Origin: Dactylococcopsis salina PCC 8305
Lineage (GTDB): Bacteria; Cyanobacteriota; Cyanobacteriia; Cyanobacteriales; Rubidibacteraceae
Assembly (NCBI RefSeq): GCF_000317615.1
Contig: NC_019780.1
Coordinates: forward strand, 3,369,840 to 3,433,839
Direction of reading: 5' to 3'
Length of the DNA stretch: 64,000 bases
Position 1 is the stretch's first letter; every line of letters starts with the position of its first letter. The notes beneath the pieces are model-generated. The model did not search any database. It worked only from the letters and a program-made list of their open reading frames with translations, and was not told the origin of the DNA. The position numbers were made by a program, and so were the translations under genes. Shown here in pieces: positions 1-64,000 of this stretch.

Positions 1-554
1 AATTTGTAATTGCGACTTGCGCCTTTGGGATGGGAATTAATAAACCTGATTTACGCTGGGTGGTGCATTATCAACCGCCCTTGTTATTATCAGAATATCT
101 CCAAGAAGTAGGACGGGGAGGAAGAGATGGGAACCGCGCCACTGCTTTGACCTTAGTCAGTGAACCCACAGGTTTACTTTACCCTGAAGACAAGCAACGA
201 GAACAGTATTTTATTCGCCAGTTACGTCAGCAATATCAGAAAGCTAGGGAATTAATGAAAAGGATTCCCACAGAAGGAAAAGTGGCGACAGTAGAAGAAA
301 TTTCCCCTCACGGCGCGATCGTGCTTGCTTTGCTTCATGGTTGTGGACAATTAGAATGGCTTGATCCGTTTCACTATCGGCTACTGTCTCGAAAGCAAAC
401 ACCAGTCAACCTCTCCAAGATATTGAAACCGCCGCAACAGATGAACCAATTTTTATCAACTCGTGAGTGTCGCTGGCGATTTTTGTTAGAGGCGTTTGGG
501 TTTACTTCGCAAGGGTTTCGTTGCGGAAATTGCGATCGCTGTTTACGTCAGTAA
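1..554 (+). CDS. recQ: RecQ-family ATP-dependent DNA helicase, C-terminal part
   Basis: The reading frame is open from the left edge (codons start at base 3), so this is the 3' part of a gene that begins outside the window. The first visible residues, [17 protein letters not shown], match helicase motif V of RecQ proteins, which unwind DNA 3'-5' in repair and recombination. The last ~30 residues hold a cysteine cluster (ECRW, then RCGNCDRC) that fits the RecQ zinc-binding subdomain. The protein ends right after it, so no HRDC domain is present; short RecQ forms like this are known. The next gene in the same direction is psaL, about 450 bases away beyond a minisatellite, so no operon link is implied. 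Confidence 0.9.
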
Positions 555-580
555 GATCAGGTTCACCCAATCAAAAAACG

Positions 581-618
581 TAGGTTGGGTGGAGTTTACG
601 AAACCCAACACCAATCAG
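581..618. repeat. Dispersed TTGGGT palindromic repeat (copy)
   Basis: GTAGGTTGGGTGGAG, a short spacer, then CGAAACCCAACACC form an imperfect hairpin. This is the most common dispersed repeat of the window. Other copies start near 3661, 3811, 3873, 8179, 10071, 15128, 21069, 30144, 32535, 32585, 39492, 39552, 54860 and 62140, and tandem clusters lie near 27077, 46656 and 48323. Confidence 0.8.
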
Positions 619-643
619 TCATTCGTTATTCGTTATTCGTCAT

Positions 644-880
644 TAGATGAGGAAGATGGGGGAGATGGGGGAGATGGGGGAGATGGGGGAGATGGGGGAG
701 ATGGGGAAGAAAAATCGCTCCCTTGTCTCCCATTGCTCCCTTGTCTCCCATTGCTCCCATTGCTCCCATTGCTCCCATTGCTCCCATTGCTCCCATTGCT
801 CCCATTGCTCCCATTGCTCCCATTGCTCCCATTGCTCCCTTGTCTCCCTTGTCTCCCTTGTCTCCCTTGTCTCCCTTGCA
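644..880. repeat. Two adjacent 9-bp minisatellite arrays
   Basis: About six copies of a G-rich 9-mer (GGGGGAGAT) are followed at 718-879 by eighteen 9-mers of two alternating types, CTCCCATTG and CTCCCTTGT. The period divides by three, so several frames stay open as low-complexity ORFs; none looks like a real protein. The array fills most of the recQ-psaL gap and ends about 130 bases before the psaL start. Confidence 0.9.
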
Positions 881-997
881 TTTTACCAAAAATTAATAAA
901 CTTTTTTAACACTTCAGCATAGAACTAAAACTTATGTCTCCGTCTCAGCGTAAAATGTAAGCGATTCAATCAATCATTAATTGCTTGTTGCAAAAAC

Positions 998-1005
998 GAG
1001 AGGAG
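998..1005 (+). promoter_or_regulatory. Ribosome binding site of psaL
   Basis: GAGAGGAG lies six bases before the ATG at 1012. This fixes the psaL start there rather than at an in-frame upstream codon near 985. Confidence 0.7.
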
Positions 1006-1011
1006 TTGCCC

Positions 1012-1512
1012 ATGGCAGAAAATATGCAATATATTCAACCTTACAACGATGATGTCTATGTGGGACATCTTTCTACGCCAATTTCCGATTCTGGTTTTAC
1101 CCGTGCGTTTATTAACAACCTCCCAGCGTATCGGGAAGGCGTTTCTCCGCTCTTACGCGGTTTAGAAATTGGCATGGCTCACGGTTATTTTCTCGTTGGT
1201 CCCTGGACACTATTAGGACCGTTACGGGATAGCGAAGGGTCTGCTTATTTAGGCGGTTTAATTGCGGCAATTGGACTCATTTTAATTGCCACAGGAGCTT
1301 TATCCGCTTACGGCTTAACCGCTTTCCCTAACAACGATTCTAAAGCGCTTTATTTTGAAGACCGCGCCCCTGAAAACTTAAAAACCCGTGAAGGGTGGAG
1401 TCAGTTCACAGGTGGCTTTTTCGTCGGCGCAATGGGTGGCGCTTTTGTTGCCTATTTCCTTCTCGAAAACTTCTCAGTGGTTGATAGTATGTTACGAGGA
1501 ATCGTTAACTAG
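1012..1512 (+). CDS. psaL: Photosystem I reaction center subunit XI (PsaL)
   Basis: PsaL is the membrane subunit at the trimerisation surface of cyanobacterial photosystem I and binds chlorophyll and carotenoid. The 166-residue product starts MAENMQYIQPYNDDVYVGHL. It contains the conserved stretches PAYREGVSPLLRGLEIGMAH and FLVGPWTLLGPLR and two to three hydrophobic helices, at the usual family length. The start at 1012 is set by the GAGAGGAG site. psaI follows 61 bases downstream in the same direction, the usual cyanobacterial psaL-psaI arrangement, and a terminator-like hairpin follows psaI, so the two are probably co-transcribed. Confidence 0.97.
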   Translation: MAENMQYIQPYNDDVYVGHLSTPISDSGFTRAFINNLPAYREGVSPLLRGLEIGMAHGYFLVGPWTLLGPLRDSEGSAYLGGLIAAIGLILIATGALSAYGLTAFPNNDSKALYFEDRAPENLKTREGWSQFTGGFFVGAMGGAFVAYFLLENFSVVDSMLRGIVN

Positions 1513-1573
1513 CATTGCTAGGATTAACGGTGAATGCAATTGTTTTTTGTTGTTTATTTGAGGACATTTTAAT

Positions 1574-1690
1574 ATGACTGGAGAATACGCTGCTTCTTTT
1601 TTACCGCTCATTTTAGTTCCTGCGGTTGGTTTATTAATGCCTGCTGTAGTTATGGGTTTACTCTTTATCTACATTGAGTCTGAAGCCTAA
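1574..1690 (+). CDS. psaI: Photosystem I subunit VIII (PsaI)
   Basis: A 38-residue single-helix protein: [19 protein letters not shown], then a hydrophobic helix ending in FIYIESEA. The length, single transmembrane helix and position right after psaL identify PsaI, which packs against PsaL in the photosystem I trimer core. The sequence AGGACA 8-13 bases upstream is a plausible ribosome binding site. Confidence 0.95.
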
Positions 1691-1715
1691 TTTCGATTCG
1701 GAAATCAGCTAAGTC

Positions 1716-1748
1716 ATCCTCTCTTCATCTTCTGAGGAGAGGATTTTT
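1716..1748 (+). terminator. Rho-independent terminator after psaLI
   Basis: ATCCTCTC (1716-1723) pairs perfectly with GAGAGGAT (1737-1744), and five T residues follow from 1744. It sits 25 bases after psaI, so it closes the psaLI transcript. Confidence 0.8.
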
Positions 1749-1927
1749 CATGTTTAATGTTCAGTATATGAAATCTTGAATCGTCGCTACAATAACTGAA
1801 ATCTGGGCTTAATGATCAATTATCTCCAACGAATGACCGATGAGAGACAACGGATTAAGATACGATAGAGAACAGAAAGTAAAGAAACATAAACAAAGTT
1901 CACACTTAACGAGAGGATAATAAGCGC

Positions 1928-2290
1928 GTGTTTGCACTAACTGGCTATGAATACTTCTTGGGATTTTTATTAATCTGTTCTCTAATCCCTGTGATCGCTT
2001 TAACTGCTGCCAAACTATTACGACCCAGTAGCGGCGGTCCCGAAACCCGTACCAGCTATGAATCGGGGATGGAACCCATTGGTGGCGCATGGATTCAATT
2101 TAACATCCGTTACTATATGTTTGCGCTGGTGTTCGTGGTGTTCGATGTCGAAACAGTTTTTTTATACCCCTGGGCAGTTGCCTTTAATGAATTAGGACTT
2201 CTCGCATTTGTGGAAGCTCTAATTTTCATCGCAATTCTGGTAGTGGCGTTAGTGTACGCATGGCGCAAAGGAGCATTAGAATGGTCATAA
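1928..2290 (+). CDS. ndhC: NAD(P)H-quinone oxidoreductase subunit 3 (NdhC)
   Basis: NdhC is a small membrane subunit of the cyanobacterial NDH-1 complex (respiration, cyclic electron flow, CO2 uptake). The 120-residue product has three hydrophobic helices and the family signatures [20 protein letters not shown] and [12 protein letters not shown], where the acidic residues support proton pumping. It starts with GTG at 1928, preceded by GAGAGGAT. Its last ten bases overlap ndhK, so ndhC-ndhK-ndhJ form a tight operon in the common cyanobacterial order. Confidence 0.96.
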
Positions 2291-3033
2291 ATTCTGAATC
2301 AAGCATGAATCAAGGAACTTTAGAACAACAGCAGAAAGAAAAGATTATCAATCCCGCAACTCGTACTGGAGTGACTCAGGACTTGTCAGAAAACGTGATT
2401 CTGACTACAGTTGATGATCTTTATAACTGGTCTCGATTATCCAGTTTGTGGCCCATGATGTATGGGACGGCTTGCTGTTTTATTGAGTTTGCGGCGCTCA
2501 TCGGGTCACGATTTGATTTCGATCGATTTGGCTTGTTACCCCGTTGCAGCCCCCGTCAAGCGGATTTAATCATCACTTCTGGCACGATTACCATGAAGAT
2601 GGCCCCCGCGTTAGTGCGGCTTTATGAAGAAATGCCAGCACCGAAATATGTGATCGCTATGGGCGCTTGTACCATTACGGGCGGAATGTTCAGTGTCGAT
2701 TCTCCCACCGCCGTGAGAGGGGTTGATAAACTGATTCCTGTGGATGCTTACATTCCAGGCTGTCCGCCTCGTCCAGAAGCGATTATCGACGCGATCATCA
2801 AGTTGCGGAAAAAAATCGCTAACGAGTCTATTCAAGAGCGTTCTGGTTTTATTGAACAAACCCATCGGTATTACAGCACCACTCACAACATGAAAGTGGT
2901 TTCTCCCATCCATGATGGACAATATCTCAGTAAAGGCACTTGGGAAGCTCCTCCGAAAGAGTTAGCGGAAGCAATGGAAGCTCCCATTTCTCAAGCGTTG
3001 AGTGAATCCCAAACGGAAAAAGAGGAGGCTTAA
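2281..3033 (+). CDS. ndhK: NAD(P)H-quinone oxidoreductase subunit K (NdhK)
   Basis: NdhK carries iron-sulfur cluster N2 in the peripheral arm of NDH-1. Expected cysteines are present: GTACCFIEF, then [11 protein letters not shown] and [10 protein letters not shown]. The frame is open from 2260, but ATG 2281 has AAAGGAG at 2267-2273 with a good spacing, giving 250 residues. A third possible start is ATG 2305. It overlaps ndhC by ten bases, and ndhJ begins one base after its stop, which suggests translational coupling. Confidence 0.95.
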
Positions 3034-3034
3034 G

Positions 3035-3565
3035 GTGGCAACAGAAGAAACTCAAAATCAGAATGAGCAAGAAGCGTCACAACTGGTAGAAGCTGGGGCG
3101 GTGTCTTCTTGGTTGACTGAAAACAATCTAGATAACCAACCTCTGCCATTGGATCATCGCGGTGTAGAGATCATTCGTGTGGAAGCAGATGCACTGCTTC
3201 CTGTGGCGACAGCACTTTATCAAAATGGCTTTAACTATCTTCAATGTCAGGGTGGCTATGATGCGGGTCCTGGTAAGGAGTTAGTGAGCTTTTATCATCT
3301 GGCGAAAGTGTCTGATGATGCGGCTTCTACTGAGGAAGTTCGGATCAAGGTGTTTTTACCTCGTGATAACCCGCGTGTCCCTTCTGTTTATTGGATTTGG
3401 AAGGCAGCGGATTGGCAAGAACGGGAAACTTACGATATGTATGGCATCGTTTTTGATGGACATCCGAACTTGAAACGGATGTTAATGAATGAAGATTGGG
3501 TGGGTTGGCCCCTGCGTAAGGATTACGTTTCTCCAGAGTTTTACGAGATTCAACACGCTTACTGA
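3035..3565 (+). CDS. ndhJ: NAD(P)H-quinone oxidoreductase subunit J (NdhJ)
   Basis: NdhJ is the 30-kDa-type peripheral subunit of NDH-1 (NuoC family). The 176-residue product ends with the family signature: EREТ-like [19 protein letters not shown], then [18 protein letters not shown] chose GTG 3035 because AGAGGAGG lies at 3021-3028, inside the end of ndhK, with correct spacing. Earlier in-frame codons would overlap ndhK. It is the last gene of ndhCKJ; a repeat block follows. Confidence 0.95.
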
Positions 3566-3589
3566 TTGTTACCAGACTCAATGACGCAC

Positions 3590-3912
3590 TTCCTAGAATT
3601 GGGGAGTAATTAACTCGCTCATTGACTGTAGGGTGGGCATTGCCCACCCTACCTAATGACTAATTGGTGTTGGGTTTTGCTTCGCTCCACCCAACCTACA
3701 CCTACACTACACCTACACTTCTAGAATTGGGGAGTAATTAACTCGCTCATTGACCGTAGGGTTTGCCTTGCCCACCCTACAAGATGTAACATCTACTTTT
3801 TAAATTGGTATTATGATTGGTGTTGGGTTTTGCTTCGCTCCACCCAACCTACACCTACACTCAACTTACAATTAATGTTGGGTTTCGCTTCGCTTCACCC
3901 AACCTACACCTG
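3590..3912. repeat. Repeat block between ndhJ and the tRNA gene
   Basis: This gap holds no gene. CTAGAATTGGGGAGTAATTA followed by ACTCGCTCATTGAC occurs twice (from 3593 and 3720), each time followed by a TAGGGT...CCCACCCTAC palindrome. Three TTGGGT palindromes (near 3661, 3811 and 3873) follow. The block looks like a direct duplication plus dispersed repeats. Confidence 0.75.
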
Positions 3913-3918
3913 GATTAT

Positions 3919-3990
3919 GGAGAATAGGGGACTCGAACCCCTGACCTCTGCGGTGCGATCGCAGCGCTCTACCAACTGAGCTAATTCCCC
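3919..3990 (-). tRNA. tRNA-Ala (anticodon CGC)
   Basis: The reverse complement folds as a complete 72-nt cloverleaf: acceptor GGGGAAT/ATTCTCC with one G-T pair, D arm GCTC/GAGC, anticodon stem CTGCG/CGCAG with loop ATCGCAC, and T arm AGGGG/CCCCT with loop TTCGAGT. T33 precedes CGC and A37 follows, so it reads alanine codon GCG. CCA is not encoded. The anticodon sits in a HIP1 octamer (GCGATCGC). The first ten bases of the tRNA are also the last codons and stop of the upstream HAD gene. Confidence 0.93.
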
Positions 3991-4706
3991 GTTCGATCGA
4001 CCATCTTAACATCTGCAAACTGTTGTTTGATTCGTTCGAGTTCTAATTCTTGTAGATAATCCACTGTCCAGTTTGCTTGTCGCTGCATCATGTGAAATGG
4101 ATAAGTATTCGCTACACCCACCACCTGCATTTTAGCCTGTTTGGCGGCTTCAATCCCACTGGGGGTGTCTTCAATAACTAAACATTGTTCAGGGGTTAAA
4201 TTTAAGTCGGAGTAGAGTTCATTAAGTCTTTCTACCGCCGTTAAATACCCTTCTGGATCGGGTTTACTGTTCGTAATCTCATCACTGGTGACAATCACCG
4301 CAAAGGCTTCTTTAATTTTCATGCGATCGAGAACATACTCTACATTTTCTCGTCTCGCTCCTGTCACCAATGCAATCACTAAACCAGCCCCCCACAAATC
4401 ACGAATAAATGCTTCTACGCCGCGATAAATGGGAAGCTGCTCCTTGGCTTCCAGATAGTCTTGATATTTCTGTGCTTTTTGTCGGAGAAGTTTGTCTAAA
4501 TACTCCTCAGTTACCACTCTCCCTCGACGTTCAAGGATAGCAGATAAACAAGCGCGATCGGTGCGTCCTAAACAAAGCTGATTATGTTCTTCTGCATCAG
4601 GACGCAAATTTTCCCCCAACAAAATCTCTTCAATCAATTCTTTATGAATTGACTCATCTTTAATGATTACACCATTGAAATCAAACAATACCGCCTTTAA
4701 ACTCAT
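3981..4706 (-). CDS. HAD-superfamily hydrolase (phosphatase/phosphoglucomutase-like)
   Basis: A 241-residue HAD protein of the beta-phosphoglucomutase-like subgroup. Motif I is FDFNGVI at residues 8-14 (nucleophile Asp9, but Asn at the +2 position where most phosphatases have Asp). Motif II is in VTGARRENV, motif III Lys in SKPDPEGYL and motif IV in VIEDTPSGIEAA. It probably removes or moves a phosphate on a small sugar or nucleotide phosphate; the substrate cannot be read. The start overlaps the aminopeptidase stop as ATGA, so the pair is co-translated. Its stop TAG lies inside the downstream tRNA-Ala. Confidence 0.85.
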   Translation of the reverse strand: MSLKAVLFDFNGVIIKDESIHKELIEEILLGENLRPDAEEHNQLCLGRTDRACLSAILERRGRVVTEEYLDKLLRQKAQKYQDYLEAKEQLPIYRGVEAFIRDLWGAGLVIALVTGARRENVEYVLDRMKIKEAFAVIVTSDEITNSKPDPEGYLTAVERLNELYSDLNLTPEQCLVIEDTPSGIEAAKQAKMQVVGVANTYPFHMMQRQANWTVDYLQELELERIKQQFADVKMVDRTGN

Positions 4707-7309
4707 TTCTCCTCATCCTCAGTTTGGAGTGCTTCTAATTTTGCCAAACGACTAATCAAGTCTTGATTTTCCTTTTTCAATTGATCAAACTCTTCTCGTA
4801 ACTCTTTCATCCCTTTTTCTGAACCTAACTTCTCTTGTACCGTTTTCACCGCTTCTTCCGCCATCCGACGCACTCGTCCATCAGGGGTTTGTGCGGCTAA
4901 GGTTTGTAAAATGGAAATGGCTGTCGAGGTTTGCATCTGTTTTAGGGCGTTTACCACTGACACTTGGGTGAGGAAGAAACTTTCTCCCGAAAGTGCGTCT
5001 AATTGTTCTAAAATCGTTTCTACTTGTGCTGATTCTTGACCTCTGGAAACCGTTCCTAAAGCACGAATCGCCGACAAACGCAACGACTGAGGCACGCCAG
5101 AATCAGTGTAGGGTAAAATCATCGTCATTGCGGTTTCAGAGGTTTTCATTTGCGATAACCCGCCGATAATTCCACCTCGGACAACTTCATTCCAACCGCT
5201 GCGGTTTTCTAATCCCTCACGGAATAACGCAATGACTTCGGTTTCTTTCTCTTTCAGACTTCCCGTCGCCATTTTTCCTAACACTCGAAACGCTGTGGCT
5301 TCAGTGTAATAACTCTCATCCCCTTGTTGCGCGACTTGTTTAATGGCTTGATAGCTTTCCTCGGTTTTGAAGTTTCCCAACCCTTCTAAAATCGATCGTC
5401 GCACTTTCGGGTTTTCATCTTGTAATCCTTTGATCAATTCTGGAATGGCTTGATTTAATTTGATTTTTCCTAACTGTTTCGCCACTTCTACACGCACTCC
5501 CCAAAAGGGATCATTGCTTAAACGTTCAGACAAGGCTTTAATCACCTCTAAACCGCCTTTTTTCCCTAATGCTTCGGCGGCGTAAATGCGGGAAGTAACG
5601 TCGGGATCGAATTTCAGTTGGGTTTTTAATTCGCTGACGGGATACTCTAAGGTAACGGTTTTTAGATGATAGTTACCTTGATCAAAGCTGATAAACTGCG
5701 GTTGTTGCGGTAAGGGAAAATAGAAGCTATGTTCTTTTTCATGGAGATGAAGGGAAAGGTATTCAAAACAAACTTCTTCTGCTTCTGAGACATAACCAAA
5801 CGCAACAGGAATGGTGAGATCAAATAAGTCATTTTCGGTGACATCTTTGTCGGTTTTTCCCTGAGTTTGGGTGACTGTGAGTTTTGCTAATTGGTTGGTT
5901 GCGTCCCAGCTATAGTTTATTTTAAAGTCTGGATGTCCACCTCGGAAGACGTATTGGTCGAATAGTGGCGCAAGATTTCGTCCAGTGGCTTCATCAATGG
6001 CGCGTAATAAATCTACGGTTTCTACAGTGTGATGGGCGTTTCTTTGAACGAAATTATGGATGGCTTGCTTAAATCCTTCTTCTCCCAGTTGTCCTCGGAT
6101 GAGATGATAGATACAAGCGCCTTTTTCGTAGAGGTGACGATCGTAAAGTTCGATCGCTTCCCGATAAACATTAGTAACGATCGGACGACGATAACGGGAA
6201 GAATCTTCACTGAGATAACTTCTGGCTTCGTTTAGGATGTAATACGCGGCATCATCTTTCCCATACTCGTTTTCTGTCCATAACACTTCTGAATAAGAAG
6301 CCATTCCTTCTTTAATCCAAGCATGAGACCAATGTTTGATCACAAGTAAATCTCCGAACCACTGATGCGCCAGTTCATGGGCGACTAAACTCTCAGCGCG
6401 AGTGTGATCTAAAGTGGCTCTCTCATCTAGCAAGCATCGATCGGTGAGTAGAGTTGTAGAAGTGTTTTCCATCCCACCGAAAATAAAATCTGCCACACAC
6501 ACTTGTGCATATTTGGGGTAAGGATAAGCATAACCAAACTGTTGGGAGAAAAACTCAATCATCTGCGGCGTTTTCCCCATTGTGCGTTTCGCGTCTGCTT
6601 CCCGTCCTTTTTCCACATAGTATTCCACAGGAACATCATTCCATTTATCCTCAATTTTGGCGAAATCTCCTACCGCGAGAGTCATCAAATAAGTGGGATG
6701 GACTTGATTTTGTCGCCAGTGATAAACGGTGTTTTCGCCTTGGTCTTCTGTGTTGACTAATTCACCGTTAGAAATAGCAACATAGGGTTTCGCGACTGTT
6801 ACTCGTATTTCTGAAGTCGCCAGTTGTCCAGGATAGTCGAAACAGGGAAACCAGAAGCGAGAGTCTTCGTCTTCTCCTTGTGTCCAAACTTGTGTCGGTT
6901 TATCGGGATAGTCGGAATCGGGTTGGATAAAATAGAGTCCGCGACTGGGATGATCAACGCTGTAGTGGATGACGAGATCGATCGGGTTAAAAGTTGTCGG
7001 TTGTAGCAGTTGGATTTGGAGTTGTTTTCCGTCGTAATGGAAAGGTTGACTCACCTGATTGATTTTAACGGTTTCGATGGTTAAATCTTCTGCATCGAGG
7101 GTAAGCTGAGTAAGTCCCTGTTGAACGGGTTTTAGGGTGATGGTACTACTTCCTCGAAAACACTGGTTGGGAATATCTAACGTTAGATCAAGGAAGATGT
7201 GTTGGACATTGCCAGGACGATCGGGGGTGTAGTGAGGTTTCGCACCTGGAAGGATAAAGGATTTACGTTTGTTGTCTTCTGTATCAAAGAGAAAATAGCT
7301 ATATTTCAT
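4703..7309 (-). CDS. M1-family zinc aminopeptidase with HEAT-repeat tail
   Basis: An 868-residue cytosolic metallopeptidase (no signal peptide) that removes N-terminal amino acids from peptides. The exopeptidase motif GGMEN lies near residue 278, the zinc motif HELAH near 310 with the third ligand Glu in WIKEGMA about 20 residues later. Instead of the long C-terminal domain of E. coli PepN, residues ~565-830 form HEAT-like repeats (for example VRRSILEGLGNF, LRLSAIRALGTV), and the last ~30 residues are a charged coiled coil. Many cyanobacterial M1 peptidases have this layout. It overlaps the HAD gene by four bases. Confidence 0.9.
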   Translation of the reverse strand: MKYSYFLFDTEDNKRKSFILPGAKPHYTPDRPGNVQHIFLDLTLDIPNQCFRGSSTITLKPVQQGLTQLTLDAEDLTIETVKINQVSQPFHYDGKQLQIQLLQPTTFNPIDLVIHYSVDHPSRGLYFIQPDSDYPDKPTQVWTQGEDEDSRFWFPCFDYPGQLATSEIRVTVAKPYVAISNGELVNTEDQGENTVYHWRQNQVHPTYLMTLAVGDFAKIEDKWNDVPVEYYVEKGREADAKRTMGKTPQMIEFFSQQFGYAYPYPKYAQVCVADFIFGGMENTSTTLLTDRCLLDERATLDHTRAESLVAHELAHQWFGDLLVIKHWSHAWIKEGMASYSEVLWTENEYGKDDAAYYILNEARSYLSEDSSRYRRPIVTNVYREAIELYDRHLYEKGACIYHLIRGQLGEEGFKQAIHNFVQRNAHHTVETVDLLRAIDEATGRNLAPLFDQYVFRGGHPDFKINYSWDATNQLAKLTVTQTQGKTDKDVTENDLFDLTIPVAFGYVSEAEEVCFEYLSLHLHEKEHSFYFPLPQQPQFISFDQGNYHLKTVTLEYPVSELKTQLKFDPDVTSRIYAAEALGKKGGLEVIKALSERLSNDPFWGVRVEVAKQLGKIKLNQAIPELIKGLQDENPKVRRSILEGLGNFKTEESYQAIKQVAQQGDESYYTEATAFRVLGKMATGSLKEKETEVIALFREGLENRSGWNEVVRGGIIGGLSQMKTSETAMTMILPYTDSGVPQSLRLSAIRALGTVSRGQESAQVETILEQLDALSGESFFLTQVSVVNALKQMQTSTAISILQTLAAQTPDGRVRRMAEEAVKTVQEKLGSEKGMKELREEFDQLKKENQDLISRLAKLEALQTEDEEK

Positions 7310-7525
7310 TACTCAGGCTGTAACAGTTGCTGTATTTTTCTCTAGGGTAGCGTTAGAACTTGATTCCTCGCTGTTTATCTTAATCCGCAAGAAGACTCCC
7401 ATCATCATCGGCATCTGAGCTTGTCGAAGATTTGATTTGATGGCAGAGCGTCAATTGTGTTATGTCTTGCGCGATCGCGCTATAAAAGTGTGATAGCATC
7501 TGATTAACTTCAGAACTTAACAATT

Positions 7526-7762
7526 ATGTTGAATGTCACTTTTGATGAAATACAACAAAACCCCCAGAAATACCTTCAGCAAGTCGAAGCAGGTGAAACT
7601 CTGATTATTATTAAATCTGAGCAGCCGATCGCTGAAATCAAACCCATTGCCAATAGCAAATCGTTACGACCCTTTGGTTTATGTGCAGGTGAGTTTACTG
7701 TTCCCGATGATTTCGATGCTCCTTTACCTGAAGATTTGCTCAGTGGATTTGAAGGTAGATGA
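7526..7762 (+). CDS. Type II antitoxin, Phd/YefM family
   Basis: A 78-residue protein, MLNVTFDEIQQNPQKYLQ, with the Phd/YefM fold pattern: DNA-binding N-terminal part including VEAGETLII and EQPIAEIKP, then an acidic tail (DDFDAPLPEDLL) that would wrap around the toxin. Such antitoxins neutralise a toxin and repress their own promoter. It overlaps the PIN-domain gene as ATGA. A GCGCGATCGCGC palindrome lies about 50 bases upstream and could be part of the operator, but the same motif is common genome-wide. Confidence 0.88.
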   Translation: MLNVTFDEIQQNPQKYLQQVEAGETLIIIKSEQPIAEIKPIANSKSLRPFGLCAGEFTVPDDFDAPLPEDLLSGFEGR

Positions 7763-8142
7763 GGATTCTGCTGGATACACATATTTTTTTATGGTTTATT
7801 AGTGGCGATACTAGATTACTAAGCGATCTTCGAGATGCAATTCGTGATCAAGAAAATGAAGTTTATCTAAGCTCAGTTTCAATTTGGGAAGCAATTGTTA
7901 AATATCAGTTAGGTAAGCTACCTTTGCCAGAACATCCCGAAAGCTACTTGCCCAAACAGCGCGATCTTCATCAAATTTCTAGTCTTGCCCTTGACGAGAG
8001 TAGTGTGCTTCAACTGGCTAAACTCCCCCTATTACATCGCGATCCCTTTGACAGAATGCTGATCTGTCAAACCTTACAAAACGGTTTAACCATTGCAACA
8101 GTAGATGTAGCCATTCGTGCCTATTCAGTGAGCGTTATATAG
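7759..8142 (+). CDS. PIN-domain RNase toxin (VapC-like)
   Basis: A 127-residue PIN-domain protein of the cyanobacterial PIN class paired with Phd-type antitoxins. The acidic metal-binding residues are visible: Asp in MRILLDTHIFLW, Glu in SVSIWEAIVKYQLG, Asp in HRDPFDRMLICQ and Asp in IATVDVAI. The fold is intact and full length, so the toxin may be active. The family cleaves RNA; the target is unknown. An 8-bp tandem repeat follows the stop directly. Confidence 0.88.
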   Translation: MRILLDTHIFLWFISGDTRLLSDLRDAIRDQENEVYLSSVSIWEAIVKYQLGKLPLPEHPESYLPKQRDLHQISSLALDESSVLQLAKLPLLHRDPFDRMLICQTLQNGLTIATVDVAIRAYSVSVI

Positions 8143-8210
8143 TTTTGTAGTTTTGTAGTTTTGTAGTTTTGTAGTTTTGTAGGTTGGGTTGAAGGATGAA
8201 ACCCAACAAT
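8143..8210. repeat. 8-bp tandem repeat plus TTGGGT repeat
   Basis: Five copies of TTTTGTAG follow the toxin stop and run straight into a TTGGGT palindrome (GTAGGTTGGG ... AAACCCAACAATCA). The region 8211-8482 beyond it holds no ORF I can support. Confidence 0.75.
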
Positions 8211-8482
8211 CATGGCAATTTTCCTCTTGTTCAGGGGCGATCGCTGTTTTCAGGCATGATCGCCGTTAGATTTTATGAAGGGAAGGGAAGCTCGATCGCT
8301 CCTCTCTAACGTGACTGTGAGTCAGTTGACTGATAGTCTCACCTGATAGCAAACTAAGGATTATGGAAAAAGAAATCCTTCTAAAATTTGGAAACGCCTT
8401 ATTTATCATGGTTAGGTAAACAAGCTAAAATAAGTTTCCGTGCATAAAATTTTCCCCCTGGATAACGAAATGGCGAGTTAGT

Positions 8483-8689
8483 TAGGGCTTACTGAATAAA
8501 ACTGAAACCTTTACCCAATGAGGCTTTAAGGCTCTTAACCCCTCAAAAAAGTGCAAGGAAATTGAACGCTCAATAGTGAAAACCCTGCATCAAAACTTTG
8601 AAATCTTACCGATTAATCAACCCTCTTGCCTAAGGCAACTTGCCTCTTGCCTTACTAAACCAACCAATGGACTTTTTCAGCAAGCCCTA
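8483..8689. mobile_element. MITE-like element or IS remnant with inverted ends
   Basis: The 207-bp segment starts TAGGGCTTACTGAATAAA and ends TTTTTCAGCAAGCCCTA, near-perfect inverted ends with consensus TAGGGCTTRCTGAAWAA. No ORF lies inside, and I see no clear target duplication. A similar right end (CTTTTTCAGCAAACCCTAA) occurs near 48474, so this is a family. I cannot name the parent IS. Confidence 0.6.
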
Positions 8690-8883
8690 GTTAATCTTCT
8701 TTGAGTTTTCGTCATTGCGCTTGTTATAAGTTTGATTAGATTTAGTTCGCTTATTTACTCTTAATCCTAAACGGAGTGAGACTGTCAATCAACAAAAAAC
8801 TGATTCAAAAAATAATGATGTTACCTTAACCAAAAATGTAGAATAGATACCAACCCTATGAAGATCAGTATATTTATCATGTT

Positions 8884-9213
8884 ATGAGTCAAATTGAAAT
8901 TCATTCCATAACCCTTCCCCTAAAGGTAGATGAAGCTGGAGGGATTCGCGTTGGTCAGACTCGCGTCACCCTTGACAGTCTGCTTGTAGCTTACCAAAGT
9001 GGCTCAACACCTGAAGAGATTGCCGTGCAATATCCAACGTTGACTCTAGCGGAAATTTACGCGGGAATTACATACTATCTTACTCATCCTCAACAGGTTG
9101 AGGAGTATTTAGACCAACGTCGTCATCAGGCTGAACACCGAAGACAGCAGATTGCTCGAGATAACAACTTAGTTGGTTTAAGGCAACGTTTGCTCGATCG
9201 CCGTCAATCCTAA
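8884..9213 (+). CDS. DUF433-family antitoxin
   Basis: A 109-residue DUF433 protein. The core GGIRVGQTRVTLDSLLVAYQ, then STPEEIAVQYPTLTLAEIYA is the helix-turn-helix type domain of this family, and the charged tail (EEYLDQRRHQAEHRR) is typical. DUF433 genes precede PIN-like DUF5615 genes in many cyanobacteria and act as antitoxins in VapBC45-type pairs. The next gene starts 15 bases after its stop. Confidence 0.85.
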   Translation: MSQIEIHSITLPLKVDEAGGIRVGQTRVTLDSLLVAYQSGSTPEEIAVQYPTLTLAEIYAGITYYLTHPQQVEEYLDQRRHQAEHRRQQIARDNNLVGLRQRLLDRRQS

Positions 9214-9228
9214 ATTGGTAATATCTCA

Positions 9229-9579
9229 GTGCGTTTACTAACTGACGAAAATTTCAATGGTACTATATCACGAGGCTTGATTAGGCGTTTACCTGACCTA
9301 GACCTAGTTCGTGTTCAGGATGTTGGCTTGATGAACGCTGATGACTTAACTATCTTGGAGTGGGCAGCCCGTGAACAAAGAATATTACTTACCCATGATG
9401 TGGCAACGATTACTATGTATGCTTATGATCGTGTCAACAAAGGACTAACAATGCCAGGAGTGGTTGAGGTAATAGCAACTGCTTCGATTAAGAGAATCCT
9501 CGATGACTTAGAATTGTTTGTTCTCTGTAGCCTACCAGAAGAATATGACAGCCGTATCCTTTTCATCCCATTTCCCTAG
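9229..9579 (+). CDS. PIN-like toxin, DUF5615 family
   Basis: A 116-residue DUF5615 protein, the usual toxin partner of DUF433. It starts with GTG at 9229 and has LLTDENFNG with the first catalytic-type Asp, MNADDLTILEWAAREQR, and LLTHDVATI with a second acidic site. The family is related to PIN RNases but shorter. It is full length and undamaged. Together with 8884-9213 it is a second toxin-antitoxin pair only 740 bases from the first. Confidence 0.85.
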   Translation: MRLLTDENFNGTISRGLIRRLPDLDLVRVQDVGLMNADDLTILEWAAREQRILLTHDVATITMYAYDRVNKGLTMPGVVEVIATASIKRILDDLELFVLCSLPEEYDSRILFIPFP

Positions 9580-9589
9580 AATATTAGTC

Positions 9590-10015
9590 TTAGAACTTAA
9601 TGCCGAGTTGTCCATTGACACCGCGCACCGAATGATAACCGACTCCCACAAATACATTACCTGGAGGACGCACTTGTAATCCCCCAGAGATCGCTACATC
9701 ATCTTCTGCGTCAGAATACAAACCAACACCAACATAGGGAGAAAGCAAGGGAAAACTGACAAACTTTAGCACGTCAACACCAGTAGCGCCGTCTTCACGA
9801 CCACCGAGTTCTACTCCAAAGTCAAACCAACGAACGCCGAGAGAATAACTAACGTCGCTGTCTTCTACACCGACTGCTCCCCAGCCTTGTGGGGTGAGTT
9901 GACTGGCGGCAGCTTGCGGAAAGGAAATTACTCCCATTGTGGCTAAAGTGAGGGTCGCAGTCACGGAGAAAGAGTCTAATTTCATAACCAAATTGAGTCG
10001 TCCTTTTTTCTTCAA
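9590..10015 (-). CDS. Hypothetical exported protein, small beta-rich
   Basis: Up to 141 residues. An N-terminal signal peptide is likely (hydrophobic stretch TATLTLATMGVISF, then AAAS). ATG at residue 11 (MKLDSF) may be the true start. The mature part is glycine-rich with alternating hydrophobic residues (YSLGVRWFDFGVELGG, FVGVGYHSVRG) and ends in GIKF. This pattern resembles short outer-membrane beta-barrel or YadA-like strands. No named family is recognised. It converges with the DUF5615 gene, with ten bases between them. Confidence 0.6.
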   Translation of the reverse strand: MKKKGRLNLVMKLDSFSVTATLTLATMGVISFPQAAASQLTPQGWGAVGVEDSDVSYSLGVRWFDFGVELGGREDGATGVDVLKFVSFPLLSPYVGVGLYSDAEDDVAISGGLQVRPPGNVFVGVGYHSVRGVNGQLGIKF

Positions 10016-10078
10016 CCATACCGCGATCGAGTAACAGTTGGGGGTGAATTGAACTGATTACTGTAAAACGTAGGTTGG

Positions 10079-10792
10079 GTGGAGAAGACGAAACCCAACA
10101 TCAATATTCGTTATTCGTTATTCGTTATTCGTTATTCGTTATTTGTTCACTGCTTACTGGTCACTGGGAGACGTTCCATACTTCGACAAGCTCAGTAACA
10201 GGAACGTCTCTACATTGGTCACTGATCACTGATTACTGCTTACTGATCACTGATCACTGGTCACTGGTCACTGCAATGGGTGGAGGAAACGAAACCCAAC
10301 ATTCTTTACCAATAATCTGTAATTCGGTCAAGTCGTATTAAGACAACTAATTAGACTCTCTCAATCAATTAGATTTTTATATCAAACCCTGTCCTTTACA
10401 CTTCTTAACCATTTTTCGATCGGGAAAAATATTGAGCAACGGTCATCCGCAGGCTCCCGAACTTGGTTCGGGAGTACGGATGACGAGAATACGCCTTTTC
10501 AGCTATGATACTCGAAACAATAATCCCACGGGATGGTCTGTGCTTTCATCAATTTATCCACCTCAAAGACTGATGATTTCGTGGCTAGTTTTCAAATCTT
10601 GTCAAGTTTTTGGGAAAGAGTTTAAACCAATTTTTACCAGTCAATGTTACAGTTTGCAGCGAAGGGTTGACGAAAAAACGGTTTAATGCTGTGGGGAAAA
10701 TCTTCTTGGCGTGACCCTGAGTCTCACCCCCTACATCATACAACAGTTGGGGGTGAATCGATCGCGATCGATCGGTTCTGTGGATTCGATCG
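10079..10792. repeat. Segmental duplication, copy A
   Basis: This stretch is almost identical, in direct orientation, to 12329-12889. Shared parts include the ATTCGTTATTCG run, the segment around 10318-10435, the GATACTCGAAAC region, and the end ACAGTTGGGGGTGAATCGATCG. Copy A differs by an inserted GACGTTCC palindrome with heptamers (~10168-10272), a 48-bp palindrome (10436-10483), and loss of ~12 bp near the end. The last bases match the 3' end of fabD, so the source was the fabD-downstream region. The small ORFs inside are not supported. Confidence 0.85.
10436..10483. mobile_element. 48-bp palindromic insertion in copy A
   Basis: Copy B reads ATTGACGAG without a break, while copy A has 48 extra bases after ATTGA. 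The insert is a near-perfect hairpin: GTCATCCG (10442-10449) pairs with CGGATGAC (10477-10484), and CTCCCGAAC (10454-10462) pairs with GTTCGGGAG (10466-10474). TGA is present on both sides, compatible with a 3-bp target duplication. Confidence 0.75.
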
Positions 10793-10885
10793 AACGGTAA
10801 ACCATGTGAGAGTAAATGTTACATATTGTAGGGTTTGCCTTGCCCACCCTACCCTCTACCTTAAGCCCCCCAACCCCCCAAGTTT

Positions 10886-11062
10886 GGCAGGGCTGTTTCA
10901 TTCTCGGTGTTAAAATCGAAAGCGATCGCCTAAAACCCCTACGGGGTGGCGCGATCGCGCCAATTTCTTCTAATTTGGCTTTTTCTTAAGAAAAAAGCCG
11001 TAAAACCCCTGCTATTCCTAACATCTGGAATAACCAAAAAAATAGAATGAAACAGCCCTGCC
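10886..11062. mobile_element. 177-bp MITE, copy 1
   Basis: The ends GGCAGGGCTGTTTCATTCT and AGAATGAAACAGCCCTGCC are perfect 19-bp inverted repeats. CAAGTTT is duplicated on both sides. Inside are two HIP1-type sites and a CTTAAG-centred palindrome, but no ORF. By eye it is identical to copy 2 (15180-15356). The CAGGGCTGTTTCA end and 8-10 bp duplications resemble ISAs1-type elements, which is recall rather than a search. The target is the middle of a C-run/G-run palindrome. Confidence 0.85.
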
Positions 11063-11161
11063 CAAGTTTGGGGGGCTTAAATGTAACTTTACTTTTCCAA
11101 AATGGTATAAATCATTAAAAGCCTAATCATTACGCTTCATATTCTTGAACAGTGACATTCT

Positions 11162-11191
11162 CCCTCGGTGAATCAAAGATTACACCGAGGG
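11162..11191 (-). repeat. IS200/IS605-type right-end hairpin after tnpB
   Basis: CCCTCGGTG (11162-11170) pairs perfectly with CACCGAGGG (11183-11191). On the minus strand it follows AGAAG directly downstream of the tnpB stop. That is where IS200/IS605 elements carry a right-end hairpin and the 3' part of the omega RNA. Confidence 0.6.
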
Positions 11192-11233
11192 CTTCTAGCC
11201 TCACAGCCAAAAGATTTCCTGCGTCGCACTGAT

Positions 11234-12073
11234 CTAGGACTGGTTTCCCAATCCCCCGACAGATCGCTCTTGATGGGATTTCCCATCGGTAGCAGGCAGT
11301 TTCCTTTCCGACGAGTCCCGCCGTACTAAATCTTCACCTCGATTTCTTAAGACTTGAGCGGCTGCAACATCTCTGTCCGCTTCATAGCTACATTCAGGAC
11401 AACTATGCACTCTAACGCTCAAGTCTTTTTTGACATGAACACCACAATTTGGACAAGTTTGACTTGATCCCCTTGCATCAACAACACTAAAAAACTTTCC
11501 ACGTTTCCAACAGACTTGTTGAGTAATGGTTCGGAATTGTCCAAAACCGCCATCCAACATTTCTTTCCCAAGCATTCCTTTAGCCGTAATGCGGTAATCC
11601 AAATCTTCCATGAAGATCATGTCACCAGCATCGCACAAGGCGTGAGCTTGTTTATAGTGGAAATCTTTTCGAGTGTTACTAATTTTGTGGTGCATTCTCG
11701 CCACCTTGATGCGTTGTTTCTCGTAATTCTTTGACCGCTTTTGTTTTCTAGAAAGTCGGCGTTGCAGTAATCCCAACTTGCTTTGCATTTTCTTAAAAAA
11801 CTTCGGCGGTTTGACGAGAACCCCATCACTGGTTGCTAAAAATTTCTCTAACCCAATGTCAACTCCTAAAGCGTGACCATGAGGTTGTGGTTCAGGAACA
11901 TTAACATCTAATTGAATACAAACTGAAACATACCATCGGTCTGCTTTTCTGATGACTCGAACTTGCTTAACTTTGAATCCATCAGGAATTGGACGGTGAA
12001 CATTGATTCTAACTTTCCCAATTTTTGGTAAGTCAATTTGCCAAATCCCCCCTTCTTTTCCCCCCTTTCTTGT
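11234..12073 (-). pseudogene. tnpB: tnpB (IS200/IS605 RNA-guided nuclease), 5'-truncated
   Basis: The frame is open from after a TGA at 12074-12076 and codes ~279 residues, whereas complete TnpB is about 400. It begins at the region before the RuvC domain (DLPKIGKVRI). The catalytic Asp in ALGVDIGLEKF, Glu in FMEDLDYR and Asp in YEADRDVAAAQ, and the zinc ribbon (TCPNCG, SCPECS) are all intact. The N-terminal ~120 residues are missing, replaced by a DUF433 fragment. No tnpA is present. The remnant lies between the two segmental duplication copies. Confidence 0.85.
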
Positions 12074-12270
12074 TCATTTGCCCCCTGTTGACGAAAACTA
12101 ACCAAAGTCCAAACTGGGATGCGAGTGTTCCGAATTCGTGCATAACCCTGACAAATATTCGGATGTTTTTGAATCGTGCGTTCAGTCAGCTTTTGCAGGA
12201 GTAGGGTGTAATCTTCGCTATCTAGGGATTCAATTAAATTAACCAGAGAATCAACTAAACGAGAATTCAT
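12074..12270 (-). pseudogene. DUF433 antitoxin gene, 3'-truncated
   Basis: From ATG 12270 the minus strand codes MNSRLVDSLVNLIESL, then KHPNICQGYARIRNTRIPVW and SFRQQGANE, which is the first two thirds of a DUF433 protein. Similarity stops near 12070 in a G-rich run where tnpB sequence begins in another frame. No toxin partner follows, so it is a remnant cut by the tnpB-bearing segment. Confidence 0.7.
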
Positions 12271-12328
12271 CTTTTGCACTTCTCCTTTTTCCCTCATGGT
12301 ATCTGAAACCTTAAAAAGGATTAGATTC

Positions 12329-12889
12329 GGTGGAGAAGACGAAACCCAACATCAATATTCGTTATTCGTTATTCGTTATTCGTTATTCGTTATTTGTTCA
12401 CTGCTTACTGGTCACTGCAATGGGTGGAGGAAACGAAACCCAACATTTTTACCAATAATCTGTAATTCGGTCAAGTTGTATTAAGACAACTAATTAGACT
12501 CTCTCACTCAATTAGATTTTTATATCAAACCCTGTCCTTTACACTTCTTAACCATTTTTTGATCGGGAAAAATATTGACGAGATTACGCCTTCTCAGCTA
12601 TGATACTCGAAACGATAATCCCACGGGATGGTTTGTGCTTTTATCAATTTATCTACCTCAAAGACTGATGATTTCGTGGCTGATTTTCAAATCTTGTCAA
12701 GTTTTTGGGAAAGAGTTTAAACCAATTTTTACCAGTCAATGTTAAAGTTTGCAGCGAAGGGTTGACGAAAAAACGGTTTAATGCTGTGGGGAAAATCTTC
12801 TTGGCGTGACCCTGAGTTTCACCCCCTACATCTTACAACAGTTGGGGGTGAATCGATCGCGATCGTTCGCTTAATCGATCGGTTCTGTG
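12329..12889. repeat. Segmental duplication, copy B
   Basis: Direct copy of 10079-10792 without the two insertions. It joins the end of fabD naturally, since its last ~18 bases are fabD codons, so it is probably the original locus. The part before 12871 holds no supported gene and only small repeat-derived ORFs. Confidence 0.85.
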
Positions 12890-13764
12890 CATTCCACAGC
12901 GCGAGAAATGTTGTGGAGTGCAATCTCAGGACAGGTACGCTTACACAGACCCGTTAAGACATTACCCGGACCGATCTCTTTCAATTCCGAAACTCCTTCC
13001 GATGCGAGTTTCAGCAGTATTTCTCGCCAGCGTACCGTTCCTGTCATTTGTTCCATGAGACGGCTTTTGAGAGTAGTTGCATCGGTGGTGGGAGTAGGAT
13101 CAACATTGGATAAAACAGGAACGATCGCGTCCCCAAAATTAACCTCATCTAGCAGTTGCTTAAAATCTTGGGCAACCCCTGCCATCAGGGGAGAATGAAA
13201 CGCACCAGAGACATTTAAGGGGATTGCTCGTTTGGTTTTAACTTCCGCTAAAACCGCATCAACCGCTTCTGGTGTTCCTGAAATCACCACTTGTTGCGGA
13301 CTGTTATCGTTGGCGAGAACCACATCACTATCTTGAGCGAGCGCTTCGTCTAATTGAGTGCGATCGAACTTCATTAGGGCAACCATCTTCCCACCAGCAG
13401 CAGTTTCCATCAATTTTGCTCGCTGCTGCACCAATCGTAAACCCGCTTCAAAACCAAACACTCGCGCCGCATACAAAGCACTGTATTCCCCTAAACTATG
13501 ACCCGCGACATACTGGGGAAACTGTCGTCCTTCCTCCAGTAATAAATCAATGAGAATGGACTCCACCACATAGAGACAGGGTTGCGTGTAAAGGGTGCGA
13601 GACAGTTGTTCCTCTTCTTGATGACAAACCTCTAAAACCGACCAGCCGAGGATTGTTTCTGCTTGTTGAAATCGTTCCTTTCCCAGAGTTGTTTCTCCTA
13701 AATCGGTATCCATACCGACGGTTTGCGAACCCTGTCCAGGAAAAACGAAAGCAAGTTTACTCAT
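12871..13764 (-). CDS. fabD: Malonyl-CoA:ACP transacylase (FabD)
   Basis: FabD moves malonyl from CoA to acyl carrier protein for fatty-acid synthesis. The 297-residue product starts MSKLAFVFPGQGSQTVGMD. It has the active-site serine in GHSLGEYSALYAA, the substrate Arg in LVQQRAKLM and the catalytic His in SGAFHSPLM. Length is normal. It lies 27 bases after fabH in the plsX-fabH-fabD order common in cyanobacteria. Its 3' end was copied into the upstream duplication (10775-10792). Confidence 0.95.
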   Translation of the reverse strand: MSKLAFVFPGQGSQTVGMDTDLGETTLGKERFQQAETILGWSVLEVCHQEEEQLSRTLYTQPCLYVVESILIDLLLEEGRQFPQYVAGHSLGEYSALYAARVFGFEAGLRLVQQRAKLMETAAGGKMVALMKFDRTQLDEALAQDSDVVLANDNSPQQVVISGTPEAVDAVLAEVKTKRAIPLNVSGAFHSPLMAGVAQDFKQLLDEVNFGDAIVPVLSNVDPTPTTDATTLKSRLMEQMTGTVRWREILLKLASEGVSELKEIGPGNVLTGLCKRTCPEIALHNISRAVECTEPID

Positions 13765-13791
13765 TTTTCTTTGTTATTTACAATACAATTT

Positions 13792-14808
13792 TTAAGATTC
13801 AATTTGCCATTGTACGATCGCGCTGCCCCAAGTTAATCCCGCACCAAATCCAGACATAGCAATAATATCACCCGACTTTAACTTCCCCGCGTGTTGGGCC
13901 TCATCTAGTGCCAAAGGAATAGAAGCCGCCGAAGTGTTCCCATAACTGGCTAAGTTACTAATGACCCGTTCTGGGGGAAGATTTAAGCGTTGTGCGACCG
14001 CATCCATAATCCGTTGATTTGCCTGATGGAGTAACAACCAATCCACTTGTTCTGCCGTTAATTCGGCATGAAAGAGCGCCTTTAAGATCACCTCTGGCAC
14101 TTTTTCTACGGCAAAGCGATAGACTTCTTTTCCTTTCATGGTAATCGGTTGATATTTTCCCTGACCGACAGTCACCTCCTCGGTAAGATTTTTCTCCTCT
14201 CCCTGATGATTTAGTGTCAAGGTATGATTGAGACTACCATCACTACAGAGTTCAAATCCCAGTAACCGATCGCGATCGGGGGCTGTCGCTTCAATGACCA
14301 CTGCACCAGCGCCATCGCCAAATAAAATACAAGTGCTGCGATCGGACCAATCCACCCAACGGGATAAGATATCAGCCCCGATGAGTAACACTTTCCGATA
14401 AGCACCGGTGCGGATAAATTGTGCGGCATTAACCAAACCAAACACAAACCCCGAACAAGCTGCGGTCAGATCGAAAGCAACTGCTTGCGTCGCACCGATC
14501 GCCCTTTGAATACTCACCGCACTCCCAAACAAATCATCAGGAGTTGATGTGGCTAAAATCACTAAATCAAGCTCTTGCGGTTGGACTTGTGCCATGGCGA
14601 GGGCTTTTTGACTAGCTTCTGTTCCGAGGGTAAGTAAAGACTCCTTTGGCGTGGCAAGACAACGCTGTTGAATGCCAGTACGAGTGGTAATCCAATCATC
14701 AGATGTTTCTACCATCCGCGCTAAATCCTGATTGGTTAATCGACCTGCTGGTGCTGCCGAACCACTCCCCGTAATACCGATTCCTGCTGAATAAAATCCG
14801 TTCCTCAT
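13792..14808 (-). CDS. fabH: 3-oxoacyl-ACP synthase III (FabH)
   Basis: FabH condenses acetyl-CoA with malonyl-ACP to start fatty-acid synthesis. The 338-residue thiolase-fold protein has the triad: Cys in FDLTAACSGFVFG, His in LLLHQANQRI and Asn in SYGNTSAAS. The N-terminal part, GIGITGSGSAAPAG, is typical of the cyanobacterial enzyme. fabD follows closely; plsX is 600 bases upstream beyond repeats and a MITE, so the cluster is physically split although all three genes keep one direction. Confidence 0.95.
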   Translation of the reverse strand: MRNGFYSAGIGITGSGSAAPAGRLTNQDLARMVETSDDWITTRTGIQQRCLATPKESLLTLGTEASQKALAMAQVQPQELDLVILATSTPDDLFGSAVSIQRAIGATQAVAFDLTAACSGFVFGLVNAAQFIRTGAYRKVLLIGADILSRWVDWSDRSTCILFGDGAGAVVIEATAPDRDRLLGFELCSDGSLNHTLTLNHQGEEKNLTEEVTVGQGKYQPITMKGKEVYRFAVEKVPEVILKALFHAELTAEQVDWLLLHQANQRIMDAVAQRLNLPPERVISNLASYGNTSAASIPLALDEAQHAGKLKSGDIIAMSGFGAGLTWGSAIVQWQIES

Positions 14809-15039
14809 CCAATTTGATCACGGGTTTAAAACCCAGTCATTGACGACATCTGAAAAAAAGTTAAGCCTTTTGACCGCTCGCAACGAATAGTAAGGCAAAA
14901 CCGAATCTCTTGTCAACTTTTCCCCAATTCTTAAAAATTTGGAAGATGTGGCGATCGAAGATGCTTTAATTGAAGGAAGAACGGAGGTAGAAGGGGATTG
15001 ACGCGATCGAGATCAATTAATTTTTTCTAATCACCAGTG

Positions 15040-15125
15040 ACCAATGTAGAGACGTTCCATGGAACGTCTCCTTCCATGGAACGTCTCCTTCCATGGAACG
15101 TCTCCCAGTCACCAGTGACCAGTGA
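15040..15125. repeat. GACGTTCC palindromes in tandem with heptamers
   Basis: GTAGAGACGTTCC, then ATGGAACGTCTCC, is repeated three times in a row (the right arm of one serves as the start of the next) and is bordered by CACCAGTGACC heptamer-type sequence. Single copies of the palindrome occur at ~10168 (enlarged loop), 18846, 46990 and 58602. The rest of the gap 14809-15040 holds no gene. Confidence 0.75.
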
Positions 15126-15179
15126 GGGGGTTGGGTTTCGTTTCTCTCCACCCAACCTACCCAAAGCCCCCCAATCATC

Positions 15180-15356
15180 GGCAGGGCTGTTTCATTCTCG
15201 GTGTTAAAATCGAAAGCGATCGCCTAAAACCCCTACGGGGTGGCGCGATCGCGCCAATTTCTTCTAATTTGGCTTTTTCTTAAGAAAAAAGCCGTAAAAC
15301 CCCTGCTATTCCTAACATCTGGAATAACCAAAAAAATAGAATGAAACAGCCCTGCC
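15180..15356. mobile_element. 177-bp MITE, copy 2
   Basis: By eye identical to copy 1 (10886-11062) over all 177 bases, with the same 19-bp inverted ends. CAATCATC is duplicated on both sides, and the pre-insertion site reads CCCCCCAATCATCGGGGGG, again a C-run/G-run palindrome. It sits between plsX and fabH. Its identity to copy 1 points to recent movement. Confidence 0.85.
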
Positions 15357-15409
15357 CAATCATCGGGGGGTTGGGGGGATAAAAGAGGGGTAATTTTTCC
15401 AAAATCGTA

Positions 15410-16465
15410 TTACAGATTCGTGCTGACTGTTGAATCTACGGATAAACCTTCTGTTCCTGCGCTGTAGGAACGAAGACGGGTTAAAACCTTCTCATCGATC
15501 GCATCTTTCGCCAGACGAATCGCATTATAAATCGAAGGGGCTTGAGAACTACCATGACTAATAATGCAAATGCCATCAACGCCCAGTAGTAACGCTCCTC
15601 CGTGTTCTGCGTGATCAATGCGTTGCTTAATCCGTTTGAGATTCGGTTTTAATAAAGCACTTCCCACCTGTCCATGTAATCCTCGTGGCAATTCTTCCTT
15701 GAGAATATCCAGTAAGACTTCTCCCACTGCTTCGGCAAACTTAAGAATCACATTCCCCACAAAGCCATCACAAACAATAACATCAAACTTTCCAGAGAGA
15801 ACATCTCTCCCTTCGGCATTCCCGACAAAGGGAATCTGAGGATTGTCTGTCATCAACTGATGAGCGCGGATTGATGCTTCATTCCCCTTAGATGGTTCTT
15901 CGCCAATATTCAGTAATCCCACTTTCGGTTCAGCATTACCCAGAACATATTTACTGTAAACCGTCCCCATCAAGCCAAACTGTTCCAAAAATTTCGGGCG
16001 ACAATCAACCATTGCTCCCGCATCGAGGATGATTACTGATTTTCCCGCGATCATTGTTGGTAAAATTGCCCCAATGGCGGGTCGATCGATGCCTTTTAAG
16101 CGTCCCAACCGTAACAATGCTCCCGCCATCGCCGCGCCAGAATGACCAGCAGAAACCACCGCCTCTGCTCGTCCAGCTTTCACCATATCCATCGCCACAT
16201 TAATCGACGCTTTCCGTTTCTGTTTTAACGCCGCCATTGGCTCTTCTGACATTTCAATCACCCCTTCGGAGGGGATCACTTCTAGATGTGGATTATTCTG
16301 GCTTCCCGATGCTTCCATCAGGGGTTGAATCTGTTCTGGATCACCCACTAACAGCACATCTACTTCGAGTTCTTCTGTGGCTCGGAGCGCCCCAGTAATA
16401 ATTTCACCGGGAGCATAGTCTCCCCCCATAGCGTCAACTGCAATTTTTGCGCGAGTCGATTTCAT
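15410..16465 (-). CDS. plsX: Phosphate acyltransferase (PlsX)
   Basis: PlsX makes acyl-phosphate from acyl-ACP, the first step of phosphatidic acid synthesis with PlsY. The 351-residue product has the family start IAVDAMGGDYAPGEIITGA, then EGVIEMSEEPMAALKQK and GHSGAAMAGALLRLG, at normal length. It is the first gene of the plsX-fabH-fabD cluster and is transcribed away from dacB. The 165-base divergent gap must carry both promoters; I see no clear operator there. Confidence 0.95.
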   Translation of the reverse strand: MKSTRAKIAVDAMGGDYAPGEIITGALRATEELEVDVLLVGDPEQIQPLMEASGSQNNPHLEVIPSEGVIEMSEEPMAALKQKRKASINVAMDMVKAGRAEAVVSAGHSGAAMAGALLRLGRLKGIDRPAIGAILPTMIAGKSVIILDAGAMVDCRPKFLEQFGLMGTVYSKYVLGNAEPKVGLLNIGEEPSKGNEASIRAHQLMTDNPQIPFVGNAEGRDVLSGKFDVIVCDGFVGNVILKFAEAVGEVLLDILKEELPRGLHGQVGSALLKPNLKRIKQRIDHAEHGGALLLGVDGICIISHGSSQAPSIYNAIRLAKDAIDEKVLTRLRSYSAGTEGLSVDSTVSTNL

Positions 16466-16630
16466 AAATCCAATTCGTATAAGTGTTAAGGACTTAGTTT
16501 AAGTCCTGTTTTCATTAAAGTAGAACTAAACAATTAAATTTTAAGTTAAAAACAGTGCAGTATGTCTCTTTAAGATAGATTACAGGTTGTTGTTACAACT
16601 GACCAGTCGTATTTTTGTGAGATTAGGGTA

Positions 16631-17911
16631 ATGTTGGATTTGATTAGCTTGGGTTTAATTACGGAATTATTCACAGGATGGGGGGAAACGCCACCTCCTC
16701 TGAAGCCGATACAACCACTACAGTGGGAGGAATCAGCGTTATTTTCTCTCCCTCATTCTCCTGAACCGATCATCAAAAAAATTGCAGAAAACTATTTACA
16801 AGATTTATCTAACATGGGGATTCCCCTGGACAGTCAAGGGGTTTGGTTCGCTTCTGATTGGTGGACTTTTTCCCAACATCGCGGAGAGATTTCTCAGTCG
16901 GCGGCTTCTTTAACGAAAATTGCCACCAGTTTAGCGGCTTTAGACACTTATGGGGTTAATTATCAGTTTGAAACTCTGGTGAGACACACGGGGGGAATTG
17001 AAGATGGGGTTTTAAAAGGGGATTTAGTGATTGAAGGGGGAGGTGATCCCTTTTTTGTCTGGGAGGAGGCGATCGCGCTCGGAAATCGCTTAAATGAATT
17101 AGGAATTGAAAAAATAAGCGGGAATTTAATTATTGTTGGTGATTTTTTTCTGAATTATCAACAAAATCCTCAAACTTCCGCTCAACTTTTCGCCCAAGCA
17201 CTCAATCATCAATTATGGTCACGAGAGATTCAAAAGCAATATAAACAACTCCCCTCGGAAATGCTGCGTCCACAAGTGCAAGTTTTAGGGAATATTCAGG
17301 TTAGTAATAACGCTGATTTTAAGAGTAATAAATTGCTAATTCGCCATCTTTCTCTGCCTTTAAGGGATATCCTTCAAGAAATGAATGTTTATAGTAATAA
17401 TAAAATGGCGGATTTAATCGCTCGATCGGTGGGGGGAGCGAAAATAGTCGAACAAAAAGTTATCGAAATTACACAAGTTTCTTCTGAAGAAGTACAATTA
17501 ATTAATGGTTCAGGATTAGGAATTGATAATCGCTTATCCCCTCGTGCTGTGGCGAAAATGTTACGGGCAATTCAACAACAATTAGAATCTGAGGGGGAAA
17601 CAATGGGAGCAATTTTACCTGTTACTGGAATTAATCGCGGTACTGTGCGCGATCGAGCCATCACCGAAGGAATTGCGGTAAAAACAGGCAGTTTATGGAA
17701 TGTTAGCGCTTTAGCGGGGGTGATTTCAACGAAGCGTCATGGCTTAGTTTATTTCACCATTATTAATCAAAATGGCAATCTGCAAACTTTCCGTAATCAA
17801 CAAGATCAGTTTCTACAACAATTAGATCAATCATGGCAAATTTCTAGATTTAAAAGTAATTCTCTGGTTCAATTAGGTGATCCCAAACGTAACCTTCCAG
17901 TGACCAGTTAA
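16631..17911 (+). CDS. dacB: D-alanyl-D-alanine carboxypeptidase (PBP4/DacB family, S13)
   Basis: A 426-residue peptidoglycan carboxypeptidase/endopeptidase. All three penicillin-binding motifs are present: SxxK in AASLTKIATSL (near residue 94), SxN in NVYSNNKMADL and KTG in AVKTGSLWN. The N-terminus is only weakly hydrophobic (MLDLISLGLITELF), so export is likely but the signal is atypical. The final codons, CCAGTGACCAGT then TAA, match the heptamer repeat that fills the next 300 bases, so the last residues (PVTS) are repeat-derived. Confidence 0.9.
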   Translation: MLDLISLGLITELFTGWGETPPPLKPIQPLQWEESALFSLPHSPEPIIKKIAENYLQDLSNMGIPLDSQGVWFASDWWTFSQHRGEISQSAASLTKIATSLAALDTYGVNYQFETLVRHTGGIEDGVLKGDLVIEGGGDPFFVWEEAIALGNRLNELGIEKISGNLIIVGDFFLNYQQNPQTSAQLFAQALNHQLWSREIQKQYKQLPSEMLRPQVQVLGNIQVSNNADFKSNKLLIRHLSLPLRDILQEMNVYSNNKMADLIARSVGGAKIVEQKVIEITQVSSEEVQLINGSGLGIDNRLSPRAVAKMLRAIQQQLESEGETMGAILPVTGINRGTVRDRAITEGIAVKTGSLWNVSALAGVISTKRHGLVYFTIINQNGNLQTFRNQQDQFLQQLDQSWQISRFKSNSLVQLGDPKRNLPVTS

Positions 17912-17917
17912 GCAGTT

Positions 17918-17945
17918 GCCAGTAGTTCTCAAACTTAATTAGTAA
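17918..17945. repeat. Anchor repeat next to the heptamer array
   Basis: The reverse complement reads TACTAATTAAGTTTGAGAAC then TACTGG. The same anchor borders heptamer arrays at 20980-21002 and 58692-58720, so anchor and array behave as one repeat unit. Confidence 0.65.
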
Positions 17946-17996
17946 TACCATGCGTGAACAATTAGTGCTACAAATTAACGACTTAGATTATTAATT

Positions 17997-18237
17997 CACT
18001 GGTCACTGGTCACTGATCACTGGTCACTGATCACTGGTCACTGGTCACTGATCACTGATCACTGGTCACTGGTCACTGGTCACTGATCACTGATCACTAA
18101 TTACTGGTCACTGGTCACTGGTCACTGGTCACTGGTCACTGATCACTAATTACTGGTCACTGATTACTGGTCACTGGTCACTGGTCACTAATTACTGGTC
18201 ACTGATTACTGGTCACTGGTCACTGATCACTGATCAC
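17997..18237. repeat. Heptamer tandem array (ACTGGTC/ACTGATC)
   Basis: About 34 consecutive 7-bp units, mostly ACTGGTC and ACTGATC with some ACTAATT and ACTGATT. The order of variants is irregular. There are no spacers, so it is not a CRISPR. It lies between dacB and ppa, ending 55 bases before the ppa ribosome binding site. Related arrays are at 20997-21066, 58575-58745 and 61791-62044. Confidence 0.92.
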
Positions 18238-18308
18238 GGTAAGATTAAACTCTTGGTGGGGAAAGTTATCCCCGATCATCGTTATTATTAATTTTGAGGA
18301 GAAAACCA

Positions 18309-18821
18309 TTGGATTTATCACGGATTCCCGCACAGCCGAAACCTGGTTTAGTCAACATTGTGATTGAAATTGCAGGGGGAAGCAAAAACAAATATGAGTT
18401 TGATAAAGACTTAAATACTTTCGCCCTCGATCGCGTGTTATATGCTTCTGTTCAATATCCCTACGACTATGGGTTCATTCCCAACACCCTCGCCGATGAT
18501 GGTGATCCCCTCGATGGGATGGTAATCATGGATCAACCGACTTTTCCTGGTTGTGTGATCACTGCTCGTCCCATTGGGATGTTAGAGATGATTGATGATG
18601 GCGATCGAGACGAAAAACTGCTCTGTGTTCCCGATAAAGACCCCCGATTCAAAGAAATCAATGCCCTTGGGCAAATTGCCCCTCACCGTCTCGATGAGAT
18701 TTCCGAATTTTTCGCCACCTATAAACGCTTAGAGAAGAAAGAAACGGAAATTTTAGGTTGGAAAGATGTGGACACCGTTAATGCTTTAGTCGAAAAGTGT
18801 GTGAAAGCGGTTAACGGTTAA
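18309..18821 (+). CDS. ppa: Inorganic pyrophosphatase
   Basis: Soluble family I pyrophosphatase, which hydrolyses PPi and pulls biosynthetic reactions forward. Conserved metal and substrate residues are seen in [19 protein letters not shown] and [10 protein letters not shown], then DDGDRDEKL and DPRF. There is no ATG near the start. I chose TTG 18309 (reading [13 protein letters not shown]), because TGAGGAGA at 18295-18302 gives a proper ribosome binding site; the family also starts there. This gives 170 residues. TTG 18294 is in frame but would lie over the binding site. Confidence 0.93.
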
Positions 18822-18839
18822 TTCCATTCTATTCTTCCC

Positions 18840-19328
18840 TTACTGTGGAGACGTTCCTTGGAATGTCTCTACCTGCTTGGTTGTTGCTTCGTCACACTGA
18901 TCATTAAACTGGTTCACTAAACCCTTGTTGTTGTACATAACCATGGTGGTGGTTGGGTTGTCTTGGAAACCGATTTGTTGATAAAAATTTTGTTGATAAG
19001 TCGTCATTAAATACACTCGTTCAACACCAATTAAACGCGGATGTGCCAACATAGTTTCAACTAAGGTACTCCCTAAACCGACTCCTTGATATTCAGGATG
19101 AATCACCACATCCCAAATCGTCGCGCGGTAAACACAATCACTGGTGGCGCGAGAAAACCCAATTAAACGTTCTCCTTCCCAAACTGTAATCACGGGATTA
19201 CTATTCGCAATCGCCGTTTTTAATCCCGCTTCGGTTCGTCCTTGCGCCCAAAATGCAGTAAGGTTGAAGAGGTTTTGTAAAGCGGGAATATCGATCTGGT
19301 TTGAGTCGTCACAAAATTGAATTGGCAT
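18840..19328 (-). CDS. GNAT-family N-acetyltransferase
   Basis: A 162-residue GNAT protein; it transfers acetyl from acetyl-CoA to an unknown amine. The acetyl-CoA binding motif A is seen in VVIHPEYQGVGLGSTLVE, with the usual YLMTTYQQNFYQQIGF motif near the end. The last ten residues (VETFQGTSPQ) and the stop lie in a GAGACGTTCC/GGAATGTCTC palindrome, a dispersed repeat, so the natural C-terminus was probably replaced. It is followed upstream by an SDR gene 28 bases away in the same direction. Confidence 0.85.
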   Translation of the reverse strand: MPIQFCDDSNQIDIPALQNLFNLTAFWAQGRTEAGLKTAIANSNPVITVWEGERLIGFSRATSDCVYRATIWDVVIHPEYQGVGLGSTLVETMLAHPRLIGVERVYLMTTYQQNFYQQIGFQDNPTTTMVMYNNKGLVNQFNDQCDEATTKQVETFQGTSPQ

Positions 19329-19356
19329 TTTGTTCTTCGTTCTTCGTTATTTATGA

Positions 19357-20136
19357 TTAAGATGAGGTGCGTCGATGAACCATGGTTGAACCACTTTGAT
19401 CCGTTGGCATGACTAACATTTCACTCACATTAACGTGAGGAGGGCGAGTGGCGCAAAAATACACGACATCAGCAATATCTTCTGGGGAAAGGGGGGTTAA
19501 GCCTTGATAGGTTTTTTCGGCTTTTTCTTGTTCCCCACGAAATCGCACTAAGCTAAACTCGGTTTCCACTAAGCCTGGATCAACACAACTGACTCGCACT
19601 GGTGTTCCCAAGAGGTCTTGTTTTAAACCTTCTGATAGGGTGCGAACGGCGGCTTTAGTGGCGCAATAAACGTTTCCTTTGGGATAGGTTTGATGTCCCG
19701 CGATCGAGCCGATATTAATAATATGACCGCTTCCTCTTTCTACCATATTAGGCGCAATTTTTCGAGTCATGTAAAGCAACCCTTTGATATTGGTATCGAT
19801 CATTTCTTCCCAGTCTTCAATGCTTCCTTCCTGTAGGGGATTCAGTCCGCGACTTAATCCTGCATTATTGATTAAAACATCAATGTTTGACCAGGGAGAG
19901 GGAAGGGAGGAAAGAGATTGTTCTAAGGTCGCTCGATCGCGCACATCAAAGGAAAGTAAATAACACTCGCTTCCATACTCTGTTTTTAGTTCTTGGGCTA
20001 ATTCCTCTAAGCGGTCTTGACGACGTGCATTAAGAATTAACTTTGCTTTCCCCTGAGCAAATATTCTGGCACAAGCAGCCCCAAGGCCGCTACTCGCGCC
20101 AGTAATCAAAACGATTTTATCTTCGAGAGAGTTCAT
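19357..20136 (-). CDS. Short-chain dehydrogenase/reductase (YdfG-like)
   Basis: A 259-residue NAD(P)-dependent SDR. The Rossmann motif TGASSGLG lies at residues 13-20, NNAG near 90 and the catalytic YxxxK in VYCATKAAV near 155. The Arg after the first strand (NARRQDR) favours NADP(H). It resembles YdfG-type 3-hydroxy acid dehydrogenases, but the substrate is not decided. The start is ATG 20136; its first base overlaps the TGA of the upstream gene (TGATG), so the two are translationally coupled. Confidence 0.88.
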   Translation of the reverse strand: MNSLEDKIVLITGASSGLGAACARIFAQGKAKLILNARRQDRLEELAQELKTEYGSECYLLSFDVRDRATLEQSLSSLPSPWSNIDVLINNAGLSRGLNPLQEGSIEDWEEMIDTNIKGLLYMTRKIAPNMVERGSGHIINIGSIAGHQTYPKGNVYCATKAAVRTLSEGLKQDLLGTPVRVSCVDPGLVETEFSLVRFRGEQEKAEKTYQGLTPLSPEDIADVVYFCATRPPHVNVSEMLVMPTDQSGSTMVHRRTSS

Positions 20137-20966
20137 CAATCAGTTGGTTTGGAGTTTGACAACGCAGACATCGGAGAAATCACATTAACTCGTTCGGAAA
20201 TCAGGGTAATTCCATCATCTCGAACAATTATCGCAGACAGCCAGCGTTCCCCAGGTCGATCGATTTTTCCCAGTCGATAAATTCCACCAGCAGGTAGAAT
20301 TTCTAAATCAAGCTCTTGTGGGGCTAAATATTTACTGGAGGTGACTGCTTCTTCCAATGCTGTTCCTAACAAGATATCATTTCCCACTGGTTCGCGGACA
20401 ATCACATCAAAATTAAATTCTTCTCCTACTTCTACCTCATTGGGAGCATTGACTTTGACACGCGGCGCACTGCCAATATAGAGTCGGGAACTTTCTTCTA
20501 AGGTATTCTGAGAGACAATTTTACCATTGCGAAACCGTTGGCGCGATCGCAGCCGCGCATCTAAAAACGCTTCTTTTCCTTGGATTTCTCGCAATCCTCG
20601 GATACGAGTGACGGTTTCTGCTACGATCGCATCTCCCTCTCGTTCCCAACTTTGTAATTCTACCTGATAATCTAGTCGGGAATAGGTGTCCCAGAGTTGT
20701 TCGAGTTTTTGGGTTAAGGTTTCTACATTTAAACCCGATTCAGCGCTAAAGTTTTGACTATAAACCGATCGCACTGCTTCTAAATTACCATTATTGGCGG
20801 CGGTTTCTAATTGATTTAGCCGTTCGGTGAGAGTTTTTGGTGCTGTATTAGCGGGAGCGGCTTGAGCAACGGTACTCATTAACAAGAGCGCGATCGATGC
20901 GATGATATAGGAGAATGGGGTGCTTTTTTTTAGGAGATGATTTAGCATTTTTTTATAATCGATCAA
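20136..20966 (-). CDS. Exported hypothetical protein with NTF2-like domain
   Basis: A 276-residue protein with a signal peptide (FSYIIASIALLLMSTVAQAA). The region ~45-160 (LNQLETAANNGNLEAVRSVY, then SAESGLNVETLTQKLEQLW) looks like an NTF2/SnoaL-like domain. The rest is a beta-rich domain (RVKVNAPNEVEVGEEFNFDV). Function unknown. It is coupled to the SDR gene by a TGATG overlap; there is no other functional hint. Confidence 0.75.
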   Translation of the reverse strand: MIDYKKMLNHLLKKSTPFSYIIASIALLLMSTVAQAAPANTAPKTLTERLNQLETAANNGNLEAVRSVYSQNFSAESGLNVETLTQKLEQLWDTYSRLDYQVELQSWEREGDAIVAETVTRIRGLREIQGKEAFLDARLRSRQRFRNGKIVSQNTLEESSRLYIGSAPRVKVNAPNEVEVGEEFNFDVIVREPVGNDILLGTALEEAVTSSKYLAPQELDLEILPAGGIYRLGKIDRPGERWLSAIIVRDDGITLISERVNVISPMSALSNSKPTD

Positions 20967-20974
20967 TCTTTCAC

Positions 20975-21102
20975 TTTTACTAATTAAGTTTGAGAACTAC
21001 TGGTCACTGGTCACTGGTCACTGGTCACTGGTCACTGATCACTGGTCACTGATCACTGATCACTGATTAATGTTGGGTTTCGTTTCCTCCACCCAACCTA
21101 CA
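20975..21102. repeat. Anchor repeat, heptamer array and TTGGGT palindrome
   Basis: CTAATTAAGTTTGAGAACTA runs directly into ~10 heptamers (TGGTCAC/TGATCAC, to 21066), followed by a TTGGGT palindrome that ends before the gatC stop. Confidence 0.8.
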
Positions 21103-21104
21103 GA

Positions 21105-21395
21105 TTAGTCACTGCTCATAATTTGAGGCACACGGAAAAAGGTATCTTCCCGCGTTGGTGCTTGTTCTAACAACGCTTCGGTTTCTGCATAAGGAATTTC
21201 TTGATCCGATCGCGTGATATTACTGACATCGATCGCGCGGGTTGTGGGAGCAACATCTGTGGTGTCTAACTCATTGAGTTGTTCCACATATTCCAAAATC
21301 CCACTGAGTTGGCTAGTCAATTGTTGTTCTTCTTCTGGTGTTAGTTCTAAACGTGCTAAGTGAGCGACTTTTTGCACTTGTTCAAGATCAATCAT
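21105..21395 (-). CDS. gatC: Asp-tRNA(Asn)/Glu-tRNA(Gln) amidotransferase subunit C
   Basis: GatC stabilises the GatCAB enzyme that makes Gln-tRNA(Gln) in organisms without glutaminyl-tRNA synthetase, as in cyanobacteria. The 96-residue product has the family N-terminus, VQKVAHLARLELTPEEE, and the C-terminal RVPQIM. Length is normal. gatA and gatB are not in the window. The leader upstream on this strand is a long structured region (21415-21785). Confidence 0.93.
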   Translation of the reverse strand: MIDLEQVQKVAHLARLELTPEEEQQLTSQLSGILEYVEQLNELDTTDVAPTTRAIDVSNITRSDQEIPYAETEALLEQAPTREDTFFRVPQIMSSD

Positions 21396-21414
21396 CTTTT
21401 CTTCGTGCGGGAGA

Positions 21415-21785
21415 CTCCCTCTATACCCGAAGGGTTAGGGGGAGAGGAAAGCACGTCCTCCATTTAATGTGTTTACAAAAGGGAGTGAAGGGAGAGAGGT
21501 GTAGTCTCCCTTCAGTTCCCAATAATGGGAGACTTCGCTACACCGAGTTAAGTATGCTTCGCCAAGGTTTCTAAAGTTTGTCAAGCTAACAGCACTTTCT
21601 TAACCCGTTTAGGAATGTTTAACTGTTAACCACAGAGCAGGGAACTAGCACGTATTCCGAGGTGTGATGGCTTTAGAAACGTAGCCCTGAGCGAAGTCGA
21701 AGGGCTTAGGCTGGTCAACTTGTGGACTCCAAGAAGCCCCCGTTATAACCTCCCAAGAGGTTTAACGGTGGGTCGTTGACATTCA
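21415..21785 (+). ncRNA. Structured noncoding block, IS200/IS605-like right end
   Basis: There is no ORF of note but four strong stems: CTCCCTCTA/TAGGGGGAG (21415-21444), GGTGTAG+TCTCCC/GGGAGA+CTACACC (21498-21544), GTTTCTAAAG/CTTTAGAAAC (21567-21576 with 21671-21680), and CCGTTATAACCTC/GAGGTTTAACGG (21740-21768). The last is framed by AGAAGCCC and TCGTTGAC, as at right ends of tnpB-bearing IS elements, so this may be an omega-RNA-type remnant or a palindrome-associated element without a protein. On the minus strand it would be the gatC leader. No RNA family is assigned. Confidence 0.45.
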
Positions 21786-21792
21786 GTCTTTT

Positions 21793-22314
21793 CTAAAAAT
21801 AAACGTCGATGTCGGAACGACCAGTGGTTTTGAGCCAGTTTTGGGCTTCAATGTAGTTATTGGGGGCCATGCGAATCGCTTCTTTCCAGTATTCCGCCGC
21901 TTGATCGAAGAGTGCTTCTCCTTGTTCTTCTCGCCCTTCTTTTTTGGCTAAATCTCCCTGATGGTGGTAGATCACAGCGATATTATTCATGGCTTGGGGA
22001 AGACGGGGGTTATCTTCGATCGCTTTTTGGTAGTATTCCAGCGCTCTTTCATACTCACCATTACTGGTGTGAATTAAGGCTATATTATACAACACATAGC
22101 TTCGATCGTTCGGGTCTTCTTCTAGTTTTAAAGCCTCATAATAATTATCTAACGCCTCTGCATATTCCCCATCAGACTGCGCTGACATTCCATCTCGATA
22201 ATAGGTAAATGCTTCTTTTGATCGTTTTCCAGTGGGCAACATTTTGAGGATAATATCTGCCATCACTGTAAATGATTTATCAATGAAGTTATCGTTACGC
22301 TGTGTTCTTGGCAT
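21793..22314 (-). CDS. ycf3: Photosystem I assembly protein Ycf3
   Basis: Ycf3 is a tetratricopeptide chaperone at the thylakoid that helps assemble PsaA/PsaB. The 173-residue product has the conserved start [20 protein letters not shown] and three TPR units ([58 protein letters not shown]), at the family length. It is divergent from the GldA-like gene. The 147-base gap contains a TATAAT near 22413 in the rightward direction, without a clear -35 box. Confidence 0.96.
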
Positions 22315-22461
22315 CGCTGTTCTTAGATTACATCATCTACATTACGTTTACTTTTACTTTAACTGATCGCTCGATCGAGATGGACTTTAATCGCTTATTG
22401 AATTAACACTGGACTATAATTGTCAATTGTACGTTATTAATTTGTAACACTGAATTTTTTA

Positions 22462-23604
22462 ATGAAGCAACAAACGAAAGTCTCCACCTCTTCTCAGGTG
22501 ACAACCTTACAGGTGTCTCCAGGACAGATCATGCGCGGCAAAGGTGCAATTACAGAAGCTGGGGCAAATATTGCTCAGTTGGGAAAACGTCCCTTGATCA
22601 TTGGGGGCGATCGCGCTTTAAAATTAATTCAACCTTTATTAGCGCCACTTTGCCAAGAACATGATCTCACGATAACCAGTGCTTCTCATTACCCCGACTC
22701 TTGCGAAAAATCACAGCAAACGCTACAAGCGGTCGTTTCTGATCACCAAGCAGACTTAATTATTGGTGTCGGTGGTGGCAAAGCATTAGATATGGCGAAA
22801 TTAGTTGCTTCCCAGTGTCAGTTACCCATGGTTACGATTCCCACGTCTGGCGCAACTTGTGCCGCTTGGACAGCCCTATCGAATCTCTACACAGAAGCAG
22901 GGGCTTTCCTCTATGATGTTCCCCTTCCCTACCCTCCCAACTTACTGATTCTCGACTACGATTTAATCGAAACCGCACCGAAACGCACTCTCATTGCTGG
23001 TATTGGTGACGCTCTCGCGAAATGGTACGAAGCATCGGTGAGTAGTGGTCACGCCACCGCCAGTTTAACCATTGCTGCGGTGCAACAAGCGCGAGTGTTA
23101 CGGGATATCCTACTGCAAAAGTCAGCAACTGCGCTGGAAAATCCAGGGGGAGCAGTTTGGCAAGAAATTGTTGACGCAACGGTATTACTGCCAGGTGTCA
23201 TTGGCGGTTTAGGTGGCGCAAATTGTCGCACAGTTGCCGCTCATGCCATCCATAATGGGTTAACCCATATAGAAGCGACTCACAACATCCTTCATGGCGA
23301 AAAGGTTGCTTATGGGATTTTAGTGCAACTGCGGTTAGAAGAAATGGTGGAGAATAACCAATTGGCAGCAACAGCGCGACAGCAATTATTAGAATTTTAT
23401 TCCGAAATCGGTTTACCAAAGAGCCTTGAGGATTTAGGATTAGAGAACGTGACTTTAACTCAGTTGCAGCAAGTTGCGGAAATTGCTTGTGCGCCTAATT
23501 CTGATATTCATCGTTTACCTTTTACAGTAGAGCCGACGGAATTAGTGGCGGCAATGGTTTCGACAACGGTAACTGTTAATAGCAAAGCTGCGGCTAAGGT
23601 TTAG
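22462..23604 (+). CDS. Iron-containing alcohol/glycerol dehydrogenase family protein (GldA-like)
   Basis: A 380-residue dehydroquinate synthase-like/iron-ADH protein. NAD binding is shown by IIGVGGGKALDMAK and TIPTSGATCAAWT. Metal ligands are Asp in GIGDALAKW and His in AAHAIHNGLTH and HNILHGEKVAYG. The GGGKALD pattern and GDALAKWYE resemble GldA, so it probably oxidises glycerol or a similar polyol with NAD. It is followed 12 bases later by an aminotransferase, probably one transcription unit. Confidence 0.85.
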   Translation: MKQQTKVSTSSQVTTLQVSPGQIMRGKGAITEAGANIAQLGKRPLIIGGDRALKLIQPLLAPLCQEHDLTITSASHYPDSCEKSQQTLQAVVSDHQADLIIGVGGGKALDMAKLVASQCQLPMVTIPTSGATCAAWTALSNLYTEAGAFLYDVPLPYPPNLLILDYDLIETAPKRTLIAGIGDALAKWYEASVSSGHATASLTIAAVQQARVLRDILLQKSATALENPGGAVWQEIVDATVLLPGVIGGLGGANCRTVAAHAIHNGLTHIEATHNILHGEKVAYGILVQLRLEEMVENNQLAATARQQLLEFYSEIGLPKSLEDLGLENVTLTQLQQVAEIACAPNSDIHRLPFTVEPTELVAAMVSTTVTVNSKAAAKV

Positions 23605-23616
23605 AATCGGCATTTT

Positions 23617-24819
23617 GTGAAGGAAACTAAGAAAACGATGGGATATCTACCAACCCCTGCTGAACGATTAAACGCCCTTCCTCCCTATGTGTTTGCTCGT
23701 CTGGATGAATTGAAGGCAAAAGCGCGAGAACAAGGCTTAGATTTAATAGATTTGGGGATGGGAAACCCAGATGGCTTTGCTCCCTCTCCTGTGATTGAGG
23801 CGGCGATTAATGCTTTGAAGGTGAGAGAAAATCACGGTTATCCGCCGTTTGAGGGGACGGGTAGTTTTCGCGCTTCGATCGCGCGGTGGTATCATCGTCG
23901 TTATGGGGTGAATTTATCTCCAGACAGTGAGGCGTTACCGCTCATTGGCTCAAAGGAAGGGTTAACCCATCTCGCTTTAGCTTATGTTAATCCTGGGGAT
24001 TTAGTTTTAGTTCCCTCTCCTGCTTATCCTGCTCATTTTCGCGGCCCCCTCATTGCTGGTGGTAAACTCCATCAAATGGTTTTAACGCCCGAACAAGACT
24101 GGTTAATTGATTTAAGTGCAATTCCAGAAGATGTGGCGCAACAGAGCAAGATTTTATATTTCAATTATCCCAGTAATCCCACCACTGCGGTTGCACCGAG
24201 GGAGTTTTTCGAGGAAATTGTGGCGTTTGCTCGTCATTACTCGATTTTATTGGTACATGATCTCTGTTATGCGGAATTGGCGTTTGATGGCTATCAACCG
24301 ACGAGTGTTTTAGAAATTCCAGGGGCGAAGGAAATTAGTGTGGAGTTTCACACCCTCTCGAAAACCTATAGTATGGCAGGATGGCGTGTGGGGTTTGTGG
24401 TGGGAAATAGTAAAATTATCCAAGGACTGCGGACGCTGAAAACCAATATGGATTATGGGATTTTTTCGGCGGTACAAGCGGCGGCGGAAACGGCGTTAGA
24501 TTTGCCAGATAGTTATGTGGAAACCGCCCAACAGCGTTATCAGCAACGACGGGATTTTTTAGTGGCTGGGTTAGAAGCGTTAGGTTGGAAGATTCCGAAA
24601 CCGAAGGCGACAATGTATTTATGGGTTAAGTGTCCAAGGGGGCGAAGTTCGACGGATTTTGCTTTGGATACGTTGCAGAAAACGGGTGTGGTGGTTACGC
24701 CAGGGAATGCTTTTGGAGAGGCGGGAGAAGGGTATGTGAGGATTAGTTTAATTGAATCGATCGATCGCTTGCAAGAGGTTTTAAATCGCTTTCAACAAGC
24801 AGGGATTCGTTATAAGTAA
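23617..24819 (+). CDS. PLP-dependent aminotransferase, class I/II (AlaC/LL-DAP aminotransferase-like)
   Basis: A 400-residue fold-type I aminotransferase. The start is GTG 23617; ATG 23638 (MGYLPTPAERL) is an equally good choice and gives 393 residues. The stretch LIDLGMGNPDG is shared with AlaC-type glutamate-pyruvate aminotransferases and with LL-diaminopimelate aminotransferases. The PLP lysine lies in HTLSKTYSMAGWRVGF, with Asn/Asp/Tyr contacts in NYPSNPTT and VHDLCYAELAF and the carboxylate Arg in GYVRISL. The exact donor and acceptor are not decided by sequence. Confidence 0.88.
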   Translation: MKETKKTMGYLPTPAERLNALPPYVFARLDELKAKAREQGLDLIDLGMGNPDGFAPSPVIEAAINALKVRENHGYPPFEGTGSFRASIARWYHRRYGVNLSPDSEALPLIGSKEGLTHLALAYVNPGDLVLVPSPAYPAHFRGPLIAGGKLHQMVLTPEQDWLIDLSAIPEDVAQQSKILYFNYPSNPTTAVAPREFFEEIVAFARHYSILLVHDLCYAELAFDGYQPTSVLEIPGAKEISVEFHTLSKTYSMAGWRVGFVVGNSKIIQGLRTLKTNMDYGIFSAVQAAAETALDLPDSYVETAQQRYQQRRDFLVAGLEALGWKIPKPKATMYLWVKCPRGRSSTDFALDTLQKTGVVVTPGNAFGEAGEGYVRISLIESIDRLQEVLNRFQQAGIRYK

Positions 24820-24825
24820 TAATCA

Positions 24826-25827
24826 CTACTCGATCGAGGAAACCACCTCTCGCACCCGATAAATCGGTCTGCCTTGTGATTCGTGATAGGTGCGAATGAG
24901 GAGTTCTCCTAATAAACCAAAGGAAAATAATTGTACGCCAGCTAACAGTAATACTACCACTAAAATTAACAGTGGTCGATCGCCAATATCTTGATTAAAG
25001 GCAAACTTAACAAACGTTAAATACGCACCAATTAAGACTCCCAACCCCATAGAAGTTAATCCTAAAGAACCAAAAACGTGCATCGGACGAGTGAGAAACT
25101 TCTGCATAAACCAGATAGTTAACAAGTCCATTAAAACTCGCAAGGTTCGCCCTAAACCGTATTTACTGCTACCATAGCGTCGGGGATGATGTTTAACAGG
25201 AATTTCGGTAATTTTTGCCCCTTCAATAAACGCTAATGCGGGAAGAAACCGATGTAATTCGCCATATAAATTCATATCCGCCAACAATTCCGCACGATAG
25301 CCTTTGAGAGAACAGCCATAGTCATGGATGCGAACATTTGTGACTTTTCCGATCAGCCAGTTTGCGATTTTTGAAGGGAGTAAGCGGGTTAACGCAGCAT
25401 CTTGGCGATATTTGCGCCAACCACTAACGAGATCATAGCCTTCTTCTAGTTTAGCGAGGAGTTGTGGGATATCAGTGGGATCGTTTTGTAAATCTGCATC
25501 AAGGGAAATGATAAACTGTCCCTGTGCTTGATGGAAACCCGCAGCCATGGCAGCGGTTTGTCCATAGTTGCGCCGCAGAATGACCGCAGATAAGTCTTTT
25601 CTGCTTTGTGCTAGTGTTTTGAGGAGTGCGGTTGAACCATCCTTAGAACCGTCATCAACACAGATCACTTCATAGGGGCGTTGCGTCGGAATTAAAGTTT
25701 GTGCGATCAAATCGACTAACGCTTCTAAACTCTCCACCTCATTGTAAATGGGAACAATTACAGAAACCTGCGGCGCTGTTTTAATCTCATCAAGTACCTT
25801 CTCGGAAAAACTAGGAGAATAACTCAC
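24826..25827 (-). CDS. Glycosyltransferase family 2, GtrB/DPM1-like
   Basis: A 333-residue membrane-anchored GT2. The catalytic domain has VIVPIYNEVESLEALVD, the nucleotide Asp in VICVDDGSKDGS and the DxD motif in SLDADLQNDP. Two hydrophobic helices follow (GLTSMGLGVLIGAYLTFV, then LILVVVLLLAGVQLFSFGLL). This layout matches polyprenyl-phosphate glucose/mannose synthases that load sugars on a lipid carrier at the inner face. It converges with the aminotransferase gene, with six bases between them. Confidence 0.88.
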   Translation of the reverse strand: MSYSPSFSEKVLDEIKTAPQVSVIVPIYNEVESLEALVDLIAQTLIPTQRPYEVICVDDGSKDGSTALLKTLAQSRKDLSAVILRRNYGQTAAMAAGFHQAQGQFIISLDADLQNDPTDIPQLLAKLEEGYDLVSGWRKYRQDAALTRLLPSKIANWLIGKVTNVRIHDYGCSLKGYRAELLADMNLYGELHRFLPALAFIEGAKITEIPVKHHPRRYGSSKYGLGRTLRVLMDLLTIWFMQKFLTRPMHVFGSLGLTSMGLGVLIGAYLTFVKFAFNQDIGDRPLLILVVVLLLAGVQLFSFGLLGELLIRTYHESQGRPIYRVREVVSSIE

Positions 25828-25909
25828 TCACACCTCACAAAAAACTAACTGATCAACTTGATTTTACCTTGTCAAGCGATCGTGCTGTAAATGATCCCTT
25901 GTGCGACTC

Positions 25910-25965
25910 GATTACTCGATGCAAATATTCCGATTCAATAATAGGACAAATGCGATCGTCAATTA
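25910..25965 (-). pseudogene. Coding-like remnant (DDRICPII)
   Basis: On the minus strand codons read LPLIDDRICPIIESEYLHRV without a start or ORF of useful length. A related piece, EIPEDDRVCPIIQPK plus stop, lies at 27005-27060, so both look like decayed copies of one small unknown gene on either side of the cytochrome gene. Confidence 0.35.
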
Positions 25966-26067
25966 AAGGCAATAGTACAAAATCATCTTTTTAAATTTGA
26001 TCAACACTTAAACGATCGCGCCATTGCAGAAATTACAAACCACATTTCCGATTAAGTATGATGGGAA

Positions 26068-26784
26068 TTATTTAATTAGAGGAAGAATCCAAGCAATGAT
26101 CAAACTCGAAAAAATTACAATTTCGATGATTTTGAGATGAGGAGAAAGTTTTCGCAATTCTTGTTTGATACCAGTCGCAATTTTGTTTTCTTTTAGCCAA
26201 GTTTTGACTTGTGTTCCCCATAAAAACGGACTATCTTTAGACCGAAACTGCCAGTGAAACATCGAGAGTAAAAGTGGTTTCCCTCCCACTTTTAGTCCCA
26301 TCAATGAATGAAGTGCGATCGCGATTACTAGAACGACCCAAGAGATTAAATGAGCATAATACCAACCATGATTAAGTTCACCTCTAGGCAACCATTTCTC
26401 ATCCATCATTTTCCCAGAAAACAGGGCAAAACTTAAGGCAAATATGGCTAGAGTATTGGTTAATCGATGTAGGTTATACCACCAAATTGGCTTACCAATT
26501 TTATTTAATTCCCTGACAAAAGAGGATTGAATGAGTCTTCGTTGTCCGCGATGAATGGCGTAGAAAACAAAAATAGGAAAGATTAATAAAGACCACAGTC
26601 CAAATGTTCCATGAATTCCTTCAATGTCCGACCATTTTGGTAGGGGAAGACCTCCCCATCGTCCATCATAAGTGTCATAAGTCCAGAAAGCTGTAATAAT
26701 TGCTGCGAGGACGAAAAAGGCGATCGCGCTATGTAAAAAACGTAAAAGAAAGGGTTGATAAGGAGACTTAGGAGAGGATGACAT
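26068..26784 (-). CDS. Cytochrome b561/b6-type integral membrane protein
   Basis: A 238-residue protein with four to five membrane helices and histidines placed for heme binding: RFLHSAIAFF, EGIHGTFGLW, YNLHRLTNTLA, and YAHLISW with ALHSLMGLK. This pattern fits the di-heme cytochrome b561/b-type family that passes electrons across the membrane. Its partner is unknown. Start context is plain. The gene is a single unit, with repeats or gene fragments on both sides. Confidence 0.75.
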   Translation of the reverse strand: MSSSPKSPYQPFLLRFLHSAIAFFVLAAIITAFWTYDTYDGRWGGLPLPKWSDIEGIHGTFGLWSLLIFPIFVFYAIHRGQRRLIQSSFVRELNKIGKPIWWYNLHRLTNTLAIFALSFALFSGKMMDEKWLPRGELNHGWYYAHLISWVVLVIAIALHSLMGLKVGGKPLLLSMFHWQFRSKDSPFLWGTQVKTWLKENKIATGIKQELRKLSPHLKIIEIVIFSSLIIAWILPLIK

Positions 26785-26819
26785 TTCTGTTTAACTGTCT
26801 AGATTATACTGATCTGATT

Positions 26820-27002
26820 TTATCTTGGAAACTGCGAGAGTAACCAAGCACCAACTTCACTATGACTCATTTTCCGCGTGCGTTGTAGTGCTGTTTCTAA
26901 AAGAGAAATGTCTAATCCAGACAAGACTTGAGATTCGTTAATTCTAAAGCTACCTTCTGTATTCATCGCAAAAGTAAGGATTTTCCCTTGTTCCACATCC
27001 AC
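26820..27002 (-). pseudogene. Uma2-family (DUF820) nuclease, C-terminal fragment
   Basis: 60 codons read NTEGSFRINESQVLSGLDIS, then LLETALQRTRKMSHSEVGAW and LLSQFPR. This resembles the end of Uma2-like PD-(D/E)XK proteins (S-x-V-L-x-x-L...EV-x-x-W-L). The catalytic N-terminal two thirds are absent, and a repeat cluster starts right upstream. It is probably a dead remnant; it could also be a short gene of its own. Confidence 0.45.
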
Positions 27003-27076
27003 AATTACTTAGGTTGAATAATCGGACAAACGCGATCGTCCTCTGGGATTTCTAAAATGGGATTCAGGATCAGTCG

Positions 27077-27330
27077 TAGGTTGGGTGAAATGAAATGCAA
27101 CCCCACAACAATCGATCGATGATAAAAAGTAGGTTCGGTGAAATGAAATGCAACCCCACAACAATCGATCGATGATAAAAAGTAGGTTGGGTGAAATGAA
27201 AGGCAACCCCACACCAATCGATCGATGATAAAAAGTAGGTTGGGTGAAATGAAATGCAACCCCACACCAATCGATCGATGATAAAAAGTAGGTTGGGTGA
27301 AATGAAATGCAACCCAACAACAATCGATCG
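27077..27330. repeat. 53-bp tandem repeat, about five units
   Basis: Units start at 27077, 27130, 27183, 27236 and 27289. Each is a TTGGGT palindrome (TAGGTTGGGTGAAATGAAA, then GCAACCCCAC) plus CAATCGATCGATGATAAAAAG. The array lies 90 bases before pheT and produces long spurious minus-strand ORFs. Confidence 0.9.
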
Positions 27331-27420
27331 AAACTTTTGTTCCAAACATTCACAGATTGATCCGTTGGTGTCACAATAGAAAAGCTAAGAGTTAAAGTTG
27401 CACGAACACCAAACAAGTCC

Positions 27421-29859
27421 ATGCGAGTCTCTCTAAATTGGTTACAGGAATTTGTTGATCTCGATTTAACACCAGAAGCCCTTGGTGAAATTTTAACCAT
27501 TGCGGGGTTTGAAGTGGAAGAAATCGAACACCGTCGCACGTTTGCGGAAGGCGTAGTGGTGGGAAAGGTTTTAGAACGAAATAAACATCCCAATGCAGAT
27601 AAACTGAGTGTGTGTCGCGTTGATATTGGTGAAGATGAACCGAAAACCATTGTCTGTGGTGCGAGTAATGTTCGCGCTGAAATTTATGTTCCAGTGGCGA
27701 CCATGGGAAGTTATCTCCCTGTGAAAGACTTAAAAATTAAACGCAACAAGTTACGGGGAGTCGCATCAGAGGGAATGATTTGTTCTCTAGCAGAGTTAGG
27801 GTTGGAAAAAGAGTCTGATGGGATTCATGTTTTTTCCCAAGAGAATCTCACGGTGGGAGAACCCGTTTATCCGATTTTGGGATTAGATGATGTGGTGTTA
27901 GACTTGACCACAACGGCGAATCGTGCGGATGCGTTGAGTATGGTCGGTGTCGCGCGAGAAGTGGCGGCGCTGACGGGGAAACCTCTCAGGCTTCCTGAAT
28001 CGTCACAGCAGGAGATTGCTGGCGGTGAGGGGTCTTTACAAGTACAGGTGACAGCAACGGAGGCTTGTCGCGCCTATTTCGGGACGGAAATTAGAAACTT
28101 GGAAATTGCCCCCTCTCCCCAATGGTTACAGCGACGGTTACAAGCAGCAGGGGTGCGTCCGATTAATAATGTGGTTGATGTTACAAATTATGTGCTGTTG
28201 GAGTGGGGTCAACCGTTACACGCCTTCGATCGCGATCGATTACAATCGGTAGCAAAAGGGGAAGGGTTAACTATTGGGGTTCGTCTCGCTACCGCAACGG
28301 AAACTTTAACCACTCTCGACGGACAATCTCGTGAACTTCATCCCGATAATTTACTGATTACGGCTAATGATGTTCCTATTGCCTTAGCTGGCGTAATGGG
28401 TGGTGAAGAAACGGAAGTTTATGACCAAACTGAGAATATAATTTTGGAAGCGGCGCTGTTTGAACCCGTAGCAGTAAGACGATCGGCAAGGGCGCAAAGC
28501 CTACGCACAGAGGCTTCTACTCGCTATGAACGCAGCGTGAATCAAGCGGAGTTAGAACGGGCAAATCAACGCGCGATCGCACTTTTAAGGGAGTTGGCAG
28601 CAGGAACGCCCACTCAACAAGCAATTGCTGATACTCGTCCCACGCCAGAACAATGGTATCGTTCTTTGACCCTACGCCTCGATCGAGTCCAGCAAGTGTT
28701 AGGAAATGTTAACAACCGAGATGATGGCAAACTCACCGCCGAAGATGTGGAACGCACTCTCACCACATTAGGTTGTGAATTAGAGAGACAATCTGAGGTT
28801 TCCCTGACTTGGACAGTCACAGTTCCCCCTTACCGCTATCGAGACTTAGAACGAGAAATCGATCTCATCGAAGAAGTCGCCCGTCTCTACGGCTATGATT
28901 ATTTTCAAGATACGCTTCCTGAAAGTACCCAACCGGGTTATCTCTCCTCACGACAACAAAACAAAAACCGCATCCGAGAAGCAATGCGTGCGGTGGGTTT
29001 AACTGAGGTGTTACATTATTCTCTGGTCAAACCCGAAGGAGAAGCGGTAACCTTAGCAAATCCTCTCTTCAAAGAATATTCAGCACTGCGAACCGAGTTA
29101 ATCACAGGATTAATTAACGCCTTTTCCTATAATTTTGCGCGAGGAAATGGCGCATTAAACGCCTTTGAAATCGGACGAAGATTCTGGCAGACTGAAACAG
29201 GTGTCGGAGAAGCAGACACCCTCGCGGGAATTATGGGTGGTGAAATGTTCTCTCAAGGACGTTGGACAACTTCCGGTCAAGGACAACCGATGAGTTGGTT
29301 TCAAGGGAAAGGGTTGTTAGAAGCCGCGTTCACTCGTTTGGGTTTAACAGTGACTTATGAAGCCACTCAGGAAGAGAAACGGTTACATCCTGGACGCACT
29401 GCAATTTTGTTTTTAGAGGGAGAAAGATTAGGCATTTTCGGACAATTACATCCCCAGTTTTCCCAAGAAAATGATCTACCAGAAACGGTTTATGTGTTTA
29501 GTTTTGATTTAGAACAACTATTAAACGCTTTAGCTGCGAAAAATGTCTCCCAGTCTCGTTTTACGCCCTTTTCCACTTATCCTGCTGTTGCTAGAGATAT
29601 GGCATTATATGCGCCAGTTGACCTTCCCGTTGCTTCCCTGATTCAGGTGATGAAAAAAGCAGGAGGAAAACTGTTAGATAATGTGGAATTGTTTGATGAA
29701 TATCAGGGGGAAAATGTGCCAGACGGACAACGGAGTTTAGCCTTTAGTTTAAATTATCAGGCACTCGATCGAACCTTAACCGATGAAGAAGTCGAACCCG
29801 CTTTAGAGAAAGTTCGCAAAGCATTAACCAAAGAATTTGATGTTACTTTAAGGAGTTAA
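27421..29859 (+). CDS. pheT: Phenylalanyl-tRNA synthetase beta subunit
   Basis: PheT is the tRNA-recognition and editing subunit of the alpha2-beta2 PheRS. The 812-residue product has the bacterial layout: N-terminal [19 protein letters not shown], a tRNA-binding EMAP-like domain (~40-150, [15 protein letters not shown]), the B3/B4 editing domain (~210-400), B5, a class II-like core ([19 protein letters not shown]) and a C-terminal anticodon-binding domain ([16 protein letters not shown]). pheS is not nearby. A YCII gene follows after four bases. Confidence 0.96.
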
Positions 29860-29863
29860 AATT

Positions 29864-30133
29864 ATGGCAAAATATGTAATGTGGGGCAATTATTGTGAGA
29901 ACGTAGAAGAAAAACGCGCCCCTTATCGTCAAGCCCATTTAGACGGTTTAAAAGCACAAAAAGAAGCGGGAACCTTGTTAACGATCGGACCGACAAAAGA
30001 CTTAAAACAAGTGTTCGCATTGTATGACGCACCCGACGAGAAAACAGTACGAGAATTAGTCGAAAATGATCCCTATTGGCAAAATGGAATTTGGACAGAA
30101 TACCAAGTTAAAGAATGGATACAAGCCTTTTAA
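29864..30133 (+). CDS. YCII-related protein
   Basis: An 89-residue YCII-domain protein, with YCENVEEKRAPYRQAHLDGL containing the conserved Arg and His, then LLTIGPTKD and ENDPYWQNGIWTEYQVKEW. The family is a small ferredoxin-like fold of unknown reaction. It lies four bases after pheT with GGAG upstream of its ATG, so it is probably expressed from the same mRNA. Confidence 0.88.
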   Translation: MAKYVMWGNYCENVEEKRAPYRQAHLDGLKAQKEAGTLLTIGPTKDLKQVFALYDAPDEKTVRELVENDPYWQNGIWTEYQVKEWIQAF

Positions 30134-30143
30134 TTAAGTTATG

Positions 30144-30213
30144 TAGGTTGGGTGGAGAGAAACGAAACCCAACAACAATCAGTGACCAGTGACCAGTGAC
30201 CAGTGACCAGTGA
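30144..30213. repeat. TTGGGT palindrome followed by heptamers
   Basis: GTAGGTTGGGTGGAG and CGAAACCCAAC form the palindrome, then about five heptamers (CAGTGAC) run to 30213, just before the nuclease-ParA gene. Confidence 0.75.
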
Positions 30214-30281
30214 TATAAATATGAAAGACTTTTGCATAAAATTTAACTAAAATGGTTAAAGCCATCAGCATTGAAAGTTAA

Positions 30282-31694
30282 ATGAGTCAAATCAACTGGC
30301 AATAAATTATTGCACAGCTACCTTCTAACGCAATAGAACCAATAATAGAAACTTCATTTGTTATTCCTCTTCTTCAATCACTAGGCTATGGTGATAATAA
30401 CCAAACTCAAGAATTTCCTACTGGTAATGGTAATGATAAGGTTGATTTTGCTGCCCGAAAAGACTCAAACAATTTCATAGAAAATCCCCAAAATCCTGAT
30501 CTTTTGGTAGAAGTGAAAGGACGAAGAACATCTAGTGGAAATATAATTAATTTAGCCAGTGGAACATCCCAATATAGAGAAACTGTAAACCAATTAAAAA
30601 GATATCTTCTTGCACCTAACTGCAAAAGTGTAAAATGGGGCATTATTACCAATGGGAATCATCTCCAGTTATTTCGTAAACATGGGAAAGTGATTCATCC
30701 TGCAACCCCTAATCTAGAAATTAGTTCTCAAAACATCACTAATATTATTCAGCGAGTTAAAACGATTATTGAAACTCCTCAACGGGGTTTAACTGTGACC
30801 TTCTATAATAATCAAGGTGGGGTGGGGAAAACAACAACGCTGGTTAATTTAGCTGGTTTATTATCGCAAGGCTTAACAAGGAAGAAGAAAGTTTTAGTTA
30901 TAGATTTCGATTCTCAGGGAGATTTAAGCCGTCTTCTCGGAATCAATCAAGCTCAAAATTTATCAATGCCTTTACTACAAAATCAACAGCCTGAATTGAC
31001 GCTTTATCAATGCTTAACTAATACCAATGCTCATTTAAAGCAGGCAGTTGAACGCATCCCAATTTACATTCCAAAACAAAAACAAACTATTGTTACGGAT
31101 TATTTATGGGCAGTTGCTGTAAAAGAGGATGAAAAAGAGAATCTTCAAAATATAAATATATCTCAAATACAAGGAAAAGCATCGAGATTAAAAAAACTCA
31201 TTCAATCTGTTAAAAATGACTATGATTATATTTTTATAGATGCTCCTCCCAGTTCTGATTTTTTTAGTAAAAGTGCCTTGTTTGCTGCTGATGTCGTCTT
31301 GATTCCAACTGAGCATATTCATATTAACTCGTTGTCTAATGCCAAATACCTAATCAAGAATACCCTCCCCAGAATTCAAGAAGAAAAGCAAGAAGGAACA
31401 CCGATTCCCCTTCCCATCTTCTTTAATGATCATAATCCAACATTACCATCTTCAAGAAATTCTCATAGGATTATTCAAGGTTTACTTAGACAAGAAAATA
31501 ATGCCTATGATCCTGATTTAGTTCCTTATTTTTATCCGAGAAGCACGAAGATTCTTGATCCCTATGTTTTCAGCATTAAAAGCCACTTACACATTCCCAC
31601 CGCTGCGGTAGAAAAAAGGATCGCATCTCTCAAGTATAGAGCAATTGCTAAGCTATATTTAAGTATGGCAAAGGAGTATTTTTTAGATGGGTGA
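30282..31694 (+). pseudogene. HsdR_N-like nuclease domain fused to ParA-type ATPase, in-frame stop at codon 8
   Basis: From ATG 30282 the frame reads MSQINWQ, TAA (30303-30305), then IIAQLPSNAIEPIIE and on without break to 31694 (470 codons). The N-terminal ~170 residues look like a restriction HsdR_N/PD-(D/E)XK domain: KVDFAARKD (Asp55), then NPDLLVEVKGR with Glu77 and Lys79. A ParA/MinD-type ATPase follows: Walker A QGGVGKTTT (178-186), Walker B VLVIDFDSQGDLSRLLG and DYIFIDAPPSSDF. The ParA signature Lys is Gln178. After the stop the next usual start is TTG 30504, past Asp55 and before Glu77. So the gene is either broken by one nonsense change or starts at a rare codon. It overlaps its partner by eight bases. 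Confidence 0.7.
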
Positions 31695-32478
31695 TTTTGA
31701 TAATATTGGTGAGTTAATGCACTTGCCCTTAGAAAGTATTAATCTAGTTAGTAACTATTCTGTTCCTCAGTTTATGATTAAGATAGGAGCAGAAGCAATT
31801 CTGAATTCTCATGGCAGAAACTGGGTCCCAGTGATTGTTCAAGAAACTTCGATGTATGAATATCAAGTAGTTTCTAATCACTTGGTTTATTTAGCGTCTA
31901 AACAAGCTGAGTTAGAACGAGTTTGGTGTTTTGTTATTAGTCCAGAGGCTGAAAATATCACTCAAGCTAAACTTTTGACTCGGGAAACTTTCCCCCAAGT
32001 TAATCTTTGTACGGCTGATCAAGAAATGATTTTTAGTGTTTTGAACTATTTAAGTAGTCTAGAAGGAAGTCCGTTAAAAGGAGTAAATGTTGGTAAGGCG
32101 GCTGCTAAAATTGCTAATGCTAATCGGGCAATTTGGAAAAGTTTTAATCCCATCACTAAATTAAAATGTGGCATAGTGAGTGATCAAAAAATTAAGTCTC
32201 TTCAGAAAATTTTTTATCTTCAACCACCGCCACCGCCTCCCTTACCTGAACCAGTTTCTTTAAAAACAGCGACTAGAGACGAAGTTTATGAACGTTTGAT
32301 CTATCTTAAAGAATATCAAATTGGTGGCTTTGAAAAGGTAAATATTGAGCAAGCAACTACTTCAATTTTAAGTGCGGATAAAACAAACTGGCGCAACTTA
32401 AAGCCAATTACTAAGTTGCGTTGTGGTATTGGTGAGGCTAAAGTTAACACCTTAAAACAAGTTTTTAGAGTCGAATAA
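31687..32478 (+). CDS. ParB-like protein with duplicated C-terminal domain, partner of the ParA-type ATPase
   Basis: A 263-residue protein. The N-terminal ~110 residues (LPLESINLVSNYSVPQ, EAILNSHGRNWVPVIVQE, YEYQVVSNHLVYLA) resemble a ParB/sulfiredoxin-fold domain. Two copies of a ~60-residue module follow, joined by a proline linker (PPPPPPLPEP): residues ~120-180 and ~200-262. They share the pattern VN...A..I..A....W....PITKL.CGI...K...L...F. I know no name for the module. The gene overlaps the ATPase gene by eight bases, so the two act together, perhaps in DNA partition or defence. Confidence 0.7.
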   Translation: MGDFDNIGELMHLPLESINLVSNYSVPQFMIKIGAEAILNSHGRNWVPVIVQETSMYEYQVVSNHLVYLASKQAELERVWCFVISPEAENITQAKLLTRETFPQVNLCTADQEMIFSVLNYLSSLEGSPLKGVNVGKAAAKIANANRAIWKSFNPITKLKCGIVSDQKIKSLQKIFYLQPPPPPPLPEPVSLKTATRDEVYERLIYLKEYQIGGFEKVNIEQATTSILSADKTNWRNLKPITKLRCGIGEAKVNTLKQVFRVE

Positions 32479-32619
32479 GGCTCACCAAGTTCCCCCAAGA
32501 TTGGGGGTTAGGGGGCTGATATGATCTAGCTGTTGGTGTTGGGTTTCGTTTCCTACACCCAACCTACATTTGCTTACGGCGAAGGTTGGGTTTCGTTTCT
32601 CTCCACCCAACCTACGTTT
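32479..32619. repeat. Two TTGGGT palindromes and a C-run/G-run palindrome
   Basis: TTCCCCCAAGATTGGGGGTTAG (from 32490) forms a C/G palindrome. TTGGGT palindromes near 32535 and 32585 follow and end at the stop of the large exoprotein gene. Confidence 0.75.
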
Positions 32620-35600
32620 TTACCATGGACTACCAACCAAACTAAAGGCAGCCCAGTAGAAGGGATGACTCAAGTCTTCAGCACGAGTGGAAATCTCTGT
32701 TGGTAAGGTTAATTCTCCGCGTGGGGTGATAATTTCTGAACCTTCTAGTCGCACTTCACCGTTGATCAGGTTAATTTGTGCTTGTTGTATCGCTTCTGCT
32801 TTGATGGGGGCGGTGTTTAATTGGCGATAAAACTCACTCATTAATCCTAATGTTCCCGTGTCTCCGACATACCAGAGACTCCCTAAGGCTGATTTTACGC
32901 CAGCTTGTACCGTCAATCCTGCGAACCCTAATTCCACTTGTTCGTTACCAACAGCAGTTCGACAAGCACTCAACACTAATAATTCTACAGGGGGATCGTT
33001 GAGATTTAATTGACGAATGTCTTCTAAACTGAGTTTTCGATCGTAAAGCTGGATATAAATATCTTCTAGATTACCCGGTCGAAAATCCGCATGAGTCGCT
33101 AAATGAATGATTCCTTCTGGATTCCGTCTTCTTTCTTGACGGAAGTTTTCGAGAGTGAACTCGTCATTAATTTGAAACTCACCGCGCCAAATCTCATTGG
33201 CAATTGTCGGTAGTTCTAACTCTACCGCAGGTAAAGGACCCAATGCTGTGGGATCATTGAAATTAGAAGCCCCGATGGCAAAGACTTCTAAGTCTTGGAG
33301 GTTTTTATAGCGAGTATCTGTCAGACTCAAACTAGGAGAGAAACCAGTGCTATAGTTCTCTACAAGGAATTGTTCTCCATCATGTAAGGCGGCGACGGGT
33401 AATAAGCGTAACCCTGAAGGCATAATAAAAACAAGGTTCTCGATTTCTTGTGCTTCTAAGGTTGCTTCTAAGGGTTCAATAATCCAATCATAAAGCTGTT
33501 GGGCTGGTGCGAGGTAGGGTTTAGCCTGACGGGCAAAAGGGCTGGGAGGACTGGAAATTGAGCCATATAAAGCCTCTGCGGTTTGTTCTACTTGTTCACG
33601 GGTGGCGTTTTCGACAGTGATGCGGAAGGGTTCGCCGCTTTCGGTGACTAATAAAATTTCTAGTTGATCATCGGGTTGACGGGGAACTGATAAGGTAACG
33701 TCTGCTTTCCGTTGGGAAAGGTTGAAATATTGTTCGTAGTCTTGGGTGAAACGGGCTTCTTGACGTTGGAAATCTGTGATTCCTGTGAGGGTTTCTGGGG
33801 TGAAGTTGAGGTAGATTAATGCAGGTTTTACCCCAGAGGCGCGATCGATTTCTGCTAGTATTTCTTGTGCGTCGTCAAGAGTCGTCACCTGTACTGATTG
33901 CTGAGTGTTAGTCGTTATCGTGGTGGTGGGTTCTTCGTTTAAGACTTCTGGGTTCGGTTGGTCTTCTTCCACAGAAATGATACTGATATTCCCCTCTCGT
34001 TCTGTAAACAAAAATGAACCATCAGCAATTTCAAATTCACCACTGGTAATTTCTCCTGCTGTACCATTGACTTCTGCATCTCCCACGATAAAAGGAATTT
34101 CTCCACGCCCGCCATGACGGATGGTAATTTCTCCTCCTCCTTCTCCGCCGAGACTAGAAACACTCGCTGGAATCTCTCCTTGATCTAAAAACGTCTCTGT
34201 TGCCCGGAAAAAGCGATCGGTGCTGACATCAATCACTCCTCCTTGTCCCTCTTCACCCGCTTGAGCGTTGAGAGTGCTAACTTCAATATCTTGATCAGAT
34301 GCGAGGGTCATATCACCGCCATCTCCTACGCGACCACTGCTGTTGATTGCACCTGCACTAATTTCACCGGCAGCATTTTCGACATTTTCTGCAATGACAT
34401 CACCGATTTGAATTTCACCCCCTATTGCACCGGAAGCATTGACATTTCCTCCAGAAACTAAATTCGCAAGAACTTCTAAGTTATTCCTTTCACCCTCTGG
34501 GGTTCGACCATCTGGAAAGTTCACGGAACCTGCGGCACTGCTTTCTACAACTTGGCTGGTTGAGACATTGGAAGAAGCGCCATCTGTTGCGATCACTGTC
34601 GCTTCAATCTCATTGTTGAGTGCAGGATCAATACCTGAGAGGGTGGTGTTATATTGCAAGCCAAACGGAGTCGATTCGAGATCACTACCATTAATTGAGG
34701 TGACTACGTTACCATTAACTGCCAATTCCAATCGGGCAATGTCGGCAGCTTCGACGGGAGAGGCTGTGAGGGAAGCAGTCAACTCATCTGGGTTCAAAAC
34801 TCGTTGAGCCGAATTGTTGGTTAAGCCATCATCAAGGGCATCGAGATCGGGTAAAGAAGCCCCAGTTCCCAGCCCGATCGCGCGAATGTCAGCATTGATA
34901 CCGTTGGCATCGCGCAGTGTGTCTGCTTCATCAAAGAAATTGACGTCATTGGGAATTCCATCAGAGACAAAGAATACTTGATTATTCCCATCGGAAGCAT
35001 CACTAAAAAAGTTAATCGCTTCTTGGAGAGCCGCATCAAAGTTAGTCCCACCGCCGGAGGAAAGTGATCGCAAGCTATCCACCACATCAGGGCGGTTATT
35101 ATTGTCCAGATCAGCTTCCACTGTGGTCTCAATGGCTGTTGTTGCCCCATCACTGAAAGGAATGAGAGTGACGGTGGAGTTACTAAAGCCATTATCAATG
35201 ATGGATTGATGAAGGCTCTCAAAAGACGCGATCGCGCCATCGATAAGCGTGTTCGCCTCGCCATCATTGTTCAGGTCGCCGACAGCAATTTCTCCTTGAA
35301 ACAAGTCGGACATACTACCAGAAACATCAATCACGTAGGCAAAATTAAACGTATTCTCGCTGATTTCTCCTCGCGTCACAAAGCCACTGGCAGCGACAGA
35401 ACTCTCTGTAGAGAATTCGGGCAACGTTAAAGTAAGACCTAACTCCTGTCCTGTGCTGAGAATGGTAGTGTTTGCAGTGGTACTCTCTTCAAAAATCTCA
35501 AAACCTTCTGCTTCCAAATTGCCGGGTAAAATGCCTTGAGCGGCATTAAAAATGGCAGTACCAACTTTAACTGCTCCCTGTTCAGTATCAAGGATAAGAT

Positions 35601-38600
35601 TTCCTCCTTGTCCACTGAAACTAGAACTAATCAGATAATTGGTAGTAATGTCCCCCTCAGCACTGAGATTAATGTTTCCCGCATTCTCATCAATAGATAA
35701 ACTGAGATAACCACCAATTCCTTCTTCCGAGAAGTAATCAACAATTGTCATTAAATCAGAGTCAATATCAATATCTAACTCTGTCAATAACTCAGCACTG
35801 ACATTTTCTAGAAATCGACCGACTGACCCATCAATTGAACCATTTTCACTATTGAGAGTAATGTTACCCCCCTCACCGCGAAAACTTCCCGTTGTGATGT
35901 TACTGGTGGTAATCCTCCCATTGGCGTTAATCGTCACATCACCGCCTTTGGCTTCTTCTGAGAAAGTAATAATTCCTAGACGAATAGAAACGCCATCCAA
36001 GAGAGAGGCTAATTCCGCATCCACATCAGCTTCTAATAACAGTTCTTCCGTTACGCCATCGACAATGGCATCAAAAGCCGTATTCACAGAACCCTCATTG
36101 CTAGTGAGAGTAACATCGCCCCCTGCTTCTCCTAAAGTTCCAGTGATGATCATTCCCGTGTTAATGTTATCCTGTGCTGTGATTTCCACATCACCGCCAA
36201 CTCCTTCATTAGAACCAGAAAAGAGGAGTCCAATATCCACAGAGGATGCAGAAGCGGCTTGGGCTAAAGCGCGGCTTAACCCTAATTCTTCTAATAAAAT
36301 GGGGTCTAAGTCTCGTACACCTACAGTGGTGTCAATGCTTCCTGTTTCACTGTTGAGGGTAATCTTTCCCCCTGTGCCATCACCTAGAACACCGCTACCC
36401 ATCACACCTGTGCGAATGTTTCCTCGTGCATTGATGGTGATATTTCCGCCGTTTCCTTCTCCAGAACCACTGACAATTAATCCTACTTCAGTTTCATCAG
36501 TGCGGGTGTCGCCTTCTGCAACAACTGTATAACTAGCGTTAACATCTCCTCCTGTGCTAGTGAGACTAATATCTCCACCATTGCCATTTTCAGAAGTGCT
36601 TTCAATGAAACCCGCATTGATGTTACCGCCAGCTTCTAAGATAATTTCTCCACCATTCCCATCCTCAGAAGAAGCATTAATAGTTAATTGATCTAATTCA
36701 ATGTCGTCAAAGTTTTCTGCAGTCTGTTCATCACCACGACTCGCATCAATAAAACCGCCTGCTGTGAGGGTAACATTTCCTGCATTTCTGTTGTCAGAAA
36801 AAGTCTCGATTTGGTCAGTCACAGTAATGTTTTCTTGGGCTTCAATATCAACATTGCCACCAGAACCATTCCCAAACGACTCAATCTCTTGAATTTCTAC
36901 AGAACCCCCTGCGCTATCCAATTCAACATTTCCAGCATTCTCAGAAAAAGTTTGCACGCTACCGATTTGAATATTTTCTTCGGCGTTAACAGTAACATCA
37001 CCACCAGCGCCGCTTTCAAAGCCAGCAGGGGAAAAAGTATCAATTCTTTCTACATCAACTGAACCCCCTGCGCTATCCAAGGTGACATTTCCCGCATCTT
37101 GATTATCAGAAGAAGCATTGAGATTGGTAACTTGAATATTTCCTTGAGCGTTAACCAGAATATTTCCACCATTGCCACTTTCAAAACCAAAAGAATCAGC
37201 GTCAATTCTTTCTACATCAACTGAACCCCCTGCGCTATCCAAGGTGACATTTCCCGCATCTTGATTATCAGAAGAAGCATTGAGATTGGTAACTTGAATA
37301 TTTCCTTGAGCGTTAACAGTAACATCTCCACCAGAACCACCGTTGCCATCACTGCTTCCAGTATCAATGGCGCCAATGGTAACATTAGCGTTCTCGCTGT
37401 TAATCGTAATTGTTCCCGCATCTCCTGAACCGCCAGAATAGGTGCTTAGGAAGTCTGTCTGCACTTGATTTAATGCAGAAATTTCAATGTTTCCTGTATT
37501 ACCAGTGCTACCTGTTACGCCACCGAATTCTCCTGTAGAGATTTGGTTGATATTAACACTCCCTTGAGGACTCTCTACGGTAATATTCCCACTTTGACCA
37601 TTACTCTCTTCAAGATCAATAGAGGATTCTAATAGAGTTGCTGTAATATTGCCTTGCTGACTGTCTAATTGAATACTTCCAGCGTTTCCTGTTGCATTTT
37701 GAGAACGAGAAGCAGCAGTTCCCACAATCATATTGTCTCTTGCGTCTAAAGATATATTTCCACCATCTCCAGTTTCTCCGTTAGCAATAGAGGTAAGATT
37801 ACTAACATCAATTGAACCGCCTGCATCCAGTGTAATATTCCCAGCGTCACCGTCAGAGTTATTCGTAGATATATTTTGAACGGTTATAGAACCTGTATTA
37901 GCAGTGAAATCAACTGTTGCGCCAAGAGTTTCAAGGTTTGTGTTAATTTCTAAGTTCCGTTCCGCCGTAAAAGTAATACTTTCTCCAGAGGTTTGGTTTT
38001 CAAAGTTTAAATTCGCTTCAGCGTTGGCGATGATGTCTCGACTAGCCTGTAAAATAATATTCCCATCAAGGCTGGTTAACGCGATATCGGAGATAAAAAA
38101 GTCTGTTTCAGGATCACCATCAGTAAAGAGAATTTCTCCATCACTAATCTCTGAATCATTATCTGACGGAGGACTACCTTCGATAATAATGTCTCGCGGA
38201 TCAAATAAAACCGTCCCCGTTTCTCCCTGTGAAGCAGACACATCAATCGTTCCATTAAAAGCAAGGGCTTCTTTTCCAGACACTTCGACAAAGCCGCCAT
38301 TTCCTTCCTCTTTCCCTCCTTTAGCGCTAATGTCTCCAGAAAAGACGGTTTGTCCTTCTGACCAGACGATTACTTGTCCCCCATCACCAGCAAGTAGTGC
38401 GTCTGCGCTCAATTCTGCTCCATCACTAACAAAAGTTCGGGCCGCACTCGGTAAACTTTCTCCCCCTTGATAGTCACCACCGACAAAAATTTCTCCGCCG
38501 CCATTGATACCATCAGCGCTGAGTTGTGCTTCATATAGTCCAATTTTTTCCCCTAAAACGTAGATATTGCCTCCCGTTTCACCGCTAACATCTAACTCTC

Positions 38601-39462
38601 CAGCGATGACACTACTGCCTTCTGTGGTGGGAATTGAAGTCTCTTGTAAGCTAACGGTTGCGGTGGCTTCATCCACAACTAATCCCTCTGGGCTATAATC
38701 TCCTGTGAGAAGGGCGGGTAAATCATACACGGATAAGTTCCATTCTCCTGCGGTGGTGTCTGGAGGAACAATTTCTAAACTTAAAATCTGTCCAGGTTGA
38801 GAGAGACGGATGAGATTTTTTCCTGGAACTGCGGTGATGGTAATGTTACCTTGTTTGGCGGTGAGTGTTCCTGTATTGGCGACACTTCCCGCAAAGAAAC
38901 TGAGATTATTTTCTGCGCTAACTTCCAAGTCTCCAGCGTTGATAATGGCGCTGGGGGTTTCGGTGTTAAAAATAAATTGGTTGGGAGTTCCCACTAACTC
39001 GCTATAGTTGTTTTCCCCAATGGCGTTAAACCAGCCCTGTTTAAATCCAATTCCTGTGGCGGTTGTGGCGGTAAAGTCACTAGGAACATTGAGACGGGCG
39101 TTTTCCCCGAAAATTACGCCGCTAGGGTTCATTAAGTAAAGGTTGGGGTTGCCACCACTAACTTCAATTAAACCCCGAATTACGGAGGGATTCCCACCAG
39201 TGACACGAGACAGGATATTTTGTAGTTGGGGGTTGGCGAGAAAGTTGGCAATTTGTTCTGGGGATAAACCAAATTCTTGGAAGCTATGAAAGAGGTTTTC
39301 ACCGTTTTGGGAGAGGCTTCCGCCATCAATGGTGATTCGTTTGCCGTCACGGGTGATAATGGTGCCAGTGCCGTCGTCAGCAGGAACGATGGTTTGTGCT
39401 TTGACGGATGCGGTGCTACAGACGGAGAACAGGGCGAGGAATAGGGCGAGTTTTTTGAACAT
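32620..39462 (-). CDS. Two-partner secretion exoprotein with VWA and CHAT domains
   Basis: A 2280-residue secreted protein. Order: signal peptide (1-22, ends SVKAQ); TPS/hemagglutinin N-domain (~24-170, with NPNLYLMNPSGVIFGENARL) recognised by the TpsB pore; ~1100 residues of glycine-rich beta-helix repeats (GGNITL, GSIDVS patterns); a von Willebrand A domain (~1370-1580) with complete MIDAS (DVSGS, GGGTNF, VSDG) and two calcium-loop-like stretches (DLNNDGEANTLID, DLDNNNRPDVVD); and a C-terminal CHAT caspase-like domain (~1980-2280) with His in HLATHAD and Cys in LSACRTAVG. It is probably a surface protein with protease activity. tpsB lies 156 bases upstream. Confidence 0.9.
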   Translation of the reverse strand: MFKKLALFLALFSVCSTASVKAQTIVPADDGTGTIITRDGKRITIDGGSLSQNGENLFHSFQEFGLSPEQIANFLANPQLQNILSRVTGGNPSVIRGLIEVSGGNPNLYLMNPSGVIFGENARLNVPSDFTATTATGIGFKQGWFNAIGENNYSELVGTPNQFIFNTETPSAIINAGDLEVSAENNLSFFAGSVANTGTLTAKQGNITITAVPGKNLIRLSQPGQILSLEIVPPDTTAGEWNLSVYDLPALLTGDYSPEGLVVDEATATVSLQETSIPTTEGSSVIAGELDVSGETGGNIYVLGEKIGLYEAQLSADGINGGGEIFVGGDYQGGESLPSAARTFVSDGAELSADALLAGDGGQVIVWSEGQTVFSGDISAKGGKEEGNGGFVEVSGKEALAFNGTIDVSASQGETGTVLFDPRDIIIEGSPPSDNDSEISDGEILFTDGDPETDFFISDIALTSLDGNIILQASRDIIANAEANLNFENQTSGESITFTAERNLEINTNLETLGATVDFTANTGSITVQNISTNNSDGDAGNITLDAGGSIDVSNLTSIANGETGDGGNISLDARDNMIVGTAASRSQNATGNAGSIQLDSQQGNITATLLESSIDLEESNGQSGNITVESPQGSVNINQISTGEFGGVTGSTGNTGNIEISALNQVQTDFLSTYSGGSGDAGTITINSENANVTIGAIDTGSSDGNGGSGGDVTVNAQGNIQVTNLNASSDNQDAGNVTLDSAGGSVDVERIDADSFGFESGNGGNILVNAQGNIQVTNLNASSDNQDAGNVTLDSAGGSVDVERIDTFSPAGFESGAGGDVTVNAEENIQIGSVQTFSENAGNVELDSAGGSVEIQEIESFGNGSGGNVDIEAQENITVTDQIETFSDNRNAGNVTLTAGGFIDASRGDEQTAENFDDIELDQLTINASSEDGNGGEIILEAGGNINAGFIESTSENGNGGDISLTSTGGDVNASYTVVAEGDTRTDETEVGLIVSGSGEGNGGNITINARGNIRTGVMGSGVLGDGTGGKITLNSETGSIDTTVGVRDLDPILLEELGLSRALAQAASASSVDIGLLFSGSNEGVGGDVEITAQDNINTGMIITGTLGEAGGDVTLTSNEGSVNTAFDAIVDGVTEELLLEADVDAELASLLDGVSIRLGIITFSEEAKGGDVTINANGRITTSNITTGSFRGEGGNITLNSENGSIDGSVGRFLENVSAELLTELDIDIDSDLMTIVDYFSEEGIGGYLSLSIDENAGNINLSAEGDITTNYLISSSFSGQGGNLILDTEQGAVKVGTAIFNAAQGILPGNLEAEGFEIFEESTTANTTILSTGQELGLTLTLPEFSTESSVAASGFVTRGEISENTFNFAYVIDVSGSMSDLFQGEIAVGDLNNDGEANTLIDGAIASFESLHQSIIDNGFSNSTVTLIPFSDGATTAIETTVEADLDNNNRPDVVDSLRSLSSGGGTNFDAALQEAINFFSDASDGNNQVFFVSDGIPNDVNFFDEADTLRDANGINADIRAIGLGTGASLPDLDALDDGLTNNSAQRVLNPDELTASLTASPVEAADIARLELAVNGNVVTSINGSDLESTPFGLQYNTTLSGIDPALNNEIEATVIATDGASSNVSTSQVVESSAAGSVNFPDGRTPEGERNNLEVLANLVSGGNVNASGAIGGEIQIGDVIAENVENAAGEISAGAINSSGRVGDGGDMTLASDQDIEVSTLNAQAGEEGQGGVIDVSTDRFFRATETFLDQGEIPASVSSLGGEGGGEITIRHGGRGEIPFIVGDAEVNGTAGEITSGEFEIADGSFLFTEREGNISIISVEEDQPNPEVLNEEPTTTITTNTQQSVQVTTLDDAQEILAEIDRASGVKPALIYLNFTPETLTGITDFQRQEARFTQDYEQYFNLSQRKADVTLSVPRQPDDQLEILLVTESGEPFRITVENATREQVEQTAEALYGSISSPPSPFARQAKPYLAPAQQLYDWIIEPLEATLEAQEIENLVFIMPSGLRLLPVAALHDGEQFLVENYSTGFSPSLSLTDTRYKNLQDLEVFAIGASNFNDPTALGPLPAVELELPTIANEIWRGEFQINDEFTLENFRQERRRNPEGIIHLATHADFRPGNLEDIYIQLYDRKLSLEDIRQLNLNDPPVELLVLSACRTAVGNEQVELGFAGLTVQAGVKSALGSLWYVGDTGTLGLMSEFYRQLNTAPIKAEAIQQAQINLINGEVRLEGSEIITPRGELTLPTEISTRAEDLSHPFYWAAFSLVGSPW

Positions 39463-39479
39463 GGTTTTTGTCGGTTATT

Positions 39480-39618
39480 GGTTCTTGATTGATGTTGGGT
39501 TTTCACCCAACCTACGGTTTAGATCAGGTTCAGGTCATTGCTTATAATTTGATGTTGGGTTTCGCTTCTCTCCACCCAACCTACGGGTTACTTGATTGAT
39601 GTTGGGTTTTCACCCAAC
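39480..39618. repeat. Three TTGGGT palindromes between tpsA and tpsB
   Basis: Copies start at ~39492, 39552 and 39600. The first and third have a very short loop (GTTGGGTTTTCACCCAAC) and would form tight hairpins in the tpsB-tpsA mRNA, which could adjust downstream expression. Confidence 0.7.
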
Positions 39619-41328
39619 CTACGGGCTGTAAGTCAAACTAAAATGAAGTCCGTCATCTTGGATGTTGTCTCCTGTGTTTTCTAAGTCAACTAGGGGGATG
39701 CCATAGTCGAGACGGAGGTTAAGGTTAGAGATGGGATTCCATAACAATCCCAGTCCTAAACTTGCAATTACAGTTTGTTCTTGAGAAATTGAGTTCGGGT
39801 TATCGTCTTTGTTGATGACAGCGCCCGCTTCTACGAAGGGAGCAATTTTAAAGGTTGCTTCTCCCGCGTCATTGCTACTGAGAGTGATTTGATCTTCTAT
39901 GGAGAGTCGAATCCCTTGATCTGCGGTTAAGATGTTTTGACGATAACCTCTAATTGATTGTCCGCCACCGATGACAAATTGTTGTGAGGGTAAAAGTGGG
40001 TCTGAGCTTAATTGTATGTCGGCTTGGATGATTAAGATGTTATTTTCGCTTAGAATTTGCACTCGTTGCGCTTGTCCTAACCAACTGAGAAATTGACCGT
40101 CTGGGGTGTCTCCGTCGTTTTCTGTCGCATCAAAAAGGTTGGTGCCGATGGTAAAGAGCGATCGAAGCCCCCAAGCCCCGCTCTCACTACGTTTCACGTA
40201 ATCTTGTCCCAGTTTTATGACACTGGTACGACTCACGCCATCTTCATTGGGGCCAAAACTAAAGGGGGTTGGTGTTCCCGAAACAAAGGTTTGTCCGTTT
40301 TGATAGGTAAAACCAACGGAAAGAGCAAATTCTTCTCTGGGAGTGCGCGTCAGGGGTTGACGATAACTGATTTCAACTAAATCGAAATCCCCTTCGATAC
40401 CTAAGTCTTCAAATTCGTCTTCGATGACTTCATTACTTCCGAATGCGGTTCGCAGTTGAATCGTTCCATTTTTCCCATTAATGGGGAGATTATAGTTGAA
40501 ATCTAGGTCTTCTGCGCCACCTTGAATGGTGCGAGAATAACTGGCTTGAAGGGTATCGCCATTACCCGTTAGGTTACGATTACCAATGGTAACGGTGGCT
40601 TCTTCTGATCCAACACTAGGAGGAGAATAGTTATCCAAAGAGACTTTTCCTAACCAGGGGTTCGCTTCTTGTACTCTCACCACTAAAATGCTTTCTTGGA
40701 TGTTTTCTCCTGGTCTTAAACTCGCTTCTATGGTGTCTAGGAGGGGATTAATCCGAAGCAGACGCAGTTGATCTTCGAGTTGATTGGTGTTGAGAATTGG
40801 TTCGTTTGCTAACCCAAGGCGCGATCGAATATACTCTGGATTTAAGCGTTCTGTTCCTGTAATTTCAATCCTTGCTAATTCTCCTTCTAAAACCCGAATT
40901 TCCACATTACCTGTCGTTAACGAATCTTCGACTAACACCGCGCGAGAAGTTAAATAACCTTGCTCTAAATATAGTTGTGTAATCGCTCTCACCGCATCAG
41001 AAATTTCACTCAAGCTCACAGTTTCTTCTCTTAAAGGATTAAGAATTGCCTCGAATGTTTCTTCAGAAAAGATACTGCTACCAATAACATTAATGGTTTC
41101 AATGTTATAAGTATTGTTCGGGGTATCTTTAGGACGAGAAGGAGAACTAGCTGGAGAGGGAGAGTTTTCTCGCGGAAGGGGTTGTGGCGGATCACTCTGT
41201 TGTAAGAAACGGTCTTGGTTCGGATTACTATTTTGTGCGAGTGTGGGACTCATTATCCCTGTAATAATTAAGATCAGGAACGGAGTAATCTGAAGCAATG
41301 ACCATGACTTTTGGGAGACAATTTTCAT
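39619..41328 (-). CDS. TpsB outer-membrane transporter (ShlB/FhaC/HecB family)
   Basis: A 569-residue outer-membrane pore that exports the downstream TPS exoprotein. It has a signal peptide (LLQITPFLILIITGIMSPTLAQ), a proline-rich linker (~35-75), two POTRA domains (INVIGSSIFSEETFEAIL, LRINPLLDTIEASLRPGE) and a 16-strand-type barrel ending in LHFSLTYSP with a terminal aromatic/hydrophobic pattern. The FhaC-type motif region SIRGYRQNILTADQGI is present. Order tpsB then tpsA in the same direction is the usual arrangement. Confidence 0.92.
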   Translation of the reverse strand: MKIVSQKSWSLLQITPFLILIITGIMSPTLAQNSNPNQDRFLQQSDPPQPLPRENSPSPASSPSRPKDTPNNTYNIETINVIGSSIFSEETFEAILNPLREETVSLSEISDAVRAITQLYLEQGYLTSRAVLVEDSLTTGNVEIRVLEGELARIEITGTERLNPEYIRSRLGLANEPILNTNQLEDQLRLLRINPLLDTIEASLRPGENIQESILVVRVQEANPWLGKVSLDNYSPPSVGSEEATVTIGNRNLTGNGDTLQASYSRTIQGGAEDLDFNYNLPINGKNGTIQLRTAFGSNEVIEDEFEDLGIEGDFDLVEISYRQPLTRTPREEFALSVGFTYQNGQTFVSGTPTPFSFGPNEDGVSRTSVIKLGQDYVKRSESGAWGLRSLFTIGTNLFDATENDGDTPDGQFLSWLGQAQRVQILSENNILIIQADIQLSSDPLLPSQQFVIGGGQSIRGYRQNILTADQGIRLSIEDQITLSSNDAGEATFKIAPFVEAGAVINKDDNPNSISQEQTVIASLGLGLLWNPISNLNLRLDYGIPLVDLENTGDNIQDDGLHFSLTYSP

Positions 41329-41392
41329 TCGATTTTCCCTTTTAATTTATATTAAATCGACTTATTGTTGCTATAAATGAGTTGTTGAATAA

Positions 41393-41592
41393 TCCCCCCT
41401 AACCCCCCTTTGAAAGGGGGGAAAATAAATAACCCTCCTGCTTGGAAAGAGGGGAAAATAAATAACCCTCCTGCTTGGAAAGGGGGGAAAATAAATAACC
41501 CTCCTGCTTGGAAAGGGGGGAAAATAAATAACCCTCCTGCTTGGAAAGGGGGGAAAATAAATAACCCTCCTGCTTGGAAAGGGGGGAAAATA
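41393..41592. repeat. 33-bp tandem repeat, about five units
   Basis: The unit AACCCTCCTGCTTGGAAAGG plus GGGGAAAATAAAT recurs every 33 bases (41431, 41464, 41497, 41530, 41563). It begins in a CCCCCCTTTGAAAGGGGGG palindrome. Since 33 divides by three, both strands keep ORFs with an 11-residue repeat; these are not credible proteins. Confidence 0.9.
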
Positions 41593-41630
41593 AAAGGGGT
41601 GGTGTGTAGCAGGCTTTTTGGTATTTGATA

Positions 41631-42344
41631 TTAGTTACGACAGCCAGGTAAATCATTAAAGTTTTCACAGAGTAGATCAACAAAATCATGGAGTTGGGTT
41701 TGTTCTTGGGAAACCGTTTCTTGAGATGATCCTGAGGAAGAAGCGTTACTGGTTGAGGAAGAAGATGTGGGACGAGATGCGGTGGTATTTCTCAAGGGAG
41801 AATTGTCAGTGGATAAATAGTAATGACCTAATAATTGTCCGTTATAAGTTCGTTTACTAATTTCCCATCCTGGTTCGAGAATAATTTTTTTATAGCCATT
41901 CCTTAAGCCATTACTACGACCAATAACAATTTCTGATTGACTCCCATCAACGGGTTTTCCTACCAATAATAAGTCGTTATTTTGTTGGACTATTCTTAAG
42001 GCATAATTCCAACCTAAATCACGGTTTCCTAAACGGATTGAATAACCATTACTATCGGTTGCGCGTCCACAAATTCCCGTAAAATCAAAGTCTAATAAAA
42101 GCGGTTCAATAATGACAGGATTACTTCCTCTTTCTTCCCAACAGTCTCTCTCGTTAGATTGTTGTTCAATTAGTAATAAGTTATGTCTGTTAGCACCAAA
42201 GGGAACTGCGACTGGAACGACGCTTCCTCTTTCTATTTTTTGTTCCCCGAAGGTTTGTCCTTGAGCGATTTCACAGTTTACGATTAGGGAAAGGGTTGTT
42301 CCTGTGATGATTGTGATGAGGGTTGATAATGATTTTAGTTTCAT
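41631..42344 (-). CDS. DUF3747-family exported protein
   Basis: A 237-residue protein with signal peptide (STLITIITGTTLSLIVNC). The domain reads VVPVAVPFGANRHNLLLIEQ, then RDCWEERGSNPVIIEPLLL and DFTGICGRATDSNGYSIRLG, as in cyanobacterial DUF3747 proteins, with conserved cysteines. A serine-rich tail (~185-210) precedes a last segment, DLLCENFNDLPGCRN. It probably resides in the periplasm or cell surface. Function unknown. The next gene upstream is 24 bases away in the same direction. Confidence 0.82.
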   Translation of the reverse strand: MKLKSLSTLITIITGTTLSLIVNCEIAQGQTFGEQKIERGSVVPVAVPFGANRHNLLLIEQQSNERDCWEERGSNPVIIEPLLLDFDFTGICGRATDSNGYSIRLGNRDLGWNYALRIVQQNNDLLLVGKPVDGSQSEIVIGRSNGLRNGYKKIILEPGWEISKRTYNGQLLGHYYLSTDNSPLRNTTASRPTSSSSTSNASSSGSSQETVSQEQTQLHDFVDLLCENFNDLPGCRN

Positions 42345-42368
42345 TTTTTGTCACTCCTGATTTTGGTT

Positions 42369-42881
42369 TTAATTTTCCTCGACGATGACTTCAATGATCA
42401 TTTTTCTTAACTCTTCTTGTAACTCTGTATCGTTTTGAATTTGGGAAACGATCGCTTCCATTTCTCCAATTGTCATTTTCTTTTCTTCGTTAACGACTTG
42501 ATACATTTTGAAGAGTGCTTCTTGTTGAATGGGAACAATTTTAGTTTTTATACTGTTAAACTTTTGTTGCTCTTCTGCGGTGGTTTCTATTTCTGAATCG
42601 GGCGATCGCAAAATCTCATAAAACCGTTCTTGAGTTAACCCTTCCTCACTAATAATACTGGCAATTTTTTCGTTGGATTCAATCACAATTGTCTGTAAAT
42701 CAGGGATGATTTTAACAAAATCACTCACTAATGCTTTTAATTCTTCGTCGCTGTATTCTCTTTGAGTTTGTTTCTGGTTTTCTAGATTCTGATTAGAAAC
42801 AACAGGTTGAGCTTTAGTTGGTAAGTTTATTAAAGACAACAACCCGATCGCGCCGACACTCAAGACGATTTTTTTTAGCAC
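42369..42881 (-). CDS. DUF4168-like exported protein
   Basis: A 170-residue protein with signal peptide (IVLSVGAIGLLSLINLPTKAQ) followed by a helical, charged region: YSDEELKALVSDFVKIIPDL, EGLTQERFYEILRSPD and MTIGEMEAIVSQIQND. This fits DUF4168, a helical periplasmic family in cyanobacteria with no known role. It precedes the DUF3747 gene by 24 bases, so they may form an operon, and is divergent from the FHA-ABC gene. Confidence 0.7.
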   Translation of the reverse strand: MLKKIVLSVGAIGLLSLINLPTKAQPVVSNQNLENQKQTQREYSDEELKALVSDFVKIIPDLQTIVIESNEKIASIISEEGLTQERFYEILRSPDSEIETTAEEQQKFNSIKTKIVPIQQEALFKMYQVVNEEKKMTIGEMEAIVSQIQNDTELQEELRKMIIEVIVEEN

Positions 42882-43118
42882 AATTCTCTACTCCTAAATG
42901 TTATCTTGGCTACGGATCAATTGGTAACAGTTTCAGATTTTAAACTTTCACTTATTTTAATCCCAAATACAGGAGCAAGTAAATAAATAAGTGATTAAGA
43001 TTTATTAAATTTGTATTTATAGTAATCAAGATCACGAAAATGTTATCTATTTAAAATCGTGATCATCATGTAAGCTAGTGTTGTGACTCTGTTTCCTTAA
43101 ATCATTTCATTTAGAATC

Positions 43119-45878
43119 ATGAGCGTCAGTCTAAGATCAAATCAGGAAGAAGAAAATCAAGAGTTATTTACTTTTGAGGAAGGAATTATCAACATTGGAC
43201 GTAATCAAGATAACGATTTAATCCTTAATGATCTCCAAGTATCGGGAAATCATGCTCAATTGGTTATCGAGGAAAATCGGTGTTTTATAATTGACCTGAA
43301 TAGTAGTAATGGAACTTATGTGAATGGTGAACCCATCGCCTCTAGAGAACATTGGGAACTCCATGAGGACGATACGATTCAAATTGGAGAAAAATGCTTT
43401 CAGTTTCGGTTTCTTAACTCTTCTCAAGAAACAATTTTGATGGGACAAACAACGTTTTCTCCCCCAGAAACGAGACAAACAATTATCACTCCCCAAGATC
43501 GCTCACAGGGAGAGATGATTGTATCAGCAGAATCGGTTAATCTTCAAGGTCGTTCGGAACTTAAAATTGGACGTGATCCGCAAAATGATCAGGTGATTGC
43601 TCATCCTTCGGTGTCTCGTTTTCATGGAAGAATTCAAAAGGAAGATGAATCTTTTTATATTTATGATCTGAATTCAACCAATGGGACTTATGTTAATGGT
43701 CGCGCCATTCATAAAAAACGAGTCCTCAAACCAGGGGATTTAATCAGTATCGGACCTTGGCGATCGGAGTTTAATATTGATGAAACCCTAATTGTTAGGA
43801 ATGAAGAAGGAAAATTACGGATTGATGCGGTTAATTTAAATAAAGTTGTGGGGAAAGGAGTCAATCTTTTAAATGATATTTCTTTCTCCATTGAACCTAA
43901 TGAATTTGTTGTCATTGCGGGAGTGAGTGGCGGCGGAAAATCAACTTTAATGGATGCGTTAAATGGTTCTCGTCCCGCAACCAGTGGCGTGGTTTTGGTG
44001 AATGGGAATGATCTTTATCGGAATTATAATGCTTATCGCTCTCAAATTGGTTATGTTCCTCAAAAAGATATTGTTCACGTTGATTTAACGGCGGTGGAAG
44101 CGCTAGATTTTGCGGCTCAATTAAGAATGCCTGCGGATACAACGGGAAAAGAAAGGCAAGATCGTCTTCAGCAGGTGCTAGGAGAGTTAGGACTGTCTCA
44201 TCGTGCGAATGTTCCGTTTAAAGAGCTTAGTGGTGGACAACAAAAACGAGTTTCCATTGGGGTGGAATTAATCACGCGACCGAGTTTATTTTTCTTGGAT
44301 GAAGCAACATCAGGATTAGATCCAGGTACGGAAGGGGAGATGATGAAACTGTTAAAAGATTTGGCGAATGAGGGACGGACAATTATTTTAATTACTCATG
44401 CGACGGAAAATGTCACTCTTTGTAATCAAGTGGTGTTTCTGGCTAAAGGGGGGAATCTGGCTTATTATGGTTCTCCTAATGATGCGATCGAGTATTTTGA
44501 GGTCGATCGATTCAATGAGATTTATCGCAAGGTAGAAAATACAGAGGACCCGAAGGTATGGAAAACTGAATATGAGGACTCTGATTGGTATCAAACCTAT
44601 GTGGTAGAAAGACAAAGCTCGCTTCCGACGATTAATCGTGAACCCGTTACAGAAACCTCTCGTCAGCCAAAATCACCTCGCACTCAGCATATTTCCTCTT
44701 GGCGACAATTTTTGATTCTTACGGAACGGAATTTAGCGATTATTAAGCGCGATCGAGCGAGTTTAATCCTAATGCTGGCGATCGCTCCCGTTTTAGGGGT
44801 TTTAGACTTTTTTACCTGGCAAGCTAAAATTTTTGACACCAGCAATGGTGATCCGGGACAAGGGATTACAATGCTATTTACGGCGGCGTTAATTGCGGTG
44901 ATGGTGGGAAGTTTATCCACAATGCGAGAAATTGTGAAGGAACAAGAAATTTATCGTCGGGAACGGATGATTGTTTTGAAATTACTTCCCTATCTCTTCT
45001 CTAAGGTGGCAGTAAGTTTAATTTTGGCATTGTATCAAGCTCTAGTGTTTTTATTGTTTAAGGTGTTAGCGGTAGATTTACCGTTATCTTTCTCAGTGTT
45101 GAGTGGGTTTTATCTGACGCTGTTACTGGCGACGTTATCAGGGATGATGTTAGGGTTGCTGGTGAGCGCGATCGCACCGAATCCAAATATTGCGCCTTTG
45201 CTGACGATTATTGTCCTTGTTCCTCAAATTACCTTTGGTGGTGGGGTTTTACCTGTGAACACATTGGGAACACCAGGACTGATTTTGAATCATCTCTCTT
45301 TAACCAAGTGGTCTTTTGAATCTCTGGTGACAATTACAGGTTTGGGAACTGATGTGGGAAATGATCCCTGTTGGGAATTGCCAAAAACGGAACGAAACAA
45401 TCTCAGTGAGACACAAATCCAGAATTGTGATTGTTTTGGGAAAAGTATTTTTAGAGCTTGCGAGTTCCCTGGCATTGCTGGAAAATATGACCCCGCCGTC
45501 GATGAACCCGAACCGCAAAAACCCACTGAACCTGATGCTCCTCCCACCGCTCCCAAAAAACCAGAGTCTCCCTCTTTTCAGGCTCAACAACAGTATGAAG
45601 AAGATTTAGATGACTATCAAGCGGCGATCGAGGACTATCAAACGCAGGTCAATCAATATCAAGAACGAATTGACACTTGGCAAGATCAGTATAGCCGTTG
45701 GAAGGAAAACTATGAAAGCGCGATCGGGGAAGCCGAAGGATTGATCGATCGGTTTTATACAGACTATGGGAATGCCTTTGCGGTGAATGTTGTCCGTCAC
45801 TGGAGCATTTTAACAGGATTGATGGTCATTATGTTTGGTGCTTTATACGGTATCCAAAAACGAAAAGATATTATTTAA
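43119..45878 (+). CDS. ABC transporter with two FHA domains (ABCG-type, fused ATPase-permease)
   Basis: A 919-residue protein. FHA1 (~5-95: GRNQDNDLILNDLQVSGNHA, NGTYVNG) and FHA2 (~130-220: GRDPQNDQVIAHPSVSRFHG, NGTYVNG) bind phospho-threonine peptides. The ATPase (~235-470) has Walker A GVSGGGKSTL, signature LSGGQQKR and Walker B LFFLDEA. The ABC2 permease (~530-910) has six helices. The last outer loop (~745-875) is enlarged, with cysteines, a proline-rich stretch and a coiled coil (DDYQAAIEDYQTQVNQYQER). It probably exports a lipid or other substrate under Ser/Thr kinase control. No kinase gene is in the window. Confidence 0.9.
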   Translation: MSVSLRSNQEEENQELFTFEEGIINIGRNQDNDLILNDLQVSGNHAQLVIEENRCFIIDLNSSNGTYVNGEPIASREHWELHEDDTIQIGEKCFQFRFLNSSQETILMGQTTFSPPETRQTIITPQDRSQGEMIVSAESVNLQGRSELKIGRDPQNDQVIAHPSVSRFHGRIQKEDESFYIYDLNSTNGTYVNGRAIHKKRVLKPGDLISIGPWRSEFNIDETLIVRNEEGKLRIDAVNLNKVVGKGVNLLNDISFSIEPNEFVVIAGVSGGGKSTLMDALNGSRPATSGVVLVNGNDLYRNYNAYRSQIGYVPQKDIVHVDLTAVEALDFAAQLRMPADTTGKERQDRLQQVLGELGLSHRANVPFKELSGGQQKRVSIGVELITRPSLFFLDEATSGLDPGTEGEMMKLLKDLANEGRTIILITHATENVTLCNQVVFLAKGGNLAYYGSPNDAIEYFEVDRFNEIYRKVENTEDPKVWKTEYEDSDWYQTYVVERQSSLPTINREPVTETSRQPKSPRTQHISSWRQFLILTERNLAIIKRDRASLILMLAIAPVLGVLDFFTWQAKIFDTSNGDPGQGITMLFTAALIAVMVGSLSTMREIVKEQEIYRRERMIVLKLLPYLFSKVAVSLILALYQALVFLLFKVLAVDLPLSFSVLSGFYLTLLLATLSGMMLGLLVSAIAPNPNIAPLLTIIVLVPQITFGGGVLPVNTLGTPGLILNHLSLTKWSFESLVTITGLGTDVGNDPCWELPKTERNNLSETQIQNCDCFGKSIFRACEFPGIAGKYDPAVDEPEPQKPTEPDAPPTAPKKPESPSFQAQQQYEEDLDDYQAAIEDYQTQVNQYQERIDTWQDQYSRWKENYESAIGEAEGLIDRFYTDYGNAFAVNVVRHWSILTGLMVIMFGALYGIQKRKDII

Positions 45879-45888
45879 GTCAAAAACT

Positions 45889-46404
45889 ATGAAATCGCTA
45901 TCACAAGCAATCATTAGTCTGTTAGTAACAGTGGGTATTCTTGGCGGTGGGAGCGCGATCGCGTCGGAAACCATTATCTTTAAGTATAAAATGTTCCGAG
46001 AATCCATTTCAGTTGGCGAGTTAAGAACTTTTGCGGATACAGGAGAATTGTCTTCGTCTCTAGAGTTTTACTTAGAAAAATCTCAACAAGAACCAGAACG
46101 ATTACAACAAGCACTGATCACTCCCATTCCTGCGGATTCAGTGTTTTTGTATAAATTCTTTAACAGTTTTCCTGGCGAATTAGCTTTAGATCAAATGAGT
46201 TCGATCGTCCAACACCCTTCAGGAACAGCAAATCGACAGTCTTTAAGGGCGGCTTTTGTTAGTTCTGCGCTTCCTGATGATAATCTCCGTTTAATTGAAG
46301 TGATGGAAAACTATCCCACAGCAGAAGTTTTAGTGCAGGGCGATCGCGTGATCGAGTTTTACGAAAACTTAAATCAGATCATGGAGAATTTCGATCGTAA
46401 GTGA
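45889..46404 (+). CDS. DUF1400-domain exported protein
   Basis: A 171-residue protein with signal peptide (AIISLLVTVGILGGGSAIAS). The domain reads IIFKYKMFRESISVGELRTF, then FADTGELSSSLEFYLEKSQQ. In cyanobacteria this DUF1400 region commonly precedes an alpha/beta hydrolase; here it stands alone. ATG 45889 follows the ABC stop by ten bases, so it is in the same transcript. The role is unknown; C-terminal EFYENLNQIMENFDRK is just before a repeat cluster. Confidence 0.75.
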   Translation: MKSLSQAIISLLVTVGILGGGSAIASETIIFKYKMFRESISVGELRTFADTGELSSSLEFYLEKSQQEPERLQQALITPIPADSVFLYKFFNSFPGELALDQMSSIVQHPSGTANRQSLRAAFVSSALPDDNLRLIEVMENYPTAEVLVQGDRVIEFYENLNQIMENFDRK

Positions 46405-46985
46405 ATCCCCCCTAACCCCCCTTTGAAAGGCAGGGCTGTTTCATTCTCGGGGTCAAAATTGGCAGCGATCGCCTGAACCTCTTACGGTACGTTCGATCGA
46501 AGCCTTTTTCTTACTTTTTGACTAATTCATAAGAAAAAAGAGTCCTGAAATCTCCCCCATCTCCCTTGTCTCCCTTGTCTCCCCCATCTCCCTACCTCCC
46601 TTAATTTTAAAAGAATGAAACAGCCCTGCCTTTGAAAGGGGGAAAAGAAAGAAAGTAGGTTGGGTGGAGAGAAACGAAACCCAACATCAATTCTCAGCAA
46701 TCACCTGATTACGGGTAATCCCCCCTAACCCCCCTTTGAAAGGGGGGAAAAGAAAGAAAGTAGGTTGGGTGGAGAGAAACGAAACCCAACATCAATTCTC
46801 AGCAATCACCTGATTACGGGTAATCCCCCCTAACCCCCCTTTGAAAGGGGGGAAAAGAAAGAAAGTAGGTTGGGTGGAGAGAAACGAAACCCAACATCAA
46901 TTCTCAGCAATCACCTGATTACGGGTAATCCCCCCTAACCCCCCGCGAGTTCGGGGGAAAAGAAAGAAAGTAGAAAGAAAGTAGG
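46404..46985. repeat. 105-bp tandem repeat, interrupted in the first unit by a MITE
   Basis: The unit combines a C/G palindrome (CCCCCCTTTGAAAGGGGGG), AAAGAAAGAAAG, a TTGGGT palindrome (46656, 46761, 46866, ~46972) and CAGCAATCACCTGATTACGG. Units 2-3 are nearly identical, unit 4 is degenerate, and unit 1 is split by the MITE at 46429-46630. Confidence 0.88.
46429..46630. mobile_element. MITE, copy 3 (202 bp, diverged)
   Basis: It has the same 19-bp-type inverted ends as copies 1 and 2 (GGCAGGGCTGTTTCATTCT, AGAATGAAACAGCCCTGCC) with TTTGAAA duplicated at both sides. The interior is different: it keeps a GCGATCGCC site and a TAAGAAAAAAG run but gains CTCCCTTGT-type 9-mers as in the recQ-psaL minisatellite. 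The target is again a C-run/G-run palindrome. Confidence 0.82.
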
Positions 46986-47100
46986 TTGGGTAGAGACGTT
47001 CCATGGAACGTCTCCACGCGAAACCCAACACCAATCAGAAAGTTACCTGATGGTGGGCGAGGCAAACCCTACAATGTAGCTTAGTAAGGGGGGGAAAGAA
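46986..47100. repeat. GACGTTCC palindrome nested in a TTGGGT repeat
   Basis: GTAGGTTGGG and CGAAACCCAACACC are separated by TAGAGACGTTCC plus ATGGAACGTCTCC, so one palindromic repeat sits in the loop of the other. A GGCAAACCCTACAATGTAGC repeat follows at ~47057. Confidence 0.75.
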
Positions 47101-47112
47101 AGAAAAAGGATT

Positions 47113-48144
<1,032 letters not shown>

Positions 48145-48322
48145 TTAAACGAGGTTTAAACTATTCTTTCACTAATTTTCTATTGTAGGGAAGATAACCT
48201 TCAATCAATCACTGATCAGCGCACTACGCGCAAGAGAATCGGGAACAGGGCATACTAAAACAACAACAGACAAACACTTAAAATGTTACATTGAATTTTA
48301 CATCATAACAACTTCAGTAAAG

Positions 48323-48495
48323 TAGGTTGGGTGAAGTTTACGAAACCCAACAACAATGAACTTTTTCAGTAGAAAAGTAGGTTGGGTGAAGTTTACGAAA
48401 CCCAACAACAATGAACTTTTTCAGCAGAAAAGTAGGTTGGGTGAAGTTTACGAAACCCAACAACAATGAACTTTTTCAGCAAACCCTAAGTATGT
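48323..48495. repeat. 55-bp tandem repeat, three units
   Basis: Units start at 48323, 48378 and 48433: TAGGTTGGGTGAAGTTTACG, then AAACCCAACAACAATGAACT and TTTTCAGCAGAAAAG. The last unit ends TTTTTCAGCAAACCCTAA, which resembles the right end of the MITE-like element at 8483-8689. The rest of the gap, 48142-48322, has no gene. Confidence 0.88.
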
Positions 48496-48518
48496 AGCAG
48501 ACTTTTTTAGATTTCAGA

Positions 48519-48680
48519 TTAGACAAGGGTGGAAAGCACCACAGGAGATGGAGTTTGGCTGATTGGCGCGGGTTTCATTTCGCCACGAGTATCTAAGAGA
48601 AGAACAAGGATCAGATACGCCACAGCGATTAAAATTGAAATTGCACCAGTTGCGATCGCAACAATTTTTCCTTTTGTCAT
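48519..48680 (-). CDS. Small single-helix membrane protein
   Basis: 53 residues from ATG 48680: MTKGKIVAIATGAISILIAV, then AYLILVLLLDTRGEMKPAP. One transmembrane helix is followed by a conserved-looking DxRGEM-x-PAP segment that I recall in other cyanobacteria next to unrelated genes. An AAGGA lies ~12 bases upstream. An in-frame upstream extension to 48710 lacks ATG. Function unknown. Confidence 0.65.
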   Translation of the reverse strand: MTKGKIVAIATGAISILIAVAYLILVLLLDTRGEMKPAPISQTPSPVVLSTLV

Positions 48681-48724
48681 TATCAGAACAGTCCTTGAGG
48701 GGTAAGCCAACTGGTTTAATGTTA

Positions 48725-49066
48725 TTACCTTTTGAACAAAGATTCAAATTCTTGGCGAAGTGCTTCCGAGTTAGCGATACGTGCGACTAACAAACTCTCT
48801 TCCTTCACGATTTCTAGTTGTTGTTTCCAATGTTGAATCCCTGCTTCTGATTTCACCCAAAAATTCACGATTTCTTCTAATACTTGATCCCAATCCCAGT
48901 TCGGTTTGTCTGGAATGGTTTTTGTTGCTTGGATTAAACTATCGAGAGAACAATCGTAACTTCCGAGATAGGTTTTACCAAGATAATTTTTTTGAGAAAG
49001 CTGGTGTTGGAATTGAACAAATGTTCCGATACTTGTTACACCAACAATATCAAATGTATAACTCAT
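48725..49066 (-). CDS. Conserved hypothetical protein
   Basis: A 113-residue soluble protein without signal or membrane helices. It has MSYTFDIVGVTSIGTFVQFQ, then a tryptophan-rich middle (PNWDWDQVLEEIVNFWVKSE) and a helical end (ARIANSEALRQEFESLFKR). I do not recognise a named domain. It lies 45 bases before the small membrane protein gene in the same direction, so they may be co-transcribed. Confidence 0.6.
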   Translation of the reverse strand: MSYTFDIVGVTSIGTFVQFQHQLSQKNYLGKTYLGSYDCSLDSLIQATKTIPDKPNWDWDQVLEEIVNFWVKSEAGIQHWKQQLEIVKEESLLVARIANSEALRQEFESLFKR

Positions 49067-49390
49067 AACACATCTCTGTTTACTTGATTTATTCCTTGTT
49101 TCGTATTTTAAACAGGGTCAATCCGAAGGATGGTTTATTGTAAACACTTTTGCAAAAAAATGATAAAAAAATTGATTAAATTCTTTTCATGTCACTTCAC
49201 CCCGACTATAGTAGTTCTAATACCATTTTCAAAAAGTTATGCTACAGTATCCGATCATGAAACTCAGCTATGGTGGGCAGGACAAACCCTACAATGTAGC
49301 TTCACCCCGACTATTTTCGGAATGATGAGATGATGAAATTTGCTCAAAATAGGGAATAATGAAGCTGGCAGTGTTGTCAATGATGTAAAG

Positions 49391-50380
49391 ATGGATTCTG
49401 TTACCCCTTCTCTAAATGTAAAGCTGGAAGACCAAGAAGCCACCCGTGTGGTACAAACTTGGGAACTTAAAAAAGTCTATCGCACTGGCTTTTGGTTAAA
49501 TCAGAAAGTAGAATCCCTCAAAGGTTGTACTTTGACGGTTTATGAGGGAGAAACCTTCGGTTTACTTGGACCCAATGGCGCGGGAAAAACGACTTTATTA
49601 AAAATTTTACTGGGAATTGTTCGCGCTAGTTCGGGACGCGCGGTATTATTAGGGAAACCGATCGGCGATCGAGCGGTTAAACAGAGATTAGGGTATCTCC
49701 CCGAAAATCCCTATCTTTATAATTATCTCACCGCTTGGGAGTTTTTACAATTTATTGCTGGCTTATTTCAGATTTCTCCTTCTGTACAAAAGCAACGAAT
49801 ACCACAACTCATTGATCTGGTGGGAATCGATCGAAAAACCGCAAAAAAGAAACAACTGCGTCAATATTCTAAGGGAATGTTACAACGAATTGGGATGGCG
49901 CAAGCCTTAATTAACGATCCAGAATTAGTCTTTTTAGACGAACCGATGTCGGGATTAGACCCCATTGGACGATATCAAATTCGCCAAATTATTTTATCAC
50001 TAAAAGAGCAAGGAAAGACTATCTTTTTTAACTCTCATGTCTTGGGAGATGTGGAACAAATCTGCGATCGAGTTGCTATCTTAGCACAAGGAGAAATTAT
50101 TTCTTCTGGTTCACTGGATGAGTTATTAGGGAGTGAAAACACTTATCAAGTTGTAGGAAGAGGAGGAAATCCCGAAACTTTAAAACAATGGATTAATCAT
50201 CTCGATTTTGCTGAAAATCGTTGGTTTGGTCAACTGGATTGCCAACAGAATCCTCAAGAATTATTAACCGCTTTAGAAGAGATGAACGGGGAAATTTTAG
50301 AATTAAAACTCGCCAGAGTTTCTCTAGAAGAGTTTTTCCTCCAACAGCTACGAAAAAAGGGAATAGAAACCAGTAAATAA
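49391..50380 (+). CDS. ABC transporter ATP-binding protein
   Basis: A 329-residue ABC ATPase with Walker A LLGPNGAGKTTLL, signature region QYSKGMLQRIGMAQAL, Walker B LVFLDEPMSGLDP and switch His in FFNSHVLGD. The C-terminal ~90 residues are a small extra domain seen in NatA/CcmA-like exporter subunits. The start is ATG 49391; TTG 49340 is in frame, but the added 17 residues look non-conserved. No permease gene is next to it, so its membrane partner must lie elsewhere. Confidence 0.87.
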   Translation: MDSVTPSLNVKLEDQEATRVVQTWELKKVYRTGFWLNQKVESLKGCTLTVYEGETFGLLGPNGAGKTTLLKILLGIVRASSGRAVLLGKPIGDRAVKQRLGYLPENPYLYNYLTAWEFLQFIAGLFQISPSVQKQRIPQLIDLVGIDRKTAKKKQLRQYSKGMLQRIGMAQALINDPELVFLDEPMSGLDPIGRYQIRQIILSLKEQGKTIFFNSHVLGDVEQICDRVAILAQGEIISSGSLDELLGSENTYQVVGRGGNPETLKQWINHLDFAENRWFGQLDCQQNPQELLTALEEMNGEILELKLARVSLEEFFLQQLRKKGIETSK

Positions 50381-50450
50381 TTCACTGGAAATAGAAAAGA
50401 CCCATGATCAGGTAGGATGGGGTAAGCACTGATAGTAATCAATTTAATCC

Positions 50451-51269
50451 ATGCGTGTTGAAGCCTGTTGCCAAAGTCTGCTACGAGAAATTTTACCCCA
50501 TATTGATCCGAATCGATCGGGAGTTTGTCTTGATGTTGGAGTGGGAAACTTTGCCTTTTATTGTGATTTATTCTCACAATTAGGATTCTCAACCATTGCC
50601 ATTGAACCCTCCCCTAATGATAAATTAAGACGAATTTGTGAGCGTAATTCAATTCGACTATTAGAATGTTGTTTGTCTGATGAAAACGGCACACAGACGC
50701 TACATTTAGGAAAATTTGCACGGTTAGCAAACGCTAATTTTAACTCTTTAGAATCAGAATGGTTTGCGTCTTCTCAAAATACAAAATTAGTTTCGACAAT
50801 TGATTTATCCGAATTGATTAGATTAACTGAAATTAATAAAATCACTTGCTTAAAATTAGATATTGAAGGCTGGGAAAGAGTCGTAATTGAGCAATTAAAA
50901 GCGTTGAGTTTCTTACAGTTACCGCAAGTAATCATGTTTGAATATGGGGGAGGAAGTCGTCGCTATCAAGGAGAGAAAGGATGGTCGCCAAAGTTCTTAA
51001 AAGGAACAATGAATTGTTTGGAGACTTTACAAAAGTGCGGTTATGGGTTTAGTATTATGATTGATTACGCACCAGATGCGAGAACTCAAATCTTTGATTT
51101 ACAAAATCTTCAATTAGACCCCGATCTGATTTTTCCTCGTAACGCTGTCTATGGGAATATTATTAGTTTTAGAGAAGGGGATTATCCCGAAAGCTCGATC
51201 GCGCAGATTACGACTCCTTATAATGGAAAATGGTTAAATTGGGTAATGGAGAGATTTGCTGTCAATTAA
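50451..51269 (+). CDS. FkbM-family methyltransferase
   Basis: A 272-residue SAM-dependent methyltransferase of the FkbM type. The glycine motif lies in SGVCLDVGVGNFAFYCDLFS, the acidic ribose contact in STIAIEPSP and the FkbM motif in ITCLKLDIEGWERVVIEQL. These enzymes O-methylate sugars or polyketides; the acceptor is unknown. It begins 70 bases after the ABC ATPase gene. Confidence 0.87.
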   Translation: MRVEACCQSLLREILPHIDPNRSGVCLDVGVGNFAFYCDLFSQLGFSTIAIEPSPNDKLRRICERNSIRLLECCLSDENGTQTLHLGKFARLANANFNSLESEWFASSQNTKLVSTIDLSELIRLTEINKITCLKLDIEGWERVVIEQLKALSFLQLPQVIMFEYGGGSRRYQGEKGWSPKFLKGTMNCLETLQKCGYGFSIMIDYAPDARTQIFDLQNLQLDPDLIFPRNAVYGNIISFREGDYPESSIAQITTPYNGKWLNWVMERFAVN

Positions 51270-51380
51270 CTTGAAGAAAAAATAACGGTTTTTCGACAGT
51301 AGCTATAATAGAAAAATAGTAGAATAAGGCAAGAGGCAAAAGGCAAGAGGCAAAAGTGTTAAGATATTTTTTATATTAAA

Positions 51381-51479
51381 GATTTAATAATTTGGCAAAA
51401 AGGTATGGAAATGGCTGAACAATGTTATTTTTTGACCAAAAAGAATCCATTTGCCTTTTGCCTCGACTTTAACTATTAA
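51381..51479 (+). pseudogene. Four-helix bundle (23S rRNA intervening sequence-type) protein fragment
   Basis: 33 codons read DLIIWQKGMEMAEQCYFLTK then KNPFAF and stop. This is the well-known N-terminal signature of the four-helix bundle family (DL-x-x-WQK-x-M...A...Y-x-LT). The rest of the protein is absent. Inverted GGCAAGAGGCAAAAGGC-type repeats (51325-51356) and TTTGCCTTTTGCCTC (51450-51465) flank the fragment. Confidence 0.6.
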
Positions 51480-51525
51480 TTTATCATACTCACTGTAGAA
51501 GAGCCAAAATAACCCATCACAGAAA

Positions 51526-52041
51526 ATGTCAGATTTATATATTTCTTGGTCAGAATATCATAAAACGATCGAGCAACTCGCGGTTAAAATTGCTCAATCC
51601 AACTGGACATTTAACCAAATTGTTTGTATTGCGAAGGGAGGGTTGCGAGTGGGAGATATTTTTTCCCGTCTTTTTCAGCAACCTTTAGCGATTCTTTCTG
51701 CTGCTTCTTATGGGGGAGAAAATAATCAAACACGAGGAGAAATAATAATTTCTGAACATCTTTCGATGACCAATTCTCACCTCGGAAACAAAGTTTTGTT
51801 AGTGGATGATTTAGTGGATTCTGGAATTAGCTTAAAAGTCAGTTTAGAGTGGCTAAAAGAACATTATCAAGAAGACATTACAGAAATTCGGAGTGCTGTT
51901 TTATGGCGAAAAGATTGTTCAATCATTGTTCCTGATTATTATGTCCACTACTTAGAAGATAATCCCTGGATTCATCAGCCGTTTGAAATTTATGAACAGA
52001 CAAGTGTTGCTGATTTAGTAAAATCAACCCCCTCCTCCTAA
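51526..52041 (+). CDS. Phosphoribosyltransferase-domain protein
   Basis: A 171-residue type I PRTase. The PRPP loop is VLLVDDLVDSGISLKVSLEW, with IVCIAKGGLRVGDIFSRLF in front, as in xanthine/hypoxanthine PRTases. So a purine salvage role is likely, although several cyanobacterial members are uncharacterised. It starts at ATG 51526 and is full length. Its end, TPSS, precedes a 67-base gap to a converging Uma2 remnant. Confidence 0.85.
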   Translation: MSDLYISWSEYHKTIEQLAVKIAQSNWTFNQIVCIAKGGLRVGDIFSRLFQQPLAILSAASYGGENNQTRGEIIISEHLSMTNSHLGNKVLLVDDLVDSGISLKVSLEWLKEHYQEDITEIRSAVLWRKDCSIIVPDYYVHYLEDNPWIHQPFEIYEQTSVADLVKSTPSS

Positions 52042-52108
52042 TCCCAAAGTCGTGATATTTTGATTTCAGTTTCCTCTTAAGTGATGAGGGTGGCGTTTCC
52101 TGTTGAAA

Positions 52109-52309
52109 TTAAAGAGAATTAGGATCAATTCCCAGTTCTCGTAATCTTTGGGCGTAACGTTGCGATCGTTCTTCTGGAGTTAAAAACCTTAGAATTGTTC
52201 TGAGTAGATGAGGGATTAATTCTTGTAATTCGTTATCCACAGGAGTATCGTCAGAGTCGGGTAAGTCTTCTGCTGAGGGTAAGTTTTGAAGCAGGGAGTA
52301 GTCTAACAT
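52109..52309 (-). pseudogene. Uma2-family nuclease with internal deletion
   Basis: 66 codons. The first ~42 (MLDYSLLQNLPSAEDLPDSD, DTPVDNELQELIPHLLRTIL) are the N-terminus of Uma2/DUF820 proteins. The last ~25 (LTPEERSQRYAQRLRELGID) resemble their C-terminal tail. The catalytic middle (~150 residues) is missing in frame, so the protein cannot be a nuclease. It may persist as a small ORF. Confidence 0.65.
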
Positions 52310-52358
52310 GGTTTTGGATGATGATGATCGCGTTTAGTTTTCAAATTTATCAAATTTA

Positions 52359-54770
52359 TTATTGGTTAAGTTTTGATAGTGCTTTAATTATATTACCTTG
52401 CATTAAGGCGGAAACACCGTCTAAAGTGTGTAAAATCTCTAAATTAGGGTTAAGATTGAGTGCTGTTTCGAGAGTCTTTTCTGCTGCTTGAGGTTGCCAA
52501 TCATAAAGATAGACAAACGCGAGATAAGCATAGGAATGGGGATTTTTAGAATCTAATTCGGTAAGGGTTTTAAACTGCTCGATCGCGCCTTCTGCATCCC
52601 GTTGTAACACTTCGGAAAGTGCTAAAGGATAAAGCCACTCTAGCTTAATTTCTTCTGCTTGTAAACGATATTTTAAGGCGATTTCTGCTTGCTTTAAATA
52701 ATCTTGAATCGGATCATATTGATTAATCCGTTCGATGGTAGCAAAAATGTCTTCTAAAGCCGCTTCCCCTTGAGGAAGTTTCATCGCAGCGAGACGTAAT
52801 TGAGTGACTAAATCTAATTCTGGCGCATTCGGAGAGGATACATTAGCCTCAACTTTTAATGATACATCAGGAAGGTCAAGAGGATAACTTTTTCTGGTTT
52901 CTCGATCGATATATCTCCCTTTTAAGATATAGTCTCCAGAGGGAAGATCAGGAGGAACAAACATCGCTGTATTTTCTCTCACTTGAAACCCTCCTTTTTT
53001 TGCGAGTTGAGTTGATAAATTTCCCATCCCAATCCCATGATCATGTAACCAAAAGTCTTCCTCTCCTTCCCAAGTTAAAAGCACAATTCCTGATTTTAAT
53101 TCTTGCCAATTTCCTTCCCAAGTATAACGGATGGGAATTGAAGCATCCGCAGGAATTTTTTCAGGAAATTCTATGTTCGTTAATTTTACCTTTCTAGGAG
53201 TGTCAGCAATGGGATTAACCTCAACAGTTGCTTCTTTTTTTTGATATAACTTAAGTGAAGTTCGATCGGGTAATTCCCAAGTTTTAGTTAAGCGAAAATC
53301 GTCACCCGTTTCAATGCGACGAGTGATTAAGGTTTGAGGTTGAGAAACTGATCCTTGATCACCGCTTTTAGTTAAAAAATAAGGCAACGATCGAGCGTCT
53401 TTTTCGATATTACCTTCTTCTACTCCCACTTGGCGACCATAAACTTGAAAGTTAGCTTTCGCGCCATAAAAGGAAAAGTTATGTTGATTAATAATTGGTG
53501 TCGAAGGTAAAACGCCTAATGTTGTTCTTAAATAGGTAGAAGTTTTAACAATTTCGCTAATCACTTCCTGATGAGGATAATCTTTTCCGATTGTCGGATA
53601 ATGTTGTACATTCGGACTTAAAATTTTAGTGATCATTTCGCCTTTTAAGGGAAACAAATTTAGAATCATTAATAAGATTCCTAACCCAACACTCCCAGAA
53701 ATAATATAACCTCGCCACTGACGACGCACTAAATATAATCCTTGAGCAAAAATAAGAGATAAAATCGGTAATAAAGGCAAAATATAACGAGCATCTTTAT
53801 TGATGTTTAAGGAGTTGAGGAAGTAACCACCGATTAAAAAGATAGCTAACCAACGGATGGTTTTCATGTCTCGATCATTAAACCAATTTTGATTTCTCAA
53901 CCACAGAAAACCATAAATCAAAAAACAGACAATCGGGATGATTAATAAATGCCAAGATAATAAATAAGGTAAAATCTTTCCGTAGTATATCCAAGCATTG
54001 ATCGTGTTTAATGCGGGATCACCTTCAGCGATTGCTGAGTCAACAGTTGCTCGTTTTCCTGATGTTAAAATCAGTAACCAATTGGTGCGATACCAGGGAT
54101 AAAAAATCAATAGAGAAACCATGAACCCTAAACAGATTTCAAGCAACCTTTGCCACTTTTTTTCCCAAAGTGTCGTTAGTAATAACCAAATAATCGGAAA
54201 CAAAAGAAATAAAAGAACCGTTTGTTTAATCATCAACCCGAAACCGATCGTTATTCCCACCCCGATCGCGCTTAACCAAGTCAGACGATTAGACTGTTTC
54301 CATAAAGTCAAGAAAAAGAAACATAAAGTAACAATTGCGGTGACAGGATAATCAAGAACAAATTCAGTGCGATAACGATACAAACCAGGTAAAATCTGAC
54401 ATAAAATCGCGGCGAGTAAGCCAACTTTCGGGTTAAATAATAAGCAACCGAGACCATAAACCGAGACAATTAAAATCGCACTAAAAACCGTTAAAATTAT
54501 AGTTGCTGCATCGTAATTAGTGCCAAAAACCTCTAAAAAAGGCGCGGTTAAAATATACATTCCAGGGGGAATTTTGGAAGAAAGTAGCCAAATTTGTTCC
54601 CACCAATTTGGATTAAACCATTCTGGTGTTTGAAACGCAGACCAATAATTCATTACTCCATTCAAATAGTCCGCTTGATCCCACGCTGGAACACTCTGAT
54701 CAAAGAAAAACCACGCTCGATCGAGGATCACTCCTCCTAACCAAATTAAACTCAAATAGAGAATCGTCAT
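52359..54770 (-). CDS. Membrane glycosyltransferase (GT39/ArnT-like) with TPR tail
   Basis: An 803-residue integral membrane protein. About 11 helices fill the first ~400 residues. The outer loop after the first helix carries DQSVPAWDQADYLNGVMNYW, the acidic site of GT-C enzymes, and KIPPGMYILTAPF. They transfer a sugar from a polyprenyl phosphate to an acceptor outside. A soluble region follows (~400-640, beta-rich) and then TPR-like helices (~690-800: AIEQFKTLTELDSKNPHSYA). ATG 54770 is preferred to TTG 54773. The GT2 at 24826 could supply a lipid-linked donor, an inference only. Confidence 0.82.
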   Translation of the reverse strand: MTILYLSLIWLGGVILDRAWFFFDQSVPAWDQADYLNGVMNYWSAFQTPEWFNPNWWEQIWLLSSKIPPGMYILTAPFLEVFGTNYDAATIILTVFSAILIVSVYGLGCLLFNPKVGLLAAILCQILPGLYRYRTEFVLDYPVTAIVTLCFFFLTLWKQSNRLTWLSAIGVGITIGFGLMIKQTVLLFLLFPIIWLLLTTLWEKKWQRLLEICLGFMVSLLIFYPWYRTNWLLILTSGKRATVDSAIAEGDPALNTINAWIYYGKILPYLLSWHLLIIPIVCFLIYGFLWLRNQNWFNDRDMKTIRWLAIFLIGGYFLNSLNINKDARYILPLLPILSLIFAQGLYLVRRQWRGYIISGSVGLGILLMILNLFPLKGEMITKILSPNVQHYPTIGKDYPHQEVISEIVKTSTYLRTTLGVLPSTPIINQHNFSFYGAKANFQVYGRQVGVEEGNIEKDARSLPYFLTKSGDQGSVSQPQTLITRRIETGDDFRLTKTWELPDRTSLKLYQKKEATVEVNPIADTPRKVKLTNIEFPEKIPADASIPIRYTWEGNWQELKSGIVLLTWEGEEDFWLHDHGIGMGNLSTQLAKKGGFQVRENTAMFVPPDLPSGDYILKGRYIDRETRKSYPLDLPDVSLKVEANVSSPNAPELDLVTQLRLAAMKLPQGEAALEDIFATIERINQYDPIQDYLKQAEIALKYRLQAEEIKLEWLYPLALSEVLQRDAEGAIEQFKTLTELDSKNPHSYAYLAFVYLYDWQPQAAEKTLETALNLNPNLEILHTLDGVSALMQGNIIKALSKLNQ

Positions 54771-54829
54771 CAAAAGTAATTACCAAAAAATACAATAAAA
54801 ACCTGTCATAATACATCATCTACCGATCG

Positions 54830-55000
54830 TCACAATACCATTTTGGAAGATGATACAAAGTAGGTTGGGTGAAGAGAAACGAAACCCAACACTGAAAAAG
54901 CTAATCGAATCTTCGATTTGGTGAGCCTTCGGCTCAATCACCCCCATTGTCCCTTGTTGCCTCACTCCAAAAAACAATTTAAATTATCAAAAGCTAGTGA
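54830..55000. repeat. Repeats between the glycosyltransferase and TPM genes
   Basis: AATACCATTTTGGAA (also at 49224 and, as its complement, 11095, 60310) is followed by a TTGGGT palindrome at ~54860 and a GTGAGCCTTCGGCTCA hairpin at ~54921. No gene lies in 54771-55127; the last 100 bases must hold the TPM gene promoter. Confidence 0.65.
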
Positions 55001-55127
55001 TTTTAAGCCAAAATCCCTGTCTTAGGTTAGAAAAATCTCTCGTTCACCTGTAACTTTTTTGTTACTATCCTTAAAATAAAGTAAACAAGTGTAAAGAAAT
55101 CTCAGCTTGTTCGTAATTATTTAACAA

Positions 55128-55967
55128 ATGTCGAAACTAACCAACTATATCAAAATGTCTAGGCTCTCCTTCCGTCATCTCCTCATCCTCTTCATCAGTT
55201 GCTGTTTTGGTCTCACCGCTTGGTTAAGCAACCCCCCTCAAGCGCAAGCCTTCGATGATCCTTCCCTACTCCCACAGCAACAAACCCCAATTATTGATTT
55301 AGCCAACTTTCTTCCGAAACTCCAAGAAGAATCATTAATCGAAGAAATCGAGCAATTTGAAAGCGAAACTGGCTGGAAATTACGAGTTTTAACTCAATAT
55401 GACCAAACTCCTGGACGAGCAGTTAAAAAGTATTGGGGGCTAGATGATAAAAGTGTTTTATTAGTCGCTGACTCCAGAGGCGGCAATCTTCTCGCGTTTA
55501 ACGTCGGAGATGATGTCTATGATGTTCTCCCTCGGACTTTTTGGGTAGAATTACAAACTCGGTTTGGCAATATGTTCTATGTCCAAGAAAATGGTCAAAA
55601 TAACGCGATCGCGCAGTCTTTGGATACTGTCAAAGGCTGTTTAGCCAAAGGCGGTTGTAACGTTGTGCCAGGCTTACCTCAAGAACAATGGATATTAACC
55701 CTCATCACCTCCATTGTCGGCGGAATTGTCTTCGGTTTAGCCGCACGACCCCGAAAAGAAGATCAAATCGTTGCCTGGCAATGGGCGTTAATTTTCTCGC
55801 CGCTGTGGGGAATCCTCTTTATTGCCTTTGGTTTAGGTCCAGTTGTCACTCGCACCGCAGACTGGTTGCCAGTGCTTCGTAATGTTCTCGGATTCTTGTT
55901 AGGAGCATTAGTGGTTTATCTTACTCCAATGTTCAACGAAGGAGCGCAATCAGAAGGAAAAACTTAA
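55128..55967 (+). CDS. TPM-domain membrane protein (TLP18.3/Psb32 type)
   Basis: A 279-residue protein with signal peptide (LILFISCCFGLTAWLS, cut near AQAF). A TPM domain follows (~50-180: IIDLANFLPKLQEESLIEEI, ESETGWKLRVLTQ, GNLLAFNVGDDVYDVLP), and then two to three helices at the end. Related proteins (Psb32/TLP18.3) support photosystem II repair in the thylakoid lumen, so that is the likely place. Two in-frame ATGs exist (55128, 55155); the first is taken. Confidence 0.83.
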   Translation: MSKLTNYIKMSRLSFRHLLILFISCCFGLTAWLSNPPQAQAFDDPSLLPQQQTPIIDLANFLPKLQEESLIEEIEQFESETGWKLRVLTQYDQTPGRAVKKYWGLDDKSVLLVADSRGGNLLAFNVGDDVYDVLPRTFWVELQTRFGNMFYVQENGQNNAIAQSLDTVKGCLAKGGCNVVPGLPQEQWILTLITSIVGGIVFGLAARPRKEDQIVAWQWALIFSPLWGILFIAFGLGPVVTRTADWLPVLRNVLGFLLGALVVYLTPMFNEGAQSEGKT

Positions 55968-56108
55968 ACAGTTTCTGATAGGGGTTAACGGAGGGCTGTT
56001 CCATTCTCCCCTATCTACCCCATCTCTTTCTGAGAGGCAAAGATTTCCACAAATGACTAACACATTGCTATAGTTATTAGTTAATTGTGACGTGACAGCA
56101 AAATAAAG

Positions 56109-56996
56109 ATGAAAATTAGAAGACGACCTCCAAATCCTGCGGTTCATGTGAATACAGTACGCTATCAAGTGGCGTTTCCTAATGATGAACCACAGAATAT
56201 TTTGGAGAAAATTGTTTGGCAGAAAGAGAAGGAAGTTGACCAAAGACGAGAAAAACTTCCTTTTCTTCAGTTAGGAAAACAGGTAAAAGATGATGCACCA
56301 CCAGTGCGAGATTTCCTAACCGCTTTAAAACAGGGAAAACGTAATCCAGCGTTGATTGCTGAGATTAAAAAAGCCTCTCCCAGTAAAGGGGTGATTCGAG
56401 AAGATTTCGATCCCGTTGCTTTAGCAGAAACCTATGAGAAAGCTGGGGCGAGTTGTTTGTCTGTGTTAACCGATGTCAGTTTTTTTCAGGGAAGTTTTGA
56501 GAATTTAGGGTTGGCAAGAAAAGCAGTCGAGTTGCCTTTATTATGCAAAGAGTTTATTATTTATCCTTATCAAATTTATCAAGCGCGTCTGGTTGGTGCG
56601 GATGCGATTTTATTGATTGTAGCAATCTTAAATGATCAAGATTTAAACTATTTTGTGAAAATTGTTAATAGTTTAGGAATGATTCCCCTTGTGGAAGTGC
56701 ATACTTTAGAAGAACTCGATCGAGCTTTAGCGGTGGAAGGAGTAAAATTGATCGGGATTAATAACCGCAACCTTGAAGATTTTTCCGTAGATACCCAAAC
56801 CACAGTTGATCTCATTAAGCAACGGCGAGACTCCTTACAAGCCAAAGATATCACTGTAATTAGTGAGTCTGGATTACATACAGCAGATGATCTAGAAACG
56901 GTAAAAGCCGCTGGTGCAAATGGTGTACTAATTGGAGAATCTTTATTAGTCAAACCTGATCCCAGTGGCGCGATCGAGTCCCTTTATAATAAATAA
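56109..56996 (+). CDS. trpC: Indole-3-glycerol phosphate synthase
   Basis: TrpC closes the indole ring in tryptophan synthesis. The 295-residue product has an N-terminal extension (~50 residues) usual in cyanobacteria, then catalytic Lys in [13 protein letters not shown], Lys in LLCKEFII, Glu in [27 protein letters not shown] and [13 protein letters not shown]. Phosphate binding is in GVLIGESLL. No other trp gene is adjacent. A DUF5340 gene follows after 37 bases. Confidence 0.95.
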
Positions 56997-57033
56997 CACC
57001 GCATTAAAAGTGCGTTCACGGTTAGAAATACTT

Positions 57034-57288
57034 ATGGAACCTTTACCCCTCCCTTCTCATATCCATTACGAATTACTGTTACAACTTCTCGAACGTCAAA
57101 CCGTTACCGCAACTTACCAAAATCCAGCCCTGCGCGAACAAACTCGACAACTGATTATTACCTTGCGGAAAGCACTGGCGCAACAGAAGCAAATCGAGGC
57201 GATGTGTCAAGAAACCAATTACCCGATCGAATATCGTTGGTCACTGAATCCTGATCCCGTTTCTTCCGCCCATTCTCGATTTCAATAG
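57034..57288 (+). CDS. DUF5340-family protein
   Basis: 84 residues from ATG 57034: MEPLPLPSHIHYELLLQLLE, then a helical stretch with QLIITLRKALAQQKQIEAMC and YRWSLN near the end. This matches the small cyanobacterial DUF5340 family; function unknown. An upstream in-frame extension to 56965 overlaps trpC and has no support. Confidence 0.8.
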   Translation: MEPLPLPSHIHYELLLQLLERQTVTATYQNPALREQTRQLIITLRKALAQQKQIEAMCQETNYPIEYRWSLNPDPVSSAHSRFQ

Positions 57289-57419
57289 TTCAGTATTTGC
57301 AAAGAAAGTGAGATAATATAACCCGCTTTTGTTGATCCCGTCGATCGCTAAAAGATGCAAATTGACGCGAAACGATCACGGAGACTTGGCAATAATTACA
57401 TAGACCAAAAGGAGATTGT

Positions 57420-58574
57420 ATGGAAAATAAAGATTTATTAATGATTCCAGGGCCGACCCCAGTACCAGAAAACGTCCTACTCGCCCAAGCCAAACACCCC
57501 ATCGGTCATCGTAGCCCAGAATTTAGCGAAATCATTGGCGAGATCAACGAAAACTTAAAATGGTTACATCAAACGAAACAAGATGTTTTAACTGTTACCG
57601 CCAGTGGTACAGGCGCAATGGAAGCGGGAATTATCAACTTTCTCAGTGCTGGCGATCGAGTTTTAGTGGGTTCTAATGGTAAATTTGGAGAACGCTGGGC
57701 AGATATGACGGAAGCGTTTGGCTTAAAAACCGAACGCATTGCCGCCGGTTGGGGAGAAGTGCTTGATCCAGAAGCGATCCGTGAAAAGCTGGAAGCAGAC
57801 ACAAACCAAGAAATCAAAGCCGTCATTGTCACTCATTCGGAAACTTCCACAGGGGTTTTAAATGATTTAGAAACCATTAATCGCCACGTTAAAAATCATG
57901 GTGAAGCATTAATTATCGTTGATGCTGTCACCAGTTTAGGCGCGGTGAGTCTTCCCATTGATCAATGGGGATTAGATGTGGTCGCCTCTGGTTCACAAAA
58001 AGGTTATATGATCCCCCCTGGTTTGGGATTTATTGCCGTCAGCGAAAAAGCATGGCAAGCCTACGAAACGGCGACACTGCCCAAATTCTATTTGGATTTA
58101 GGACCCTATCGGAAATCAACGGCGAAAAATAGCACTCCTTACACGCCACCGATTAACCTCATGTATGGCTTACAAGCAGCGTTAAAAATGATGCGAAATG
58201 AAGGGTTAGAAAACATTTTTGCTCGCCATGAACGCAATACTCAAGCCACACGGGCGGCGATCGAAGCACTAGGTTTGCCCTTATTTGCGCCTAACAACGC
58301 TGCTAGTCGAGCAGTGACGGCGGTTGAACCCACCACTGTCGAAGCGGAAAAAGTGCGTTCGGTGATGAAAAAACAGTTTAATATTGCCCTTGCTGGCGGA
58401 CAAAATGAACTCAAGGGACGCATTTTCCGAATTGGTCACTTAGGGTTTGTCAGTGAGCGAGATGTGTTAACCGTTGTCGGCGCACTAGAGGCAACGTTGC
58501 GAGAATTAGGACATGAAACCATGGCAAATGGTGCAGGAGTAGCGGCTGCGACCAGAGTTTTGGCTTACTCCTAA
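57420..58574 (+). CDS. Class V aminotransferase (serine/alanine-glyoxylate aminotransferase-like)
   Basis: A 384-residue PLP enzyme of the alanine-/serine-glyoxylate aminotransferase group, earlier called soluble hydrogenase small subunit in cyanobacteria. It starts MENKDLLMIPGPTPVP, has GTGAMEAGIINFLSAGDRV, Asp in IVDAVTSLGAVSLPID and the PLP lysine in VASGSQKGYMIPPGLG. The C-terminal FRIGHLGFV contains the substrate Arg. It probably acts in photorespiratory glycine/serine metabolism. AAAGGAGA lies seven bases before the ATG. Confidence 0.9.
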   Translation: MENKDLLMIPGPTPVPENVLLAQAKHPIGHRSPEFSEIIGEINENLKWLHQTKQDVLTVTASGTGAMEAGIINFLSAGDRVLVGSNGKFGERWADMTEAFGLKTERIAAGWGEVLDPEAIREKLEADTNQEIKAVIVTHSETSTGVLNDLETINRHVKNHGEALIIVDAVTSLGAVSLPIDQWGLDVVASGSQKGYMIPPGLGFIAVSEKAWQAYETATLPKFYLDLGPYRKSTAKNSTPYTPPINLMYGLQAALKMMRNEGLENIFARHERNTQATRAAIEALGLPLFAPNNAASRAVTAVEPTTVEAEKVRSVMKKQFNIALAGGQNELKGRIFRIGHLGFVSERDVLTVVGALEATLRELGHETMANGAGVAAATRVLAYS

Positions 58575-58579
58575 TTGGT

Positions 58580-58745
58580 AACAGTGATCAGTGACCAATG
58601 TAGAGACGTTCCATGGAACGTCTCCCAATGACCAATGACCAGTGATCAGTGATCAGTGATCAGTGAATTAATAATCGATCAATCTTTCACTGTTACTAAT
58701 TAAGTTTGAGAACTACTGGTAACTGGTAACTGGTAACTGGTAACT
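58580..58745. repeat. Compound repeat: heptamers, GACGTTCC palindrome and anchor
   Basis: CAGTGATCAGTGACC is followed by the GACGTTCC palindrome (58602-58626), more heptamers, then TACTAATTAAGTTTGAGAAC (58692 on) and four TGGTAAC units, a variant heptamer. The remaining gap to 58966 contains no ORF and should hold the promoter of the next gene; I see no clear box. Confidence 0.75.
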
Positions 58746-58966
58746 GCTTTGTCTTTGATTTTGATTCAGGGATCGCTAATGTCAAGATTCTATGACATAA
58801 TGATCCCCAAAGTAGCGATGAAGCCGTGAATGACTGAAAAAAACTAGATTTGTCCCTTGACCTTGCCTAGGGATCATTTGCTAAAACTATAAATACGGCG
58901 ACCCCTGCGTGACATTTAATCCTTTATCGAAGCCGATTATCGTCCTTAAACATCAAATTAAAGCCA

Positions 58967-60175
58967 ATGGCAAAAGCACGTCCCCCTCTAAAAGAAATGA
59001 CATTGCGTCAACTGCGAAAAGTAGCGAGTGAATACAATATCTCTCGTTATAGTCGGATGCGAAAATCGCAGTTATTGGAAGCAATTTTAAGTATTGAACA
59101 ACAAAGCCAACACTCTACTGATCCCATCCCCGCATCGGAAACGCAAGAGGCGATGGAGGCGGCAAAATTTGAGTTGGGAACTAGCGAAAATACGATAACT
59201 GATGATGATTTAGCGTCGGTGGATGAAGGATTGCCAGAATTGCCTGGCGGTTATGGTAAAAGTAGAATTGTGATCATGCCTCGTGATCCAGAATGGAGTT
59301 ATGTCTATTGGGATGTTCCCAATGAACACAAGGAAGCGTTACGCCGTCAGGGAGGACAGCAGCTGGTTTTACGTCTCTATGATGTGACACAAGGGGAGAT
59401 GGAAACGCAAACTCCGAAAGGGGTTCAGGAATATCCTGTGGATGAGTTGGCACGAGAATGGTATGTTCCAATCCCCGTGAGCGATCGAGATTATCTTTGT
59501 GAAATTGGTTATCGCTGTTCCGATGGCACTTGGTTACTTTTAGCTCGATCGGCCCCCGTTCACACCCCGCCAGTTTATCCCTCCGATTGGATTGAAGATC
59601 ACTTTATTGAAGTGAGTTGGGAGGAGGATTTAGAAGCGATCCCAGAAGAAGAGTTGGCGTTACCAGAGCCGAAAGAGGCTCAAAAATCAGGTCAGGGTTT
59701 AGCAGAACGGAATCAGAAGATTTACGAAGAGATTTTTGAAATGTCTGATCCGTTAGAAGGAGAACGGATGGCAGGTTCGTTTTATAATTCTAGACCCCCT
59801 TCTGTCACCAGTTCTTATGTTTTTCCTTCTGGGGCTGGACTTTGGGCGACTCCAGAAACCACTGACGGGGAAGGATTTGTTCCCAGTTGGGAAGGGATTC
59901 CTCCCGCTTTATCCTTAGTTGGGGAAACAGAATTGATGATTTCTGGTGCAACGGAATCAGGAGCAACGCTTGTGGTGGGAGAACAACGCATTCAAACGAG
60001 TGCTGATGGCAAGTTTAATTTTCAGGTGTCTTTTGCAAATGACGCGCTCGAGTCTCCCATGATTGCTTATTCTGCGGAAGGAAAACCAATTTTCTCCCTA
60101 GAAATGAAGTTTACCAAACACGCCACTCGCCTCGATCGTCCAGTGACTGGAAAAACAGTTTTGCAGTGGTCTTAA
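58967..60175 (+). CDS. DUF4912-domain protein with Rho_N/SAP-like N-terminus
   Basis: A 402-residue soluble protein. Residues ~8-45 (LKEMTLRQLRKVASEYNISR, YSRMRKSQLLEAIL) form a Rho_N/SAP-type nucleic-acid-binding motif. The DUF4912 core (~95-210) has IVIMPRDPEWSYVYWDVPNE and YLCEIGYRCSDGTWLLLARS. The C-terminal part is beta-rich. The role is unknown; a DNA- or RNA-bound scaffold is possible. The gene stands alone, ~350 bases from the sigma factor. Confidence 0.85.
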   Translation: MAKARPPLKEMTLRQLRKVASEYNISRYSRMRKSQLLEAILSIEQQSQHSTDPIPASETQEAMEAAKFELGTSENTITDDDLASVDEGLPELPGGYGKSRIVIMPRDPEWSYVYWDVPNEHKEALRRQGGQQLVLRLYDVTQGEMETQTPKGVQEYPVDELAREWYVPIPVSDRDYLCEIGYRCSDGTWLLLARSAPVHTPPVYPSDWIEDHFIEVSWEEDLEAIPEEELALPEPKEAQKSGQGLAERNQKIYEEIFEMSDPLEGERMAGSFYNSRPPSVTSSYVFPSGAGLWATPETTDGEGFVPSWEGIPPALSLVGETELMISGATESGATLVVGEQRIQTSADGKFNFQVSFANDALESPMIAYSAEGKPIFSLEMKFTKHATRLDRPVTGKTVLQWS

Positions 60176-60225
60176 ACCGATCTAGTGAGGGAGAAACCTG
60201 ATCATCCCCACTGTTCTCTATTCCC

Positions 60226-60335
60226 TTATACCATGCGTGAATAATTAGCGCTATATACCGACTCCTAGTTCCCCCCTTTCAAAGGGGGGTTAGGGGGGAT
60301 TGATTGTAACTTAACTTTTCCAAAATGGTATTACC
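60226..60335. repeat. Composite repeat with ATACCAT/ATGGTAT ends
   Basis: It starts TATACCATGCGTGAATAATT, contains CCCCCCTTTCAAAGGGGGG, and ends TTTTCCAAAATGGTATTAC. Parts recur at 17948 (start), 11090 and 15395 (end), 46404 and 41395 (C/G palindrome). The ends are inverted repeats, so it may be a transposable repeat. No gene lies in 60176-60531. Confidence 0.6.
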
Positions 60336-60531
60336 TGAGCGCAGCCGAAGAGCTTACTGTCAGTGACCGAAAATATCGATGACAAATTATAAATAACAAA
60401 TAACAAAATCTGACATCGGTTTCTGGCAGAATAAGGAGCAAGCAAGACGAGATTAGAGGCTTAAGGTCTTGTGGTTTCATCTCGGAAACTTTATTTATCC
60501 TTATTCGGTCTTGGACAAGAGAGAACAGAAA

Positions 60532-61215
60532 ATGACTGTAAGCAATCGCCCAATAAATCCTCCCTTATCAGCATCTTGGTCAAATTCAGAAGCAGTTTCG
60601 GTTTCTAATACTGAAGTCAGTCCCACCCAACTTTCTGATCATCAATTGGTTTTACGTTGTCAGCAAGGGGTAAAGCCCGATCGCGCGATGTTCTCAGAAT
60701 TGTTACGTCGGAATCAATCTCATGTGGAAAAAATGCTCTATCATTTAGCCCCAGATTGGTCCGATCGCGCGGATTTAGTGCAAGAGGTATGGATACGAGT
60801 TTATCGGAATATTCAACGCCTGAAAGAACCGATGAAATTTCGCGGTTGGTTGAGTCGGATTACCACCAATTTATTCTATGATGAATTGCGAAAACGGAAG
60901 CGAGTCAAAAGTCCAATCTCTCTGGATGCACCGCGTCAAGTAGATGATGGAGAATTAAACTGGGAAGTGGCGACAGATGTTCCGAGTCCCGACCAAGATT
61001 TGAGTAGCCAAGAATTTTATGATAAGTTAAACCGCGCGATCGCGGCTCTTCCAGAATCCTTCCGAACGACAATTATTTTAAGGGAAATTGAGGGCTTTTC
61101 TTACGAAGAAATTTCAGAAATGACTGGGGTTTCTTTAGGAACAGTTAAGTCTAGAATTGCAAGAGCCAGAGCTAAATTACAAAGTGTCTTACAACCATAT
61201 TTTGAGTTACACTAA
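60532..61215 (+). CDS. ECF-type RNA polymerase sigma factor
   Basis: A 227-residue sigma-70 family protein with region 2 (LVQEVWIRVYRNIQRLK, FRGWLSRITTNLFYDELRKR) and region 4 (ALPESFRTTIILREIEGFSY, EEISEMTGVSLGTVKSRIAR). Region 3 is absent. ATG 60532 is chosen; the frame is open to GTG 60469 but the extra residues look unlike the family. The next gene encodes a likely anti-sigma factor 146 bases downstream. It resembles cyanobacterial SigG-type factors, but I do not assign the name. Confidence 0.9.
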   Translation: MTVSNRPINPPLSASWSNSEAVSVSNTEVSPTQLSDHQLVLRCQQGVKPDRAMFSELLRRNQSHVEKMLYHLAPDWSDRADLVQEVWIRVYRNIQRLKEPMKFRGWLSRITTNLFYDELRKRKRVKSPISLDAPRQVDDGELNWEVATDVPSPDQDLSSQEFYDKLNRAIAALPESFRTTIILREIEGFSYEEISEMTGVSLGTVKSRIARARAKLQSVLQPYFELH

Positions 61216-61361
61216 GAAGTAATTGCTGGGAAGCATCCCGTTTCTAGCTGACCTTAATCACTATTAAGTAATTATTCATCGCGGTTATTTTGAGCAAAAG
61301 ATGATTGATCAAGGTTTAGGTAGGGAGTGGATAGAGGCATAATGGAAGGGCAAGGGAGAAC

Positions 61362-61799
61362 ATGAAAAACCGACAACATTTTGAGTTACTCAGTGCCTAC
61401 CTCGATCGAGAATTACCCCCACAAGAAGAGGAAAAAGTAGAGGCTTGGTTAATTAATGATCCTGAAGCACAGAAAACTTACAAAAACCTCTTAAAAATCC
61501 GATATCGCCTGAGACAGCTTCCCGCCCCTTGGTCGAAGCCTTCGAGTCAAGTTTTAAGTCGAGAGGTGATTACGAAAGCAGAAAATTACCAATTTATGCA
61601 ACTGTTGTTTTGGAGGGGAGGAACGATCGCCGCTCTTTTGATCACGATCGTGTCAGGAGTCTTATCTTGGAACGGTTCTCCCAGCGATCGTTTCGCTGAT
61701 GCTGAAGTCAAATCCTCAGAGGCTTTAATGATTTCGATCAACCAACCGATCGTAGAAAAACCGATCATTCCTGTTTCCAGCCCCTCATCTGATCAGTGA
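61362..61799 (+). CDS. Putative anti-sigma factor, membrane protein
   Basis: A 145-residue protein. The N-terminal ~45 residues (HFELLSAYLDRELPPQEEEK, VEAWLINDPEAQKTYKNLLK) match the anti-sigma domain that binds ECF factors, but the HxxxCxxC zinc motif is absent. One transmembrane helix follows (~80-102, GTIAALLITIVSGVLSW) and then a short periplasmic tail. The position after the sigma gene supports the assignment. The last codons (GAT CAG) and stop TGA belong to the heptamer array that follows. Confidence 0.8.
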   Translation: MKNRQHFELLSAYLDRELPPQEEEKVEAWLINDPEAQKTYKNLLKIRYRLRQLPAPWSKPSSQVLSREVITKAENYQFMQLLFWRGGTIAALLITIVSGVLSWNGSPSDRFADAEVKSSEALMISINQPIVEKPIIPVSSPSSDQ

Positions 61800-62044
61800 T
61801 CAGTGATCAGTGACCAGTGACCAGTGACCAGTGACCAGTGACCAGTGATCAGTAATCAGTGACCAGTAATCAGTGACCAGTGATCAGTGACCAGTGACCA
61901 GTGACCAGTGACCAGTAATCAGTGACCAGTAATCAGTGACCAGTGACCAGTGACCAGTGACCAGTAATCAGTGACCAGTGATCAGTGATCAGTAATCAGT
62001 GACCAGTGACCAGTGACCAGTGACCAGTAATCAGTGACCAGTGA
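61791..62044. repeat. Heptamer tandem array (GATCAGT/GACCAGT)
   Basis: About 36 units of 7 bp, mainly GACCAGT with interspersed GATCAGT and AATCAGT; it is the reverse complement of the 17997 array. It provides the end of the anti-sigma gene. No spacers. Confidence 0.92.
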
Positions 62045-62059
62045 ATAGAAAAGAAGAAG

Positions 62060-62172
62060 AAAAACTACCCACTACCCACTACCCACTAACAAATAACAAA
62101 TAACGAATAACGAATAACGAATAACAAATAACGAATAGATGTTGGGTTTCGTGATCCTCCACCCAACCCACG
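62060..62172. repeat. Short tandem runs and TTGGGT palindrome
   Basis: Three copies of CTACCCA are followed by repeated AACAAAT/AACGAAT units (ATAACGAATAACG), mirrored by ATTCGTT runs near 10105 and 12356, and then a TTGGGT palindrome ending at the alaS stop. Confidence 0.75.
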
Positions 62173-62174
62173 TT

Positions 62175-64000
62175 TTACAGTAATTGTTCCCGTAACTGAA
62201 CTTGCGCCGTAGAAAGTGCTTCTGGTAACTGAGACGCATCTTTTCCCCCAGCTTGGGCTAAGTTGGGACGACCACCGCCGCCACCGCCACAGAGTTTCGC
62301 AATTCCGCCGATAAATTTACCTGCTTGTAAGCCTTTTTCGTTCACTTTCGGACTAAACGCTGCCACTAAACTCACTTTCCCCGCTTCGGGAACTGATCCT
62401 AAAACCACTGCTGCTTCTCCTAATTTTTGCTGTAAACGTTCCGCAGCAGTTTGCAAAGCCTTCGCGTCCATTTCCTCCACTTGGGTGACTAAAATCTGAA
62501 ACTCTCCCACTGTTTCCGCATCAGTTAACAATTGATCAGACTTCGCTAAAGCCAATTCTTGTTTCACCGCTTCCAGTTGCTTTTGAGTATTTCTCAAGTC
62601 TGATTGTAAGGTTTGAATCCGTTGCGGAACTTCCTCTGGTTGCGCCTTCAACTGATTACTTAAATCACGGACAATTTTTTCTCGCAGGTTCAAATACTCT
62701 AATACCGCCGGACCCGCTACCGCTTCAATGCGACGCACCCCCGATGAAATCCCCGTTTCCGAGATAATCTTAAACAGTCCAATTTCGGCGGTGTTATTAA
62801 CGTGAGTTCCCCCACATAATTCCATTGACACGCCAGGAACATCAATCACTCGCACCACATCATCATATTTTTCCCCAAACATGGCGATCGCGCCTTTTTG
62901 TTTCGCCTCATCAAACGCCATCACATCCGATTGCGTCTCATGTGCTTCTGCGATCCAAGTGTTAATGGTATCTTCCACTTGTTGTAACTCTTCCCGTGTG
63001 ATCTGACGAGGACAATTAAAGTCAAACCGAAGCCGATCAAACGCCACTAACGATCCCGCTTGAGACACCGAGGGATCAATAATTTGTTTTAAGGCAGCTT
63101 GTAAAAGATGAGTTGCAGTATGATGGGCAGCAGCGCGACGACGACAAGCGCGATCGATGGTTGCGGTGACCGTATCCCCCACTCGTACCATCCCCCGTTC
63201 TATGCGTCCAATATGAATAAACAAACTTGATTCCTTCTGGACATCTTCAATGCGGATTAATAAATTCTCACCCTGAAGATAACCTCGATCGCCAATTTGT
63301 CCCCCTGATTCGGCATAAAATGGAGTTTGATTGAGAATTAACTGTACTTGTTCTCCCGCTTCTGCTTCTTGTACCGTTTTTCCTTCCACTAACACCGCTT
63401 CCACTTGGGCGGTAGAATGGGGATTACCATAACCCACAAACTCCGTCGGATGTACCGTTTGCGCCAACTGATCAATACTTCCCTGAATCGTTAGATCGAT
63501 CGTTTCCTGTGCGGCTTGGGAACGTTGACGCTGTTTTTCCATCTCTTCTTCAAACCCATCGAGATCAACCGTTAACCCTTTCTCCTCAGCCACTTCTTGC
63601 GTCAATTCCAACGGAAACCCATAAGTATCATACAAAACAAACGCATCCTCCCCAGAAATCTGTTTGCTTTCCTTCTCTAAAATCTCCCCTAACAGTTTCT
63701 CCCCTCGTTCTAACGTCTCCAAAAAGCGTGACTCTTCTCGTTTCAATTCCTGTTTAATTAACACCTCTCCCTCACGGAGATTAGAATAATGACCCTCCAT
63801 TAGCGCGATCGCTGTTTCCGCCACCTCTGGCGTAAATTCTCGATTAATTCCTAACAAACGTCCGTGACGAACCACCCGACGAATCAGACGACGCAGGACA
63901 TACCCCCGTCCCAAATTTGACGCAGTAACACCATCAGCAATGAGATGAACCACAGCGCGAACATGATCACCAATCACTTTTAAAGAAACTTGCTGTTTCT
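62175..64000 (-). CDS. alaS: Alanyl-tRNA synthetase, C-terminal part
   Basis: AlaRS charges tRNA-Ala and edits Ser/Gly. The frame is open to the right edge, so only the last ~608 of roughly 880 residues are visible. It begins in the tRNA-recognition part ([35 protein letters not shown]). The editing domain has the zinc motif [12 protein letters not shown] with ELCGGTHV. The C-terminal oligomerisation part has a coiled coil (~[20 protein letters not shown]) and the glycine-rich [17 protein letters not shown]. It is intact as far as visible. The tRNA-Ala gene at 3919 is a substrate. Confidence 0.95.

Follow-up and report, generated by a model that had tools for sequence, protein, structure and literature searches.

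The window analysed here, a stretch of 64,000 nucleotides from the genome of Dactylococcopsis salina PCC 8305 (3,781,008 bases, one contig), contains two overlapping plus-strand genes, designated A and B, whose features are listed in Table 1. Gene A codes for an N-terminal region resembling the nuclease domain of the restriction subunit HsdR, which is followed by an ATPase domain of the ParA/MinD type, and gene B codes for a partner protein with a ParB-like N-terminal fold. An overlap of eight bases between the two genes had been part of the original prediction for this locus and is confirmed by their coordinates (start of B at 31687, end of A at 31694). As written, gene A is interrupted, because codon 8 of the frame opened by the ATG at 30282 is a TAA (30303-30305), the translation reading MSQINWQ*IIAQLPSNAIEPIIETSF..., and intact relatives start about eight residues ahead of window position 9 and are stop-free. 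In this frame, no ATG, GTG or TTG is present between the TAA and the TTG at 30504; the latter opens the sole ORF for gene A with one of these start codons, and this ORF lacks Glu19 and Asp55. The original prediction had located the nuclease residues correctly but had overlooked the stop codon.

Table 1 Features of the A-B locus (positions refer to the window)
Feature	Position	Strand	Basis or remark
Gene A, original start and stop	30282..30305	+	ATG, 7 codons, then in-frame TAA at codon 8
Gene A, predicted HsdR_N-type PD-(D/E)XK domain	30306..30779	+	Pfam, AlphaFold2 strand order, residue conservation
Gene A, predicted nuclease residues	Glu19 30336; Asp55 30444; Glu77 30510; Lys79 30516	+	followed by Gln104/Tyr108 helix
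Gene A, conventionally started ORF	30504..31694	+	TTG start, 396 aa; half of nuclease domain missing
Gene A, ParA/MinD-type ATPase domain	30780..31694	+	AAA_31 E=1.7e-28; fold match to Soj, McdA
Gene A, Walker A	Gln 30813-30815; Walker lysine 30828-30830	+	NNQGGVGKTT; Gln replaces signature lysine
Gene B, partner protein	31687..32478	+	263 aa; 8-base overlap with gene A
Gene B, ParB/Srx-fold N-domain	31711..31992	+	residues 9-102; AlphaFold2, fold search
Gene B, first SAM/helix-hairpin-helix-like module	31993..32226	+	residues 103-180; ComEA-like sequence
Gene B, proline-rich linker	32227..32262	+	translation
Gene B, second module copy	32263..32475	+	replaced in several relatives by Rho_N/SAP-type tail

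Elsewhere in the window, a minus-strand gene (32620-39462) codes for a 2280-aa protein with a putative filamentous-haemagglutinin-like start and a CHAT-protease-like end, and is adjoined by a gene for a putative outer-membrane transporter of the two-partner-secretion type (39619-41328, minus strand). The stretch 27005-27650 consists of repeated intergenic DNA with several overlapping minus-strand ORFs, which are probably spurious.

The N-terminal domain of protein A is assigned to the PD-(D/E)XK group on the basis of Pfam, conserved residues and topology. The matches of the window copy to HSDR_N (E=4.6e-4) and HSDR_N_2 (E=2.8e-3) both fall under the Pfam cut-off, and relatives reach 32.6, 29.7 and 27.6 bits with HSDR_N_2, for which the cut-off is 25. 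The AlphaFold2 model of A, computed from 10 sequences (pTM 0.84; pLDDT mostly 83-94 in the nuclease block), shows the order helix-strand-strand-strand-helix-strand expected for a PD-(D/E)XK core, with the Asp and the Glu-x-Lys on strands 2 and 3. The proposed HsdR_N-like region, including Asp55, Glu77 and Lys79 when the TAA is counted as residue 8, is thus found where it had been placed, and the fold on which the proposal hinged is present in the model. Its residues are also kept in homologues, as had been anticipated (E19 in 44/44, D55 in 43/44, E77 in 44/44 and K79 in 43/44 pairs, and in the distant clades described below). A fold search with the full A model gave a match list filled by the ParA domain, and a sequence search of the PDB found no relative of the N-terminal domain. 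As judged from model and sequence, the domain has a PD-(D/E)XK core with E/D/E-x-K residues, and cleavage of DNA is predicted. One natural copy of A (L259:9638-11017) carries the exchanges Asp55->Gly and Lys79->Thr, the rest being open.

Behind this domain, Pfam detects no SF2 helicase motor; the ParA ATPase lies there instead, in agreement with the proposed fusion. The model of A matches Soj of H. pylori (6iub; Z 25.8, rmsd 2.9 over 254 residues) and McdA of Cyanothece (Z 23.5), and as modelled the domain has the ParA ATPase fold. ParA/MinD proteins possess a deviant Walker A motif with a signature lysine (KGGxGKT). The gene A family conforms to this motif and the window copy does not: the signature lysine, present in the other 43 of the 44 pairs, is replaced by Gln178 in the window. 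The Walker lysine is kept in all 44.

For protein B, the AlphaFold2 model (mean pLDDT 90) has an N-terminal domain which matches ParB of Myxococcus (7bnk; Z 13.2, rmsd 2.1 over 90 residues) and which, according to this model, adopts the ParB N-terminal fold; the B partners of a more distant clade score above the Pfam cut-off for ParB_N. Since relatives of A exceed the HSDR_N_2 cut-off and the ParB match reaches this Z score, the fold assignments of both proteins represent more than chance. No relative of B was found in a sequence search of the PDB. The CTP-binding motifs GERR and ENxxR are missing from B, in which SNHLVY and LLTRET stand where the canonical ParB encoded by Nostoc plasmids has GERRYR and IENLQR. 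In place of a parS-binding helix-turn-helix, residues 103-180 match SAM/helix-hairpin-helix (HhH)-like folds (Z 6.5 to the pseudopilin XcpX, 6utu, and Z 4.2 to PsbU in the fold search), and no shared repeat was found beside the pair. Relatives of B have Pfam matches to HhH or Rho_N/SAP; the SAM/HhH-like module is present twice in window B and its closest relatives, and other relatives end in a Rho_N/SAP-type tail. The duplicated module around a polyproline linker that had been read from the sequence is therefore real, a proline run separating two similar modules. The ParB label applies only to the fold of the N-terminal domain, as B is devoid of the motifs for CTP binding and has a different DNA-binding part.

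When 386 cyanobacterial genomes were searched with profiles (A called at E<=1e-60, B at E<=1e-5), A was detected in 42 genomes, B in 47 and both in 35, corresponding to an odds ratio of 138 for their co-occurrence. Of the 54 loci fetched (three of which came up in each of two collections), 49 have B immediately downstream of A, mostly with a gap of -8 to +18 bases. The pair is thus conserved among cyanobacteria as had been supposed, the two genes do occur together elsewhere, and we are confident that the two-gene architecture is real. Across 44 pairs, the distances of A and B are correlated (r=0.90), as are those of the N-terminal domain and the ATPase of A (r=0.92), and neither value was reached in 2000 permutations. 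The five loci without B are L260, from the family including Nostoc, and L266-L269, which belong to a single lineage. In the A-only lineage, comprising five genomes, B is undetectable, the nuclease residues are kept and A is under purifying selection (dN/dS 0.11-0.23). In one genus (L256, L257, L273, L276, L277), A has dN/dS values mostly of 0.3-1.1 and mosaic differences, and B has values of about 0.1.

A second, more distant chromosomal clade, composed of an HsdR_N-ParA protein and a ParB_N partner, occurs at high scores in about 47 of the 386 genomes, with one pair in each genome, in many cases close to a further ParA gene, and with the nuclease residues kept; a further clade consists of a few, mostly plasmid-borne pairs. 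Among the matches listed, all full-length ones in the genome scan were cyanobacterial, and no full-length relative from outside the cyanobacteria was among the plasmid and phage matches listed. Two candidates were rejected: a match on a Novosphingobium plasmid with partial N-terminal coverage, whose ATPase has ParB and a replication protein as neighbours, an arrangement known from conventional partition loci, and a viral match to B (L310), which is located within a large phage protein and is not part of a pair.

Most copies found are chromosomal and stand alone among housekeeping genes without a common neighbour. Others are carried by plasmids of Nostoc sp. UHCC 0870, Pseudanabaena and Leptolyngbya and by a 58-kb contig classed as viral, and plasmid, viral and chromosomal copies interleave as sisters in one tree. 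No AAA_31 (ParA-type) ATPase other than A was found on the plasmids ABRG53g and pLBA or on the viral contig; judging from its gene content, which includes a terminase and a Rad52-type gene, pLBA looks like a phage-plasmid. Three Nostoc plasmids harbour the pair alongside canonical ParAB, two of them together with a ParM-type gene, so the pair is not always the partition system. The earlier suggestion of a plasmid relic is partly supported by the homologous pairs on plasmids, but the majority of the copies found are chromosomal. Defence genes, which had been expected as neighbours, are not apparent around the chromosomal copies: in a PADLOC comparison of 129 flanking with 82 control proteins, in which the rates are approximate, no clear defence excess was seen, and the matches were a few of the AAA_21 type and one to restriction-modification. 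With such neighbours, a defence function is unproven. A search for palindromes, shared words and centromere-like repeats beside the pair revealed nothing common to the compared loci. A tandem CAGTGACC-type heptamer repeat is located at 30180-30214, 60-100 bases upstream of A; it was rejected as a parS-like site, since about 320 (overlapping) matches genome-wide mark it as a dispersed repeat.

The window copy of the pair has probably decayed and its nuclease function has probably been lost, judging from the TAA at codon 8, the exchange of the signature lysine for Gln and the long terminal branch in both gene trees (1.06 for A compared with a median of 0.29; the corresponding values for B are 0.76 and 0.30). 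The TAA may, however, be a sequencing error, and since McdA of S. elongatus is an active ATPase although it has no signature lysine (PMC6328274), Gln178 alone is no proof of loss. In genome G387, A is broken and B open, as in the window. The window's genome contains two further, related ParA/ParB-like pairs. In one of these (L286:9774-11297; C1 about 3475773-3477296), a helicase-type AAA_12 region (E=3.7e-40), fused to the ParA ATPase, takes the place of the nuclease domain, and a ParB_N-like partner follows downstream. The other (L286:13083-15152) is a third pair, of the HsdR_N-ParA and ParB-like type, with a frameshift splitting A.

With respect to function, we tentatively favour, as a possibility somewhat short of probable, that the pair is a mobile ParAB-like module of maintenance or competition whose ATPase could also cut DNA. 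This preference follows from the conserved nuclease residues, the folds, the plasmids with A as sole ParA, the patchy spread and neighbours that are not defence-like; in particular, the folds and the sole-ParA plasmids point to maintenance, and competition or defence would be in keeping with the patchy spread and with the rapid change of A seen in one genus. Upon binding of ATP, A would dimerise on DNA, as suggested by ParA biochemistry, and two nuclease domains would thereby be brought together; B, attached to DNA by its HhH/SAP modules, would stimulate or release A, so that nuclease activity would be set by the place and time of A dimerisation. Such a module, resident on plasmids, in phage-like elements or as an insertion in chromosomes, would position its own DNA and could cut DNA, and chromosomal copies such as that of the window would be insertions which are sometimes lost. 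The predominance of chromosomal copies, the lack of a shared centromere-like repeat beside the pair, its presence next to canonical ParAB and the A-only lineage count against this proposal. We further consider it conceivable, but doubtful, that the proteins represent a cyanobacterial family of ParA-switched nucleases, in which nucleotide-driven dimerisation would gate a restriction-type nuclease tuned by a ParB-fold partner devoid of CTP motifs, and by which a replicon would both position itself and destroy competing or foreign DNA.

A role in defence or exclusion, in which A would patrol the nucleoid and cut plasmid or phage DNA that enters the cell and that B marks or recognises, appears unlikely to us: the invariant nuclease residues, the presence of A in no more than 42 of 386 genomes, the rapid change of A next to a constrained B in one genus and the breakage of A beside an open B in the window and in G387 would all agree with it, but the pair lacks a clear excess of defence genes at its side, is itself found on plasmids and on a viral contig, and yields in PADLOC only a 46-residue match to the Walker region of A (E=2.7e-5). 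Broken A genes next to retained B genes, as well as the overlapping two-gene operon, would also be expected of a toxin-antitoxin-like addiction pair with a potentially harmful nuclease A restrained by B; the lineage which maintains A and its nuclease residues under purifying selection without B makes this very improbable. Type Ia ParA proteins carry a helix-turn-helix at the place where A has the PD-(D/E)XK domain, and in an ordinary ParAB-type partition locus this domain might serve only for DNA binding or regulation. Such a function would be in line with the ParA and ParB folds, with A as the sole ParA-type ATPase found on two plasmids and the viral contig, and with the L259 copy, which is open despite the loss of D55 and K79. 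We nevertheless judge it quite unlikely, as the catalytic E/D/E-x-K set is almost completely conserved over 44 pairs and the distant clades, which argues against a merely structural N-terminal domain, and as B is devoid of CTP motifs and most copies are single chromosomal insertions.

NCBIfam, PHROGs and PADLOC (copy of 2023) contain no specific model for the pair. Plasmid homologues of A are annotated as 'AAA family ATPase' or 'ParA family protein', those of B as 'hypothetical protein' or 'Rho termination factor N-terminal domain-containing protein', and in the literature searched no description of an HsdR_N-ParA fusion with a ParB-like partner was found. The combination thus looks undescribed, in keeping with the original prediction of a candidate new system. 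ParA-type ATPases move DNA and protein cargo, and through a ParA that stably bears a nuclease with conserved catalytic residues, whether encoded on a chromosome, a plasmid or a viral contig, the positioning of DNA would be coupled to its cutting. The pair also bears on how cyanobacteria segregate or protect their DNA; most of the sampled cyanobacteria are without a strong ParB match (a strong ParB_N match is present in only 57 of 386 genomes), and in the window's genome no ParB_N match lies above the Pfam cut-off.

Among known systems, ParABS (Soj/Spo0J, P1 ParAB) shares with the pair the ParA ATPase fold, the ParB N-domain fold and the two-gene operon, but here the ParA protein carries a PD-(D/E)XK domain, B is without GERR and ENxxR and has HhH/SAP-like modules, and no parS was found. 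The McdAB system for carboxysome positioning likewise pairs a ParA-type ATPase from cyanobacteria with a dedicated partner protein; McdA, however, has no nuclease domain and McdB no similarity to ParB (PMC6328274). With the N-terminal nuclease of type I restriction HsdR proteins (HSDR_N, HSDR_N_2), A has in common the E...D...E-x-K core, the Q-x3-Y helix motif and a conserved TNG strand, but it possesses the ParA ATPase instead of a helicase motor, and neither HsdM nor HsdS was seen beside the pair in the loci inspected. The C-terminal modules of B share the fold and an NLxTAS...GI signature with HhH or SAM-like modules of the ComEA/PsbU/GspK type, from which they differ in being joined to a ParB N-fold. 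The pair is best placed as a variant of the ParA/ParB-like systems in which the ParA protein bears a nuclease domain.
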